Source: Bolinopsis microptera
Lineage: Eukaryota; Ctenophora; Tentaculata; Lobata; Bolinopsidae
Reading direction: 5' to 3'
DNA length: 64,000 nt
Assembly: GCF_026151205.1 (NCBI RefSeq)
Contig: NC_087077.1
Coordinates: forward strand, 11,816,983 to 11,880,982
Shown: piece by piece, positions 1 through 64,000 of the stretch
Numbering within the stretch: the first letter of the stretch is position 1
How the letters are laid out: each line of letters opens with the position of its first letter
Notes under the pieces: generated by a model
Told to the model about the DNA's origin: nothing
Database searches by the model: none
Seen by the model: only the letters and a program-made list of their open reading frames with translations
Translations under genes and position numbers: made by a program

Positions 1-336
1 GTAGCTAAACTGTGCTAAAAAATCTAGCGAACGCTTATAACGGGCGCATTTTCATTTTCTGCAACTTGCTAAAACCTTGCAAGTTTTCAATTCCATGTGC
101 AAGCTAAAATTGCGTCAGAACGAAGGAGTCTGTTTTTTAGGCTATATTTCCAGTGTTGCCGGAGAGATTTCGTCGGTTATTAATATAATATAGATAAGGG
201 CGATGTTATGAATCTGTCCTCTTTTCAGCTATTGTCTTAACGCATGGTGATTGCTATGTAAAGGTTGTCATCTATTAAAGTTTGTAAATTTTAGACCTTC
301 GTTTTTACTTTATCGTGTTTTTACTCGATTTTTTAG
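1..336. other. AT-rich upstream region, no gene seen
   Basis: I see no coding segment or RNA gene here. The stretch leads into the glycosyltransferase-like reading frame that starts at 337 and may hold its promoter, but no clear promoter element stands out. Confidence 0.4.
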
Positions 337-2010
337 ATGATGGCTTTGGACAAGACAGTTGAAGGACACGATTCAGCTTCAAATTCGTTTCTCTTCTTCT
401 CGTTTGCGATCATTATAATCTTCATTACCCTGCATAACTTCGCAACAAAAACAGAGATTCGCGTGCCAAACACCAATTATCATTTTTATAAACACCGGTT
501 ACGGCCCTGTGCGAACGAGGGGTCGGTGTATTGATTCACAGATGCGTAAAAGATTGGAAGGTGTACTTTTGTGACCTGATGTGGAGCAAACTTTTAGGCC
601 TGCGATAGTGACCACAAGTTGATTATGAGAGAATGGTGGGTTGTGCTTGGTTATTTCCTAAATCTGAAGAGGGGGAATCTATCACGAATCTAATCTCTCC
701 ATCTGCAAGAATGTGACGCCAGCGAGGGTGTTGGTTACTTGGATTTATTCAATGCGTTCCTATATAAGGCTCAGGTCATCACAGAACTCACCTTAGATTC
801 TGCACCACACTTCATTACCCCTTTCTTATTTAAAATTGATCCCACAAAATGTTAGACAGAATATCAGAAAGTCTGCTATCAACGGTACTGTGGTGTCTAT
901 TACTAGAAATTTTACGACCGATAGATTCGAGTTTATCTATCAGAGGAATCGTTTTTCCAAGAGAGACAGGATAATATTGAATAAAGCAGTGATACCTCCA
1001 GCGAAGATTTCTGTGTGCTTCAAGGCCTGTGGGTTCAACCCAAGACGAATATCTCAGATAGAGAAACTACAACGGATTCAAGTACTAAGGTGGCCCTAAA
1101 AACCTTGGGACATGCGTAATCTGGTTAGTAAAATAACTGCCCGTAGGCCCCATTTAGTGCTCGTTTTGTTTTTTTTAGCTCAGGCAGTCAGGGATAGTTA
1201 TGAGATATGAATTGCCGATAGCTTGCTGTACGACGACGGGCCAGATGATTACCATCAAGATATTTAGAGATCGGTTAGATCAGTTTCCGTTTACTGACGT
1301 TCGTTCGTCAGTGTCGATGCGGATTTGGGAATAGCAGAGGGCGAGCAAACAAGCCTCAAAATGGTTGATGAAACAAAAATACTTCTTCATTTTAGATGAC
1401 GACGTGATGTTTATGAACACAACAGGACATGCAAAAAACTATGATTGACATTTTGGACACGACGATGCCACACTTGTTGGTGGTCAGCTACTTGGAAAGA
1501 GGCAAATTTTGCCCCCAGCTGTACTGATGTTTGGATAAGATATTGTCGGTGGAACCCTCAGAAGATTGGGATACTTCCCTGCGAACTTGTAAGAAACTTA
1601 ACCAAACTGTTCCGAACTACCCGCGGTGCTTCAGATGCGAACTTAATCAAATATTTGGATGGCAAGGACTGAGCGATTCTCAAATTCGGGGGATGGGATC
1701 CTGAGCTGAAGGTTTTTGTGCCACAAGCGTGTTTTTATTTAAAATGAAAGGCAGCAGCGTTCAAATTAGTTACCTGTAAGGGAATATTGCCTTGGCACGA
1801 TAAACCTAGCAAAGGCAGTCAAGAGCAGGGTGAGGGCTACGATGAAAAAGAGACATAGAAGGCTTGGGGAGGTTTGTGAAGTCATCTCAGCGGAGGTACA
1901 ACGTTACACGATTTTTTTCCAGTTACCATGATGCAGATGGTTGACAGAGGATGGCGATCCAGTGTTAGTTAATGGACCACCGAACATGCCTGTATACAGG
2001 GTGCCTGGAA
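337..2010 (+). pseudogene. family-2-like glycosyltransferase (B4GALNT-like), frameshifted
   Basis: Read across several frames, this stretch gives the order expected of a Golgi type II glycosyltransferase. The frame at 337-534 has a short N-terminal tail and then a hydrophobic anchor (residues about 18-38, FFSFAIIIIFITL). A cysteine-containing stem-like region follows. Around 1100-1260 comes an ARRPHL...DDGPDDYHQD segment like the nucleotide-binding strand of GT2 enzymes. At about 1383-1412 is FFILDDDVMF, the DxD motif that binds the sugar nucleotide and metal. At 1441-1665 comes MIDILDTTMPHLL and a cysteine-rich stretch, and at 1680-1800 GGWDPELKVF and KAAAFKLVTCKG, resembling the acceptor-side helix of B4GALNT-type proteins. 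No single frame is open throughout: I count at least five frameshifts or stops. It is either a decayed intronless gene or an intact one with base-call errors. The family assignment rests on motif order, not a search; acceptor and product are unknown. Confidence 0.55.
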
Positions 2011-3230
2011 TGTGACATGCGTTTGAATACTATTTTTGTTTTTACACGTTTTAATATTTATAGTTTGTATTGTTGATTGACATCCGGACATAAACTATTA
2101 ATTGAATTATGTTTAGGTATATCTGTAGGAATGGCGGAGAGCTATTAAATATATGCTCCACCTATGCTGTTTCTCAAGCCAATCATAACTGCATATATGA
2201 TTCTTTCCTGGTGGGTCAGACATGCCGTCTATTTTATTCTTTAAAAATACGAAATGAACTAGTATACTCTTAAAAAAAAAACTGTGCGTGAAGGGAAAAA
2301 CAAAAATTGATTTCTACTTTTCATGATGATGTTGAATCAAACAATTTTAAAATATAATGAAATACAAGATTGTCCAGTCTACGAAGCGATTCAGACAAAG
2401 AAGAAACAGCACCAAACTTCACAACCTGCTCAAAAATAGTCAATCTTTAAAATATTTAGGGAAACTACATTTCTTGAGATTAGAAAATTTTTGTTTATAA
2501 TTTTTTTCGTGAAAGATTTCCAAAAAGGTAAGCGTGACTGAGTATCCATGTCAATCCTTGCACATTTTGAAACCAATTCTTTATTTGCTGATATGTTTTT
2601 TGTTTGCGTTGGATAATTTTCATTTAATTGATCTGCGATCTGACACATGTCATATTCTGTACTCATCTTTCTAATTTCTAATTAATATATAACCCATAGA
2701 GCGATGAATTTATGACTTGTGTGCCAACTCTATGTTGAGATGAAACTAATATTTAACAATTTGAACTATAAAGTTTGGACGACATCCTCAAGGCTTTATA
2801 TAGAGGCTATTATAGTGGTTTAACTTTAACAAAAAATAAGTGTCTACTACAATATAAAAAAGAAAAAAAAAGAAAAACAGTTATATTAAAAATTCTGAGT
2901 TGTTACGTTAAGTATGAATGCAATTTTAAAAAAAATTTGTAGATACCCTAACGGGTTTGATGAGAGACTAGCTTTATAAACCTATAGTGACAATCTTCTT
3001 AAAAAAAATAGAATTACATGAGTACATTCCTTTTCTATACATATTTCATGCGGCAACGCCATATATAAAAACATGGAATACTGAGAGTAGTGTACTGACT
3101 ACAAATATTGCACCTACAAAACATTTCCACCACATTGAGGTTTTATCACAGACTCATTATTCTCCAGAGTTGTCATTAGCAGAACTCGTACTCAGGAATC
3201 ATTCGTTTTTGGCGTTTTTCATGTTGTTAC
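2011..3230. other. AT-rich spacer, nothing recognised
   Basis: This stretch separates the two glycosyltransferase-like copies. It contains A-rich runs near 2270 and 2860. The short open frames show no recognisable motif, and I see no TIR-bounded element. Confidence 0.4.
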
Positions 3231-3720
3231 TTAATATTTTAGATGAGAGCTTTGGGGAACACATGCAGCACTACTGGGGGAATATCAAAATAGTTTCCCT
3301 ATTACTCTTAGGTGTTCAGACTTAATATTTATAGTACTGCATAAACTTCGCAATAACAGCAGGAATCCGGTCCCGAACACCAATTATCGGTTCTATAAAC
3401 AACGGTACGGCTGTGGAACGAGGGTTCGGTGTATTGATTCACCAGATGGTAAAAGATTGGAAGTTGTACTTCTGCCGACCCTGTGATTGGAGCAAGCTTT
3501 TAGGTTGGATTAGTGACCACAAGTTGATCATGAGAGAACTGGTGGTGTGCTTGGTTATTCTAAATATAAAGAGGGGATCTATCACGAATCAGTCTCTCCA
3601 TCTGCCAAAGAATGTGACGCCAGCGAGGGTTGTTGGTTACTTCGATGTATCAATGGTTCTCTATATCATGGTCAGGCCATTACAAAACTCACACTTTAGA
3701 ATCATGGGGGTTTTCCCATG
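3231..3720 (+). pseudogene. partial second copy of the glycosyltransferase 5' half
   Basis: Bases 3231-3720 align in the same orientation with about 325-800. Shared landmarks include the start-codon context (TTTAGATGA at 325 and 3239), ACCAATTATC, GTGTATTGATTCAC, GTGACCACAAGTTGAT and TGTGACGCCAGCGAGGG. It covers the anchor and cysteine-containing stem (one frame reads ECDASEGCWLLRCINGSLYH) but stops before the catalytic DDD part. The break lies where the inverted duplication begins, beside a GTTACCATGG motif. The 3' half was therefore probably lost or displaced when the duplication arose. Frameshifts make it a pseudogene as written. Confidence 0.5.
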
Positions 3721-4155
3721 TAACTTGGGGTGTTACCATGGGTAACATTGGTTGGGTTTCCCGTGAGGGAAGGCCCCCAAGGTGGGCCACCCGGGGAACT
3801 TTAAAATCTAGGCATAGTAAAAGAGGTGAGTACAGCAAAGAGAGAGAGAGCAGCGGCATTTTTCCCGATCCATGACTCGTGCGAAGGCACAAAAGAGTCA
3901 AGGACAAGGGTTAGCGCTCGAGGTTTTTTTGCTATATGGTAGCTTGCGACCGTGCGTGCGAGCGTGCGACCGTACGTACCTGCGAGCACTGTTATCGCCC
4001 ACGTGACTACCTGCGCAAAGTTATTTTGCGTGATAATCTGAATTTATAATTTGTTGGCGCGCGGCGCTGAACCAACCAAAGTACATTAATTAATTTCATC
4101 ATGTACGTATCCCACTAGGCACTAATTGATAGCATATTATTATTATTTGAGTTAC

Positions 4156-4741
4156 CTTACAAGACATATTTATAAACGTACGAAATGTGGCGGTTTTCCG
4201 AAAATTTTCGCCATATTTCGGACCGCCAAATTTCGGTCGTCGTAATAGAATCCGTCGCATTATCTTTTAGCTTATTTCAATGACTGTGCCTTCACTGCTT
4301 TATTTTGTTTCTAAAAAGTAATATCAAGTAAAATAATAAATAAAATTCTGGCATCTTGGACAAATTATTACCACACCAATGACGAATTAATGTCAAGCAA
4401 TACAGTTTCAATTTGCATTAAAATACATGTATGTGCTAACATGAAAGTCCTTACAGTCTTAATACAGACTAAGTTTGAACATTGATTTTACTTCTATCTG
4501 TTCCATATATTGGACCGTCGACGAGTCCAACTCGGCGCGCGTCCTGGTAGGTTGTAAACCTACAAGATTTTACCGAATTTCAGAAATTTCCTTACTGCTT
4601 ACTGTCACAAAAAATGATGAAAAATACCCTTATTTTCTGTGACGTCCGAAATTTGACGGTTTTTGTTCAATTTCGCCATATTTTCGGACCGCCAAAATTT
4701 CGGTCGTCGCAAATTAGGCCGCCATAAATATGTCTTGTAAG
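4156..4741. mobile_element. MITE with CTTACAAGACATATTTAT ends
   Basis: The 18-base end CTTACAAGACATATTTAT at 4156 is matched by its reverse complement ending at 4741. Inside, a block with ATTTCGGTCGTCG occurs twice (about 4185-4245 and 4660-4710). There is no coding frame. It lies about 10 bp upstream of the next element. Confidence 0.6.
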
Positions 4742-4839
4742 GTAGTATTACTATTTTGGGGGGGGGGTGTCACGTCCGTCTATGTCCGCCTATGTCCTGT
4801 CCTTTTTGGATTCTATGAGACAACGGACGTGTTTTTTGG

Positions 4840-5030
4840 GACATTGGCGGACACAGACGGACATTGGCGGACTCGGACGGACATTGGCGGACACGGACGG
4901 ACATTGGCGGACTCGGACTGACATTGGCAGACTCGGACGGACATTTGCGGACCCGGACGGACATTGGCGGACTCGGACGGACATTGGTGGACATTAGCGG
5001 ACATTGGTGGACATTAGCGGACAAACATTT
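4840..5030. repeat. 20-bp minisatellite (GGACATTGGCGGACACGGAC)
   Basis: About nine copies of a GGACATTGGCGGACACGGAC-type unit with A/T and C/G variants. The inverted counterpart with a related 10-bp unit lies at 8627-8763. The open frames here are by-products of the repeat. Confidence 0.9.
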
Positions 5031-5147
5031 TGAGAATTTTTCGCAACTTCTATGACTATGTATTATAATTTTGTACAAAACAAACGACTTATTAATCACA
5101 CTAAAGCTATTAATAGCTTTAACTTATTATATCAAATTATATAGGGA

Positions 5148-8100
5148 CCCAGGAAAAGGCCCCAGGAGGAGGAGGAGGAGGAGGAGGGACTGGGGGGAGG
5201 AGAGGGACTGTTGAGGACTGTTGAGGACTGTTGAGGAGGACTGAGGACGAGGAGGAGGGAGTAGGAGGAGGACTGAGGAGGGGAGGAGGAAGAGGACTGG
5301 GGAGGTCAGGAAGACCAGGAGGAGGACTCAGGAGGATGACTCAGGAGGAGGAGGACTCAGGAGGAGGACTGAGGAGGACTGAGAAGGAGGAAGACTGAAG
5401 AGTACTGAAGAGTACTGAGGAGGATGGCTGTGGAGGATGGCTGAGGAGGATGGCTGAGGAGGATGACTGAGGAGGATGACTGAGGAGGATGACTGAGAGG
5501 GACGAGGAGGATCAGGAAGACCAGGAGGAGGAGGAGGAGGACCCAGAAGGAGGACCTAGGAGGAGGAGGAGGAGAACTGAGGAGGATGACTCAGGAGGAG
5601 GAGGACTCAGGAGGAGGCCGAGGACTGAGGAGGACTGAGAAGGAGGAGGACTGAGGAGGATGGCTGAGGAGGATGGCTGAGGAGGATGACTGAGAGGGAG
5701 GATGAGGAGGAAGAGGAGGAGGAGAAGGGCTGAGGAGGAGAAGGAGACCCAGGAGGAGGAGGACCCAGGAGGAGGAGGACCCAGGAGGAGGAGGACCAGG
5801 AGGAGGACCCAGGAAAAGGCCCCAGGAGGAGGAGGAGGACTGGGGAGGAGGAGGACTGTTGAGGACTGATGAGGAGAACTGAGGACAACGAGGAGGAGTA
5901 GGAGGAGAACTCAGGAGGATGACTCAGGAGGAGGAGGACTCAGGAGGAGGACTGAGGAGGACTGAGAAGGAGGAGGACTGAGGAGGGTGGCTGAGGAGGA
6001 TGGCTGAGGAGGATGACTGAGAGGGAGGAGGAGGAGGAAGAGGAGGAGGAGAAGGACTGAGGAGGAGAAGGAAGACCCAGGAGGAGGAGGACCCCAGGAG
6101 GAGGAGGACCCAGGAGGAGGAGGACCCAGGAGGAGGAGGACCCAGGAGGAGGACCCAGAAAAGGCCCCCAGGAGGAGTAGGAGGACTGGGGAGGAGGAGG
6201 ACTGTTGAGGACTGATGAGGAGAACTGAGGACGAGGAGGAGGAGTAGGAGGAGGACTGAGGAGGGGAGGAGGAAGATGACTGGGGAGGATCAGAAGACCA
6301 GGAGGAGGACCCAGGAGGGGGAGGAGGAGGAGACCCAGGAGGAGGAGGAGGACCTGAGGAGGACTGAGGAGGAGGACTGACGATCAGACGATGACTGAGA
6401 AGCAGGAGGACTGAGGAGTACTGAGGAGGATGGCTGAGGAGGAGGCTGAGGAGGATGGCTGAGGAGGATGACTGAGGAGTATGACTGAGAGGGAGGAGGA
6501 GAAGGACTCAGGAGGAGGACTCAGGAGGAAGAGGAGGAGGAGGACTTAGGAGGAGGACTTAGGAGAAATGAGAAGGAGGACTGAGGAGGAGGAGTAGGAG
6601 GAGGACTGAGGAGGGGAGGAGGAAGAGGACGGGGAGGGTCAGAAGACCCAGGAGGAGGACTCAGGAGGATGACTCAGGAGGAGGAGGACTCAGGAGGAGG
6701 ACTGAGGAGGACTGAGAAGGAGGAAGACTGAAGAGTACTGAAGAGTACTGAGGAGGATGGCTGAGGAGGATGGCTGAGGAGGATGGCTGAGGAGGATGAC
6801 TGAGGAGGATGACTGAGGAGGGTGACTGAGAGGGGACGAGGAGGATCAGGAAGACCCAGGAGGAGGAGGAGGAGGGACCCAGAAGGAAGGACCTAGGAGG
6901 AGGAGGAGGAGAACTGAGAGGATGACTCAGGAGGAGGAGGACTCAGGAGGAGGACTGAGGAGGACTGAGAAGGAGGAGGACTGAGGAGGATGGCTGAGGA
7001 GGATGGCTGAGGAGGATGACTGAGAGGGAGGATGAGGAGGAAGAGGAGGAGGAGAAGGGCTGAGGAGGAGAAGGAGGACCCAGGAGGAGGAGGACCCAGG
7101 AGGAGGAGGACCCAGGAGGAGGAGGACCCAGGAGGAGGACCCAGGAAAAGGCCCAGGAGGAGGAGGAGGACTGGGGAGGAGGAGGACTGTTGAGGACTGA
7201 TGAGGAGAACTGAGGACAACGAGGAGGAGTAGGAGGAGAACTCAGGAGGATGACTCAGGAGGAGGAGGACTCAGGAGGAGGACTGAGGAGGACTGAGAAG
7301 GAGGAGGACTGAGGAGGGTGGCTGAGGAGGATGGCTGAGGAGGATGACTGAGAGGGAGGAGGAGGAGGAAGAGGAGGAGGAGAAGGACTGAGGAGGAGAA
7401 GGAAGACCCAGGAGGAGGAGGACCCAGGAGGAGGAGGACCCAGGAGGAGGAGGACCCAGGAGGAGGAGGACCCAGGAGGAGGACCCAGGAAAAGGCCCCA
7501 GGAGGAGTAGGAGGACTGGGGAGGAGGAGGACTGTTGAGGACTGATGAGGAGAACTGAGGACGAGGAGGAGGAGTAGGAGGAGGACTGAGGAGGGGAGGA
7601 GGAAGATGACTGGGGAGGATCAGGAAGACCCAGGAGGAGGACCCAGGAGGGGGAGGAGGACTGAGGAGGACTGAGGAGGAGGACTGGACGATCAGACGAT
7701 GACTGAGAAGGCAGGAGGACTGAGGAGTACTGAGGAGGATGGCTGAGGAGGATGGCTGAGGAGGATGGCTGAGGAGGATGACTGAGAGGAGGAGGAGGAG
7801 GGACTCAGGAGGAGGACTCAGGAGGAAGAGGAGGGAGGAGGACTTAGGAGGAGGACTTAGGAGAAATGAGAAGGAGGACTGAGGAGAACTGAGGAGGAGG
7901 AGGAGGAGGAATGAATAGGAGGAGGAGAAGGAGGGGGACTGGGAGAGGACTAAGGAGGAGGAGGACTGATGAGAAGGAGGACTGAGGAGGAGGACTGAGG
8001 ACCGAGGAGGAAGAGGAGGAGGATGAGAGGAGGAGGAGGACCCAGGAGCGAGGAGGACCTGAGGAGGAGGACTGAGGAGGACTGAGGAGGACTGAGGAGG

Positions 8101-8494
8101 ATGGCTGAGGAGGATGACTGAGAGGAAGAGGAGGAGGAGGAGGAGGACTGAGAAGGACTGAGGAAGACTGAGAGGAGGAGGACTGAGGAGGAGGAGGACT
8201 GAATAGAGGAGGGCCGAGGGGCGGAGGAGGACTGGGGAGGAGGAGGACTGTTGAGGACTGATGAGGAGGACTGAGGAGGAGGATGGAAGAGGAGGAGGAG
8301 GACCCAGGAGGAGGACCCAGAGGAGGACTCAGGAGGAGGAGGACTGGGGAGGAGGAGGACTGTTGAGGACTGATGAGGAGGGACTGAGGACGAGGAGGAG
8401 GAGTAGGAGGAGGACTGAGGAGGGGAGGAGGAAGAGGACTGAGGAAGATCAGGAAGACCCAGGAGGAGGAGGAGGAAGAGTAGGAGGAGGAAGC
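5148..8494. repeat. 3.3 kb purine-strand minisatellite (GAGGAGGA-type)
   Basis: Almost pure A/G on the + strand with periodic CT or CC: short units such as GAGGAGGATGGCTGAG, GAGGACTGAG and GAGGACCCAG. There is a higher-order repeat of roughly 1.3 kb: the block with CCCAGGAAAAGGCCC recurs near 5145, 5810, 6165, 7140 and 7485. The serine/proline-rich minus-strand frames are translations of this repeat, not genes. Such tracts can form triplex or G-quadruplex structures. Confidence 0.95.
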
Positions 8495-8626
8495 ATCTAA
8501 ATTTTATTTCATTTTTGTCCGTTTTTGTCCGCTCTGTTTTTTGTCCGTTTTGAAAATATAGGGTACCAGACAAAAAACATGATCCCCCATATAACAGCAA
8601 AAATTGAACATTTTATTTAGCAATTT

Positions 8627-8763
8627 AGGTGTCCATTAATGTCCGCTAATGTCCGTTTATGTCCGTTTATGTCCGTCTATGTCCGCCTATGTCCGTCTAT
8701 GTCCGCCTATGTCCGTCTATGTCCGCCTATGTCCGCCTATGTCCGCCTATGTCCGCCTATGTC
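8627..8763. repeat. 10-bp minisatellite (GTCCGCCTAT)
   Basis: About fourteen tandem copies of GTCCG(C/T)(C/T)TAT and near variants. It is the inverted relative of the array at 4840-5030 and forms the right stem of the fold-back element. Confidence 0.9.
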
Positions 8764-9046
8764 CTGTCCTTTTTGGATTCTATGAGACAAGCGGACATAG
8801 ACGGACGTGACACCCCCCCCCCCCCCCCTATTTTGCACAGATCCGTGTCAGGTTGCATAAACCAATAAAACATATGGTTACATAGAAGTATACACGATTT
8901 TCAAATTCCTTACAGAATTATATTAACTGGGCGGCGCTCGGCAGTCGGCATGTCACTTCGCCATATTTGCATGTTTATATAAACAGTTAAGACTGGGCCG
9001 TCCCCAGGTTGTATGGAATATGATAAATACGCCATCACGGATCGGG

Positions 9047-10284
9047 AAATTGAGCGGCCATCCACAAAAGAAAAGCGGCCGCATTTCTTGTTATTAAAAG
9101 AGAACAGAGAAATATCCTCTTATTCCTATCAATTATCAGATCCGAGTGTTTGCCAGAACTAATCAGATTAACATAATATAACAGTGTTGTTTGATTGATT
9201 CTTCGGGTGTAACTAAACATGAACTGAGAGTTGCAGCTTACTGACTAATTGACAATACATTTCAGAGACATTTTCTTGTAGTAACATTTACAGGATTTAT
9301 ATTTACCTCTGCAATCCGAGTAAGTGGTTAGTAGCAGTATTTGCATAGTTTCAAGGTTAGTGCAAGTACACACTACTGTTGGCCTGTTCTCGGTGGTTAA
9401 ACACTACATCTTTCATGTCAAATAATTCTCACGGACCAATTTCCTCCAAATAAAGCCATATCCAGTGAGTATAAGTTACAAATTATAACAAACATTGCCC
9501 AATCTACTGAAGGAGAGAGACTACTGAGTACTGTTATGAAACGGAATACTTCCGTTAACATATTATGTCGTATACACTCCGTTGTAATACATCAGCTGTT
9601 GTATAAATCATGTTGCCACGTCCACATATATATTTTCTGTCAGAGCGGCGAGTATTTCAGTATTGTGTATCAGTAACTTGAAGATTTCTATCATAATGTG
9701 CGGAATATCTTTTACAAGATACGGCGAGTGGAAAAGAGGGAGGAAATGAAGATGAAATTTGATTACATATATTTCTGTAAGAAGAAAAGTTAAATCTATT
9801 GGATAACTCGCTCAATATCTGACCACGCACTGTTTCGATACGATTATGTGTTTCAGGTCTACCTGCGAAGTGACTCTCCGTCAGCTAATTAAATATTTTA
9901 CTCATGTCTCGTAGCATGTAGAAATTTTAGATGAGAAGTTGGCACTTAATTAGGAAACAACTACTACTAGTAGTACTACTCAACTATAAACTATACAGTG
10001 TACTGTATTCCCTCAGGAATACAGCTTGGTATCACATGGGAGATAAGTAGAGGAAGTATAACTAGTATAACTAGTGTTACCTTGTAAACTCTAATCTGGG
10101 TATTACACTCATCACTTTACAATTATAGTTATAATTGTTATTATCTATTTATTATACATCGTTTCTATCAAAAGTGTCTCCTTAACACGGAACTACAGTG
10201 AGCGTCTACACATTACCAGATCTAGTTCAGGTTTACAGATGAGACCAGTTGTTCAAAACCTTACAATTACACAAGTTTTCCCTA
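9047..10284. other. arm sequence without recognised gene
   Basis: Homologous (reverse complement) to 49400-50610, intron 4 of WASF. In this arm the remaining exons are missing, so this is non-coding remnant. The short minus frame at 9035-9220 is shared with the other arm but shows no motif. Confidence 0.6.
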
Positions 10285-13200
10285 TAGTAAGGGGAAAAGT
10301 GGTCGATTTAAGGGTTCCGTTGGATTTGAATGTTCACAAGGATTTCTCAACGGAATATGGTAGTTAGGACCCCCTACGAACATAATTAGACTTGTTGCCA
10401 ATTTTGTATCTCAACAGAAACACCACTTTTACCACTTTTTACCACCTTTGTACCACTTTTCTGGTTTGCCAAATATCTTTAGTTGTGAACGTCGTAGAAG
10501 GCTGAAAATTAACCTAGAATGTTTATCTTGTCAAGGAGTAAAACTTTTGTATCAAAAATTTTTACATTGGACAATCAGCTAATTGGATAATTTACCAATT
10601 AGTTAATCACCAAAAAAAGTGAAATTTTTTTATTGGCTCAAAATGATTGAAATCGTTTGAAACACGGAGAAATGTAGTTTTTAGAAAACTTCAAAATTTT
10701 TCACTTAAAATTTTTTTTTCGAGACTTCAAAAAAAAAAGTTTGAAAATTTGAAAATATTTTTTTCTCCGCCAAAAGTGATCGAATTGCATGAAACGTGGA
10801 TAAAAATGCCTCGCAGAAAAATTTCGAAGATTTTTAGATTGAGGAATACTAAAATCATCAATATTTGAAGTTGGAGTTCAGTAAATCTGAACCACACAAT
10901 ATTAGAGTTTCGTAACTAATTACAATACAGCTTTATCAAATTCCACATAAAGAAACAGCACAAAAGGACCATTTAAGATCGAACCGATTTTACCTGCTGT
11001 ACTATCATTTATTGATTTCAATGATCAAAACCTCTGTCAATCTTGCCAATCTATACCGGGTATCTGAATGTACCGGACCTCTTATTTACCTCTATAATTA
11101 GACCCAGTTGTGCAAGAAATGCGATTTCTCACAGGGGTTTCTTTAAACTGTGCACTTTTTATCACTCTCGCAACTCGCAAGAGGCCTGGTATTATAGGGG
11201 GGGGGGGGGGGGGGGAGGGGGGTGGGGTATAGGAAGCGAGTGTAAATATACCTTCCATCATCCATTGTGGCTTTTTTGTATTGTGAATGCGCATGCCGCT
11301 TCGTTTGCTATGCCATATACCTCGAATAACCCCCATATGTCATTGCCAGGGTCGGGATAGAGCTGGAGATAGCATTGAAAAGTTGCTAGAAATAGCTAGA
11401 TTTAGAGTAAACTGGTGGTAGCTGGGTGGTGCTAGCATGGATGTAGCAGAACGTAGCTACACGGGGTTTCATTGGAGTTGGTTATTTTAATGGCCAAAGA
11501 GTGCCGGAACTAAAGTTACTTAAGATTGCAGTTTAGGGGCAGTGTAAAACCACGGTGTAGTCAGGGACACAGAGCTACAGTGCAGGAGTACTGCAATAGA
11601 ACAGTGCAAGTGATACAGTCTGCAACAGTAAAACGCCGACGAAGCTAGACTTAGATCTAGAGTGAACTGATGGAAGCTGGGTGGTGCTAAAATGGAGGTA
11701 GCAGAACGTACTACATGATGAAAACAGGAAAACTAAGGCTGGTTGAGACCTAAAAAGATGTGAATCTGTCCTGATAGATCCAGTGAAGAGCGAGTAGCGA
11801 AGAGTTTGATCACTAACCTAAAGCTCTAAACAAGAAGAGGGCTAAAGAGACTCACTTTGATCAATAAATCCGGTACGGCAAGGTCTGTAGCCTTGATAAG
11901 AAGATACCATGAAGTAATTCATGCAGAAAAGTCGATTTATATAAAGGGTTTCGTTGGATCTAAAAAGGGTGGGTCAGTCTCTCTGTTATCATAAGATTCT
12001 GATGAAATGCTGTTAAGCTCAGGACGGTGATCTTAATAGGTCGGATAGCTGTATCTGGTTGCTTCCAGCCCACCCATTGTCGCTTGAAAATAAGTTCTCA
12101 CCCCCACCTCTTCCAAAAATACAGTTACCAGAGCAGGAAACTCTTCTTCCTCCTCTTCTTTCAACACAAACACAATCAGGTTTCAAGCTACTCTCCTCCT
12201 CTGCAGCCACAATCTTATCTCCTTCTTCGGAGTTTTACTGTTGCAGACTGTATCACTTGCACTGTTTCTTTTGCAGTACTCCTGCACTGTAGCTCTGTGT
12301 CCCTGACTACACCGTGGTTTACACTGCCCCTAAACTGCAATCTTAAGTAACTTTAGTTCCGGCACTCTTTGGCCATTAAAATAACCAACTCCAATGAAAC
12401 CCCGTGTAGCTACGTTCTGCTACATCCATGCTAGCACCACCCAGCTACCACCAGTTTACTCTAATCTAGCTATTTCTAGCAACTTTTTCAATGCTATCTC
12501 CAGCTCTATCCCGACCCTGGCAATGACATATGGGGGTTATTCGAGGTATATGGCATAGCAAACGAAGCGGCATGCGCATTCACAATACAAAAAAGCCACA
12601 ATGGATGATGGAAGGTATATTTACACTCGCTTCCTATACCCCCCCCCCCCCCCCCCTATAATACCAGGCCTCTTGCGAGATGCGAGAGTGACAAAAAGTG
12701 CACAGTTTAAAGAAACCCCTGTGAGAAATCGCATTCTTGCACAACTGGGTCTAATATAGAGGTAAATAAGAGGGTCCGGTACATTCAGATACCCGGTATA
12801 GATTGGCAAGATTGACAGAGGTTTTGATCATTGAAATCAATAAAATGATAGTACAGCAGGTAAAATCGGTTCGATCTTAAATGGTCCTTTTGTGCTGTTT
12901 CTTTATGTGGAATTTGATAAAGCTGTATTGTAATTAGTTTGAAACTCTAATATTGTGTGGTTAACCTTTTTCAGGTCCAGCCCTTTCGCTAAGCTATTCC
13001 TAATTACTAAATATGTCGAGATTTACTGAACTCCAACTTCAAATATCGATGATTTTAGTATTCCCCCAATCTAAAAATCTTCGAAGTTTTTCTGCAAAGC
13101 ATTTTATACTCGTTTCATGCAATTCGATCACTTTTGGCGGAAAAAAATATTTTTCAAATTTTCAAACTTTTTTTTTCAAGTCTCGAAAAAAAATTTTAAG

Positions 13201-13607
13201 TGAAAATTTTTGAAGTTTTTTCTAAAAACTACATTTCTCCGTGTTTCAAACGATTTAATCATTTTAAGCCAATAAAAAATTTTCACTTTTTTTGGTGATT
13301 AACTAATTGGTAATTATCCAATTAGCTGATTGTCCGATGTAAAAATTTTTGATACAAAAGTTTTACTCCTTGATAAGATAAACATTTTAGGTTAATTTGC
13401 AGCCTTCTATGATGTTCACAACTAAAGATATTTGGCAAACCAGAAAGGTGGTACAAAGGTGGTAAAAAGTGGTAAAAGTGGTGTTTCCGTTGAGATACAA
13501 AATTGGCACAAGTCTAATTATGTTCGTAGGGGTCCTAACTACCATATTCCGTGAGAAATCCTTGTGAACATTCGAATCCAACGGAATGCCACTTTTCCCC
13601 CTTACTA
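10285..13607. mobile_element. long-TIR fold-back element copy 1, 3-bp TSD
   Basis: Starts TAGTAAGGGGAAAAGTGG and ends with its complement. Inverted arms of about 1.35 kb (10285-11634 and 12232-13607) surround a 600 bp centre. The flanking CTA at 10282-10284 and 13608-13610 is a 3-bp target duplication. The empty site is seen in the other arm near 49395 (CCCTATTTTACACG in reverse). Each arm contains a long G/C run (about 11199 and 12641). No transposase frame is visible. A 3-bp duplication would fit Harbinger-type transposition, but the end sequence alone does not prove the class. Confidence 0.75.
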
Positions 13608-13629
13608 CTATTTGACACGCCTGTAATAA

Positions 13630-16600
13630 TAGTAAGGGGAAAAGTGGCATTCCGTTGGATTCGAATGTTCACAAGGATTTCTCAACGGAATATGGTAGTT
13701 AGGACCCCATACGAACATAATTAGACTTGTTGCCAATTTTGTATCTCAACGGAAACACCACTTTTACCACTTTTTACCACCTTTGTACCACCTTTCTGGT
13801 TTGCCAAATTCTTTAGTTGGGAACATCATAGAAGGCTGCAATTAAACCTAAAATGTTTATCTTATCAAGGAGTAAAACTTTTGTATCAAAATTTTTACAT
13901 CGGACAATCAGCTAATGGATAATTACCAATTAGTTAATCACCAAAAAAAGTGAAAATTTTTTATTGGCTTAAAATGATTTAAATCGTTTGAAACACGGGA
14001 GAAATGTAGTTTTTAGAAAAACTTCAAAAATTTTTCACTTAAAATTTTTTTTCGAGACTTGAAAAAAAAGTTTGAAAATTTGAAAAATATTTTTTTTCCG
14101 CCAAAAGTGATCGAATTGCATGAAACGTGGATAAAAATGCTTTTGCAGAAAAACTTCGAAGATTTTAGATTGGGGAATACTAAAATCATCGATATTTGAA
14201 GTTGGAGTTCAGTAAATCTCGACATATTTTAGTAATTAGGAATAGCTTAGCGAAAGGGCTGGACCTGAAAAAGGTTAACCACACAATATTAGAGTTTCAT
14301 AACTAATTACAATACAGCTTTATCAAATTCCACATAAAGAAACAGCACAAAAGGACCATTTAAGATCGAACCGATTTTACCTGCTGTACTATCATTTTAT
14401 TGATTTCAATGATCAAAACCTCTGTCAATCTTGCCAATCTATACCGGGTATCTGAAAGTACCGGACCTCTTATTTACCTCTATAATTAGACCCCAGTTGT
14501 GCAAGAAATGCGATTTCTCACAGGGGTTTCTTTAAACTGTGCACTTTTTGTCACTCTCGCAACTCGCAAGAGGCCTGGTATTATAGGGGGGGGGGGGGGT
14601 ATAGGAAGCGAGTGTAAATATACCCTTCCATCATCCATTGTGGCTTTTTTGTATTGTGAATGCGCATGCCGCTTCGTTTGCTATGCCATATACCTCGAAT
14701 AACCCCCATATGTCATTGCCAGGGTCGGGATAGAGCTGGAGATAGCATTGAAAGTTGCTAGAAAATAGCTAGACTTATAATAAACTGGTGGTAGCTGGGT
14801 GGTGCTAGCATGGATGTAGCAGAACGTAGCTACACGGGGTTTCATTGGAGTTGGTTATTTTAATGGCCAAAGAGTGCCGGAACTAAAGTTACTTAAGATT
14901 GCAGTTTAGGGGCAGTGTAAACCACGGTGTAGTCAGGGACACAGAGCTACAGTGCAGGAGTACTGGCAAAAGAACAGTGCAAGTGATACAGTCTGCAACA
15001 GTAAAACTCCGAAGAAGGAGATAAGATTGTGGCTGCAGAGGAGGAGAGTAGCTGGAACCTGATTGTGTTTGTGTTGAAAGAAGAGGAGGAAGAGAGATTC
15101 CTGCTCTGGTAACTGTATTTTTGGAAGAGGTGGGGTGAGAACTTATTTTCAAGCGACAAGGGTGGGCTGGAAGCAACCAGATACAGCTATCCGACCTATT
15201 AAGATCACCGTCCTGAGCTTAACAGCATTTCATCAGAATCTTATGAAAACAGAGAGACTGACCCACCCTTTTTAGATCCAACGAAACCCTTTATATAAAT
15301 CGACTTTTCTGCATGAATTACTTCATTGGTATCTTCTTATCAAGGCTACAGACCTTGCCGTACCGGATTTATTGATCAAAGTGAGTCTCTTTAGCCCTCT
15401 TCTTGTTTAGAGCTTTAGGTTAGTGATCAAACTCTTCGCTACTCGCTCTTCACTGGATCTATCAGGACAGATTCACATCTTTTTAGGTCTCAACCAGCCT
15501 TAGTTTTCCTGTTTTCATCATGTAGTACGTTCTGCTACCTCCATTTTAGCACCACCCAGCTTCCATCAGTTCACTCTAGATCTAAGTCTAGCTTCGTCGG
15601 CGTTTTACTGTTGCAGACTGTATCACTTGCACTGTTCTATTGCAGTACTCCTGCACTGTAGCTCTGTGTCCCTGACTACACCGTGGTTTACACTGCCCCT
15701 AAACTGCAATCTTAAGTAACTTTAGTTCCGGCACTCTTTGGCCATTAAAATAACCAACTCCAATGAAACCCCGTGTAGCTACGTTCTGCTACATCCATGC
15801 TAGCACCACCCAGCTACCACCAGTTTACTCTAAATCTAGCTATTTCTAGCAACTTTTCAATGCTATCTCCAGCTCTATCCCGACCCTGGCAATGACATAT
15901 GGGGGTTATTCGAGGTATATGGCATAGCAAACGAAGCGGCATGCGCATTCACAATACAAAAAAGCCACAATGGATGATGGAAGGTATATTTACACTCGCT
16001 TCCTATACCCCCCCCCCCCCCCCCCCCCTATAATACCAGGCCTCTTGCGAGTTGCGAGAGTGATAAAAAGTGCACAGTTTAAAGAAACCCCTGTGAGAAA
16101 TCGCATTTCTTGCACAACTGGGTCTAATTATAGAGGTAAATAAGAGGTCCGGTACATTCAGATACCCGGTATAGATTGGCAAGATTGACAGAGGTTTTGA
16201 TCATTGAAATCAATAAAATGATAGTACAGCAGGTAAAATCGGTTCGATCTTAAATGGTCCTTTTGTGCTGTTTCTTTATGTGGAATTTGATAAAGCTGTA
16301 TTGTAATTAGTTACGAAACTCTAATATTGTGTGGTTCAGATTTACTGAACTCCAACTTCAAATATTGATGATTTTAGTATTCCTCAATCTAAAAATCTTC
16401 GAAATTTTTCTGCGAGGCATTTTTATCCACGTTTCATGCAATTCGATCACTTTTGGCGGAAAAAAATATTTTCAAATTTTCAAACTTTTTTTTTTGAAGT
16501 CTCGAAAAAAAATTTTAAGTGAAAAATTTTTGAAGTTTTTCTAAAAACTACATTTCTCCGTGTTTCAAACGATTTCAATCATTTTGAGCCAATAAAAAAA

Positions 16601-16925
16601 TTTCACTTTTTTTGGTGATTAACTAATTGGTAATTATCCAATTAGCTGATTGTCCAATGTACAAAAGTTTTACTCCTTGACAAGATAAACATTCTAGGTT
16701 AATTTTCAGCCTTCTACGACGTTCACAACTAAAGATATTTGGCAAACCAGAAAAGTGGTACAAAGGTGGTAAAAAGTGGTAAAAGTGGTGTTTCTGTTGA
16801 GATACAAAATTGGCAACAAGTCTAATTATGTTCGTAGGGGTCCTAACTACCATATTCCGTTGAGAAATCCTTGTGAACATTCAAATCCAACGGAACCCTT
16901 AAATCGACCACTTTTCCCCTTACTA
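13630..16925. mobile_element. long-TIR fold-back element copy 2, opposite orientation
   Basis: Same family as 10285-13607. Arms run 13630-15008 and 15602-16925, and the centre is the reverse complement of the centre of copy 1. Flanking TAA at 13627-13629 and 16926-16928 is the target duplication; the empty site in the other arm reads GTAATAATACTTAG in this sense. Only 22 bp of host DNA (13608-13629) separates the copies. Different duplications (CTA, TAA) argue for two independent insertions rather than one split element. Confidence 0.75.
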
Positions 16926-17864
16926 TAATACTTAGTGTCTGATTATATCTTATTCAGAACACATTGTGTGTAACACGAAGCTTCTTATCTTGTATCGTCC
17001 TGTCTGTCCAACTAGAAACTAGTGACGATTGTACTTGTTTAAACTCTATGTTTTTTGTGGAGTTACGGGACATGAATTATTATACAGGAGTGAATTTGCT
17101 GAGTCCCTAAAGGATATAGGAAGGAAAGGGCACACAGTTTATACAATATGCTACATCTTTCTCCCGTTTCTTTATGTACCATCTGCTCTACAATCATTCA
17201 GAACACACATAAAAATAAAAGTAACCAGTATAATTGTTATAATAATATATAACTATTATTTACACGGCATTTCCTGGAGACTAAACTAAACAGTAAGTGT
17301 ACAGGTGATTGGTCAAGTTCAGACAGCTATAATAGCACGCTAATGTTATAGTAATGTCGTTAGAATACCGCGACCAATTCCTCACATACCTTAACTAACA
17401 TATGTGGGATTCTTTGGATACACAGTGGTGTATAAATAGGTAACAACTGATTTGCTGCATATTTGGGGATCAGGTCAAATCTCCTCAATTACCGACAGAA
17501 GACAATCACTGGCAGTTCAGATCAATTGGTAACATAACATCATGGGTGTAACAGAGGCCATAACATACCCTATAAATTGAGTTATCTGAAATACAGTGTC
17601 CTGTGATAATGATATACATAGAAGTTTTGTCGGGTAGGGTTTCATCAAGCAAATTGATTCTGAATTATAAAATCACATTAGTTTCTGTGTACTAACATAT
17701 TCAGTTCGGTTGCCGGTAACTTTATGTGATCTACATGAAACGTCTAAGTGCAAGGTTCACTTTCCGTCTGACAATTTAAAGACACTGCTGACTGCAACTG
17801 TAAACAATCTGCCACACAACGATTAAGATGACAGATAAGAGTCCTATTTAGTAAGAATACTCAC
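16926..17864. other. arm sequence, non-coding (WASF intron 4 in reverse)
   Basis: Reverse-complement homologue of 48454-49380, the start of WASF intron 4. The frame at 17029-17289 has a mirror frame at 49019-49279, but neither shows a recognisable motif or splice context. Confidence 0.55.
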
Positions 17865-18771
17865 ATGTGGTTGTGAGGCCTGGACATCATCTACACTCAT
17901 CAGGTCCAGAAACTGGTGCAGAGGCGGGGTTTTCTCCATTGCTTCATACTTCTCCTTTATCTGAAATAAATTCGTTTGAGGGCGGTACTCTGCTCGATGA
18001 AACAGCAAATGTCCGGCTTTTCAAAGGCAAAAGGAGGATTCTTAACATGTATTTTTGGTGTAGCAGTTCTAGAAAGAATTATGAGGCAATCAACCAGCTG
18101 TACAGTTAATGTTTAAACTTATTTTATTTATTTTGATATAAAATGTAAACTTTACTCACAGCACTAGGCCTGGTGTCCTTGTAGAATAGAGACTGCTTCT
18201 TGTTCACTAACCCTGGACCATTTGCTGGCTCAGATATTTCTATCTCAGTATTTTTTACTAAACACTCGTTCAAAAGTTTCACTTTGTTGTGCAATTTATT
18301 TGTTCTATCGACCGTGCTGCAGAATATATTGTGGTTTTAATATCTAAGGTTATTTGGAAATTCAATTCAGTTGGATCTTCAATGATTCGACTAAGAAATA
18401 TCTCAATTTAAAAAGCTTAAAAAAAAAAGAAAGCTCACTCTTTAGCGATAGTATGTAAATTAGTGAACATCTCATCTGCAAAAGCCGCTATGTCACAGAG
18501 CTGCTTCATTACACCTGGGAGTGGGTGAAATTGTAAGAAGTTTTCAGAAACAAGAGAGGGAAACCAATAAAAAACAGAAAATACTTTACTACAGTTAACA
18601 GAGAACTGGTTGAATTCAAGTATCTTAAATAAGCTAACCAACAAAGGAGATGTAAGTGGTCTCCTCAAAGTTGTGGGTGTTCTGGGAGGAGGACAACTCC
18701 ACGGCCGGTCCAGTAATGTGGTTTATCTGACATATTCTGACAGGCTGTACGACACGTCCCTTCAGTGGCAT
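17865..18771 (-). pseudogene. partial reversed copy of WASF, exons 1-4 only
   Basis: Minus-strand exons lie at 18639-18771 (starts ATG at 18771), 18439-18514, 18160-18316 and 17865-17960. Their lengths (133, 76, 157 and 96 bp) equal exons 1-4 of the complete gene, and donor and acceptor dinucleotides are kept. The frame is open, so 154 residues of the WAVE homology domain could be made. Exons 5-9 (basic, proline-rich and WH2-central-acidic parts) are absent. Intron 1 lacks the RTE insertion seen in the full copy, so it shows the pre-insertion state. Such a product would be expected to contact the WAVE complex partners but not actin or Arp2/3. Expression is unknown, and a mis-joined haplotype is an alternative explanation. 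Confidence 0.8.
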
Positions 18772-19025
18772 TCTATTACAGGTGCAAACACGCTATTCTT
18801 CTGCCATTTCTTGGATTCAGTTCTTGTGAGTAGCTTTTGTCATTTCATTCCATATGCACTGCAAAATGTTGTGATAGTTAACATTACGAATGGGAACAAC
18901 TCTTCCAAATGCGAAATGAAGACATTTTAACAGAACTTGGTTTCGAGAGCATTATTGTACAATGTACCAGCTTATACAACACGACAATGGCACTATTAGT
19001 ACACAAGCAGGCAAAGTGTAATGAT

Positions 19026-19076
19026 TTTTCATTTGAATCAAATCAAGAAAATTTCTTGATTTGATTCAAATGAAAA
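19026..19076. repeat. 51-bp perfect palindrome upstream of WASF start (left copy)
   Basis: 25-base arms TTTTCATTTGAATCAAATCAAGAAA in two halves around a single central A. It lies about 255 bp upstream of the partial WASF start codon. The right-arm equivalent at 46125-46175 has one mismatch. Confidence 0.85.
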
Positions 19077-19272
19077 TCAGGGGTTATAACATATCAGGGG
19101 TTATAAATTCCTCGGGTCATAAGTTTAGGACAAACAAGCATCAGACCAATAGAGTCAATTTGAATTCAAATATTTGACAGATTGATTGTATCTTCAACTG
19201 TAATAAGCGACACTAATATTACAACATCTGACCAAAACACTACTTTTTATTTGAAAATTCAATTAATTATTA

Positions 19273-19589
19273 TCTTACTATATATAAAGCGAGACGATAT
19301 ATATATATATATTTATCCGTGCCATTTTACTGACACCACGGCATCAACTTTAACGCGAATTTCTGCAAAAACCGTCAAAGATATACAACAGAAACTTTTT
19401 TGACTGGGTCAAATGCTTTAATGGCCTCCAAATCAGCATGAAAAAATAAAAAATTGGCCAAGAAATAGGAGTTTTAGAGCCCAAAATTTGGTACCCCAAG
19501 TGGTGTCAAAATCGCGAATTAAATAGGTAATAATTGTTTTAGTCTCTTGAGTCTTGACACAATTTTAGGGTTAGACGGGTTCCTGCTAG
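19273..19589 (+). mobile_element. non-autonomous Helitron, 317 bp
   Basis: Starts TCTTACTATATATAAAGCG and ends GGGTTCCTGCTAG, the TC...CTRR ends of Helitrons. It sits between A and T with no target duplication. The right arm (45917-45935) preserves the exact empty site: ATTATTA joined to TATATATAAATC in this sense. No Rep/helicase coding is present. Confidence 0.85.
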
Positions 19590-21265
19590 TATATATAAAT
19601 CAAGCGTTACATTTCAGCCATGCAAAATTACAATGACATATTTTGATATTCTAATTGATAAATGTTACTGCAATATAAAGTTGCTAATATAAGTTGCTTA
19701 ATGTTTGTCCGGATGACAACTAACTAAAAAAGAAAAATAAACTTGATTACATAATAATTAATTCGGCTGCACCAACACATAGCAAGAGCCACATTAACGT
19801 TGGGGCCGTCTACCAAATTTGAATGACAAACAATAACAAGAAATCAAACATATCATAAATAATTATAGGGATTTTGTTCGTTACAACTCTGTCACAACTG
19901 ATAGAAGAAAAATAAGGAAAATAAGCGGATAGGAAATCGGACGGACAGAATTGTAACCAACAAAAAACACATTTCAGAGAATCATAAGACAGACGAGCTA
20001 ATCTGACCAGACTGTATCGGCAGCCCAGAGGTACTTGATCAGTTCGGCCTTATAAGTAGAAATCCGCTCTGACTGCCGAATACATACTGGTAGACCATTC
20101 CATTTCAGCATAGATCTATGAAAAAAGCTATTTCGGAAGGCATCCGAGCAGGGCACAGTAGTACTCATGTAAGTTGGAGTATCCGACCTATCAATTATTT
20201 GAGCATTGTGCCTAGTGTATCGGGTGCCCTCTGGACAGTATAGGACTATATAAGTATATAAGTAGGGAGCGAAACTGGAATTATGCTATTCACTATTTTA
20301 TAGAAGGTCATAAGATTGTTATAAATAAACTTTTGTTTAACAGGGAGAATATTTAATTTCTTTTGCTCTGTAGCAAGTTTATCGTCATAATAACTGGAGT
20401 AATGTTCACCATTGATCTATTTAATGGTCCTCTTTTGGATAGCAACAAACTGTTCAAGATGACTTGCAGTTTGAGGGGACCATATGACAGAACAATGTTC
20501 AAATATAGACCTAATTAACGCTAAATAGAACGATCTTTTCTGCCTTTTGTCAGTAGTGAAATTGATTGAAATAAATTTTCGTGCACATACAGAATGAATG
20601 GTTAATAATTTAATATATATGTAGACCAAGCTCTGTGCACGGGATGCTTCCTGGAAGAATCCAGTTCTTTTAGCGGGGCACCCTACCTAAAGCCAAATTG
20701 AGATATAATAATCATATTCCTAGGGAAATAATCAGAAATCGAATACCAATCAAATAATATGATATATAGGAGTAGTAACCCTATTTACTATGCAAAATGC
20801 CCCAACCACATAGTGTAAATTGATATAAATTCCATATCATCATTTAACCTCAATAGTCAATATAATAGCCCAAGCAAAATTAAATAACTTCTTATATACC
20901 TTACTGTCATACTACAAATTAATTAAACATTTGAAATCTGTTAACCAGAGAATAAATTTCTAAACCTAATGCAAATGACATGTTCTCCTAAGTAGTCCAA
21001 GTCTGGAATTAGCTTTGGAAACAAGCGCTTTACATTGTGCTCCCCAATTAAACCTGGAGTTTATTGCGACTCCTAAATCTGACTGAGAGGGCACAAAGTC
21101 AATATCACTTCCAGAAAGTTTATAGAAGAAGGTGTTGAATGGGGTAACACGACTCCTGTCCGACAGCGACATCTGTCCGACAGCGACATCTGTCCAACTC
21201 AGGGTACCAGAAAAAACGACATCTGTCCGAAATTGTGATCTGATTTCAATACGAAACATTTTCAA
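19590..21265 (-). pseudogene. non-LTR retrotransposon 3' fragment (left arm)
   Basis: On the minus strand, 20966-21170 reads SDLGVAINSRFNWGAQCKAL and GLLRRTCHL, and 20417-20600 reads RSIFEHCSVIWSPQTASHLE and AIQKRTIK. These are the C-terminal part of a jockey/CR1-superfamily reverse transcriptase. The region down to 19590 is the 3' end including the UTR. It is broken by a frameshift and lacks endonuclease and catalytic RT parts. The right-arm copy is at 44826-45925 and a diverged third 3' end at 38430-38919. Confidence 0.75.
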
Positions 21266-21660
21266 TTAGAGACATGATCCGAACTGTTACTTGCTAATTT
21301 GTATACGTAACATTTCCTATTTGAAATATGATCTGAGCCATAGTTTACTACCATAGTTTTTCTCTAGTTGTGTAATCAACTACAATTCTCTGAAGTTGTC
21401 GATTGTAAAATATTTATTGTTTGTTCCCCACGTGTTGATTCCACATGTGGGGAGCGAAGTTAGGATTGGTGGTTGATGTCCCGATCCAAGTACGTTTTCG
21501 TAGTATGAAGCAAACTCAGCCATGTCCACCATTCTGTTGAGGGATGATAGCTGGCAGCCAAGCTTTAGCTTTGCTCTAGATTCGTAACCCAAACCACCAA
21601 CTGCTTCAGATACGACCTATTTCGTCGGTTGATCTCCACCCAGACAACCTTGTAACGTAA

Positions 21661-21945
21661 ATGTGGCACTGTGACACTTGTGGCCCTATCATGTGGCACT
21701 TGCGACACTCACATGTGGCACTTGCGACACTAACATATGTAACATGTGGCACTTGCGACACTCACATGTGGCACTTGCGACACTAACATATGTAACATGT
21801 GGCACTTGCGACACTCACATGTGGCACTATCATATGTAGCATGTGGCACTTGCGGCACTCACATGTGGCACTTGTGGCACTATCATATATAGCATGTGGC
21901 ACTTGCGGCACTCACATGTGGCACTTACAGCACCAATATGCTGCA
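21661..21945. repeat. minisatellite (ATGTGGCACTTGCGACACT)
   Basis: About ten tandem, slightly variable units of ATGTGGCACTTGCGACACT plus spacer, some including CATATGTA. It lies in a part of the left arm (21090-22520) with no counterpart in the right arm. Confidence 0.9.
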
Positions 21946-22016
21946 TAGTTAGTATATAGGTACAATGCTGCTTTTTTTTGCAAGAGTCATCAACTGAACT
22001 GGTTCCTACTTCGACT

Positions 22017-22094
22017 TTACCTGGGGTCCCCAGGCTATTTGGTGTTATGTTCATAAAGATTCGGCGGAATGACAGGCTGAGCGCCGCCCAGTAA
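22017..22094. mobile_element. short TTAC...GTAA element (family C) with 8-bp TSD
   Basis: Starts TTACCTGGGGTCCCCAGGCT and ends GAGCGCCGCCCAGTAA. Flanked by CTTCGACT and CTTCAACT. It is 78 bp, GC-rich and hairpin-forming (CTGGGG/CCCCAG). Confidence 0.7.
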
Positions 22095-22831
22095 CTTCAA
22101 CTTTAAGTTATAAAATTGATTTTTACGATAATATCGTGAAACATAATTCTGCCCGATTCATACTGCGATTCAGCAATCATAAATAACGCTAAATAAAAGA
22201 CGATATTAATTTGTTTAATGATTGCAATCATAAGTTGGCGTGTTAAGCTTGAATTTATCAGTGTTCTTATACGATTAAGAATTACAGATGACATGATTGT
22301 ATTACTATTGTGATCATCGGTCAACTACAAAACAAAGGCTCATCGAATACCTTTCGGTGTGCCTACGATTGTGAGTCTGAGTCTGACTGACATGAAATTA
22401 ACTTTTTTGTACATAATAATCTTAAAATTATGATATAAAAATATAAATATTTTTATATATAATATGCATTGTAATGCGGCACAACCCCATCCCTTAACAA
22501 GCTTTCGCCAAAAACTAACAACTAACCCTGTCATGTCCAATTTTGACTGTTATGACTATGTTATACTTATAATAAGTGTACCGTGATCGTGATATAATAA
22601 TGATACTTATACTGTACGAATAACCCGGGCTTTCGATTAATTAATGGGGAAGCATTTAATCTTCAGAATAACCAATAAAAAACATCCGCTGCCGACAATT
22701 TAAACTGTTTTAATTTAACAATTTTACAAAAGCAAAAAAGCAATTAACAGTTTAACATTTATTCGAAACGATAAATTGGACTTAACGGGTGATACTCGTA
22801 AAATATTTGTTCCAAATATTACCGTCTAAAT

Positions 22832-22944
22832 TTGTAGCGCGATGCACTACTGGGTCGCGCGCGCATCAAATAATGCTTCTTGCAACCACCGAACTGCGAA
22901 GGATTGACATCGTGCTGCGACTAGGATTGACATCGTGAATCAAC
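22832..22944. mobile_element. short TTGTAG...TCAA element (family B)
   Basis: Starts TTGTAGCGCGATGCAC and ends GACATCGTGAATCAA. Flanks CGTCTAAA(T) and CGTCCAAA(T) give an 8-9 bp target duplication with one mismatch. It is GC-rich with internal inverted repeats. Confidence 0.65.
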
Positions 22945-23074
22945 GTCCAAATAGGACCATCGACGAGTCCAACTCGGCGCGCGCCCTGGTAGGTTATAAA
23001 CCTACAAATTGGACAGGGCACAACTATTATATAACGAGCCCACGTCGATCTATTCTACTTCAAATAACAATAAC

Positions 23075-23172
23075 TTGTCATACGTTGTATGACCCGCCGC
23101 GCACGAGTGCGCGGCTCCCCTGTATCGTAGAAACTCTAGTGAAGCGACAGTGGGGGTCACCACGTGATACAA
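23075..23172. mobile_element. short TTGTCATAC...GATACAA element (family A)
   Basis: 98 bp, perfect 8-bp target duplication ACAATAAC (23067-23074 and 23173-23180). Contains the hairpin CCGCGCACGAGTGCGCGG. The right arm has the same insertion at 42568-42665 with GTTATTGT duplications, so it predates the duplication of the arms. Confidence 0.75.
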
Positions 23173-23320
23173 ACAATAACACCCGCCGCCCGTTAATGTT
23201 ATGTTACTTTGAATTTGATTGCTTAATCCTTAATTGACGATGTCAATTCATCTTAGCTCGGCGCGGCACAGTCAACAGTAGCGCATTTCGCCGATCTAGC
23301 TGTGAGAAGCCTCTTGCTCT

Positions 23321-23392
23321 TTACCTGGGGACCCCAGGCTATTATGTTCATTAACAATTAGGCGGAATGACAGGCTGAGCGCGGACCAGTAA
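23321..23392. mobile_element. short TTAC...GTAA element (family C), perfect TSD
   Basis: 72 bp between perfect 8-bp duplications CTTGCTCT (23313-23320 and 23393-23400). Begins TTACCTGGGGACCCCAGG and ends GCGCGGACCAGTAA. Confidence 0.75.
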
Positions 23393-23723
23393 CTTGCTCT
23401 AACCAGAGCCCTCTCGCTTGCAGTAGCGCGCGACCGCCGAAGGCAAAGGATATATTCAACTTGTGAAACAAGCGCATCACGCAGTACGCGTATATATGGT
23501 ATACACATGGCTATGTGAAAGAAGCCTCATTGAGTGCGCGGCGCGGCACAGTAATGCATCGCGCTATAACAACTTAACCCTAATTAAATCCTAACCCTAT
23601 AACGGCTAATTTTGATTTTAACCTATAATTAACTATTTATAGGCTGAGATTGCTGATCGGATGGGTCCATTTTATTTTATTCTTAGCATTCTTGCTTCGC
23701 ATTTTTGCATTATAGCATTTTTG

Positions 23724-23864
23724 TTGTAGCGCGATGCACTACTGGGTCGCGCGCGCATCAAATAATGCTTCTCGCAACCACAGTAGATCGGCGGTACCTC
23801 GGTAGATCGGCGAGATGCACCACTGTGCCTCACCGAGCTGCGAAGGATTGACATCGTGAATCAA
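23724..23864. mobile_element. short TTGTAG...TCAA element (family B), perfect TSD
   Basis: 141 bp between perfect 8-bp duplications CATTTTTG (23716-23723 and 23865-23872). Contains the GCGATGCACTACTGGGTCGC and ACTGTGCCTCACCGAGCTGC modules that recur across both arms. Confidence 0.75.
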
Positions 23865-24018
23865 CATTTTTGCTTCGCATCGTCGATCGTTGCTTTGCTT
23901 CGCAGAGTGCAGAGCAACGCGCGATCTCGATGGGTTGACACCGTTAATCAAGAATTATATAATACATAAGTATAACTGTATATAATACATAAGTATAACT
24001 GTTAACACATAAATTACC

Positions 24019-24079
24019 TTTAATTGACGATGTCAATTCATGGCAGCTCGGCGCGGCACAGTAACGCATCGCGCTACAA
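24019..24079. mobile_element. short family B element with 8-bp TSD
   Basis: About 61 bp with AAATTACC on both sides. Contains ATTGACGATGTCAAT, a 6-bp stem with a 3-base loop, and GCGCATCGCGCTACAA-type right end. Confidence 0.65.
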
Positions 24080-24607
24080 AAATTACCTGTATTAATATGC
24101 TGCGATTTGAAATCAGAGAAGGTACAGTTTTCTGTTTAGGCTAACCAGAACCTTATAGTTTTATTTAATTGACGATGTCAATTCATGGCAGCTCGGCGCG
24201 GCACAGTATTACTGGGCCGCGCTCAGCCTGTCACTCCGCCAAATCTTTATTCATTTATAATATGTTAATGAACATAATAGCCTGGGGTCCTCAGGTAACT
24301 AGATTGTAGATATAATTATATAATTACACATTTTAGGGGAAGAGGTACTGTGTACTGTGTACGGTAAAACTAAATAGGGGTTTTACTGTACCATGAAGTT
24401 ATAGCTGATCAGATCTTACAGTGGATTGTGGATGGAAATCTACCGTCCGTCTACGTCGATAAAAATGGCGGAATTTTGGTTATAATTATAGTTGTACTCT
24501 TAGCTCAGAACTCACAAAATCCTCAAAGCAGTTTGCGATAATAACTAATACACCATCGATACGACTGATCGATGCGACTTGTTATTTACAAAAGGCTCTG
24601 TAACGAG

Positions 24608-24977
24608 CGTACTAAATCACTCTACAGTCGATCTTCGAGATTGTTCTAAAAGGGCCCCCGACAGTTGAAACCAACTTCAATCGATGTATTTTCGGACGCT
24701 GATTCCGAATCACCCCCATGACATAGGGTTAAAATGCTCCCCTGACGAGATATAGGCGAAAAACTGTCTCGATCACGTGATATGACCGTATAAGGAAGTT
24801 AGTCTAATTTCTCGTTAGGGTTAGAGTTTCAGCATATGTTTTTGTTAAGGATTGGGTTAGGGTTAGGGTTGGGGTCAGATAAGAGGGTTAGGGTTTCGAA
24901 TAGTCGTTCAGGACCAGCTAGAGAACGGGTTGAAAAAGTCACGTGACAGTCGAGTGTAGAGTGATTAATTATCATCC
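24608..24977. mobile_element. 370-bp element with telomere-like GGGTTAG repeats and 13-bp TSD
   Basis: The left arm has GCTCTGTAACGAG on both sides (24595-24607 and 24978-24990). The right arm has one copy at the empty site (about 39978-39990). Subterminal inverted repeats: AAATCACTCTACAGTCGA and TCGAGTGTAGAGTGATTAA. The interior has GGGTTAGGGTTAGGGTTGGGG and further GGGTTAG units. A full inverted copy lies at 61326-61695. A 13-bp duplication is long for a cut-and-paste element and would fit target-primed retrotransposition. Confidence 0.65.
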
Positions 24978-25210
24978 GCTCTGTAACGAGTTATTTGATT
25001 GATACTAAGAGTTGAAATCATGAAATAGTTATATTTGATAGAGAAGCCAAGCTCCAAGCTTCAAGTTCAACGAGTGATGAGTTATTTTCTGTACAAACGA
25101 CACAGTCGTAAAATATAAATACACTTATTGTGTCCGAAACACAATAACAAATAAAGTTTTATCATGGCAAGTAGCCATGATACTCAACAGTAATACTTGA
25201 TTGACGATGC

Positions 25211-25400
25211 TTGATACATGTTTCGTATCCAAGTATTTGACGCGGACGGATGTTACTCGTCTAAATTTCTTCGAAGTCGCGCGCCGCTTTCTTCTCGAAA
25301 TGTTATGGCAAGTGCTACGAAGTAGCGCGCGCCGGGCCAGATCATTAACAATGGTCAACCAAGTATCGGCGCGCGAAAAGTGGCATGCTACGTATGTCAA
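25211..25400. mobile_element. family D element carrying a nested TTGACG...GTCAA element
   Basis: The outer element runs TTGATACATGTTTCG...ACGTATGTCAA with perfect 8-bp duplications GACGATGC (25203-25210 and 25401-25408). Inside it, 25237-25358 is a second element (TTGACGCGG...ATGGTCAA) with its own 8-bp duplication CCAAGTAT. The right arm carries the same nested pair (about 39560-39770), so both insertions predate the arm duplication. Confidence 0.75.
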
Positions 25401-25447
25401 GACGATGCCAAACCTTTCTTACTGGGCGGCGCTCAGCCTGTAATTAT

Positions 25448-25548
25448 TTGTATCACGTGGTGACCCCCACTGTCGCTTCACTGTAGAGTTTCTACGATAC
25501 AGGGGGAGCCGCGCACTCGTGCGCGGCGGGTCATACAACGTATGACAA
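25448..25548. mobile_element. family A element, perfect 8-bp TSD
   Basis: 101 bp, TTGTATCACGTGGTGACC...ACGTATGACAA, flanked by GTAATTAT (25440-25447 and 25549-25556). Its right-arm partner is 39420-39511 with ATAATTAC on both sides. It is nested in a family C element (ACTGGGCGGCGCTCAGCCTG to the left). Confidence 0.75.
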
Positions 25549-26289
25549 GTAATTATGCCACAGCTTTGATCACAAATCGGCGGAATGAACGCCTGGTGGG
25601 GTCTTCATGTAAACCCTTTCAAGCTCGTACTTGATACATTAAGTTTAACGGGCCTAACCATTATGGCTTCGAGGTTATACTTATGATAAGTATAACCTCG
25701 AAGCCATAACTTTATAATTGTAGTCAGCAGAGAGATTCTGGATTCGGAGTGCAGGATTAGTCTACTCACTTCACCCCAATCACATATACTGGTGCACCGG
25801 AGACACTCACTTCTGTTAATCTCCCCTCTGCTAATGACAAGGTATGGCGTATCACTCTAACCAGAACTGCAGGTGGTAGAGTCTAGTAGTGATTTACTGT
25901 AACGAGTTAGAGGTGCTCAACATACTGATCTCTGAATCATCGTGCAGTAATAGCGCTATGGAGCACGTACTGAACAGAGACGTATGCAAAGATTAATGTA
26001 CCGTACTCCGACACAGCATCTTGAATACTACCGATTCAACAGGTGACTAATAAACAACCAAGCGTTGGTTTTACCAAAGTAGCATTAACTTTAATTTACA
26101 AATGGTTAAGGATTCTTAATTTAGAACCAGGGATAATTCGGGGCATTCCAGTATTATCACGTTTTTTATATTTTTAGCCTATTATTTTCTAACTACTTCT
26201 TATTTTTCAGTTTCTGTATCACCACTGAAAATGTACTTATATACGATTTCATTATCGTCCAGAAACCAGTGCAACTTGTACGCTATTAT

Positions 26290-28330
26290 TTCAGAGCGGT
26301 GTGGCGAAGGAACATATCGGAATGTAGTGCTACTGACAAGCTGTGACAAAATGTGACGCAGGATGGACATCAAACATGACAAAAAATGCTGTGGTAAGAT
26401 AACTTGGAAGGCTTATCTATTGTTATGTTCTTAGGATGTAGTCATGGTCTTGAAATAATGCAATAATTCGTAGTGGAACACTTTGGGAAAACTTTCAAAG
26501 AGTTTGACTTGTACACATTTTATTTGACGGACATTAAAATAAAAGGGCCCTACAGCGTCCAATTAATGTCCGTTGAATAAAGTCGCAAAGTATATATTAC
26601 AATTTAAAATGACCAAACTTTAGCTGCACATACTTTTTTCTAAACGTCTGCGGCGCTGTAACATTAGCAAAGAATCAAACTCAGATTGCGACCTTGTGCC
26701 TTTGTGGTAAGTATTTTGTCAATGGACCCGGCAAGTGTGAGATTAGGGGTTACGATGGGGTCCTTTAAATTCTGGGGTAAGTCAGAACCGGCAGTATTGT
26801 ATAGTGATATAATTGTTGGACTTGTTGAAGTCTAACACTTTGAAATTGGCTTCGAGCCAAGAAAACTTCTCAATCTGGTTTTTTCAGCTGAGTGCTCCAG
26901 CTGGAAGCTACAAGAAACAAAGATATGACAAGATGTGACACATGTGACGCAGGATGGACATCAAACACTGACAAAAACTGCAATGTGGGTAGAAATTAGG
27001 TGCTTAACTATTATTGTTACACATTATTTGGAGACTCGGACCCGAGCAAGCAATGTTTTAGGTATGGTAGAGCTGGTGCTTGATGGGTTATTAAAAAACT
27101 TGTTGTCATTTGTTAAAATTATGAATATGTTTTTGTTTTTTTTAAAAAAAAAAAAAACCATACTCAAATTGTGACCTTAAACAATTATGATTGTGCGTTA
27201 CATTTCAAAGATAGTCCGAGTTCATTGTTCAAAAAAAACGAGGGTATAAATTTACTTAAAATAACTTTTCCAATTTGGGGGATTCATAACGATCTGCTGT
27301 TTAAAGCTTCCAATTTCTTCAAGTCATGTACACTGAAGTACACGAAATATTGATTGAAACACGTGTTAAGATTGTCTGTTATATGATCAGTTCAGAAGGA
27401 GCAGCTTTGTGTACAACTTGTGACCCTGGCCAGGAACGAAACTAAGGGAGGACTGCGTGTGGTATGGTTTCTATTTTAGGGACCAGGGGATAAATTCAGG
27501 GCATTCTGTATTTATTCACATTTCTATATTTTATATCACATTATTTTTCTAACTACTACTTTATTTTTCTGCTGAGTGTGCGTGGAAGCTACAAGAACAT
27601 AGATTATGACAAGTTGTGCTCTCGTGTGACGCAGGGATGGACATTCAAACATGACAAAACTGCCTGTGGTAAGATAACTTAGAAGCTTGTACTATTGTTA
27701 CACAGTATTTGAGAATCAGTCCCCCGAGCAAGCAATGTTTTAGTTATATTAGTGCTGGTTGCTTGAAGGGTTAGTTAAAACTTGTTCGCTACATTGTTCA
27801 ATTATGATTATTTACATACTCAAATTGTGACCCCTTTAACCAATTATGATTGTGCGTAATGTTAAAGAATAGTACGAGCTTCACTTGTTTAAAAAACGAG
27901 GGTATAAATTGTACTTTAAAATAACTTTTCAATATGTGATTCAAACGATTTGCTGTTTAAAGACTTCCAATTTTTCCGAATCATGTCCACTGGAAGCTAC
28001 AAGAATTTGATATGAACACGTGTGAAGATGTTCCTGATAATATGATCGTTCAGAAGGGCAGCTTTGTGTACAACTTGTGACCCTGGCCAGGAACGAAACT
28101 CAGGGAGGGATGGTTTGTGGTAAGGATTTTATACTTTAGGACCAGGGGATAAATTCAGGGCATTCGGTATCATTCACATTTCTATATTTTATATCACATT
28201 ATTTTCTTACTACTTCTTTATTTTTCAGCTGAGTGTCCAGCTGGAAGCTACAAGAACAATGATTTGACAAGTGTGTAGTTGTGACGCAGGATGACATCAA
28301 ACCTGACAAAACTGCCGTGGTAGATAACGT
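26290..28330 (+). pseudogene. degenerate tandem array of cysteine-rich (GCC2/TNFR-like) exons
   Basis: Four copies of one exon type begin near 26312, 26888, 27568 and 28229, each after a TTTTTCAG-like acceptor (27568 has TTTTTCTG). Allowing one-base indels they read ECPAGSYKN, then CDTCDAGWTSN, then NCG before GGTAAG. This spacing resembles the cysteine-rich modules of GCC2/GCC3, ephrin-receptor-like or TNFR-like ectodomains. A second exon type (ALCTTCDPGQERN) alternates at about 27388-27450 and 28050-28120. The period is about 660 bp, and the introns are duplicated too (GGACCAGGGGATAAATTCAG recurs). Every copy has at least one frameshift relative to the others. The array is therefore a pseudogenised piece of a larger extracellular protein, or a real gene with poor base calls. 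No transmembrane or kinase part was found. Confidence 0.5.
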
Positions 28331-28468
28331 AGAAGCTTTATACTATTGTTACTCATTATTTGAGACTCGGGTCCACCGAGCATAGCAATGGTTTTTATTA
28401 TGTTAGATGCTGGTCTGCTTGGAAGGGTTCGGGTTAGGATAGAATGTTAAAATAACGGTTATTAATTA

Positions 28469-28752
28469 TTGTATCACACAATCCAAAATTACTCAGGTCA
28501 CGTGATTCATATGATATATTACAGTGAGCTGCACGGGACGAAAGATGAGTGGTCAACTGCAATCAGAAACAACAAACACTTTCCAGTAATTCAAGGAACT
28601 GTGGTGGAAAAGGAACTTGCTCGGACTCAGGCAGGAGCTCTCTACAAACGGGAGCAGCGAGGGTGACTGCAACTCAGGAACGGGATTTATTTTTCCAATT
28701 TAAAGAACCCGGTGTTTACTCAGTTTTGAAAACAGTAAAAGTTGCTAAATAA
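28469..28752 (+). other. unidentified open segment after the cysteine-rich array
   Basis: Two overlapping frames continue past the array. One contains NCGGKGTCSDSG and, one frame away, CNSGTGF, which loosely recalls an EGF-like module. This is too weak to name, and I see no donor or acceptor that would join it cleanly to the exons upstream. Confidence 0.2.
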
Positions 28753-29569
28753 CCATAGCATCACCACAAAGGATTTACTAAACCCTTTATATTTTATACA
28801 GCCAGGCTAAAGTTCTCATTCAGACCGACAGAAAGCTAAAGGGGGAAATAAAATAGGGAAGAGTCATTACTATAGTTGAAGCCTAATTAAATAACAAAAC
28901 TACAGCTAAATGACTCTTAATGGATGATACGGCATTTAACTTAGATATCTAATAAATAAATCTCAATAGTGACTAGTCGTGCTTCCCTTAGTGAATATGT
29001 ATGACGACCTGAACTTCAGTCTCCTGAAGCCTCCATAGAGTTATCGAGGTAACCTGCCCTGATAGATCTAAACACAGGGAACAGTAACAACCTATTTTCT
29101 TATTAGGTCATTTGTAAAGCAAATTGAATTTCGCTAATCAAAGATTTAAAAAAGTTTTTTAATACAAATGTTTACGTTATGTTATTACGTTATTTTAACA
29201 TGGAGACCTAGTTTTGTATTTACAACGAAAAGCCTCAATTTTTGTTAAAAACAATTTATTCAGAATTCAGACCCTTGCGCAGCGGAACGAACTGTTGTAC
29301 TGACAAGACACTATGTGAACCCTTTGTGAAGTGTTTGTTGAGCTGAGGCACTAAGGTTGGGGTACAAAAGCGGAAAGAATATTCTTTGGTTGACTTATTT
29401 ATCAACACTTATTAAACAAAAATGTTCAATCAATATCCAATAATATTAAACATTATTAGGTTATATCTTTTTTGCTGTTCTATGTATAAGACAATAGGAA
29501 CTTCTTTGTGTTCGTTTTATCCTACTTTCAGAAACTACAATTACGGTAGGTAACTTATTATTAATTTGA
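28753..29569. other. AT-rich stretch, nothing recognised
   Basis: No coding motif, RNA gene or bounded repeat is seen. Confidence 0.35.
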
Positions 29570-29960
29570 GTGGTCACTTTAAGGGGGCTGGGGTGGTCTT
29601 CATGGAATTTTCTCAAAATCGAGAGGGAATATTTTTGTTTCTGTTTTAAGTGGTGTGGAGGGGGGGACGGTGATATCTATAAGATGCTTTTAATCGATAG
29701 AAAAATATTGTTCCTAGCGAAATTATCGCTGGTTAAAAAGTCAGCGCTTGTGTGTAATTTTATTGCGCAAGCGTTTTACAATCGCCTGCCCTGAATAACG
29801 AGGTCTAAAAATCTATCTTTGCCTACATTTTTTTCAGCCAATCACCATCAAGACTTTCAGGATTATGTTCTTAGGTCCATTTAGAGATGAGTATTTTACA
29901 GGCAAATTTTGAGATAGGCCTGTTTAAAACATTTTATTCGATTTTTTAAAATCTTGGACA
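29570..29960. repeat. dispersed repeat shared with WASF intron 5
   Basis: Homologous to 53185-53560: shared AAGGGGGC, GGTCTTCAT, TATTGTTCCTAGC, GAAATTATCGCTGGT and GTCAGCGCT. At 53 kb it is the left half of a Harbinger-like element, so this is probably a truncated relative. The frame at 29570-29794 is not a gene. Confidence 0.6.
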
Positions 29961-29977
29961 TGATTTTAACGATTTTT

Positions 29978-30141
29978 CGTGGTGGAGGAAGAGGAGGAGG
30001 GAGAGGAGGTCGGCGGAGGAAGGAGGAGGAGGAGGAGGAGGAGGAGGTAGCGAGGTGGAGGGAGGAGGAGGAGGAGGAGGAGGAGGATGGAGGATTGGAA
30101 AATTAGGGGTGAAACATGAGCCCCCCCCCCCCCCCCCCCCC
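29978..30141. repeat. purine (GGA)n tract and C20 run
   Basis: A GGAGGAGGA-type tract (29978-30090) and a run of about 20 C (30121-30140). The minus-strand proline/serine frame is produced by them. Confidence 0.9.
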
Positions 30142-30169
30142 GATGAGGTCACGAAATCGTTCCCCAGAT

Positions 30170-32750
30170 AAAGGATCTTATTAAATACCAGTAGGTCCTT
30201 CTTTCTGAAATTTTATTTAACATGAATATTTATATATAATAATTTTTCTTACTTTTACTTACTTTCTACATTCTATTATATAATAGTTTAGTAGCTGTCT
30301 GCCTATTGGGAAAATAATTATAAGTGGAAATTTCAACTCTTTTTTGATGAGTTCAAGTTGGATACCTTGACGTCTGGGTTGAGGTGATGTCGTTTCTTCT
30401 TGCTAACGGAGATAGTACAACGTCGCTAGTGAACTCTCACACCATCGTTGTGATGACCAGCTACAAGCTGAAATGGATAATCAAGGAAATGGTAAAAGTC
30501 ATTTGAAATCATGACTTATGTGTCTCTTAGGTTAATTAATTTGATATTTTTTCTATACGAATCACACCCAATCTTAAAACGAAAAGTGATAGTAAATCAA
30601 TTAATCATTAGATCATGTCAAATGATTGAATAATAATTAAACTACAAACATAAGCCTATGATTGTGTCATGATCTTCAATTGTGGTCCATGTATGCTGAT
30701 TGTGCAATGTTATGGATCAGAAATTACTTTGATTGAAATGTTGTAATCTTAAAATTTCTGGATGTGGGAGACAGGGCTGTACAAATTTGAGTTGTACATT
30801 TTTAATTAGGCTGTAAAAGTGGAGATGATGTAAGGCCTTCACGCATAAAAAATAAATGTATGCTCAATGTAAGTTTCCACATGACGTAATATATATATGT
30901 TCATCAATATGTTGATTTAGCTGTAGAGCTTGATCGTTTACAAATTATGTGAATGCATGATAATGTATGATATTTAACCTATGGACATGTATGCTAACAA
31001 ATGAAACTGACAAATCCAAAAGCATATCTATCTCACTTTTATATTAGGGATCATTGAAAACTTCTATGCACCTCAACCTATGGAATAATAATGTACATGT
31101 ATATATGTCCACTCTTGTCTAGAACTTCACAAAAATCCCAGCGAAACACATGCCATTGGTTCAAAACCAGAACCCGAAACCCATGCATTCCCATTGTTAC
31201 TGAGGGATTGTCGACGCTATCTTTTCCCCCACTACCGTTTGCCCTTCTAGATCACGCAGGACCATGCGACCCTGTCACCAATCAGCGATTTTTTACCCAA
31301 TCAGTGATCTCATCAGGGGTTAAAGGGATGAAAAATGTTTTTAGAAAATTACAGACCAATACAGCTGGAGTATTATCCATAGCCTGCAGTTATTCCAAGT
31401 TGATCCAGAGAAAAATATAAAATAAGTGTAAACACGAAGACATTATATTTGAAACTTACACTCGATTTCTTCCAATTCCACTATTATACACCAAATGCCT
31501 GATTGTTTGTTTTATAAACAAAAGTTAATTTATTTCCAATTATTCCTATCATTACAAATCATAAATTTTTGAATTTAGTTATGTTTAAATGCCACATCAT
31601 CATAGTTCGGGTAAAAGTTTATAATATTGATTGATTGGGAATCCCGGTTTACTCGATTAATGTTTTACTCAAAATTATAATACAAAACTGTAATATGATA
31701 TAACTATAGAAGAAATTTTATTATTAATTATAAAATTAAGAGATTGATCTATTTGACAACAATTTATTTTGTTTTTGGTTAAAGGTGTGCTGACTCTAAC
31801 ACCTATGATTTTACCTAATATTTAGTGTTTACTAGGTAGACATTGACTTAGGGTAGGTATTTTTCTCTTACGGTGATATTAAGAATTTGGTATATTTCTT
31901 AATTGTTTATGACAATTCTCCATTATTGAGACGTTTTTAATATTTAATTTAAGAGGGTCTTTTTTATAGGAATGGTTCACAGTGTGATACAGATTCCAGT
32001 TTATATATTTGAAGTGATTTTGGACACGTTATTTGAGTTTGCGGTATTGGTAAAATAAAAATAATAGCGTTTTTGACGATAGTGGGCTTATATTTAGACA
32101 TCTATTAACACTAGCCGTTCAGAAGTTCTGATACATTAGCCACAAAACCCATTCTCCATATGCAATGCCAGAAAGAAAATCTATTGTTGTTAGGCACTAT
32201 AATGTATCTAATGGTCACATTTTTGTAGTGATTAATTAACTGCAGTTGTCTAATTACATTCCTTGGCCTGAATCATTGTAGATTTGGTCAATCTTAACAA
32301 ATATGATACAACTTTGGTTAAAGGGCACGGATTGAACGGTTACAAGGCTATATCTTAGGTAAACAATTGTACACACACAGAATTCCATACCTTATTCTAT
32401 GTGATGTGTCCTCAAAACCTTTTTACTCATTATTTGATGGGTGATCTACAAGTACGGAGTACAATCTTCAGCCTTAAATATGTTGCTTTGAAAAGTTAGC
32501 TATACAGGCACTTGGTTATTGTTTTGGAAATGAGGTTAATTCTGTCACAATATATGGAATTTAAAATTTTTGGGCGAATTATTTTTATCTATTTTGGTTT
32601 TGAAAAAGCGGGGGAAAACTTTACATGATGTCATTGTAGTTGATGCAAGTTAAGATCGGTTGATGTTAACATTGTCACAAAATATTATCGAATTCGCCAA
32701 ATAGGTTTTAAAAACAATGATTTATATAATGAAATAGGTCTCCTTTAATA
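30170..32750. other. AT-rich region without recognised genes
   Basis: No frame has a known motif, and the 109-residue frame at 31091-31420 is unremarkable. I see no bounded element. Confidence 0.35.
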
Positions 32751-33620
32751 ACTCTATATAAATATGAATGTGACAAAGTAACTTGTCTGTGCCCTATTTT
32801 GAGATCTTTATATTCCATAACTTTATTAGATTAAAATTCTTCAAGATAAAATTGGAAGAATATTGTTCCAGAACATCAGAGCTCAAGTTTAACATTTTCG
32901 GCGTTAAATTGTCTAATGTCACTCAAAATGTGACAAAATTAACTTTTCCTGCCCAAACAATATCAAAGATAGTGGGTTTAAAAATTGGAATAGGAATTAG
33001 ATGCTTTATTGCCTTATTAATCGATCCATACTCACGGAAAAGATCGGTTAACTGATGACGTTTACCTAACTCTTATAATAATCTGATGTGACAAAGTACA
33101 TGTCTTGCCCCCTATTTGAAGGAACTATTCCTTATATTAGAATACTATGTAACTTTATCATCTAAAAAATTCGATATAAAACTAGTTTTTTTGCAGCAAG
33201 AGCTGACAGGGTTATATTAATTTTTTTGTTGTGACGAGATTACCCTATTTTTGACCATGTTGCGGTTGTTTTAATTGTGACATGTTTAACTTATTACCAC
33301 CCGATAATGATTATGTGATGGTGCATGGTACTAGCAGGGTTGTTTGATCCATAGTACGTAATACAAAGGGTTTTATGCTGGTCATATCTTTATTTGTTCA
33401 ATTTCTCATGTTTCAGATATCATCAGATTATGTGACAAAAGTAAACTTGACTGTGCCTTCTGTGTTTTATCTTGCGACTATATGATTATAACAATTCCTA
33501 GCACTTCAGGCCTTAAATAAACCTCACTACTCAGCATTGCTTTCTAGGGTTCCCTAAACATCTTACATATTTTTCTTAAATGTGTGACACAGTAAACTGA
33601 GTGCACCATCTAAACGAAAA
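32750..33620. repeat. degenerate repeats of roughly 330 bp with GTGACAAAGTAA motif
   Basis: The motif ATGTGACAAAGTAA...CTGTGCC recurs at about 32767, 33087, 33430 and (weaker) 33583, and again beyond the LINE at about 38018 and 38090. The array therefore flanks the CR1-like insertion. There is no coding content. Confidence 0.4.
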
Positions 33621-34039
33621 AAAGTCGTCAAATATGAGGTATGGTCATATGTACACATCTCCCAATCAACGGGACACTCAATTGTTGCAAAAACGCTGCT
33701 AGGGGTCCATAGTCCCGGACAGAGTGTTCTCAATAACTCGCACGTTTTTCACTCTTCCCTGGGGCCCCATTTTCTTGGTCTCACTCATCTGGAGTTGATA
33801 CTTTCATGACTGTTTTCCGTGTACTTATTATATTTTATGTATATAGTAGCTAACCTATATCTACATGTAACAAGAGTTATTTACAGCGAAAAATGGTAGT
33901 TATCCGAAGTAGTTAAAATAGCGTAAGGCCTGTGCAAAGGCCTAGTCTCACCAAGGTAAGCATCACCTTTGTAGTATTTGTTATACGACATATCTCCCAA
34001 AATGTGCTCACCTAACACCTAGCGACTTACTACTTGAAC

Positions 34040-37000
34040 TGACTGGTGAATGGTCTTGCTACAGCTGCATTTCAGAAATTTTCAGTGGGTGCCGTCATGC
34101 CTCTATCACCTCACGTCCTATACAAATCCAAGTCTCAATAAACGAGAAAAATGTCACACTTGCACAAAATTTGGGAACAATAAGACAAATGACAAATGTT
34201 GCTACTGTGACAACCTATCCCACACAAGATGTTCTGCTGGCTATCAGCTGAAGAATTGCTGAGAAAAATTTACCAGCATACGATGTCTCATTAGACAGCT
34301 TAACATGATAAATTTCGTAACACTATTAGGTTTAACCCCTTTAATTCGCGACCACCTTTTCAAATCAAATAGGTGATCATGATGATACTGATGCTGATTG
34401 AAATCTTTGAAAACAGAGTCTAGTCTTTATCAGATAACTGCAAATATTTTACGCGAACGCGATTCAATAAATACGAAGGAGTATGAAGTAAAAAAGTTTT
34501 CTCGCTAACCGTTAGTGTCACTTAATGGGAAAAATTGAAGAATTTCGGGAGAATATGATCAAAACACTCAAAAATACGACCGTTCTCTGCTTCAATGAAA
34601 CAAATTGTAAACGGAATGTTTGCCTTTTCAGGGAGAGGAAGCTCGAACTAGACGGTTCTTCCACCGTATGTTCAGACTCCCGCTAGAGCGTCAAATCGTG
34701 GGGAGGATTGTCTTATATGTTACAAAAAAACTAGTGTGATTATCTGAATAACGTTAAGATGCGCTCTATGTTGCCCGAATATCCTAAGTTTGGAGAAATT
34801 CTTGGATGCAGAACTTACCTTGTAAGGGCAACTAGATACGCGTTAATCTGTAATATTATATCGCTCTCCAAGTGGGGGACTTGAATGGTTTTCCTTGAAC
34901 AATTGAAAATTTTCCTCCGTAACTTAGCAAGGACATCGAAACAAAAATATCATACTGGCGGTGATACTTAACATAGACCTTACTTGAGTACGGTGAGATA
35001 GGATTCTGTTACTATGGATGTGGACACTTTAGCAGGAGCACGGATTTCGCTCCTGTGTTATCAGACAAACTAGAGTCACAGATCACAGTGGACTATCTTT
35101 GACCATATTCGTCAACAATTGCACGCTGTTACAAATTTTGAGTCTAATTTCTGAATCAATCTCTGACCACTTGGCAACTTTTGTACAATTAATGGTTGAT
35201 CAGAATAGGCTCAGTTGTAAACTTCAAGAAGATAAAACAGAAAATCTTCTCGAAGTAATAAACGATGGACGCATCAAAAAGTTCGAGAACGTCATTTCTT
35301 GGCCGTCTAGACTGCGAAATTGGTTAATAACTTTGATTTCTGCTGATGAAAAATTTGAGGTTTCGAGAAAAAAATATAGTGAAACTATACAGACCGAAAT
35401 TTACCTAATGAACGGCAAAAAAGGAGTTAAAACCAGGCCGCCGTGTAAAACACAAGCCGTGGATCCAAGGAATGGTTACGGTGGGCATGTGTGATCGCAA
35501 AAAGAAATTTTATGAAGATTTTGTCACAAACCCGACCTCCTGAAAATGATATTAGGTACAGAAATGAAGAAAGCAAATTTGTGAATAAACACGTGGATAA
35601 GGCCAAACAAAAACAAATATTTAAAACGACATTACTTTCCAAAATATTCTAGCGACAGCAGAAAACAATGCAAATGGTAATAACTTTTTAAACAGAAAGA
35701 AAAAAAGGCAAAATCAAGTAAACAAAATTAACAATAATGGGAGCGAGAATAACAGATTCTCAGCAAATGCGAATAGCTTCATGACTTTTCTTGCAAGATA
35801 GCTGAGACTCTTCAAGAGTGTAATGGTCTCGTATGCTCCGAGGGCCGGACTGTCGGGTCGTAACAGAAACTCAAGAATAGCAAATGGCAAGCGGAGCAGA
35901 ATCTCGAAGACTCGTCCCGCATCAGAAATAAGTGAAATATTAAGGGTATGAAGATTAAGTCGACTTCTGATTTGGAGTATACTTTCCCCTGAAAAATGTG
36001 AGCATATCTTGCGGCCAGGCTTAGCTGCCTAGTCCTCTGCTTCTTACATCAGGGAATGTTTCAAAATAAAATTGAAAATCGCGAAAGTAATTCCACTTCA
36101 CAATGGTGGGTCAGTGCTGATGTTTCAAACTATCGACCATCTCACTACTTTCATGTTTCTCAAAAATCTTTGAAAAATTATGCAAGCGGACTATTAGAAC
36201 TTAATAAGACAGAGATAATCCTATTGACTCTCAATACGGATTTCGAGTGGGCATAGCTGTGAACATGCTTTACTAGAAGCCACAAAAACCATTTCCCACA
36301 GTGGCACTAGAAAAAAGAGTCACAGCAATGCTTCTATGGACTCAGCACCAAGGCTTCGCATGGTTGACAGCAGTATTCTTCTGAGAAAAACTTGAGCACT
36401 ATGGAGTTTCGGGGATTGGTTTATCTGGGTTTCACTCATATCTTACCGATAGAGAGCAATACGTGTGCGTCAACACTGCAAGTCCTCTCACCTAAATCTT
36501 ACTAGGAGAACCACAGGGCTCCATTTCTCGACCAATTCTGTTCATTAATTTTACATCAACCGACCTTCCTCAGATTGTATTAGCTAAACAATATTTATTC
36601 GCTACGACGCAAACCTAATAATATGTACAGGATACATTTGGATAACAACTAATGCAATGGTGCATGAGATTTGACTTTGATAATTGATTTGGGATACTAT
36701 TAAACGGGCTTAAATTGAATGCTAGCATAACTTAAATATATGATCTTTACAAATAGAAAAACTGAGGAATTTAGAAAATTTCATGGGAGCGTGATCGATT
36801 AAAGCTTATTGATCACGAAAAGGTTCTTGGAGGGATCATTGATACCAAGCTAAATTGGCCCCACCCATTAGACATTTAGCCTCTAAAGTATCTAGAAATG
36901 CGGGCATACTCTACAAACTAAAGGCGCTGTACCTAACAAAGCACTCAAGTTGTTTATACTACAGCTTTGTTCAGTCTCACTTGTACTACTGCTGCCAGTT

Positions 37001-37930
37001 TGGGGAACAAGACGCTAAACTCTGTAAACGGAGTTTTCTCGGCCAGGAAAAAGGCATTCGCGCTGCAGATAACCAATTCCACCGCTATTTTATGACAAAG
37101 ATCTGAAACAGTTTACACTTCACACACAAAGGAAATTTTCAATAAACTAGAAGTATTAGCTTTACACGAACGTGAGAGCTAAATGTATAATTATGCTTAA
37201 TGCACAAAGGTTTATTCTAACACTGCACCACCAATATTATAAGAAGTTCCACTGTTTTCAAACTTAAACGCACCTAGAAGAGAACCTCGAGTCTTTGCAG
37301 TTACCATTTAACCCATTTATGTATTCAGACAGCGCATTTCTTACATTTGGCCTAAGTTATATAACAAAACAGTCAAACATTATTAACAAGGGACATAAAA
37401 TTATGTCACGACTTGCCTACAGACAAATTTCCTAAATTCATTCAACGTCTACAGTCAGCATGCATGTGCTTACTGCACAAGCACTTAACCATGGAATGAC
37501 AAGGACTGGAACAACTCTAATGTTCGTACTTTTAGAAATTTAATTAATTTGGTACCAAATCATTTACGTTGATAATAACGAGCAACATTACTTTAACCTC
37601 ATAACGAAAATAGTTATTTCGAGCATTTTTCTAACAATGCTATCGCTACCTCGCAATTTCACTGTTAATTTCAAAAACAAAAAATATCTCCGCGCTTTCT
37701 TCAGACCTTGTGTCGTTGTTCTAAATTATGTCAAGAGTAAGAGTTATTTTGAAATTTTAATCTATTACTATTCATATTTGCTAAATAGCGTACTCATATT
37801 GTATTTATTATTCATATTTTAGACTTTGTGGGTGCTATATTTATATTTGATTGTAATTAAAGATTTTAAGTCGTTAGAATGCCGTGTAATGCCTCTGGGA
37901 TAGTGCTCCTCAATCAAGCAATCAATCAAT
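34040..37930 (+). pseudogene. decayed CR1-like non-LTR retrotransposon
   Basis: In order on the + strand: a cysteine-rich finger (34130-34262; CHTCTKFGN, CCYCDNLSHTRC) like the ORF1/PHD-type finger of CR1-group LINEs; endonuclease remnants (about 34590 CFNETNC; 35092-35200 LTIFVNNC and SDHLATF); then RT remnants at 36150-36560 (NYRPSHYF, LEHYGV.GIGLSGFHSYLTDREQYV, GEPQGSI) and the C-terminal part at 36855-37000 (RHLASKVSRNAGILYKLK). Many frameshifts and stops make it inactive. The end at about 37930 is a short CAATCAATCAAT run, like the microsatellite 3' ends of CR1-type elements. It splits the 330-bp repeat region. Confidence 0.75.
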
Positions 37931-38429
37931 TTACTCTGTCACATGTTTATAGTGTGACATGTAACCATTTCGTGCCGGCCGTATTTTAGGATATCTTATC
38001 ACTGATTAAGATATCGTTATGTGACAAAGTTAGCCTAGAGGATGAGACGCTTTTCCTAACCATCAATGGGTTTGTGTAATTTCATAGTTTGACAAAGTCA
38101 ACTACACTGTGCCTTTTAATAGGGTCACTTATATTTACCAATATCCTCAAACTCAAAATGAAATGTAGTCCATTTAATAAATGATTAAAAGAACCAATTT
38201 TTAATGTTCCTTACTAAATAAATAATAATAAATTTGGTAGCTTTAAACACAAACTCTAAGCCCAGTGGATAAAACACAAATACGTATGCTCTATTGTGTG
38301 AAACAAAGATATAGATCATACGATAAACTATCAAGGGTGGATTGATTTGGACATAAAAAGTTTTGGAACGAAGATGACATGCTTATTTTTATTTTTATTT
38401 ATTTATTTTTTTTTTTTGAAATTTCAATT
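37931..38429. repeat. continuation of the GTGACAAAGT repeat region
   Basis: Contains the motif at about 38018 (ATGTGACAAAGTTAGCC) and 38090 (TTTGACAAAGTCAAC...CTGTGCC), matching the units before the LINE. The rest is AT-rich with an A/T run near 38390. Confidence 0.35.
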
Positions 38430-38919
38430 AACATTATATATATAAATCAAGCGTTACATTTAGCCATGCAAAATTACAATGACATTTTGATTTACTAAAT
38501 GGGTAAATGGTACTGCAATATAAGTTGCTTAATGTTGCGGATGAAAAACTAACGAGAAAATAAAACTTGATATATAATAATTAATTCGGCTGAAACCAAC
38601 ACTAAGCAAGAGCACATTACGTGGCCGTCTACCAAATTTGATTGACAAACATTTACAAGCAATCAAACTATCTTAAATTAATTATAAGGATTTTGTTCAT
38701 TACAATTCCGTCACCAAACTGATAAAGAAAAAGAAAGGACTAGCAGATAGGAAATTGGACGGGACAGAATTGTAACCATCAAAATACAATTTCTGAGACT
38801 CAGAAGTCTGATGAGCTAATTTGGCAGACTGTTCGCAGCCAGAGGTACTTGATCAGTGTGGCCTTAAAAGTGATATACGCTCTGACTGCGGATACATACT
38901 GGTCGATATTCCTTTTCAG
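38430..38919 (-). pseudogene. third LINE 3' end, diverged
   Basis: Same orientation and sequence family as 19590-20110: TATATAAATCAAGCGTTACA, GCCATGCAAAATTACAATGA and CAGAGGTACTTGATCAG are shared. It is cut at 38919 by the palindromic element. Only the 3' UTR and the last codons remain. Confidence 0.7.
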
Positions 38920-39151
38920 CCCATTAGGGACGATAGGGTCGTTTTTATGACCCACCTTTTCTAGACGAAAAACCAAATTACTAAACGCTATAACGAATCT
39001 ATAGCATATATACTCAAAATTTATTGGGCTTCATTATATGTAGCCAATAAATTTTGAGCATATATGCTATAGATTCGTTATAGCGTTTAGTAATTTGGTT
39101 TTTCGTCTAGAAAAGGTGGGTTATAAAAACGACCCTATCGTCCCTAATGGG
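38920..39151. mobile_element. 232-bp near-perfect palindromic MITE
   Basis: Arms 38920-39027 and 39044-39151, both 108 bp with only a few mismatches, surround a 16-base loop. Ends are CCCATTAGGGACGATAGGG and its complement, with TTAA just after the right end. CCC ends next to TTAA recall piggyBac-type MITEs, but the left TTAA is missing (TTTTCAG). Confidence 0.75.
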
Positions 39152-39169
39152 TTAAACATTAAACGAGGC

Positions 39170-39232
39170 ATCTAAAAGGGCCCCGGCAGTTGAAACAACT
39201 TAGAATTTAGATCGATGTATTTTTGGACGCTG
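39170..39232. repeat. fragment of the telomere-motif element at the arm edge
   Basis: GGACGCTGATTCCGAATC and GGGCCCC(C)GGCAGTTGAAAC match 24655-24710. It directly abuts the inner edge of the right arm. Confidence 0.6.
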
Positions 39233-39419
39233 ATTCCGAATCTCTCTGCTGACTACTGACTACAATTATAAAGTTATGACTTCGAGGTTATACTTATTAT
39301 AAGTATAAACTCGAAGCCATAATGGTTAGGCCCGTTAAACTTAATGTATCAAGTACGAGCTTGAAAGAGTTTACATGAAGACCCCACCAGGCGTTCATTC
39401 AAAGCTGTGGCATAATTAC

Positions 39420-39511
39420 TTGTCATACGTTGTATGACCCGCCGCGCACGAGTGCGCGGCTCCCCCTGTATCGTAGAAACTCGACAGTGGGGGTTGCACC
39501 ACGTGATACAA
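39420..39511. mobile_element. family A element, right arm
   Basis: TTGTCATACG...CGTGATACAA with ATAATTAC on both sides (39412-39419 and 39512-39519). It is the mirror of 25448-25548. Confidence 0.75.
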
Positions 39512-40262
39512 ATAATTACAGGCTGAGCGCCGCCCAGTAAGAAAGGTTTGGCATCGTCTTGACATACGTTGCATACCACTTTTCGCGCGCCGATACTCAA
39601 TACTTGTTGTTAATGATCTGGCCAGGCGCGCGCTACTTCGTAGCACTTGCCATAACATTTCGAGAAGAAAGCAGCGCGCGCTACTTCGAAGAAATTTAGA
39701 CGAGTAACATCCGCGTCAAATACTTGGATACGAAACAATGAAACAGGTATAAAGCATCGTCAATTAAGTATTACTATTGAATATCATGGCTACTTGCCAT
39801 GATGAAACTTTATTTGTTATTCATGTGTTTCGGACACAATAAGTGTATTTATATTTTACGACTGTGTCGTTTGTACAGAAAATAACTCATCACTCGTTGA
39901 ACTTGAAGCTTGGAGCTTGGATTCTCTATCAAATATAACTCTCTCATGATTGCAACTCTTAGTATCAATCAAATAACTCGTTACAGAGCCTTTTGTAAAT
40001 AACAAGTCGCATCGATCAGTCGTATCGATGGTGTATTAGTTATTATCGCAAACTGCTTTGAGGATTTTGTGAGTTCTGAGCTAAGAGTACAACTATAATT
40101 ATAACTAAAATTCCGCCATTTTTATCGACGTAGGCGGACGCTAGATTTCCATCCACTGTATATAAGATCTGATCAGCTATAACTTCATGGTACAGTAAAA
40201 CCCCTATTTAGTTTTACCGTACACAGTACACAGTACCTCTTCCCCTAAAATGTGTAATTATA

Positions 40263-41034
40263 CAGGGTGGGCCAAAAGTCAGTACCCATACGTTGGCCTT
40301 AATAGCTCCGCCGTGTTTTATATTTGAGAGCTGTTGCTTTGCAGATGGCATACTGTACTTACTGGTTCGAGGATTCCGTCGTCAAAATTTGAAAATTCGA
40401 ATATTTTAGACCACGCCCATTCAATATTAAAACACCTATATTGTTTTCTCTGAACATGCTGAACGCCTAATTTTTTCAGAGACGGTAGATTATCAAATGT
40501 TGCATAAGATCTGAAAACATGAGGCAAAACGGATTAGAAATGACGAAGTTATCAAGCATTTTCTGTACCTTGTTAACAGTATTGACTGGGTGATTATGTG
40601 ACACCGTGACACGACACCTTAATTGGGCACCCTTAACAATTCCCATAATGTTTAACGGGGTAGTTAACGGGGGCACCTTATCACGTGATTAGGTAAACCA
40701 ATCACCTGATCACACGTAATGAATAAACTCGTTTTGCTTCATATCTCGGTCATCTGAGAAGCTACAGTTCTAATTCTTTCAGGACAAACGTAATTCGAAT
40801 GGCCAAACACAATTCAGTAACATTTAGCTTGATCCGACTATCAAAACTATCAAATAAATGTGAAAATGAACCTCCATTTGAAAAAAATGAACGCGAATAT
40901 TTTTCGAGTTGACAAATTCCTCGAACCAGTGGTGGTACTATACTAAGTCATACCAGAAAGAAGTATTTAAATTGGGCTCTCAGTGACTGAGCTATAAAGG
41001 CCAACGTATGGGTACTGACTTTTGGCCCACCCTG
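40263..41034. mobile_element. 772-bp mariner-like MITE with TA duplication
   Basis: Ends CAGGGTGGGCCAAAAGTCAG, an inverted repeat of about 45 bp with at most one mismatch, inserted at a TA (40261-40262 and 41035-41036). The left arm keeps the empty site near 24320 (AATTATATAATTAT). CAGGGTG(G/T) ends with TA are typical of Tc1/mariner-type elements. No transposase frame. Confidence 0.8.
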
Positions 41035-41045
41035 TATAATTATAT

Positions 41046-41160
41046 TTGTAGTGCGATGCACTTCTGGGTCGCGCGCGCGCATCCAATAATGCTTCGGTAG
41101 ATCGGCGAGATGCACCACTGTGCCTCACCGAGCTGCGAAGGATTGACATCGTGAATCAAT
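41046..41160. mobile_element. family B element, right arm only
   Basis: TTGTAGTGCGATGCAC...CATCGTGAATCAA(T). AATTATAT lies on both sides, and the left arm has the uninterrupted AT-rich site. It sits 10 bp from the mariner-like MITE. Confidence 0.65.
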
Positions 41161-41603
41161 AATTATATCTACAATCTAGCAATTATTTGGGCATATACGC
41201 ACGTACCAAATTTGCTAGCTTTTGGCCCACGAATTAGTCATAAATATTTTTGAATGAGACCAATTTTATATAAAACTAAAAGGTTCTGGTTAGCCTAAAC
41301 AGTAAACAGTAAACTGTACCTTAATCTCTGATTTCAAATCGCAGCATAATAATACAGGTAATTTATGTGTTATAAACAGTTATACTTATGTATAATTCTT
41401 GATTAACGGTGTCAACCCATCGAGATCGCGCGTTGCTCTGCACTCTGCGAAGCAGAGCAACGATTAATTGACGATGTCAATTCATCTCAGCTCGGCGCGG
41501 CACAGTAGCGCATCTTGCCGATCTAAAGAAAGAAGCCTTGTTGAGTGCGCCTTATTGAGTGCGCGGCGCGGCACAGTAACGCATCGCGCTACAAAGCAAC
41601 GAT

Positions 41604-41702
41604 TTGATACATGTTTCGTATCCAAATATCAGAGATATTATTATATTCCGCCTTCGGCGGCGCGCGCTTCGCGCGCGAAAAGTGGCATGCAACGTATGTC
41701 AA
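41604..41702. mobile_element. family D element with perfect 8-bp TSD
   Basis: 99 bp, TTGATACATGTTTCG...ACGTATGTCAA, flanked by GCAACGAT (41596-41603 and 41703-41710). The centre has GCCTTCGGCGGCGCGCGC and GCGCGAAGCGCGC-like hairpins. Confidence 0.75.
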
Positions 41703-41816
41703 GCAACGATCGACGATGCGAAGCAAAATGCTAGTTTGCGCGCGGCGCGTCGAAGCGGCAAAGTCCTCCAAGCTTAATTATGGAATTGTAGTTGTAGGTG
41801 CACGATAAAAATAAAC

Positions 41817-41899
41817 TTACCTGGGGACCTCAGGCTATCATGTTCATAAACATATAGAGATTAGGCCGGTAGAATGTCAGGCTGAGCGCGGCCCAGTAA
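41817..41899. mobile_element. family C element, perfect 8-bp TSD
   Basis: 83 bp, TTACCTGGGGACC...GCGCGGCCCAGTAA, with AAATAAAC on both sides (41809-41816 and 41900-41907). Confidence 0.7.
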
Positions 41900-42388
41900 A
41901 AATAAACTTGCTCGGGTTTTGAAAAATCCGAGGCCGGGCCGAAATAATAATTAACTATGGCTCAGAGACAAATTCTTTCCTTAGATTAAAAAGGCTGCGT
42001 GGTACTGAAGCCTACTGGCACACAAGTCCGGCCCTGTGCTCGGCGGGATCTTTTCAAGTTTCAATTTCCTGCAGAGTGAAAGAAGCTTGACGGATGTTAC
42101 ATGCATTGTTACTCGTCTAAATTTCTTCAAAGTAGCACGCGCCGGCATAGCACGTTTTTTTAATTTCTTCTTGCAAATCTATTTGCTGTTTATAATTATG
42201 AGCTGAATTTTATAGTAACAACAAACAAGTAACATAAACATCGCGCGCGAAGGGGAAACACTATAACTATAAAACAAAAAATAAAATAAAATGGACCCAT
42301 CCGATCAGCAATCTCAGTATATAAATAGTTAATGATAGGTTAAAGTCAAGATTAGCCGTTACAGGGTTAGGATTTAATTAGGGTTAAG

Positions 42389-42506
42389 TTGTAGCGCGAT
42401 GCGTTACTGTGCCGCGCCGCGCACTCAATGAGGCTTCTCACAGCTAGATCGGCGAGATGCGCTACTGTGCCGCGCCGAGCTGCGATGAATTGACATCGTC
42501 AATTAA
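42389..42506. mobile_element. family B element
   Basis: TTGTAGCGCGATGCG...GACATCGTCAATTAA, flanked by GGGTTAAG and GGGTTAAT. Confidence 0.6.
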
Positions 42507-42567
42507 GGGTTAATTAAGCAATCAAATTCAAAGTAACATAACATTAACGGGCGGCGGGTGTTATTGT

Positions 42568-42665
42568 TTGTATCACGTGGTGACCCCCACTGTCGCTTCA
42601 CTAGAGTTTCTACGATACAGGGGAGCCGCGCACTCGTGCGCGGCGGGTCATACAACGTATAACAA
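42568..42665. mobile_element. family A element, right arm
   Basis: TTGTATCACGTGGTGACC...CGTATAACAA with GTTATTGT on both sides. It is the mirror of 23075-23172. Confidence 0.75.
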
Positions 42666-43266
42666 GTTATTGTTATTTGAAGTAGAATAGATCGACGTGG
42701 GCTCGTTATATAATAGTTGTGCCCGGTCCAATTTGTAGGTTTATAACCTACCAGGGCGCGCATCGAGTTGGACTCGTCGATGGTCCTATATACTTGGACG
42801 TTGATTCACGATGTCAATCCTTCAGCTTCGCAGTGCAGCACGATGTCAATCCTTCGCAGCTCGGTGGTTGCAAGAAGCATTATTTGATGCGCGCGTGACC
42901 CAGTAGTGCATCGCGCTACAAATTTGGACGGTAATATTTGGAACAAATATTTTACGAGTATCACCCATTAAGTCCAATTTATCGTTTCGAATAAATGTTA
43001 AACTGTTAATTGCTTTTTTGCTTTTGTAATTGTTAAATTAAAACAGTTTAAATTGTCGGCAGCGGATGTTTTTTATTGGTTATTCTGAAGTTTAAATACT
43101 TCCCGATTAATTAATCGAAAGCCCGGGTTATTCGTACAGTATAAGTGTCATTATTATATCACGATCACGGTACACTTATTATAAGTATAACACATACAAC
43201 ATAGTCATAACAGTCAAAATTGGACGTGACAGGGTCTCAGTCAGATTTAGGAGTCGCAATAAACTC

Positions 43267-44817
43267 TTGTATCACGCGGTGACCCCCATAGTAGGCAGTG
43301 CGCCATTGACAATAAGACGCGCGCGCTGACCATTGAATGGTTTTTTTGCTCTTATTTCGGCCAGCACATTATTTTGGAAACAATCGAAAAGTTATTATAC
43401 TTCCCATATAACAATTTTGTTGAAATTTGGTCAGCTTACGTAAACACTTATGTTCTACTGAACCTAATTTAGTTTGAGCAATTTCGATGCTCAGAATTTG
43501 AGTTATCAACGAATTTATACCTATTTTGTCATTTTTAGACCTCTTAATCAAGGCCAATCTCTCCCAACTAAATTAGGTTCGGTAGTTAAGTATGATTGGA
43601 AGGTTCTGACAAATTTTCAGCATGATTTATGTTCAGGAACCGACGATATGACAGAATAATACGACAAAAATCAACGAATTTCGTCAAATTACGCGACTTT
43701 TACACCTAATTTTGCTCCAAAAGCCGCGCACTATCAAATATGGCACCTAGGCGAAATTCACTGATCATTCCAAAAAGGTATGATAAATTTGCTACTGTGA
43801 AAATTCTCACAGTCTCTAGAAAACGATGGTACAAAAATTTTGAAAATCCGAGCAAGTTTATTTTTATCGTGCACCGCCTACCCATAGTAGAGGCTCTTAC
43901 GGGCAAAAAGACGTGTTTTTTGCTACGAGTTTAGAAACCTAACCGCTAATTGGACACAATAGTATGATGTCTAAGGATCGATAATATGTTAAGAAGTATA
44001 AATTTGGCGTTATTAGTCACGTGCTATACCAATGCGCGTTTTAAACTTTGACAGTCTATTACTCTAAGGCAAATAGAGTAATTATATTCATATTTTGTCA
44101 GCAATAAGATCACATTATTTTCTATTTAGTGTGAAAATATGAGCTAGAACGGACATAATCTCGCTAAGTTATAGCTGTTTGAAATTTATGATGAACGCGC
44201 GGGTGCCAATTGATAACAACTAAATGCTTTTGCGCGTAGTGCACGTCGAAAATTTGGCAAAAAAGCTTGCGGAGTGACAATATTCAAACTTCGATAAAGT
44301 ATATGAAGTGGGTACTTCTCGGAAAGGAAAAATTAAGGCAAACACGATGTGACTATTTTTGGGTTGATTTAATACAACTGCAAAAAATTATTCAAACTTC
44401 AAGCAAAAAAAGTTAAAATTTTTACCACTTTTTGGGTTTTTTGCCCGCGTAAAAATAGAGGGATTTTAAAAATTTTTAAACCATCTTGTGCGGCTGTATT
44501 TTAGCTTTTTCCACGCAAGTTTTGCCGACATGCCAACAAAATTAACTTGCTCAAAATATCAAAAAACATGGTTTTTTGGCCTATTTTTTGCCCAAAAATC
44601 GTTTTTCCGATTTTACCCGCGTAAACTCAGTCCAATCATCTCGAAACCACTTTTAATCGATTCTACGGTCAAAAATACGTCCAGAAAGGTGTATCTGGGG
44701 TCCCTAGCGTATCGAGCAGACAATGCCCGTAAGAGCTTCTACTACCACGGTCGCTTCACTATAGCTACAGGGGGAGCCGCGCACTTCGTGCGCGGCGAGT
44801 CATACAACGTATGACAA
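43267..44817. mobile_element. 1.55 kb relative of family A, 8-bp TSD
   Basis: Begins TTGTATCACGCGGTGACC and ends CATACAACGTATGACAA, as in the 100-bp family A elements, with ATAAACTC on both sides (43259-43266 and 44818-44825). The left arm has an uninterrupted AATAAACTCC site near 21060. The 1.4 kb centre is AT-rich with no recognised transposase and may itself be an insertion. It has split LINE sequence. Confidence 0.7.
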
Positions 44818-44825
44818 ATAAACTC

Positions 44826-45925
44826 TAGGTTTAATTGGGGAGCACAATGTAAAGCGCTTGTTTCCAAAGCTAACTCCGGACTTGAACTACTTAGGAGAAC
44901 ATGTCATTTCACTACAGACAAAAGGCAGAAAAGATCGTTCTATTTACCGTTAATTAGGTCTATATTTGATACATGTTTCGTATCCCAATATCAGAGAAAA
45001 GTGGCATGCAACGTATGTCAAGTCTAAATTTGAACATTGTTCTGTCATATGGTCCCCTCAAACTGCAAGTAATCTTGAACAGTTTGTTGCTATCCAAAAG
45101 AGGACCATTAAATGGATCAATGGTGAACCTTACTCCAGTTATTATGACGATAAACTTGCTACAGAGCAAAAGAAATTAAATATTCTCCCTGTGAAACAGA
45201 AGTTTATTTATAACGATCTTATGACCTTCTATAAAATAGTGAATAGCATAATTCCAGTTTCGCTCCCTACTTATATAGTCCTATGCTGTGAGCTGTTCAG
45301 AGGGCACCCGATACACTAGGCACAATGCTCAAATAATTGATAGGTCGGATACTTCAACTTACATGAGTACTACTGTGCCCTGCTCGGATGCCTTCCGAAA
45401 TAGCTATTTTCATAGATCTATGCTGAAATGGAATGGTCTACCAGTATGTATTCGGCAGTCAGAGCGGATTTCTACTTATAAGGCCGAACTGATCAAGTAC
45501 CTCTGGGCTGCCGATACAGTCTGGTCAGATTAGCTCGTCAGTCTTATGATTCTCAGAAATGTGTTTTTTGTTGGTTACAATTCTGTCCGTCCGATTTCCT
45601 ATCCGCTTATCTTCCTTATTTTTCTTCTATCAGTTGTGACAGAATTGTAACGAACAAAATTCCTATAATTATTTAAGATATGTTTGATTTCTTGTTATTG
45701 TTTGTCATTCAAATTTGGTAGACGGCCCCAACGTTAATGTGGCTCTTGCTATGTGTTGGTGCAGCCGAATTAATTATTATGTAATCAAGTTTATTTTTCT
45801 TTTTTAGTTAGTTGTCATCCGGACAAACATTAAGCAACTTATATTGCAGTACCATTTATCAATTAGAATATCAAAATATGTCATTGTAATTTTGCATGGC
45901 TGAAATGTAACGCTTGATTTATATA
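44826..45925 (+). pseudogene. non-LTR retrotransposon 3' fragment (right arm)
   Basis: Frames read GAQCKALVSKANS, then EHCSVIWSPQTASNLEQ, AIQKRTIKWINGEPY, KLATEQKKLNILPVKQKF and SYFHRSMLKWNGLP. This is the C-terminal end of a jockey/CR1-superfamily RT plus 3' UTR. A 56-bp family D element interrupts it at 44966. It ends about 500 bp upstream of the WASF start codon, on the same strand. Confidence 0.75.
44966..45021. mobile_element. 56-bp family D element inside the LINE
   Basis: TTGATACATGTTTCG...ACGTATGTCAA with GTCTATAT and GTCTAAAT on the two sides. The left-arm LINE has the intact sequence (ATATAGACC near 20505), so the insertion is right-arm specific. Confidence 0.75.
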
Positions 45926-46124
45926 TATAATAATTAATTGAATTTTCAAATAAAAAAGTAGTGTTTTGGTCAGATGTTGTAATATTAGTGTCGCTTATTA
46001 CAGTTGAAGATACAATCAATCTGTCAAATATTTGAATTCAAATTGACTCTATTGGTCTGATGCTTGTTTGTCCTAAACTTATGACCAGAGGAATTTATAA
46101 CCCCTGATATGTTATAACCCCTGA

Positions 46125-46175
46125 TTTTCATTTGAATCAAGTCAAGAAATTTTCTTGATTTGATTCAAATGAAAA
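46125..46175. repeat. 51-bp palindrome upstream of WASF
   Basis: Right-arm version of 19026-19076, with one mismatch in the arms. It lies about 255 bp upstream of the WASF start codon and could form a cruciform in the promoter region. Confidence 0.8.
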
Positions 46176-46429
46176 ATCATTACACTTTGCCTGCTTGTGT
46201 ACTAATAGTGCCATTGTCGTGTTGTCTAAGTTGGTACATTGTACAATAATGCTCTCGAAACCAAGTACTGTTAAAATGTCTTCATTTCGCATTTGGAAGA
46301 GTTGTTCCCATTCGTAATGGTAACTATCACAACATTTTGCAGTGCATATGGAATGAAATGACAAAAGCTACTCCCAAGAACTGAATCCAAGAAATGGCAG
46401 AAGAATAGCGTGTTTGCACCTGTAATAGA

Positions 46430-48453
46430 ATGCCACTGAAGGGACGTGTCGTACAGCCTGTCAGAATATGTCAGATAAACCACATTACTGGACCTGCCGT
46501 GGAGTTGTCCTCCTCCCAGAACACCCACAACTTTGAGGAGACCACTTACATCTCCTTTGTTGGTTAGCTTATTTAAGATACTTGAATTCAACCAGTTCTC
46601 TGTTAACTGTAGTAAAGTATTTTCTGTTTTTTATTGGTTTCCCTCTCTTATAGAGGGTGTCAAGAGTCGGAAACTGCCAGCTGTTCTGACATTTATAGAC
46701 TTTAAGAAGGCTTTCGACAGTGTACATCGTGGGAAAATGCTAAAGATTCTAGAAGCTTACGGCATTCCAGTCAAAATCGTGCAGCTTATACGGCTCATGT
46801 ACGAGAAGACAATGGCCAAAGTTCTAACTCCAGACGGAGAAACTGAATTGTTCGAGATACTTGCAGGTGTGTTACAGGGTGATCTACCTTAGCACCTTAC
46901 CTCTTTGCAATAGTCATCGACTACTGTATGAGGCAAGCCATAGGCGATGATGCGGAGCGACTTGGACTCACCCTCGAACGTAGAAAAAGCAGAAGAGTGG
47001 GGCCCAAGATCATCACCGATGTGGACTTTGCAGATGATATAGCACTTATATCTGAGGACATGGACAAGGCTAACGAGTTCCTGCTCAGAGTAGAATCGGC
47101 GGCAGCAAGCGTGGGACTACACATAAACGAAGGCAAGACCAAGGTCATGACACTGAATATGGAGGATCAATCTAGCGACCTACAAAGTCGATCCGGGGAA
47201 GCCATAGAAAATGTAGATGATTTCATCTGCTTAGGCTCCTGGATTGAGAGCACAGATAGGGAGATAAGGGTTAGAAAGGGAAAAGCGTGGGGTGCCCTAC
47301 ATAGACTGAAGGATATCTGGAAATCCAAACTGTCAAAGAGCCTAAAGATTAGATTGTTCATAGCGGCTTGTGAATCAGTACTGCTCTACGGATCAGAAAC
47401 CTGGACACTGACAAATGCTCAAGAGAAAAGTTTGGACGGGACATACACAAAGATGTTGCGTATAGTGCTGGGTATCTCATGGAAGGACAAGGTCAGCAAT
47501 ATAACTTTGTATGGTAGCCTCCCAAGGCTGTCAAACAAGTTACGAAGCAGGAGATTAAAAATGGCGGGACACTGCATCCGACATCCTGAGCTACTTGCCA
47601 GTGATTTAGTCTTATGGGAACCTACGCACGGTAGAGCACAGCAAGGCCGACCAAGACAAAGCTACTTGTCTATGTTACTGAAGGAAGTTGGGACAAACTC
47701 TAAAGAGGAACTGCGAACCCTGATGCGGGACAGGGATATATGGAGGGGGTTTTCTGGCGTAGATCGGACTTAGCTCCGACATAGTAGTAGTCCCTCTCTT
47801 GTTTCTGAAAACTTCTTACAATTTCACCCACTCCCAGGTGTAATGAAGCAGCTCTGTGACATAGCGGCTTTTGCAGATGAGATGTTCACTAATTTACATA
47901 CTATCGCTAAAGAGTGAGCTTTCTTTTATTTTAGCTTTTTAAATTGAGATATTTCTTAGTCGAATCATTGAAAATCTAACTGAATTGAATTTCCAAATAA
48001 CCTTAGATATTAAAACCACAATATATTCTGCAGCACGGTCGATAGAACAAATAAATTGCACAACAAAGTGAAACTTTTGAACGAGTGTTTAGTAAAAAAT
48101 ACTGAGATAGAAATATCTGAGCCAGCAAATGGTCCAGGGTTAGTGAACAAGAAGCAGTCTCTATTCTACAAGGACACCAGGCCTAGTGCTGTGAGTAAAG
48201 TTTACATTTTATATCAAAATAAATAAAATAAGTTTAAACATTAACTGTACAACTGGTTGATTGCCTCATAATTCTTTCTAGAACTGTTACACCAAAAATA
48301 CATGTTAAGAATCCTCCTTTTCGAGCAGAGTACTGCCTTCAAACAAATTTATTTCAGATAAAGGAGAAGTATGAAGCAATGGAGAAAACCCCGCCTCTGC
48401 ACCAGTTTCTGGACCTGATGAGTGTAGATGATGTCCAGGCCTCACAACCACAT
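46430..48453 (+). CDS. WASF exons 1-4, WAVE homology domain
   Basis: These exons encode residues 1-154. Exon 2 contains VMKQLCDIAAFADEMF, matching the family pattern (I/V)xQLxxxxxxAExxF. Exon 4 ends with PPLHQFLDLMSVDD, like the PPPLNxLTPYRDD segment. In known WAVE complexes this part binds Abi and HSPC300 and anchors WAVE to Sra1/Nap1. All four exons are mirrored in the left arm. Intron 1 here holds a 1.1 kb RTE-like insertion; the three following introns or gaps are short (120 to 167 bp between exons 2, 3 and 4). Confidence 0.9.
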
Positions 48454-50622
48454 GTGAGTATTCTTACTAAATAGGAATCTTATCTGTCATCTTAATCGTT
48501 GTGTGGCAGATTGTTCACAGTTGCAGTCAGCAGTGTCTTTAGATTGTCAGACGGAAAGTCAACCTTGCACTTAGACGTTTCATGTAGATCACATAAAGTT
48601 ACCGGCACCCGAACTGAATATGTTAGTACACAGAAACTAATGTGATTTTATAATTCAGAATCAATTTGCTTGATGAAACCCTACCCGACAAAACTTCTAT
48701 GTATATCATTATCACAGGACACTGTATTTAATTATCACAGGACACTGTATTTCAGATAACTCAATTTATAGGATATGTTATGGCCTCTGTTACACCCATG
48801 ATTTTATGTTACCAATTGATTGAGGAGATTTGACCTGATCCCCAAATATGCAGCAAATCAGTTGTTACCTATTTATACACCACTGTGTATCCAAAGAATC
48901 CCACATATGTTAGTTAAGGTATGTGAGGAATTGGTCGCGGTATTCTAACGACATTAATATAACATTAGCGTGCTATTATAGCTGTCTGAACTTGACCAAT
49001 CACCTGTACACTTACTGTTTAGTTTAGTCTCCAGGAAATGCCGTGTAAATAATAGTTATATATTATTATAAAAATTATACTGGTTAGTTTTATTTTTATG
49101 TGTGTTCTGAATGTTTGTAGAGCAGATGGTACATGAAGAAAGGGGGGAAAGATGTAGCATATTGTATAAACTGTATGCCCTTTCCTTCCTATATCCTTTA
49201 AGGACTTAGCAAATTCACTCCTGTATAATAATTCATGTCCCGTAACTCCACAAAAAACATAGAGTTTAAACAAGTACAATCGTCACTAGTTTCTAGTTGG
49301 ACAGACAGGACGATACAAGATAAGAAGCTTCGTGTTACACACAATGTGTTCTGAATAAGATATAATCAGACACTAAGTATTATTACAGGCGTGTAAAATA
49401 GGGAAAACTTGTGTAATTATAAGGTTTTGAACAACTGGTCTCATCTGTAAACCTGAACTAGATCTGGTAATGTGTAGACGCTCACTGTAGTTCCGTGTTA
49501 AGGAGACACTTTTGATAAAAACGATGTATAATAAATAGATAATAACAATAACTATAATTAAATTGTAAAGTGATGAGTGTAATACCCAGATTAGAGTTTA
49601 CAAGGTAACACTAGTTATACGAGTTATACTTCCTCTACTTATCTCCCATGTGATATCAAGCTGTATTCCTGAGGGAATACAGTACAGTGTATAGTTTATA
49701 GTTGAGTAGTACTACTAGTAGTAGTTGTTTCCTAATTAAGTGCCAACTTCTTATCTACAATTTCTACATGTATTTCTAATGCTCATGCTACGAGACATGA
49801 GTAAAATATTTAATTAGCTGACGGAGAGTCACTTCGCAGTTAGACCTGAAACACATAATCGTATCGAAACAGTGCGTGGTCAGATATTGAGCGAGTTATC
49901 CAATACATTTAACTTCTCTTCTTACAGAAATATATGTAATCAAATTTCATCTTCATTTCCTCCCACTTTTCCACTCGCCGTATCTTGTAAAAGATATTCC
50001 GCACATTATGATAGAAATCTTCAAGTTACTGATACACAATACTGAAATACTCGCCGCTCTGACAGAAAATATATATGTGGACGTGGCAACATGATTTATA
50101 CAACAGCTGATGTATTATAACGGAGTGTATACGACATAATATGTTAACGGAAGTATTCCGTTTCATAACAGTATTCTCTCTCCTTCAGTAGATTGGGCAA
50201 TGTTTGTTATAATTTGTAACTTATACTCACTGGATATGGCTTTATTTGGAGGAAATTGGTCCGTGAGAATTACTTGACATGAAAGATGTAGTGTTTAACC
50301 ACCGAGAACACTGAACAGGCCAACAGTAGTGTGTACTTGCACTAACCTTGAAACACTGCAAATACTGCTACAAACCACTTACTCGGATTGCCGAGGTAAA
50401 TATAAATCCTGTAAATGTTACTACAAGAAAATGTCTCTGAAATGTGTTGTCAATTAGTCAGTAAGCTGCAACTCTAAGTTCATGTTTAGTTACCCCCGAA
50501 GAATCAATCAAACAACACTGTTATATTATGTTAATCTGATTAGTTCTGGCAAACACTCGGATCTGATAATTGATAGGAATTTAAAGAGGATATTTCTCTG
50601 TACTCTTTTAATAAAAATGCCG

Positions 50623-50653
<31 letters not shown>

Positions 50654-53600
50654 GCTGCTACTCACCTTCTTCACTATGCCTAGACTTTAGATGTTCCCTG
50701 GGCTGGCCGACCTTGGGGACTTTCCCTCACGGTACACCAACACAATGTTACCATGGTAACACCACAATGTTACCATGGTAACACCACTACTGGACCTCAC
50801 GGTACAGGGAAATTGGGACTGTGAGATAAATAAAATGACACCAGAAAAAGGTTAACCACGTTATTGCTGGTGACTGGTAACGCTGAGAACCCTTATAATA
50901 ATATTTTAATCTCTTAAAAGGGACGGAAACTGGTTTAAAACTTTAAACTCCTCCCTAATACAGCTGTGTAATCTGTAACCTGTATACAGATTGCACAGAA
51001 GTCGGCCCTTGTTCGAACCTGGATATGATAACCATTACTGGGGGGGGGGGGGGGGGGGGGGGGGCGGGGGAGGGGGGGGCATTACTTCTCCAACATACTG
51101 TTAGAAACATTAAACATTACCACCAGTGTCCTGCGTGTTTTGTAGTGTAATGACTGTGGAAGTAACAAGACACCAGTTGCAGTTAAAACATGTTTAACAT
51201 ATTCTGACAAAGTTGATAATAATTTTAAACAGGTTTATGAAAACCCAAACAACTCTTATTGATTACATCATATTGTCAATATTGACACATTGTGTACAGG
51301 GTGGACTACTAGTTTTAATGTGGACAATTAAAGAATTTAACGTAATCACAGTACACGTTAATAAGTCTACACTGTTGCTATGGCTACACTGCAGTTGCTC
51401 AGCTACCGATCTAATTCATAAGTCTCATGAGGGCTAATACTGGAGTAGCAGGGTGCTACTAGAGTATGACCGACTCAATCTGCTGATTTAACTGCCCTTT
51501 ATATTTCTTTACGTCACCTTTGACTGTTCCTTCTTGTTTCAGTGGTCACCAATCACCATGTAGTACAGTAGCTATAATAGTTAACATTAGTTCCGGAATT
51601 AGCTCCGAAAACATTGTAATTGTTTGATAATGGGAGATGTAGTTGATGTTAAGATCTCATCTGCTTGTCATGTTATTGTTGTGACACTTTCTGTAAAGTA
51701 TTATCCTTTTCACCTGGTGAGTCAAGTACTACTTACTAAGTTACTAAGTTACTTAGTTACTAAGTTACTTAGTTACTAGGTTACTTAGTTACTAGGTTAC
51801 TTAGTTTCTAAGTTACTTAGTTACTTAGTTACTTAGTTACTAGTGTTGAGGTTAGTAGTATAATAGCATATCCTACAGAGATTGATAAAGATTTATCTAA
51901 AGCGAGCATTCTTATTTCTTGGAATTGGGGTCACAGTACTGCTGAATTTCTCATATAAAAACTTATATAAAACATGTAAAAATACTAAATATAAAGGAAC
52001 TAAAAATAGTTGACGTACCAACGTCACCGTAACAACTTGCACGACGCACTAACGCACGTTTGAAGGCATTTAACGTATCAAATATCAGGAGAAGGAGAAT
52101 ATCAGGCTCATTTGTCTTCATTCTTGATCAGATTCCTCCAGCACCACATTCTCTACATTTTATGTGTATTCCACTACTACTATGTCGGAGCTAAGTCCGA
52201 TCTACGCCAGAAAACCCCCTCCATATATCCCTGTCCCGCATCAGGGTTCGCAGTTCCTCTTTAGAGTTTGTCCCAACTTCCTTCAGTAACATAGACAAGT
52301 AGCTTTGTCTTGGTCGGCCTTGCTGTGCTCTACCGTGCGTAGGTTCCCATAAGACTAAATCACTGGCAAGTAGCTCAGGATGTCGGATGCAGTGTCCCGC
52401 CATTTTTAATCTCCTGCTTCGTAACTTGTTTGACAGCCTTGGGAGGCTACCATACAAAGTTATATTGCTGACCTTGTCCTATTCCAATACACACGCAACA
52501 AGGCTACAATTGATATCTAGGAATGTGTACTGAGTCTGAAGGAGTGCTAGTGTTGAATTCTTAAATTAGGTTTCTTGCGAATGTATGACATTAGCTCATC
52601 TTATTATGTCTCGGATTATGGAAATAGCAATTTTCCCTTGGCGTTGTATTTTGGGTCCCGTAATAAATTTATAAAATGTGATTGAAAACTATATAACCCA
52701 GTCTCTGGTGTAATTTTAAAATAAACGATGTGTTTAAAGTGTAGTAACTTTTCTTCACAATTTTCAGAAACTCTACTCTGATCCCTCTCTCTTCTTCACT
52801 GCCTGGGTAGATCTAATGGAGAAGGAGAATCACCAGTTCAAGAAATCAAGGAAACGTTCCTTCAAGAAGACAGACAAAGATGCCCAACTCACCAAGATAG
52901 CCACCCTCAAGAAGAAAGTGCACGACCCTAAAACTAAGAGGTACATAATGGTGGACTTGGAGCCGCAGTACGCCACACTGAAGGGCGCGCGAGCCATCAC
53001 CCCGGAGATGCCAGTGTCGGCTACTTTGAACAGGAAGAAATATGGGAATCTACCGCTACCTCCTCTACCAAGTAAATATACACATATTATGACGTCACCA
53101 TGGTAACACCTCGTTAATTACCTGGTTAAAATACTTAAATAAGTAGTAAATAGTAAAATACCAGGGGGTCCTTTCCGAAAAAATGTTTAAGGGGGCCGGG
53201 GGGGGGGGGGGGGGTCTTCATCAAAATTCTCTCGAAATTGATTTTATAGTTGTTTCTGATAGAGGGGAGTGATATCTATCAGCTGCTTTTGGTCCCATGG
53301 AAAAATATTGTTCCTAGCCGAAATTATCGCTGGTCAAAGGTCAGCGCTCACATGTAATTGTATTGCGCGAGCGATTTTCAATCTGGAAAAATCGTCAAAA
53401 AATGAGGTCCAAGATTTTCAAAATCGATTTAAAAATTTTCTGAGGCCTATCTCAAAATTCGGCACGATACTTCTCTTCTAATGGATCCCTAGAACATATC
53501 CTGAAAGTTTCAGGGTGATTGCTCAAAAAATGTAGGAGAAGATAGATTTTTAGAGTCGATTTTCAGGACACGTTTAGAAATGCACTTAAGTACACGTGTA

Positions 53601-56600
53601 AAAGCCGCGCTAAAACTCTGACCATTTCTACACACGTGCTGCGCGTTCTGTATGCAATTTGACGGTTTGATCCAGTGAACGCGTCATGTCTTGTGATTTC
53701 TAACTGGTTGTTAGTTTATCATGTTTCTTCATTTCTGTCTTGTTAGGTTGTCAATTATCATGTCACAAAGCGGTAAAAGGAGTCGAAATTTCACTGATGA
53801 GGAGAAGGAGCTCCTCATCCAGCTGGTACAAGAGGACATCAAGGGGCCAAACATACTGTTTGGTAAGTTTTCTAGCCTCATCACGAAAAGGAAAAAGGGA
53901 GATAAGTGGCAACACGTCGCAGATGAGATCAACGGGAAAGGTGATAGGACGGCTATAATAGACGTCAAAAAAAAGTATCAAAACTCGTCCACTGATACGA
54001 GAAAGAAAGAGCGGGCAAGAAAAAAACACGCATCAGGAACGGGTGGAGTTCAAGTTTTCAGATTCTGAAAATCGAATCCTTGCCACAATGGCAGAAGAGC
54101 AGATTTCCGGGATTAACGGTGGTATCGATAGTCAAACCACCACTACCGTGGTATATGAAAAATATTTTTTGCTTAACTTTTTACTTAAGTAACATTTTTG
54201 ACTTAAGTATCGTTTCGGAAAGAACCCCCAGATAAATAATGTCAATCAATTTTAGTTATCTCAAAGTAAAATATGTGCTCAAGTTACAACTCATACAATG
54301 GAATACATAATGTCACGGTCACGGTAACACAATGATCTCAACTTTGTTATCTAAAAACGTATCATTATGGATAATAAAATATCATTTCCTTGTTTTTCTA
54401 ACAAGTAACAAGTAGTACCACATACAATTCAACAGTTTACAAGTTACACCAAGGTAATGGAATACATAATGTCACCATGGTAACACCACATATCACCTTG
54501 GTAACACCACATGTCACCATGGTAACACCACATGTCACCATGGTAACACGACATGTCACCATGGTAACACCACATGTCACCATGGTAACACCACATGTCA
54601 CCATGGTAACACCACATGTCACCATGGTAACCACTACATTACAGCTGGAGAGAGTGTGAACACCACGCCTACAGACTCCTACTTGTCACCAGAGAGACAG
54701 ACCAACGAGAACCACTACAGACAATGCAGCACTCCCATAGCTTCTCCTCCTGACACTCAGATCCAGATCACATCTCCTGCTGGTGAGTAGTAGTAGTTAA
54801 TAGAGTTTCTCCTGCTGGTGAGTAGTAGTAGTAAATAGAGTTTCTCCTGCTGGTGAGTAGTAGTAGTAAATAGAGTTTCTACTGATGGTGAGTAGTAGTA
54901 GTTAATTGAGTTTCTCCTGCTGGTGAATAGTAGTAAATAGATTTTCTCCTGATGGTGAGTAGTAGTAGTAAATAGAGTTTCTCCTGCTGGTGAGTAGTAG
55001 TAGTAAATAGAGTTTCTCCTGCTGGTGAGTAGTAGTAGTAAATAGAGTTTCTCCTGCTGGTGAGTAGTAGTAGTAAATAGAGTTTCTCCTGCTGGTGAGT
55101 AGTAGTAGTAAATAGATTTTCTCCTGCTGGTGAGTAGTAGTAGTAAATAGATTTTCTCCTGCTGGTCAGTAGTAGTAGTAAATAGAGTTTCTCCTGCTGG
55201 TGAGTAGTAGTAGTAAATAGAGTTTCTACTGATGGTGAGTAGTAGTAGTTAATTGAGTTTCTCCTGCTGGTGAATAGTAGTAAATAGATTTTCTCCTGCT
55301 GGTGAGTAGTAGTAGTAAATAGAGTTTCTCCTGCTGGTGAGTAGTAGTAGTAAATAGAGTTTCTACTGATGGTGAGTAGTAGTAGTTAATTGAGTTTCTC
55401 CTGCTGGTGAATAGTAGTAAATAGATTTTCTCCTGCTGGTGAGTAGTAGTAGTAAATAGATTTTCTCCTGCTGGTGAGTAGTAGTAGTAAATAGATTTTA
55501 TCCTGCTGGTGAGTAGTAGTAGTAAATAGATTTTCTCCTGCTGGTGAGTAGTAGTAGTAAATAGAGTTTCTCCTGCTGGTGAGTGATTATGATCGAGATT
55601 CTGTGAGAATCCGGTCCAGGAAAGTATATTAATAAATATAATTAGACGCTTATTAAAGATAATATTGGAACTCTCACACGTTCCTCTCAGAGATAGAGAT
55701 AAGTGTGCCGAGTTTTACAACTAACAGTGACCAGACCAACACCTTCTCTCCACCTCGAGCCCCTCCTGCTCCCCCTGCTCCCCCAAGTAACCATGGTCAC
55801 GGTCCTCCAGCTCCCCCTGCTCCTATGGCTCCTCCTGCTCCTATGGCACCTCCTCCACCTATGTTAAACCGACCTCTACCTTCCAGCCCACCTGGTGAGT
55901 GTTTCACATCCACTTCATGCTCACCAATTTCGCCCTCAAGATTAGCAATCTTTGTGACGAGAATGAGAAAAGTTTGGCATTTTTAAATCTCAAAATTAGA
56001 ATAGAGTAAACAGTTCAAAGGCTGTTTGGTTCCCGTTCCTATGTACATCATCATCCTTCACCTAAAATTCATTACTCTTCAGTATTTATACATTATGAAT
56101 ATTTATTGAGTTAGATCCTACCTCATTTTAATTTACTAGGAATGTTAATTTTTTACTTGATCACTTTTATTTTGACAAAACGTTATAACGTTTTGTTAAA
56201 TCAAATAACTATTGAAGTACCTAATATTGAATCTCCCCTATTAAATCTACCTCCCCCTATTGAATATAACCCCCTCCCTCCCCGCAGCGGAGTCTCCATC
56301 TAAACGAGCAAGTGTGCCGCCTCCCTTCATGCCGCCACCAGTACCAGAGCTAGTTCTCAAACCAGCCAAACTGACGGAAGCACAGCGTGTCCTGCGCACT
56401 AAGGAGGTTGCAACGGCGCCCGGACGGAACACTCTCCTGGAGATGATTAGATCTAGCAGCTTTAACTTGAAACCTGTGGAACTTCAGCAGGTGAGAGTTG
56501 TTATTGAACTTCAGCAGTTGACAGTTGTTATTGAACTTCAGCAGGTGGGAGTTTTTATTGAACTTCAGCAGGTGAGAGTTGTTATTGAACTTCAGCAGGT

Positions 56601-57277
56601 GAGAGTTGTTATTGAACTTCAGCAGGTGAGAGTTTTTATTGAACTTCAGCAGGTGGGAGTTTTTATTGTCCTAGTGATATGTTTTAAAGTGCCAAAATTC
56701 AACCCTGAATCTGCAACCCATCGTGAAATCCGCCGATTCCACGATGGAATCTGAAATAATCCAGTATATTACTAGCCAGCCTGACGAGACTGAATTTAAC
56801 ACAGAGCTGTTGGGTTCTGTTACTCTTGCTGTGCTTGCATCTCTAGTGAATAACTGACTTTGCAACGCCTTTATTGTCATGTTAATATGCATACTGCATG
56901 CTTCAACTACCTGGCTTTGTATTTCTGGTCAACTTTCAGTTATTAATACTTTAGATAACGTTTTTCTAGGTTTATCTTTAGGTTATACATTTTATCATGT
57001 TCTCAAGTTTATAGAATTGCAGATATGTTTGATAATATATCAATAGATAGTTAAAATAAGTATGGCCTCTATACATCTGTGTAATGGCATAGTACTAAAC
57101 AAACCTGTATTTCAGACTATGAAGCAGGGTAAGGGTAACGCTGAGCCCACGTATGCGTCGTGGGGAGGCCGTGACGTAGCGTCCATCTTACAGCGCAGGA
57201 AGTACCTGATGGGAGTGGGAGACCACAGTGACTACAGTAGTGCCTCTGATAGCGAGGATGAAGGACAGTGGGACTAA
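46430..57277 (+). CDS. WAVE/SCAR family protein (WASF), nine exons, 490 residues
   Basis: Exons: 46430-46562, 47838-47913, 48034-48190, 48358-48453, 52768-53071, 54645-54782, 55691-55894, 56288-56490, 57116-57277. Together they make 1473 bp, with phases 1,2,0,0,1,1,1,0 all matching and GT-AG at every junction. The protein starts MPLKGR, as WAVE proteins start MPLVKR. Layout: WAVE homology domain (1-174), basic stretch KKSRKRSFKK (about 179-188), low-complexity linker (200-310), proline-rich segments (about 317-390), WH2 GRNTLLEMIR...LKPV (415-433), central helix DVASILQRRK (457-466), acidic tail SDSEDEGQWD (481-490) with the conserved penultimate Trp. The length is close to vertebrate WAVE2/3. 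Known role of the family: as part of the Rac-responsive WAVE complex, it activates Arp2/3 to build branched actin at the leading edge. The start codon was chosen for the MPL(V)KR match and phase. No 5' UTR exon was identified. Confidence 0.93.
46650..47790 (+). mobile_element. 5'-truncated RTE-like non-LTR retrotransposon in WASF intron 1
   Basis: Inserted between 10-bp duplications TCCCTCTCTT (46640-46649 and 47791-47800). The left arm has a single copy (about 18555). The frame shows TFIDFKKAFDSVHRGKML, then VLQGD, then the catalytic DFADDIAL (about 47030-47050), then the C-terminal KMAGHCIRH and WEPTHGRAQQGRPRQ. A two-base insertion near 46886 separates the first RT segment from the rest. 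There is no endonuclease. The 3' end is a short TAGTAGTAG run, as in RTE-type elements. The RTE clade is inferred from RT wording only. Confidence 0.85.
46928..47773 (+). pseudogene. reverse transcriptase C-terminal ORF of the RTE-like element
   Basis: 281-residue open frame with the FADD catalytic aspartates near residue 36 and a long C-terminal region (SETWTLTNAQEKSLDG, GISWKDKVSN). The upstream RT motifs are in another frame (46621-46892), so the enzyme is broken and 5'-truncated. Confidence 0.85.
50618..50656. repeat. (CT)n microsatellite
   Basis: About 15 CT units in WASF intron 4. The left-arm match at 3841-3850 has only about five GA units. Confidence 0.9.
51042..51080. repeat. G-run of more than 35 bases with two interruptions
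   Basis: Nearly uninterrupted guanine run in WASF intron 4. Similar runs lie at about 4759, 11199, 14586 and 53200 (G) and 8813, 12641, 16010, 30121, 58316 and 60144 (C), usually at or within mobile elements. Confidence 0.9.
51720..51845. repeat. minisatellite (ACTTAGTTACTAAGTT)
   Basis: About eight units built from GTTACT(A/T)AG and its variants, in WASF intron 4. Confidence 0.9.
52174..52479 (-). mobile_element. RTE-like 3' fragment in WASF intron 4
   Basis: Reverse-strand copy of the last 300 bp of the element at 46650-47790, almost identical in sequence (KMAGHCIRH, GRPRQSYLSMLL). Target duplication TATTCCA (52167-52173 and 52480-52486). It starts CTACTACTA, the complement of the TAG tail. 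It is severely 5'-truncated. Confidence 0.85.
52768..53071 (+). CDS. WASF exon 5, end of WHD and basic region
   Basis: Residues 155-255. It begins KLYSDPSLFFTAWVDLMEKE, the counterpart of the FYTNPSYFFDLWK motif of animal WAVEs, followed by KKSRKRSFKK, a basic stretch expected to contact phosphoinositides. It is the first exon outside the duplicated arms, so the reversed copy lacks it. Confidence 0.9.
53161..54231 (+). mobile_element. Harbinger-like element carrying a Myb/SANT gene
   Basis: Ends: CCAGGGGGTCCTTTCCGAAA and, inverted, TTTCGGAAAGAACCCCCAG, both followed inward by TTAAG-containing sequence. A 3-bp ATA flank on both sides may be the target duplication. It contains the Myb/SANT-like frame below but no DDE transposase, so it is an incomplete PIF/Harbinger-type element. 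It lies within WASF intron 5. Confidence 0.6.
53760..54068 (+). CDS. Myb/SANT-like DNA-binding protein of a Harbinger-type element
   Basis: 102 residues starting MSQSGKRSRNFTDEEKELL. The pattern FTDEEKELLIQLVQE...ILFGKFSSLITKRKK...KWQHVADEIN...VKKKYQN is that of the Myb/SANT-like (trihelix) proteins encoded next to Harbinger transposases, where they help DNA binding and nuclear import. The family usually continues with a segment like the one found one frame away at about 54050-54135 (ILATMAEEQISGINGGID), so a single-base frameshift near 54050 has probably shortened it. Confidence 0.65.
   Translation: MSQSGKRSRNFTDEEKELLIQLVQEDIKGPNILFGKFSSLITKRKKGDKWQHVADEINGKGDRTAIIDVKKKYQNSSTDTRKKERARKKHASGTGGVQVFRF
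54470..54631. repeat. 21-bp minisatellite with CACCATGGTAACACC
   Basis: About eight copies of a 21-bp unit around CACCATGGTAACACC, ending 14 bp before the exon 6 acceptor. The GTTACCATGGTAAC core also occurs at 3731, 50747-50783, 53096 and 57522. Confidence 0.9.
54645..55894 (+). CDS. WASF exons 6-7, linker and proline-rich region
   Basis: Exon 6 (54645-54782) is a polar linker (SYLSPERQTNENHYRQ). Exon 7 (55691-55894) encodes alternating proline blocks (APPAPPAPPS, GPPAPPAPMAPPAPM), expected to bind profilin and SH3 domains. The exon 6 donor (CTGCTG|GTGAGT) is the first member of the tandem donor array that fills the intron. Confidence 0.85.
54771..55585. repeat. 35-bp minisatellite repeating the exon 6 splice donor
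   Basis: About 24 units, mostly 35 bp, with the core CTCCTGCTGGTGAGTAG. The first unit is the real exon end plus 5' splice site (54783), and the array fills the first 800 bp of intron 6. Most units keep GGTGAGT; variants read GGTGAAT or GGTCAGT. A higher-order block (CTACTGATGG followed by a shorter GGTGAAT unit) recurs at about 54876, 55226 and 55366. Confidence 0.95.
56288..57277 (+). CDS. WASF exons 8-9, WH2-central-acidic module
   Basis: Exon 8 (56288-56490) ends with the WH2 motif and LKPVELQQ. Exon 9 (57116-57277) carries the central helix, acidic residues and terminal QWD, then TAA. This module binds monomeric actin and Arp2/3. If the donor at 56491 is missed, the frame reads on through in-frame 9-residue repeats (ELQQVRVVI) up to a stop at 56752, giving a protein without the Arp2/3-binding end. 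Confidence 0.9.
56479..56667. repeat. 27-bp minisatellite repeating the exon 8 splice donor
   Basis: Seven exact 27-bp periods of GAACTTCAGCAGGTGAGAG plus GTTGTTATT. The first unit is the end of exon 8 with its donor at 56491. Five or six units keep CAG|GTGAGA or CAG|GTGGGA; the second has CAGTTGACA. The unit is a multiple of three without stops. Confidence 0.95.
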
Positions 57278-57410
57278 TTTTGAGACTACAGTGACTACAG
57301 TAATACTTCTGATAATGAGGATAAAGGAGAGAGGGACTAAATTTGTGACTACGGTCTATTGTACAACGCAGGAAATATTTGATGGGAGTGGGCGACCACA
57401 GTGGTATCAC
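57222..57410. repeat. tandem degenerate copies of the WASF terminal exon end
   Basis: GAC(T/C)ACAGTGACTACAGTA...TCTGATA.(C/T)GAGGAT in exon 9 (57222-57277) is followed by a second copy (57285-57342, ending GAGAGGGACTAA) and a third, partial copy (57352-57410, GTACAACGCAGGAAATATTTGATGGGAGTGGG). They lie in the 3' UTR. Confidence 0.8.
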
Positions 57411-57674
57411 GTGATGCCCATATAAGGTAGTGGCGACTGTACTCTGTACTCTGTACTCTGCAATGGTTTTGATAGTGAGGGAAATAATTGTGGTCAGTTT
57501 AAATTCGGGAATGTAGTGGTGTTACCATGGTAACGAAAGCTTGAGGGCAATGACTATGTAATAATGTATAGCCTTTAAATGAAATTATAACGATATATAT
57601 TTAGATTTTAACATGAGAATTTATTAAGCAAATTTATATTAATACACGTCAATTTGTATATGTTAAATTTCTAT

Positions 57675-57680
57675 AATAAA
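57675..57680 (+). terminator. polyadenylation signal AATAAA for WASF
   Basis: AATAAA about 400 bp after the stop codon, the first clear signal downstream in AT-rich 3' sequence. Confidence 0.5.
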
Positions 57681-57699
57681 ATATTTGAATCACTTTTAT

Positions 57700-58235
57700 T
57701 GCACGTCATCGTCAGTTGAAACTAGCTGTACTGCAGATTAACCTGAATCTTGTGGTCACAAAAACACGATGTTAAATACATTTGTACACACAATGCTGAC
57801 AGCTTTTCATCAGACTACTATATATGTAACACTACTGCCACGTCAAGTATAGGGAGGGCATGATTTAATGGTACATCTGGCTTCATGCCAGGGAATTATA
57901 TTCGAGTGGACTGAGCACTTACGCGGGAAAGTAATTATAAAGTTTTTGTGGGAGAAACTTGTGCCTAGTTTTTTAAAAAGTCCGGGCTAGAGGCTTAAAT
58001 AGTTTACATTTTTTCAAGTCATTGATTGACGCTATTTATCACACAGATTGTGAAGATTTATTGTAGTTTTAAAAGAAAAATTCTTAACATTTTATCTTTT
58101 TTAGATCTAAAGTTTAATTCAAATTTCAAATTGATTGTACCCATTGGAGTAAAAATTATATCACTTCTTCATGATATTTTTTGTTTCTTTTTGTCGGGCT
58201 GAAAAAAAGAAATGGTTTACAAATGAAGACTTCTT
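57700..58235. other. intergenic, nothing recognised
   Basis: AT-rich with no coding or repeat structure that I can support. Confidence 0.35.
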
Positions 58236-58400
58236 AGGGGTCGTTCACATATTACGTAATCAATATTTTGGCAATTTTTACCCCCTTCCATAATCAACCG
58301 TAATCAAGACCCAACCCCCCCCCCCCCCCCCCCCCCCGTAATCAACCGTAAGCATTTGGAAACCCCCCTCAGCTGATTACGTAATATGTGAACGACCCCT
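58236..58400. mobile_element. 165-bp MITE, AGGGGTCGTTCACATATTAC ends
   Basis: Inverted ends AGGGGTCGTTCACATATTAC and GTAATATGTGAACGACCCCT, with an internal C-run (58316-58337) and GTAATCAACCGTAA. A related 481-bp element is at 59750-60230. Ends of the GGGTCGTTCA(C/T)A...TTACGTAA type are widespread in invertebrate MITEs; the superfamily is not assigned here. Confidence 0.75.
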
Positions 58401-58419
58401 TAATGTATCTCATTATTCT

Positions 58420-58497
58420 AGGTGTGACCTGTTACCTGGCAATCTGGTAACCTGTTGCCTGGCAACCTGGTAACCTGTTACCTGGTAACCTAGTGTT
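58420..58497. repeat. minisatellite (CTGGTAACCTGTTACCTGG)
   Basis: Three to four units of CTGGTAACCTGTTACCTGGC with C/T variants. Each unit contains small inverted repeats (GGTAACC). Confidence 0.85.
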
Positions 58498-58499
58498 AA

Positions 58500-59520
58500 T
58501 GATTATCATCATTATCAACTGCAAGATCAAATCAAATGATGACATGACACAAACATCGTCATCATAAATATAAAATTTTAGGTTAACTAACTATACTAGT
58601 TCCACTCTATATTTAAGTTAATTAAACGTTTACAGAAAAACAATTGTAATATAAGTTTTCAAGTAATTGTCAAGGAGGTGGTCCCCAGATTGTGTAATTA
58701 CCGTGAATATTTCTACTTCTAACCTTCTTGATAGGTTTAATACTCATTACTCAATAGGTAAGTTCGGCACTTCATACTTAAGCTGTGTAATATGAGCTCA
58801 ATTTTAATGAATCGAAGGCTTTTTTAGTAGCTTGAATAATCTAAATTACTTATTTTGATATTAAAAAGACAGGGTCATTGTACTTCAATAGATCGCCCAA
58901 CTGGATATTCCAGTCTAATTCAGTAAAATTGAAATGATTTAACGTCACTAATCACTACTGTCTATAGTGTCATACAGTCGTATGTCGGTAATACTACCTC
59001 AAATCTCCCTAAGATTCTCTAATCATAAGAGTCTGAGGGGCCTGAGGTGCTGATCTTCACTTTTTCAGTAACCCTAAGCCACTCTGTGCCGAGGCACTAT
59101 ATAACTATATAAGCTGTAGGGGGGTAAGTCCTACGAGCCAGAGTGTGTATCACCAGCCGAAGCTGTACCAAATCACAGCTTGATAACTGGCCGACTTGCA
59201 TCCGACCGGAGAATGCCCGGGTTTTTAGTGCATACTATTGTTTAAATGTAAGCTTTTCATTGGAATGACGCGGTTCTAACATAACTGTGTTTGAATGTAA
59301 TTTTGTAGGATCGTGAGAATATGTTTGTGACAAATTAATGATCCCGTGCATCGCTTTTAAACCTTATGTCATTTAGTTCTATCAATCGGTCATTTTAAAT
59401 GCTCTAATGACAGGTGTTACATGTTTGAACAAGGCTATAACCCCACATTTTAAGTGTACAGATGAATCACTTTCAGGAAGCGGCGATATGTTTAAACGCA
59501 CACTTCTCGGCGCCAACTTC
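58500..59520. other. intergenic; TATA-like segment near 59100
   Basis: Mostly AT-rich non-coding. ACTATATAACTATATAAGC at 59097-59115 looks like a TATA region, followed by GTAAGTCCTACGAGCC and a GC-rich stretch to 59220. This could be a promoter or part of an LTR, but nothing else supports either. Confidence 0.25.
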
Positions 59521-59545
59521 ATATGTGTGCGCGCGCGCGCGCGCA
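59520..59545. repeat. (GC)n microsatellite
   Basis: TGTGTGCGCGCGCGCGCGCG. The overlapping arginine/alanine frames on both strands come from this repeat and carry no motif. Confidence 0.85.
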
Positions 59546-59749
59546 GAGCTGCCAAATTGCACGCATCATATACACGATATTTCACGGTGGAAAATATCAA
59601 CTTAATAACACCAGAATGTCTGTGTGTCTGTGTGTCCGAACGGTTATACAAAAAAACGGTAATAGTTACGGGACTGGTTTTTTTCGGTATAGTGCTGACA
59701 AAACTCTGACGAAGCCCATAAGCAAATTTATAAAAATCGGCCGGTGGTA

Positions 59750-60230
59750 AGGGGTCGTTCACATATTACGTAATCAATATTTTAGCAATTTTTACCCCCT
59801 CCCCCCTGCCGTAATCAACCGTAATCAACACCCAAACCCCCCCCCTCCTGACAGCAATATTACGTAATCATGGCCTGACCCCCCCCTTTTTTTTCCCTAG
59901 AAAACACTTTTCTCTACGTTTCATGCTACCCTGATCATGCTATCATGATGAGCCGAAATCATTGTTATGATATCCGGCCAAGCACCTTCTAAACTACTTA
60001 CTATTATATCCGGATATTCGATCAATTTCTAAATTTTATCACTATCAGAGTGAAATTGAGTGGAATTTGAATTAAAATATTGTCAAATTGTTATTATTCT
60101 AGAGGGTAAAAAAGAAAAGTTTGACGTAATCAACGACCGAAACCCCCCCCCCCCCCCCCCGTAATCAACCGTAAGAATTTGGAAACCCCCCTCCCCCCTC
60201 GGCTGATTACGTAATATATGAACGACCCCT
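59750..60230. mobile_element. 481-bp MITE related to 58236-58400
   Basis: Same ends (AGGGGTCGTTCACATATTAC / GTAATATATGAACGACCCCT). It contains extra internal GTAATCAACCGTAATCAAC and CCCCC blocks near both ends, so it looks like a nested or internally duplicated member. Confidence 0.7.
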
Positions 60231-60239
60231 AAGTGGTTT

Positions 60240-61325
60240 AATTGATGATTTTGTTCCAGAAATGTGACATAAATGGATGGGAGAGAGAACGAGGAGGATA
60301 GCATGTACCGTAATTAGTTTAGCCCCACGTAATACTATAAGCTTAGAGCTCACTCTTGCGGCCGGTTTGTTTCATCTGTAGGGAGATTTCATACTTTCAT
60401 AAGACAGCGTTATGCGTGATATCAAATATATAATGCGGTTGTATACTTTTACATTGCAACTGTGACAGTAAAGTCCCGGCCGAAGGCACGGGTTACACTA
60501 GTAATACAATAATACCTTGGCTGCTTCGGGCCGCTCGTGATAATTCCCGACAGCTTGCTGGAGGGAATTTGCGGCCCAAAGCAGCCAAGGTACCTTCCGG
60601 GAATTATATCCACTAAAAGTCTCGGACACTAAGAGCTGATAATTTGCACATTTTTCCCGCAAGAGAAGCCAAGGTATTATCAGCATAGACTCAGACTGGC
60701 TGGCGGCAAGTTGTAAAACAAATAACACTGGCGTTCTATATATTAGACACTATATTGTATCATGCGCATGTATCGGATTACACCCCTTCCAATTTGAACC
60801 GGAAAATATCATATATACTATACATACCATAGATTTCTCACTCCGTTACGTCCGTTACGTCAGTGCAGTAGATGAATTCAAAAATTTGTAACCAAATGGG
60901 GACAAATTATAAACATGATTTTGGGTGGTTTTTTAATCTCCAACTTCTATTTAACAGGTATTTAAACTTAGTTGCTACAGTAGTACTGCTATTATGATCC
61001 CTCATGATTGTTTTTAACAAAATTTGTTCATGATATGAAAAAATGAACGATCAAATCGACGACAATAAAGAGGGACCACTGTTGGTGGTCCATTATTAAC
61101 TCTTTCCGACCAATTTTGAACCATTCTGTGTGTTCTTTTTATTATTACTATTTGTCCCCTGGTTCCAACTTGGTTCCAATTCCAAAAATCCGGATTCATC
61201 AACTCCGTCCGTGACATCCCACTCCCAGCAATACAAGCAGTTTTACAGATTTTAGTCAGCTAAGTAAATTTACCCACAATGCACAATGCGCATGAGATAA
61301 ACGAGAACCGCTACGATTGTTACCG
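60240..61325. other. intergenic with one inverted repeat
   Basis: TACCTTGGCTGCTTCGGGCCGC at 60512 pairs with GCGGCCCAAAGCAGCCAAGGTA ending at about 60593. AGCCAAGGTATTATCAGC follows at 60666. It could be a small MITE; no target duplication was identified. Confidence 0.4.
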
Positions 61326-61695
61326 GATGATAATTAATCACTCTACACTCGACTGTCACGTGACTTTTTCAACCCGTTCTCTAGCTGGCCCTGAACGACT
61401 ATTTGAAACCCTAACCCTCTAATTTGATCCCGACCCTAACCCTAACCCAATCCTTAACAAAAGCATATGCTGAAACCCTAACCCTAACGAGAAATTAGAC
61501 TTACTTTCTTATTCGGTCATATCACGTGATCGAGGCAGTTTTTCGCCAATATCTCGTCAGGGGAGCATTTTAACCCTATGTCATGGGGGTGATTCGGAAT
61601 CAGCGTCCGAAAATAAATCGATTGAAGTTGGTTTCAACTGTCGAGGGCCATTTTAGAACAATCCCGAAGATCGACTGTAGAGTGATTTAGCACGA
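61326..61695. mobile_element. second copy of the telomere-motif element, inverted
   Basis: Reverse complement of 24608-24977: TAATCACTCTACACTCGACT at one end, TCGACTGTAGAGTGATTTA at the other, CCCTAACCCTAACCC inside. No clear target duplication. A third partial copy follows at about 61948-62015. Confidence 0.7.
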
Positions 61696-61840
61696 ATACC
61701 ATGAATAGTGGTTTTGTTGTTGTTGTGAATTATGTACCATATACCAGGAATACCAGGAAATGAGCCGTGTTATACGTATAATTATTAATATTATTGAGTG
61801 CAACTTTTCTGTCATTTCTTTTTGTGCTCTCTGTGTTTCG

Positions 61841-61876
61841 TGCGGCGCGCGAAAAGTGGCATGCAACGTATGTCAA
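61841..61876. repeat. family D right-end fragment
   Basis: GCGCGCGAAAAGTGGCATGC and ACGTATGTCAA, as in the complete elements at 41604 and 25211. The left end is missing. Confidence 0.65.
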
Positions 61877-62097
61877 GTATATTCTTTCGTGGTATTTGAT
61901 TATCTTACGTTGTAAAGTTAATAAAAAATTAATTCCAGATCTTCATGCATCGATTGAAGTCGGTTTCAACTGTCGGGGGCCATTTTAGAACTGTAGAGTG
62001 ATTTAGCACGCTCGGTAATAACAAGTCTTAGCAGCATATTTGTTTGAGAGATATCACAAAGTCATCATGAACCAGGCATTTGTGAATATATGGTCTT

Positions 62098-62547
62098 TTG
62101 AGTAAAACATTCCACAAGTATTTAAATCAATGTTTTCTTGTCGTCCACCAACCAAAACGGATTAAACGGATTAAACGGATTAAACGGATTAAACGGATTA
62201 AACGGATTAAACGGATTAAACGGATTAAACGGATTAAACGATTCAAAAGTCAAATTACAATGGTAATGTCTGACCAGATATTAAAAAAATTAAATTTACC
62301 CAAAAGTCATAAAGTATATATATATTTTAGTACCATAGCCTCCTATAATTCCTCACTTAGTAAGCACCTTTCTGTCATTATAGTAGACGCTTTAGTATTT
62401 GAGCCTAATATTAGTAAAGCAGACAAAGAAAAGGCTATGGAAGCTAGAGAGGGGTTCTACCAGACCCAATTGAAAACCCTTGAACGGTTTGGGGGTATGA
62501 ACACCCTTGATAGTAACCATATACTTTTTAAATCTGCCGGAGCTTAG
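62098..62547 (+). CDS. unidentified ORF with (RIK)n tract, possibly an exon
   Basis: The open frame runs from about 62098 to the TAG at 62545. Its first codon is not ATG, so either it begins at ATG 62251 (after the repeat) or an exon enters from upstream. The part after the repeat (SDQILKKLNLPKSHKVY, SKHLSVIIVDALVFEP, DKEKAMEAREGF) has natural amino-acid use and predicted helices. I do not recognise the family. The RIK tract is highly basic. No TATA or splice evidence was established. Confidence 0.35.
   Translation: MSKTFHKYLNQCFLVVHQPKRIKRIKRIKRIKRIKRIKRIKRIKRIKRFKSQITMVMSDQILKKLNLPKSHKVYIYFSTIASYNSSLSKHLSVIIVDALVFEPNISKADKEKAMEAREGFYQTQLKTLERFGGMNTLDSNHILFKSAGA
62157..62240. repeat. 9-bp tandem repeat (ATTAAACGG)
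   Basis: Nine or more copies of CGGATTAAA, a multiple of three, giving Arg-Ile-Lys repeats in the overlapping frame. Confidence 0.95.
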
Positions 62548-62559
62548 TTTTAGTTTTAG

Positions 62560-63700
62560 TATATTTTGTAGATTTTATTTAGTTATACCATTATTCCAGA
62601 GACGTGCATACTACATTTTTTACTTTAGTATTAATTTTACAGGTTTTTTGTTGTGATTTTAAGTGATTTTCCGAGAATCAGTTATCAATATTTAGATAAG
62701 AGATAAGATAAGAGTGCATTTTTAACGGCTTTCAGTTTCTTTTTTAAATTTCAGTTCATCAGATTTTCCCACTGCTTTTAGTTTGTATTTATTCTCAATT
62801 GTATATGATTCGTATTTGTTGTACCTTATCGGACCTTATTTGGACGGACATTAAATGAACGGACATAATTATGAACGGACATTAATATGAACGCTAGAAG
62901 GCACTCAAAACCATCAAAAATCCGATTTTTTTTAAAAAACGGTTTTTTATTCCAGAAAATGATTTTTAAAACCATTTTTTATACAGTAAGTAAGAAAAAC
63001 ATTCGTTAAGCAGTAAAAATGTTAAAAGATGTGTACATGATCAGTGTTTAATATCGCATATCATCTTCATCATAAATGGGTTTTCGTGCATGAAATAGTT
63101 CAACGTTAAAAAATTAACCTTTAAAGTTAACCAACGTTGGCCTATAAGTATAAAACGTTTAAGAACTTTTCATTCACAATATAAAATTAAATACAACGTT
63201 AAAACGCTGTTCAATTTTAAACGTTGCTCATATCAATTGGTTAATCTTTTTGGGCGTTGGTGCAGGTGTAATGTTTTTTATCCCAGTTTCAACGTCTTTT
63301 CAGTTTCAACGAGTTAGCTAGAAACTTGATCTCTATTTCCAGACTTTCATAATGATCATTAGGCTTACAACAGCTGGAATAAAAATTAAAATAGGTTAAC
63401 CTTCTTTCTGGCTCACTTGTGGGCTGCTTCAGAAGGCTATACTATATATAACTGTCTAATTGAATAATTGGAAGAGAACTCCATCAGGCCTAGCTGAACC
63501 AAGCGGGGAGCTGATAGTGATACACCTTTCACAAGCAAGAGCCACTTTGGTCTACTTGCTGTGAGGTGTCTCAGCTACGCCTACATGGGTTGGGGGTCCC
63601 CCCTTTTCTTTTCTTTTTGGCTTTGCTGTTTTGTCTGCACTGATCACCATTATTTGGGACTCGACATGATTTAGTGTTTTACAGTGTGGGAGCTTGGGAG
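62560..63700. other. AT-rich region with GGACATTAA repeats
   Basis: Near 62840-62895 the motif GAACGGACAT(T/A)A occurs four times. Around 63100-63310 AACGTT recurs several times. No gene recognised. Confidence 0.35.
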
Positions 63701-63708
63701 TAAATCGT

Positions 63709-63753
63709 TTGATACATGTTTCGCGCGCGAAAAGTGGCATGCAACGTATGTCA
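63709..63753. mobile_element. minimal family D element
   Basis: TTGATACATGTTTCGCGCGC followed by GAAAAGTGGCATGCAACGTA and TGTCA. At 45 bp it is the shortest member: the two ends joined through a GCGCGC centre. No clear duplication (TAAATCGT / TTGTCAAT). Confidence 0.6.
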
Positions 63754-64000
63754 TTGTCAATAACTCTAAGAGGGAATATCTTCGATAAGATTTGCAAGGG
63801 TTTTGCTTGACCGTCCTTTTTCCAATTCCCGCTCTCATTAGCGATTCGTCAAGAGCGCTTTTTCCATGGGATTTATTTTCGTTGACTTACATATTGCGTA
63901 GTCTGAACTCTAATATCATTATGGTAATTTAATTTCCCGAAGCTGCAAGATTTTGCAATTTTTAATTCCCGGGTGCAGATACAGACATAAAATATAATTA

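Follow-up and report, generated by a model that had tools for sequence, protein, structure and literature searches.

A tandem repeat across the exon 8 donor of a WAVE/SCAR-like gene in the ctenophore Bolinopsis microptera: most likely an ordinary border-spanning minisatellite

In the window analysed here, a stretch of 64,000 nucleotides from the ctenophore Bolinopsis microptera, one gene carries a minisatellite that repeats the end of exon 8 together with its 5' splice site. Such an array raises two questions: are the repeated donors used as alternatives, yielding proteins of different length, and why does the repeat lie across an exon-intron border at all? A preliminary description of the locus had suggested that each downstream donor would insert nine residues, and that a mechanism with a preference for exon-intron borders, or selection, stands behind the arrays of this gene.

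The gene hosting the array

By sequence resemblance, the gene that hosts the exon 8 array looks like a WAVE/SCAR-like actin regulator. The exons referred to here are the following (a slash within a splice site marks the exon end):

52768 to 53071, plus strand: WAVE-like exon beginning with KLYSDPSLFFTAW, phase 0 in and phase 1 out, splice signals assigned by eye
54645 to 54782, plus strand: exon 6, donor CTG/GTGAGT, phase 1 in and out, assigned by eye
55691 to 55894, plus strand: exon 7, proline-rich, phase 1 in and out, donor without an array, assigned by eye
56288 to 56490, plus strand: exon 8, end of the proline-rich stretch and WH2-like motif, ending ...FNLKPVELQQ, phase 1 in and phase 0 out
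57116 to 57277, plus strand: last exon, TMKQ...DVASILQRR...EDEGQWD and stop, central/acidic-like by motif

When two upstream exons were joined, a PDB search identified chains of WAVE1 (7usc_C, E 0.0068; 3p8c_D, E 0.0094), followed by a third and last match that is unrelated (E 1.2). The second of the two, at 52768 to 53071, had no match by itself, the joined WAVE exons matched no family in Pfam, and PDB and Pfam searches with the C-terminal part of the gene returned no relative. In this C-terminal part, we take NTLLEMIRSSSFNLKPVELQQ and TMKQ...DVASILQRRKYLMG...SEDEGQWD to contain WH2, central and acidic motifs. On this assignment, the intron after exon 8 separates the WH2-like motif from the central-like helix, and the insertion site named in the preliminary description fits this intron position. 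A Pfam search with the read-through version of exon 8 gave three unrelated weak matches below the cut-off.

The 27-bp array at the exon 8 donor

The features of the exon 8 array are:

56479 to 56668, plus strand: exon 8 array, 27 bp x 7, first 12 nt exonic (TRF)
56488 to 56495, plus strand: donor 1, CAG/GTGAG, presumed main donor from phase and frame
56515 to 56522, plus strand: copy 2, CAG/TTGAC, dead donor
56542 to 56657, plus strand: potential donors, after 56544, 56571, 56598, 56625 and 56652

Tandem Repeats Finder (TRF) reports a period of 27, 7.0 copies, 93% matches and a score of 331: the seven periods of the preliminary description are there, but they are not exact, as the copies have four variable columns with seven codon differences to the consensus, none of which is synonymous. 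Unit 1 opens with the exonic 12 nt GAACTTCAGCAG, reaches the exon end at 56490 and contains the donor CAG/GTGAGA, so that the unit does span exon end plus 5' splice site, as had been described. Copies 2 to 7 lie downstream of donor 1, in sequence that reads as intron. GT is retained in copies 1 and 3 to 7 and absent from copy 2 (CAG/TTGACA), and the predicted duplex with U1 has -1.6 kcal/mol for copy 2, compared to between -10.3 and -11.1 kcal/mol in the remaining six. The six donors with GT are thus nearly equal in U1 pairing and the site itself does not favour donor 1. When equal donors compete in mammalian extracts, it is often the intron-proximal one that is favoured, which speaks against the choice of donor 1.

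The period of 27 is divisible by three and the reading frame of exon 8 runs through every copy without a stop, as previously noted. The usable downstream donors would add 18, 27, 36, 45 or 54 amino acids. With the donor of copy 2 dead, no junction is expected after 56517, the 56518 of the preliminary description, and an insertion would have at least 18 residues, never nine.

A second donor array in the same gene

The donor of exon 6 at 54782 is also covered by an array:

54773 to 55584, plus strand: border array of exon 6, 23.5 copies of 35 bp, 92% matches (TRF)

Its sequence is unrelated to that of the exon 8 array and each of the two straddles a donor of the same gene, consistent with the earlier observation of two independent donor arrays in one gene. 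Of 24 sites counted in the exon 6 array, 20 are GTGAGT, three are GTGAAT and one is GTCAGT. With a period of 35 bp and a stop only 5 nt downstream of donor 1, this array cannot lengthen the protein.

Donor arrays across the genome

We scanned the genome (264,652,675 bp in 232 contigs) for donor-like motifs that occur three times in a row and used, as control, the same pattern read backwards, also across the whole genome. Matches exceeded the reversed control for GGTRAGW (11473 versus 5075), CAGGTRAGT (681 versus 7) and AAGGTRAGT (578 versus 28); all these figures are match counts, in which long arrays weigh heavily. Minisatellites as such (period 10-100, at least 2.5 copies) are abundant: TRF on eighteen 10-kb samples (180 kb, GC 39.0%) found 46, which is 256 per Mb and 8% of bases, and the 64-kb window has 13. 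Among the 46 randomly sampled arrays, GGTRAGW is present on a strand in one and the reversed motif in none; the upstream side of this one array is not clearly coding.

The flanks were read for all 11 GGTRAGW arrays and all 14 CAGGTRAGT arrays among the matches listed, and for six of the nine new AAGGTRAGT arrays (11 among the matches listed, two of them met before). Within these matches, a coding-looking exon end adjoins 4/11 GGTRAGW arrays (L025, L026, L028, L031), 7/14 CAGGTRAGT arrays (L034, L038, L039, L040, L044, L045, L047) and 2/6 AAGGTRAGT arrays (L049, L050), and border evidence was absent from 7/11 GGTRAGW and 7/14 CAGGTRAGT arrays. The remaining AAGGTRAGT loci are L051 and L052, with no coding sign in their flanks, and L048 and L053, for which the sequence examined stops short of the array start. 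L046, with a 79-aa open frame before the first donor-like site, was left out of the border set, as were L023 and L027, which are apparently intronic, shortly after an exon. The border set thus defined has 14 independent arrays: the two WAVE arrays and 12 others, L044 and L045 being counted as one paralogous pair. A genome scan, as the preliminary description had called for, did find further arrays at coding-looking exon ends, 12 of them independent.

For several of the compared exons, coding status is judged from an uninterrupted frame, the phase and resemblance. The stronger cases are L044 (open frame of 99 aa, conserved in two copies), L040 (78 aa; Pfam WD40_MABP1-WDR62, E 6e-5, below the curated cut-off), L028 (76 aa; Pfam Hydrolase_4 at only 0.17; no match in PDB), L025 (70 aa; Pfam Sushi at 0.043 after an unrelated C2-set_3 at 0.038, both below cut-off), L038 (172-aa open frame, partly low-complexity, with unrelated weak Pfam matches only), L049 (64 aa with ATG) and L026 (55 aa). 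We take the exons of L028, L049 and L026 to be ABHD17-like, DPH2-like and LRRCT-like, respectively. Weaker cases are L031, L034, L039, L047 and L050. The Pfam search found no family for L026, L039, L044, L047, L049 and L050, and unrelated weak matches only for L031 and L034. In the 90 nt upstream of donor 1, GC averages 0.50 at 12 border loci (L044 and L045 both included) and 0.43 at 15 others (L028 still among them), and with a p of 0.053 this does not clearly split border arrays from the rest.

L044 (C9:1817300) and L045 (C9:1884300) are paralogous loci that share a 34-bp donor border array of 13.1 and 14.1 copies; the array therefore predates the duplication or accompanied it. What is presumably one ABHD17-like gene (L027/L028, C1:912500-922500; also L023, C1:6500-9500) has an intronic array soon after an exon (L027, with a second copy in L023) and a border array about 7 kb further on (L028), and is possibly a second gene with two donor-side arrays.

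Frame, period and position of the border arrays

Among the 14 border arrays, a stop precedes donor 2 in 11, donor 2 shifts the phase in L025 and L034, and WAVE exon 8 is the only one that is in frame at donor 2. With donor 2 frameshifted or behind a stop in 13/14, the genes with these arrays should depend on the first donor. The periods are 27, 35, 34, 43, 35, 28, 25, 20, 41, 29, 34, 32, 38 and 23 (the 35-bp period of L028 was taken by eye or from TRF): one of the 14 is divisible by three, compared to 4.7 expected by chance (P for one or fewer 0.027). Selection for in-frame units, one form of the selection proposed earlier, is therefore unsupported for the class, and the in-frame period at WAVE exon 8 looks like a one-in-three chance.

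The arrays include between 2 and 34 exonic nucleotides, and an even spread of the array start over the unit is not rejected (KS p 0.69, n=14; for L049 and L050 the overlap was taken by eye or from TRF). A fixed start within 15 bp upstream of the donor, the range that the preliminary description had named for a scan, thus does not hold up, and a fixed offset is unsupported, because the amount of exon in the array varies across the full length of the unit, as random seeding predicts.

Acceptor borders and expectations under uniform seeding

Acceptor-like tandem triplets are also in excess (1383 versus 199 in the control). Eight of the 17 places with acceptor-like arrays among the matches listed were examined: L060 and L067 have coding-looking borders, L061 is doubtful, L062 to L064 have none, at L065 the sequence stops short of the array end, and L066 carries both signals. 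The acceptor array of L067 adjoins a thrombospondin type 1 exon (Pfam TSP_1, E 2.9e-15, above cut-off). A mechanism restricted to donors is weakened by these acceptor arrays.

In L066 (C4:6878150-6878850), a 46-bp array, the unit consists of the acceptor-like TTTTCCAG, 25 nt and the donor-like GAG/GTGAGT; this arrangement suggests a repeated would-be micro-exon.

How often should arrays meet borders by chance? If the 46 sampled arrays were seeded uniformly, any one base would fall within an array's first unit with a probability of 0.0059, or 0.0025 for the 18 arrays with a period of 15-45 and at least three copies, and the chance that a gene with eight introns has two or more border donors is 0.001. 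Multiplied by hand with an assumed number of about 19,000 genes, this predicts about 20 such genes; Mnemiopsis leidyi has 18,972 genes, according to the accessible part of PMC11797021. Two arrays at donors of one WAVE-like gene do thus not call for a mechanism that prefers exon-intron borders, as had been proposed. Four border arrays were counted in the initial 2.7 Mb of C1 (95% interval 1.1-10.2; L031 is weak), compared to about one predicted by hand on the assumption of five introns per gene and of 30-50% of donors fitting the motif. The counts allow a modest, few-fold border preference and do not establish one; seeding at random is enough in a genome this rich in minisatellites.

Origin and use of the exon 8 array

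The exon 8 array is most likely a border-spanning minisatellite that was seeded by chance, with the first donor productive and the remaining copies spliced out as intron. In a genome dense in minisatellites, a short tandem duplication would by chance have captured the final 12 nt of exon 8 together with the donor. A duplicated unit of this kind brings its own exon end and donor, and would leave the gene undamaged; the array may then have grown through slippage or unequal exchange. Donor 1, adjacent to the exon, would stay productive, and the six other copies would leave with the intron. A quite different possibility is that several of the donors are in use, so that WAVE isoforms would gain 18 to 54 residues between WH2 and the central helix, tuned by the length of the array. 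The frame that is open in all copies and the six donors of similar U1 pairing would permit this, and permit it at only this one of the 14 border arrays, but the copies differ by seven nonsynonymous and no synonymous changes and thus show no sign of peptide constraint, the donor of copy 2 is dead, in-frame units are not generally favoured (1/14 periods divisible by three) and the gene's other array, at exon 6, is incapable of it; we consider such isoforms improbable. Its more far-reaching form would have hundreds of donor minisatellites in ctenophores, a spliceosome that elsewhere picks the first donor by a rule of its own, and a length-variable splice ladder at WAVE exon 8. This is very improbable; if it were true, the copy number of an allele together with its intact donors would set the spacing between actin binding and Arp2/3 binding in WAVE.

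Chance seeding is also preferred over a mechanism, be it transposition, an R-loop or spliceosome-linked repair, that targets exon-intron borders and seeds arrays there. The marked surplus of consensus donors among tandem triplets, the acceptor-like triplets that exceed their control (1383/199) and the two arrays in one gene would all be expected from such targeting, but donors exceed reversed motifs simply because donors exist, the array starts are spread over the unit, and the four arrays counted in 2.7 Mb of C1, compared to about one predicted by chance, establish no preference: targeting is unlikely, if less so than the use of several donors. That the array is an assembly artefact is hardly credible, although the contig holds a second, noisy copy of the region with 82% identity at a distance of about 80 kb. 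This copy (L021, C6:11788000-11797999) corresponds to 51267-60995 of the window, with indels throughout, and continues with about 0.9 kb without match and then 207 bp at 99.5%; it looks like an unpolished gap fill or a duplicated allele. As described in the accessible part of PMC10232365, gaps of the Bolinopsis microptera assembly were closed with TGS-GapCloser (a tool for error-prone long reads, by its title) and the assembly was then polished; such gap filling could be the origin of the noisy copy despite the subsequent polishing. The noisy copy, which is the one other copy of the exon 8 array among the best-scored candidates and of doubtful origin, can also be aligned to each of the seven 27-bp units, with small indels, and similar arrays exist at other loci; both argue against an artefact. 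A 701-bp junction query for a retrocopy found, among the best-scored candidates, only the locus and its noisy copy.

Comparison with known systems

Tandem alternative donors a few nucleotides apart are few and close together. They resemble the exon 8 array in that neighbouring donors could give in-frame length variants, and the exon 8 array differs from them by having seven copies 27 nt apart.

Tandem repeats that span exon-intron borders have been named 'mirages' in amphioxus, in Adh3 and the globin genes BflGb6 and BflGb9 (PMC3087553, here from the accessible part of the text, which cites Canestro 2002 NAR 30:2871 for Adh3). The amphioxus mirages have units of 10-72 bp in Adh3, affect both 5' and 3' borders, as is the case here, and carry the splice signal in many units, though not in every one, like the exon 8 array; haplotypes with 6 and 3 units are described, and the authors conclude that the Adh3 data and RT-PCR suggest regular splicing (PMC3087553, same part). 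In Bolinopsis, the exon 8 array lies across the exon-intron boundary (56479-56668, exon end at 56490 from frame and phase), GT is present in 6/7 units, and both donor and acceptor borders are affected in the genome (L067 for the acceptor). Differences to amphioxus are the ctenophore host, the apparently many genomic places and an exon 8 case that is in frame. The exon 8 array is thus most likely an ordinary member of this little-known mirage kind, spliced from donor 1. The intron-gain model of Rogers (cited in the accessible part of PMC3087553; compare PMC4974935, also in part) likewise involves a tandem duplication with an AG/GT site, but at exon 8 the intron appears lengthened at its 5' end and none created. 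Intron gain by tandem duplication was accordingly rejected: there is one intron between exon 8 and exon 9, with matching phases.

A literature search for ctenophore minisatellites or tandem repeats at splice sites returned no relevant paper, judged from the accessible parts of the sources. New here are the ctenophore as host, how often such arrays appear to occur, and an actin regulator in which one of them is in frame. Mirages that look frequent so far from the lancelets suggest that genomes rich in minisatellites produce them as a general by-product, and that they are no peculiarity of cephalochordates. An array of near-identical donors offers a natural experiment on the choice among equal 5' splice sites, on intron lengthening and on border sliding, and the many loci with donor arrays are open to one RNA-seq test.

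Other repeats in the window

The palindrome GTYRCCATGGYRAC, which we take to resemble an RFX X-box, occurs 11 times in the window (0.00 expected in shuffles), always between 50747 and 57534 in or near the WAVE-like gene (54469-54639, 50747-50782, 53094-53107 and 57521-57534). Seven of the 11 belong to an array of 21-bp units whose end is about 5 bp upstream of exon 6. The palindrome was present in 3/67 loci examined, one of which (L001) is the WAVE-like region.

A 63-bp unit at 57219-57352 (2.1 copies) runs from the end of the last coding exon and the stop into the 3' UTR. The ORF at 46883-47773 on the plus strand is presumably a LINE reverse transcriptase, and an inverted copy of the 3' end of this LINE-like ORF is found at 52191-52478 on the minus strand; both are apparently located in introns of the WAVE gene. 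At 4839-8764 the window contains a degenerate GAGGACTGAGGAG-type array of 3.2-3.7 kb, flanked by GGACAT-type 10-bp repeats; this array is also present, inverted, at C6:15.0 Mb (L020, 4763-8995), and array and flanks are perhaps a dispersed compound repeat.
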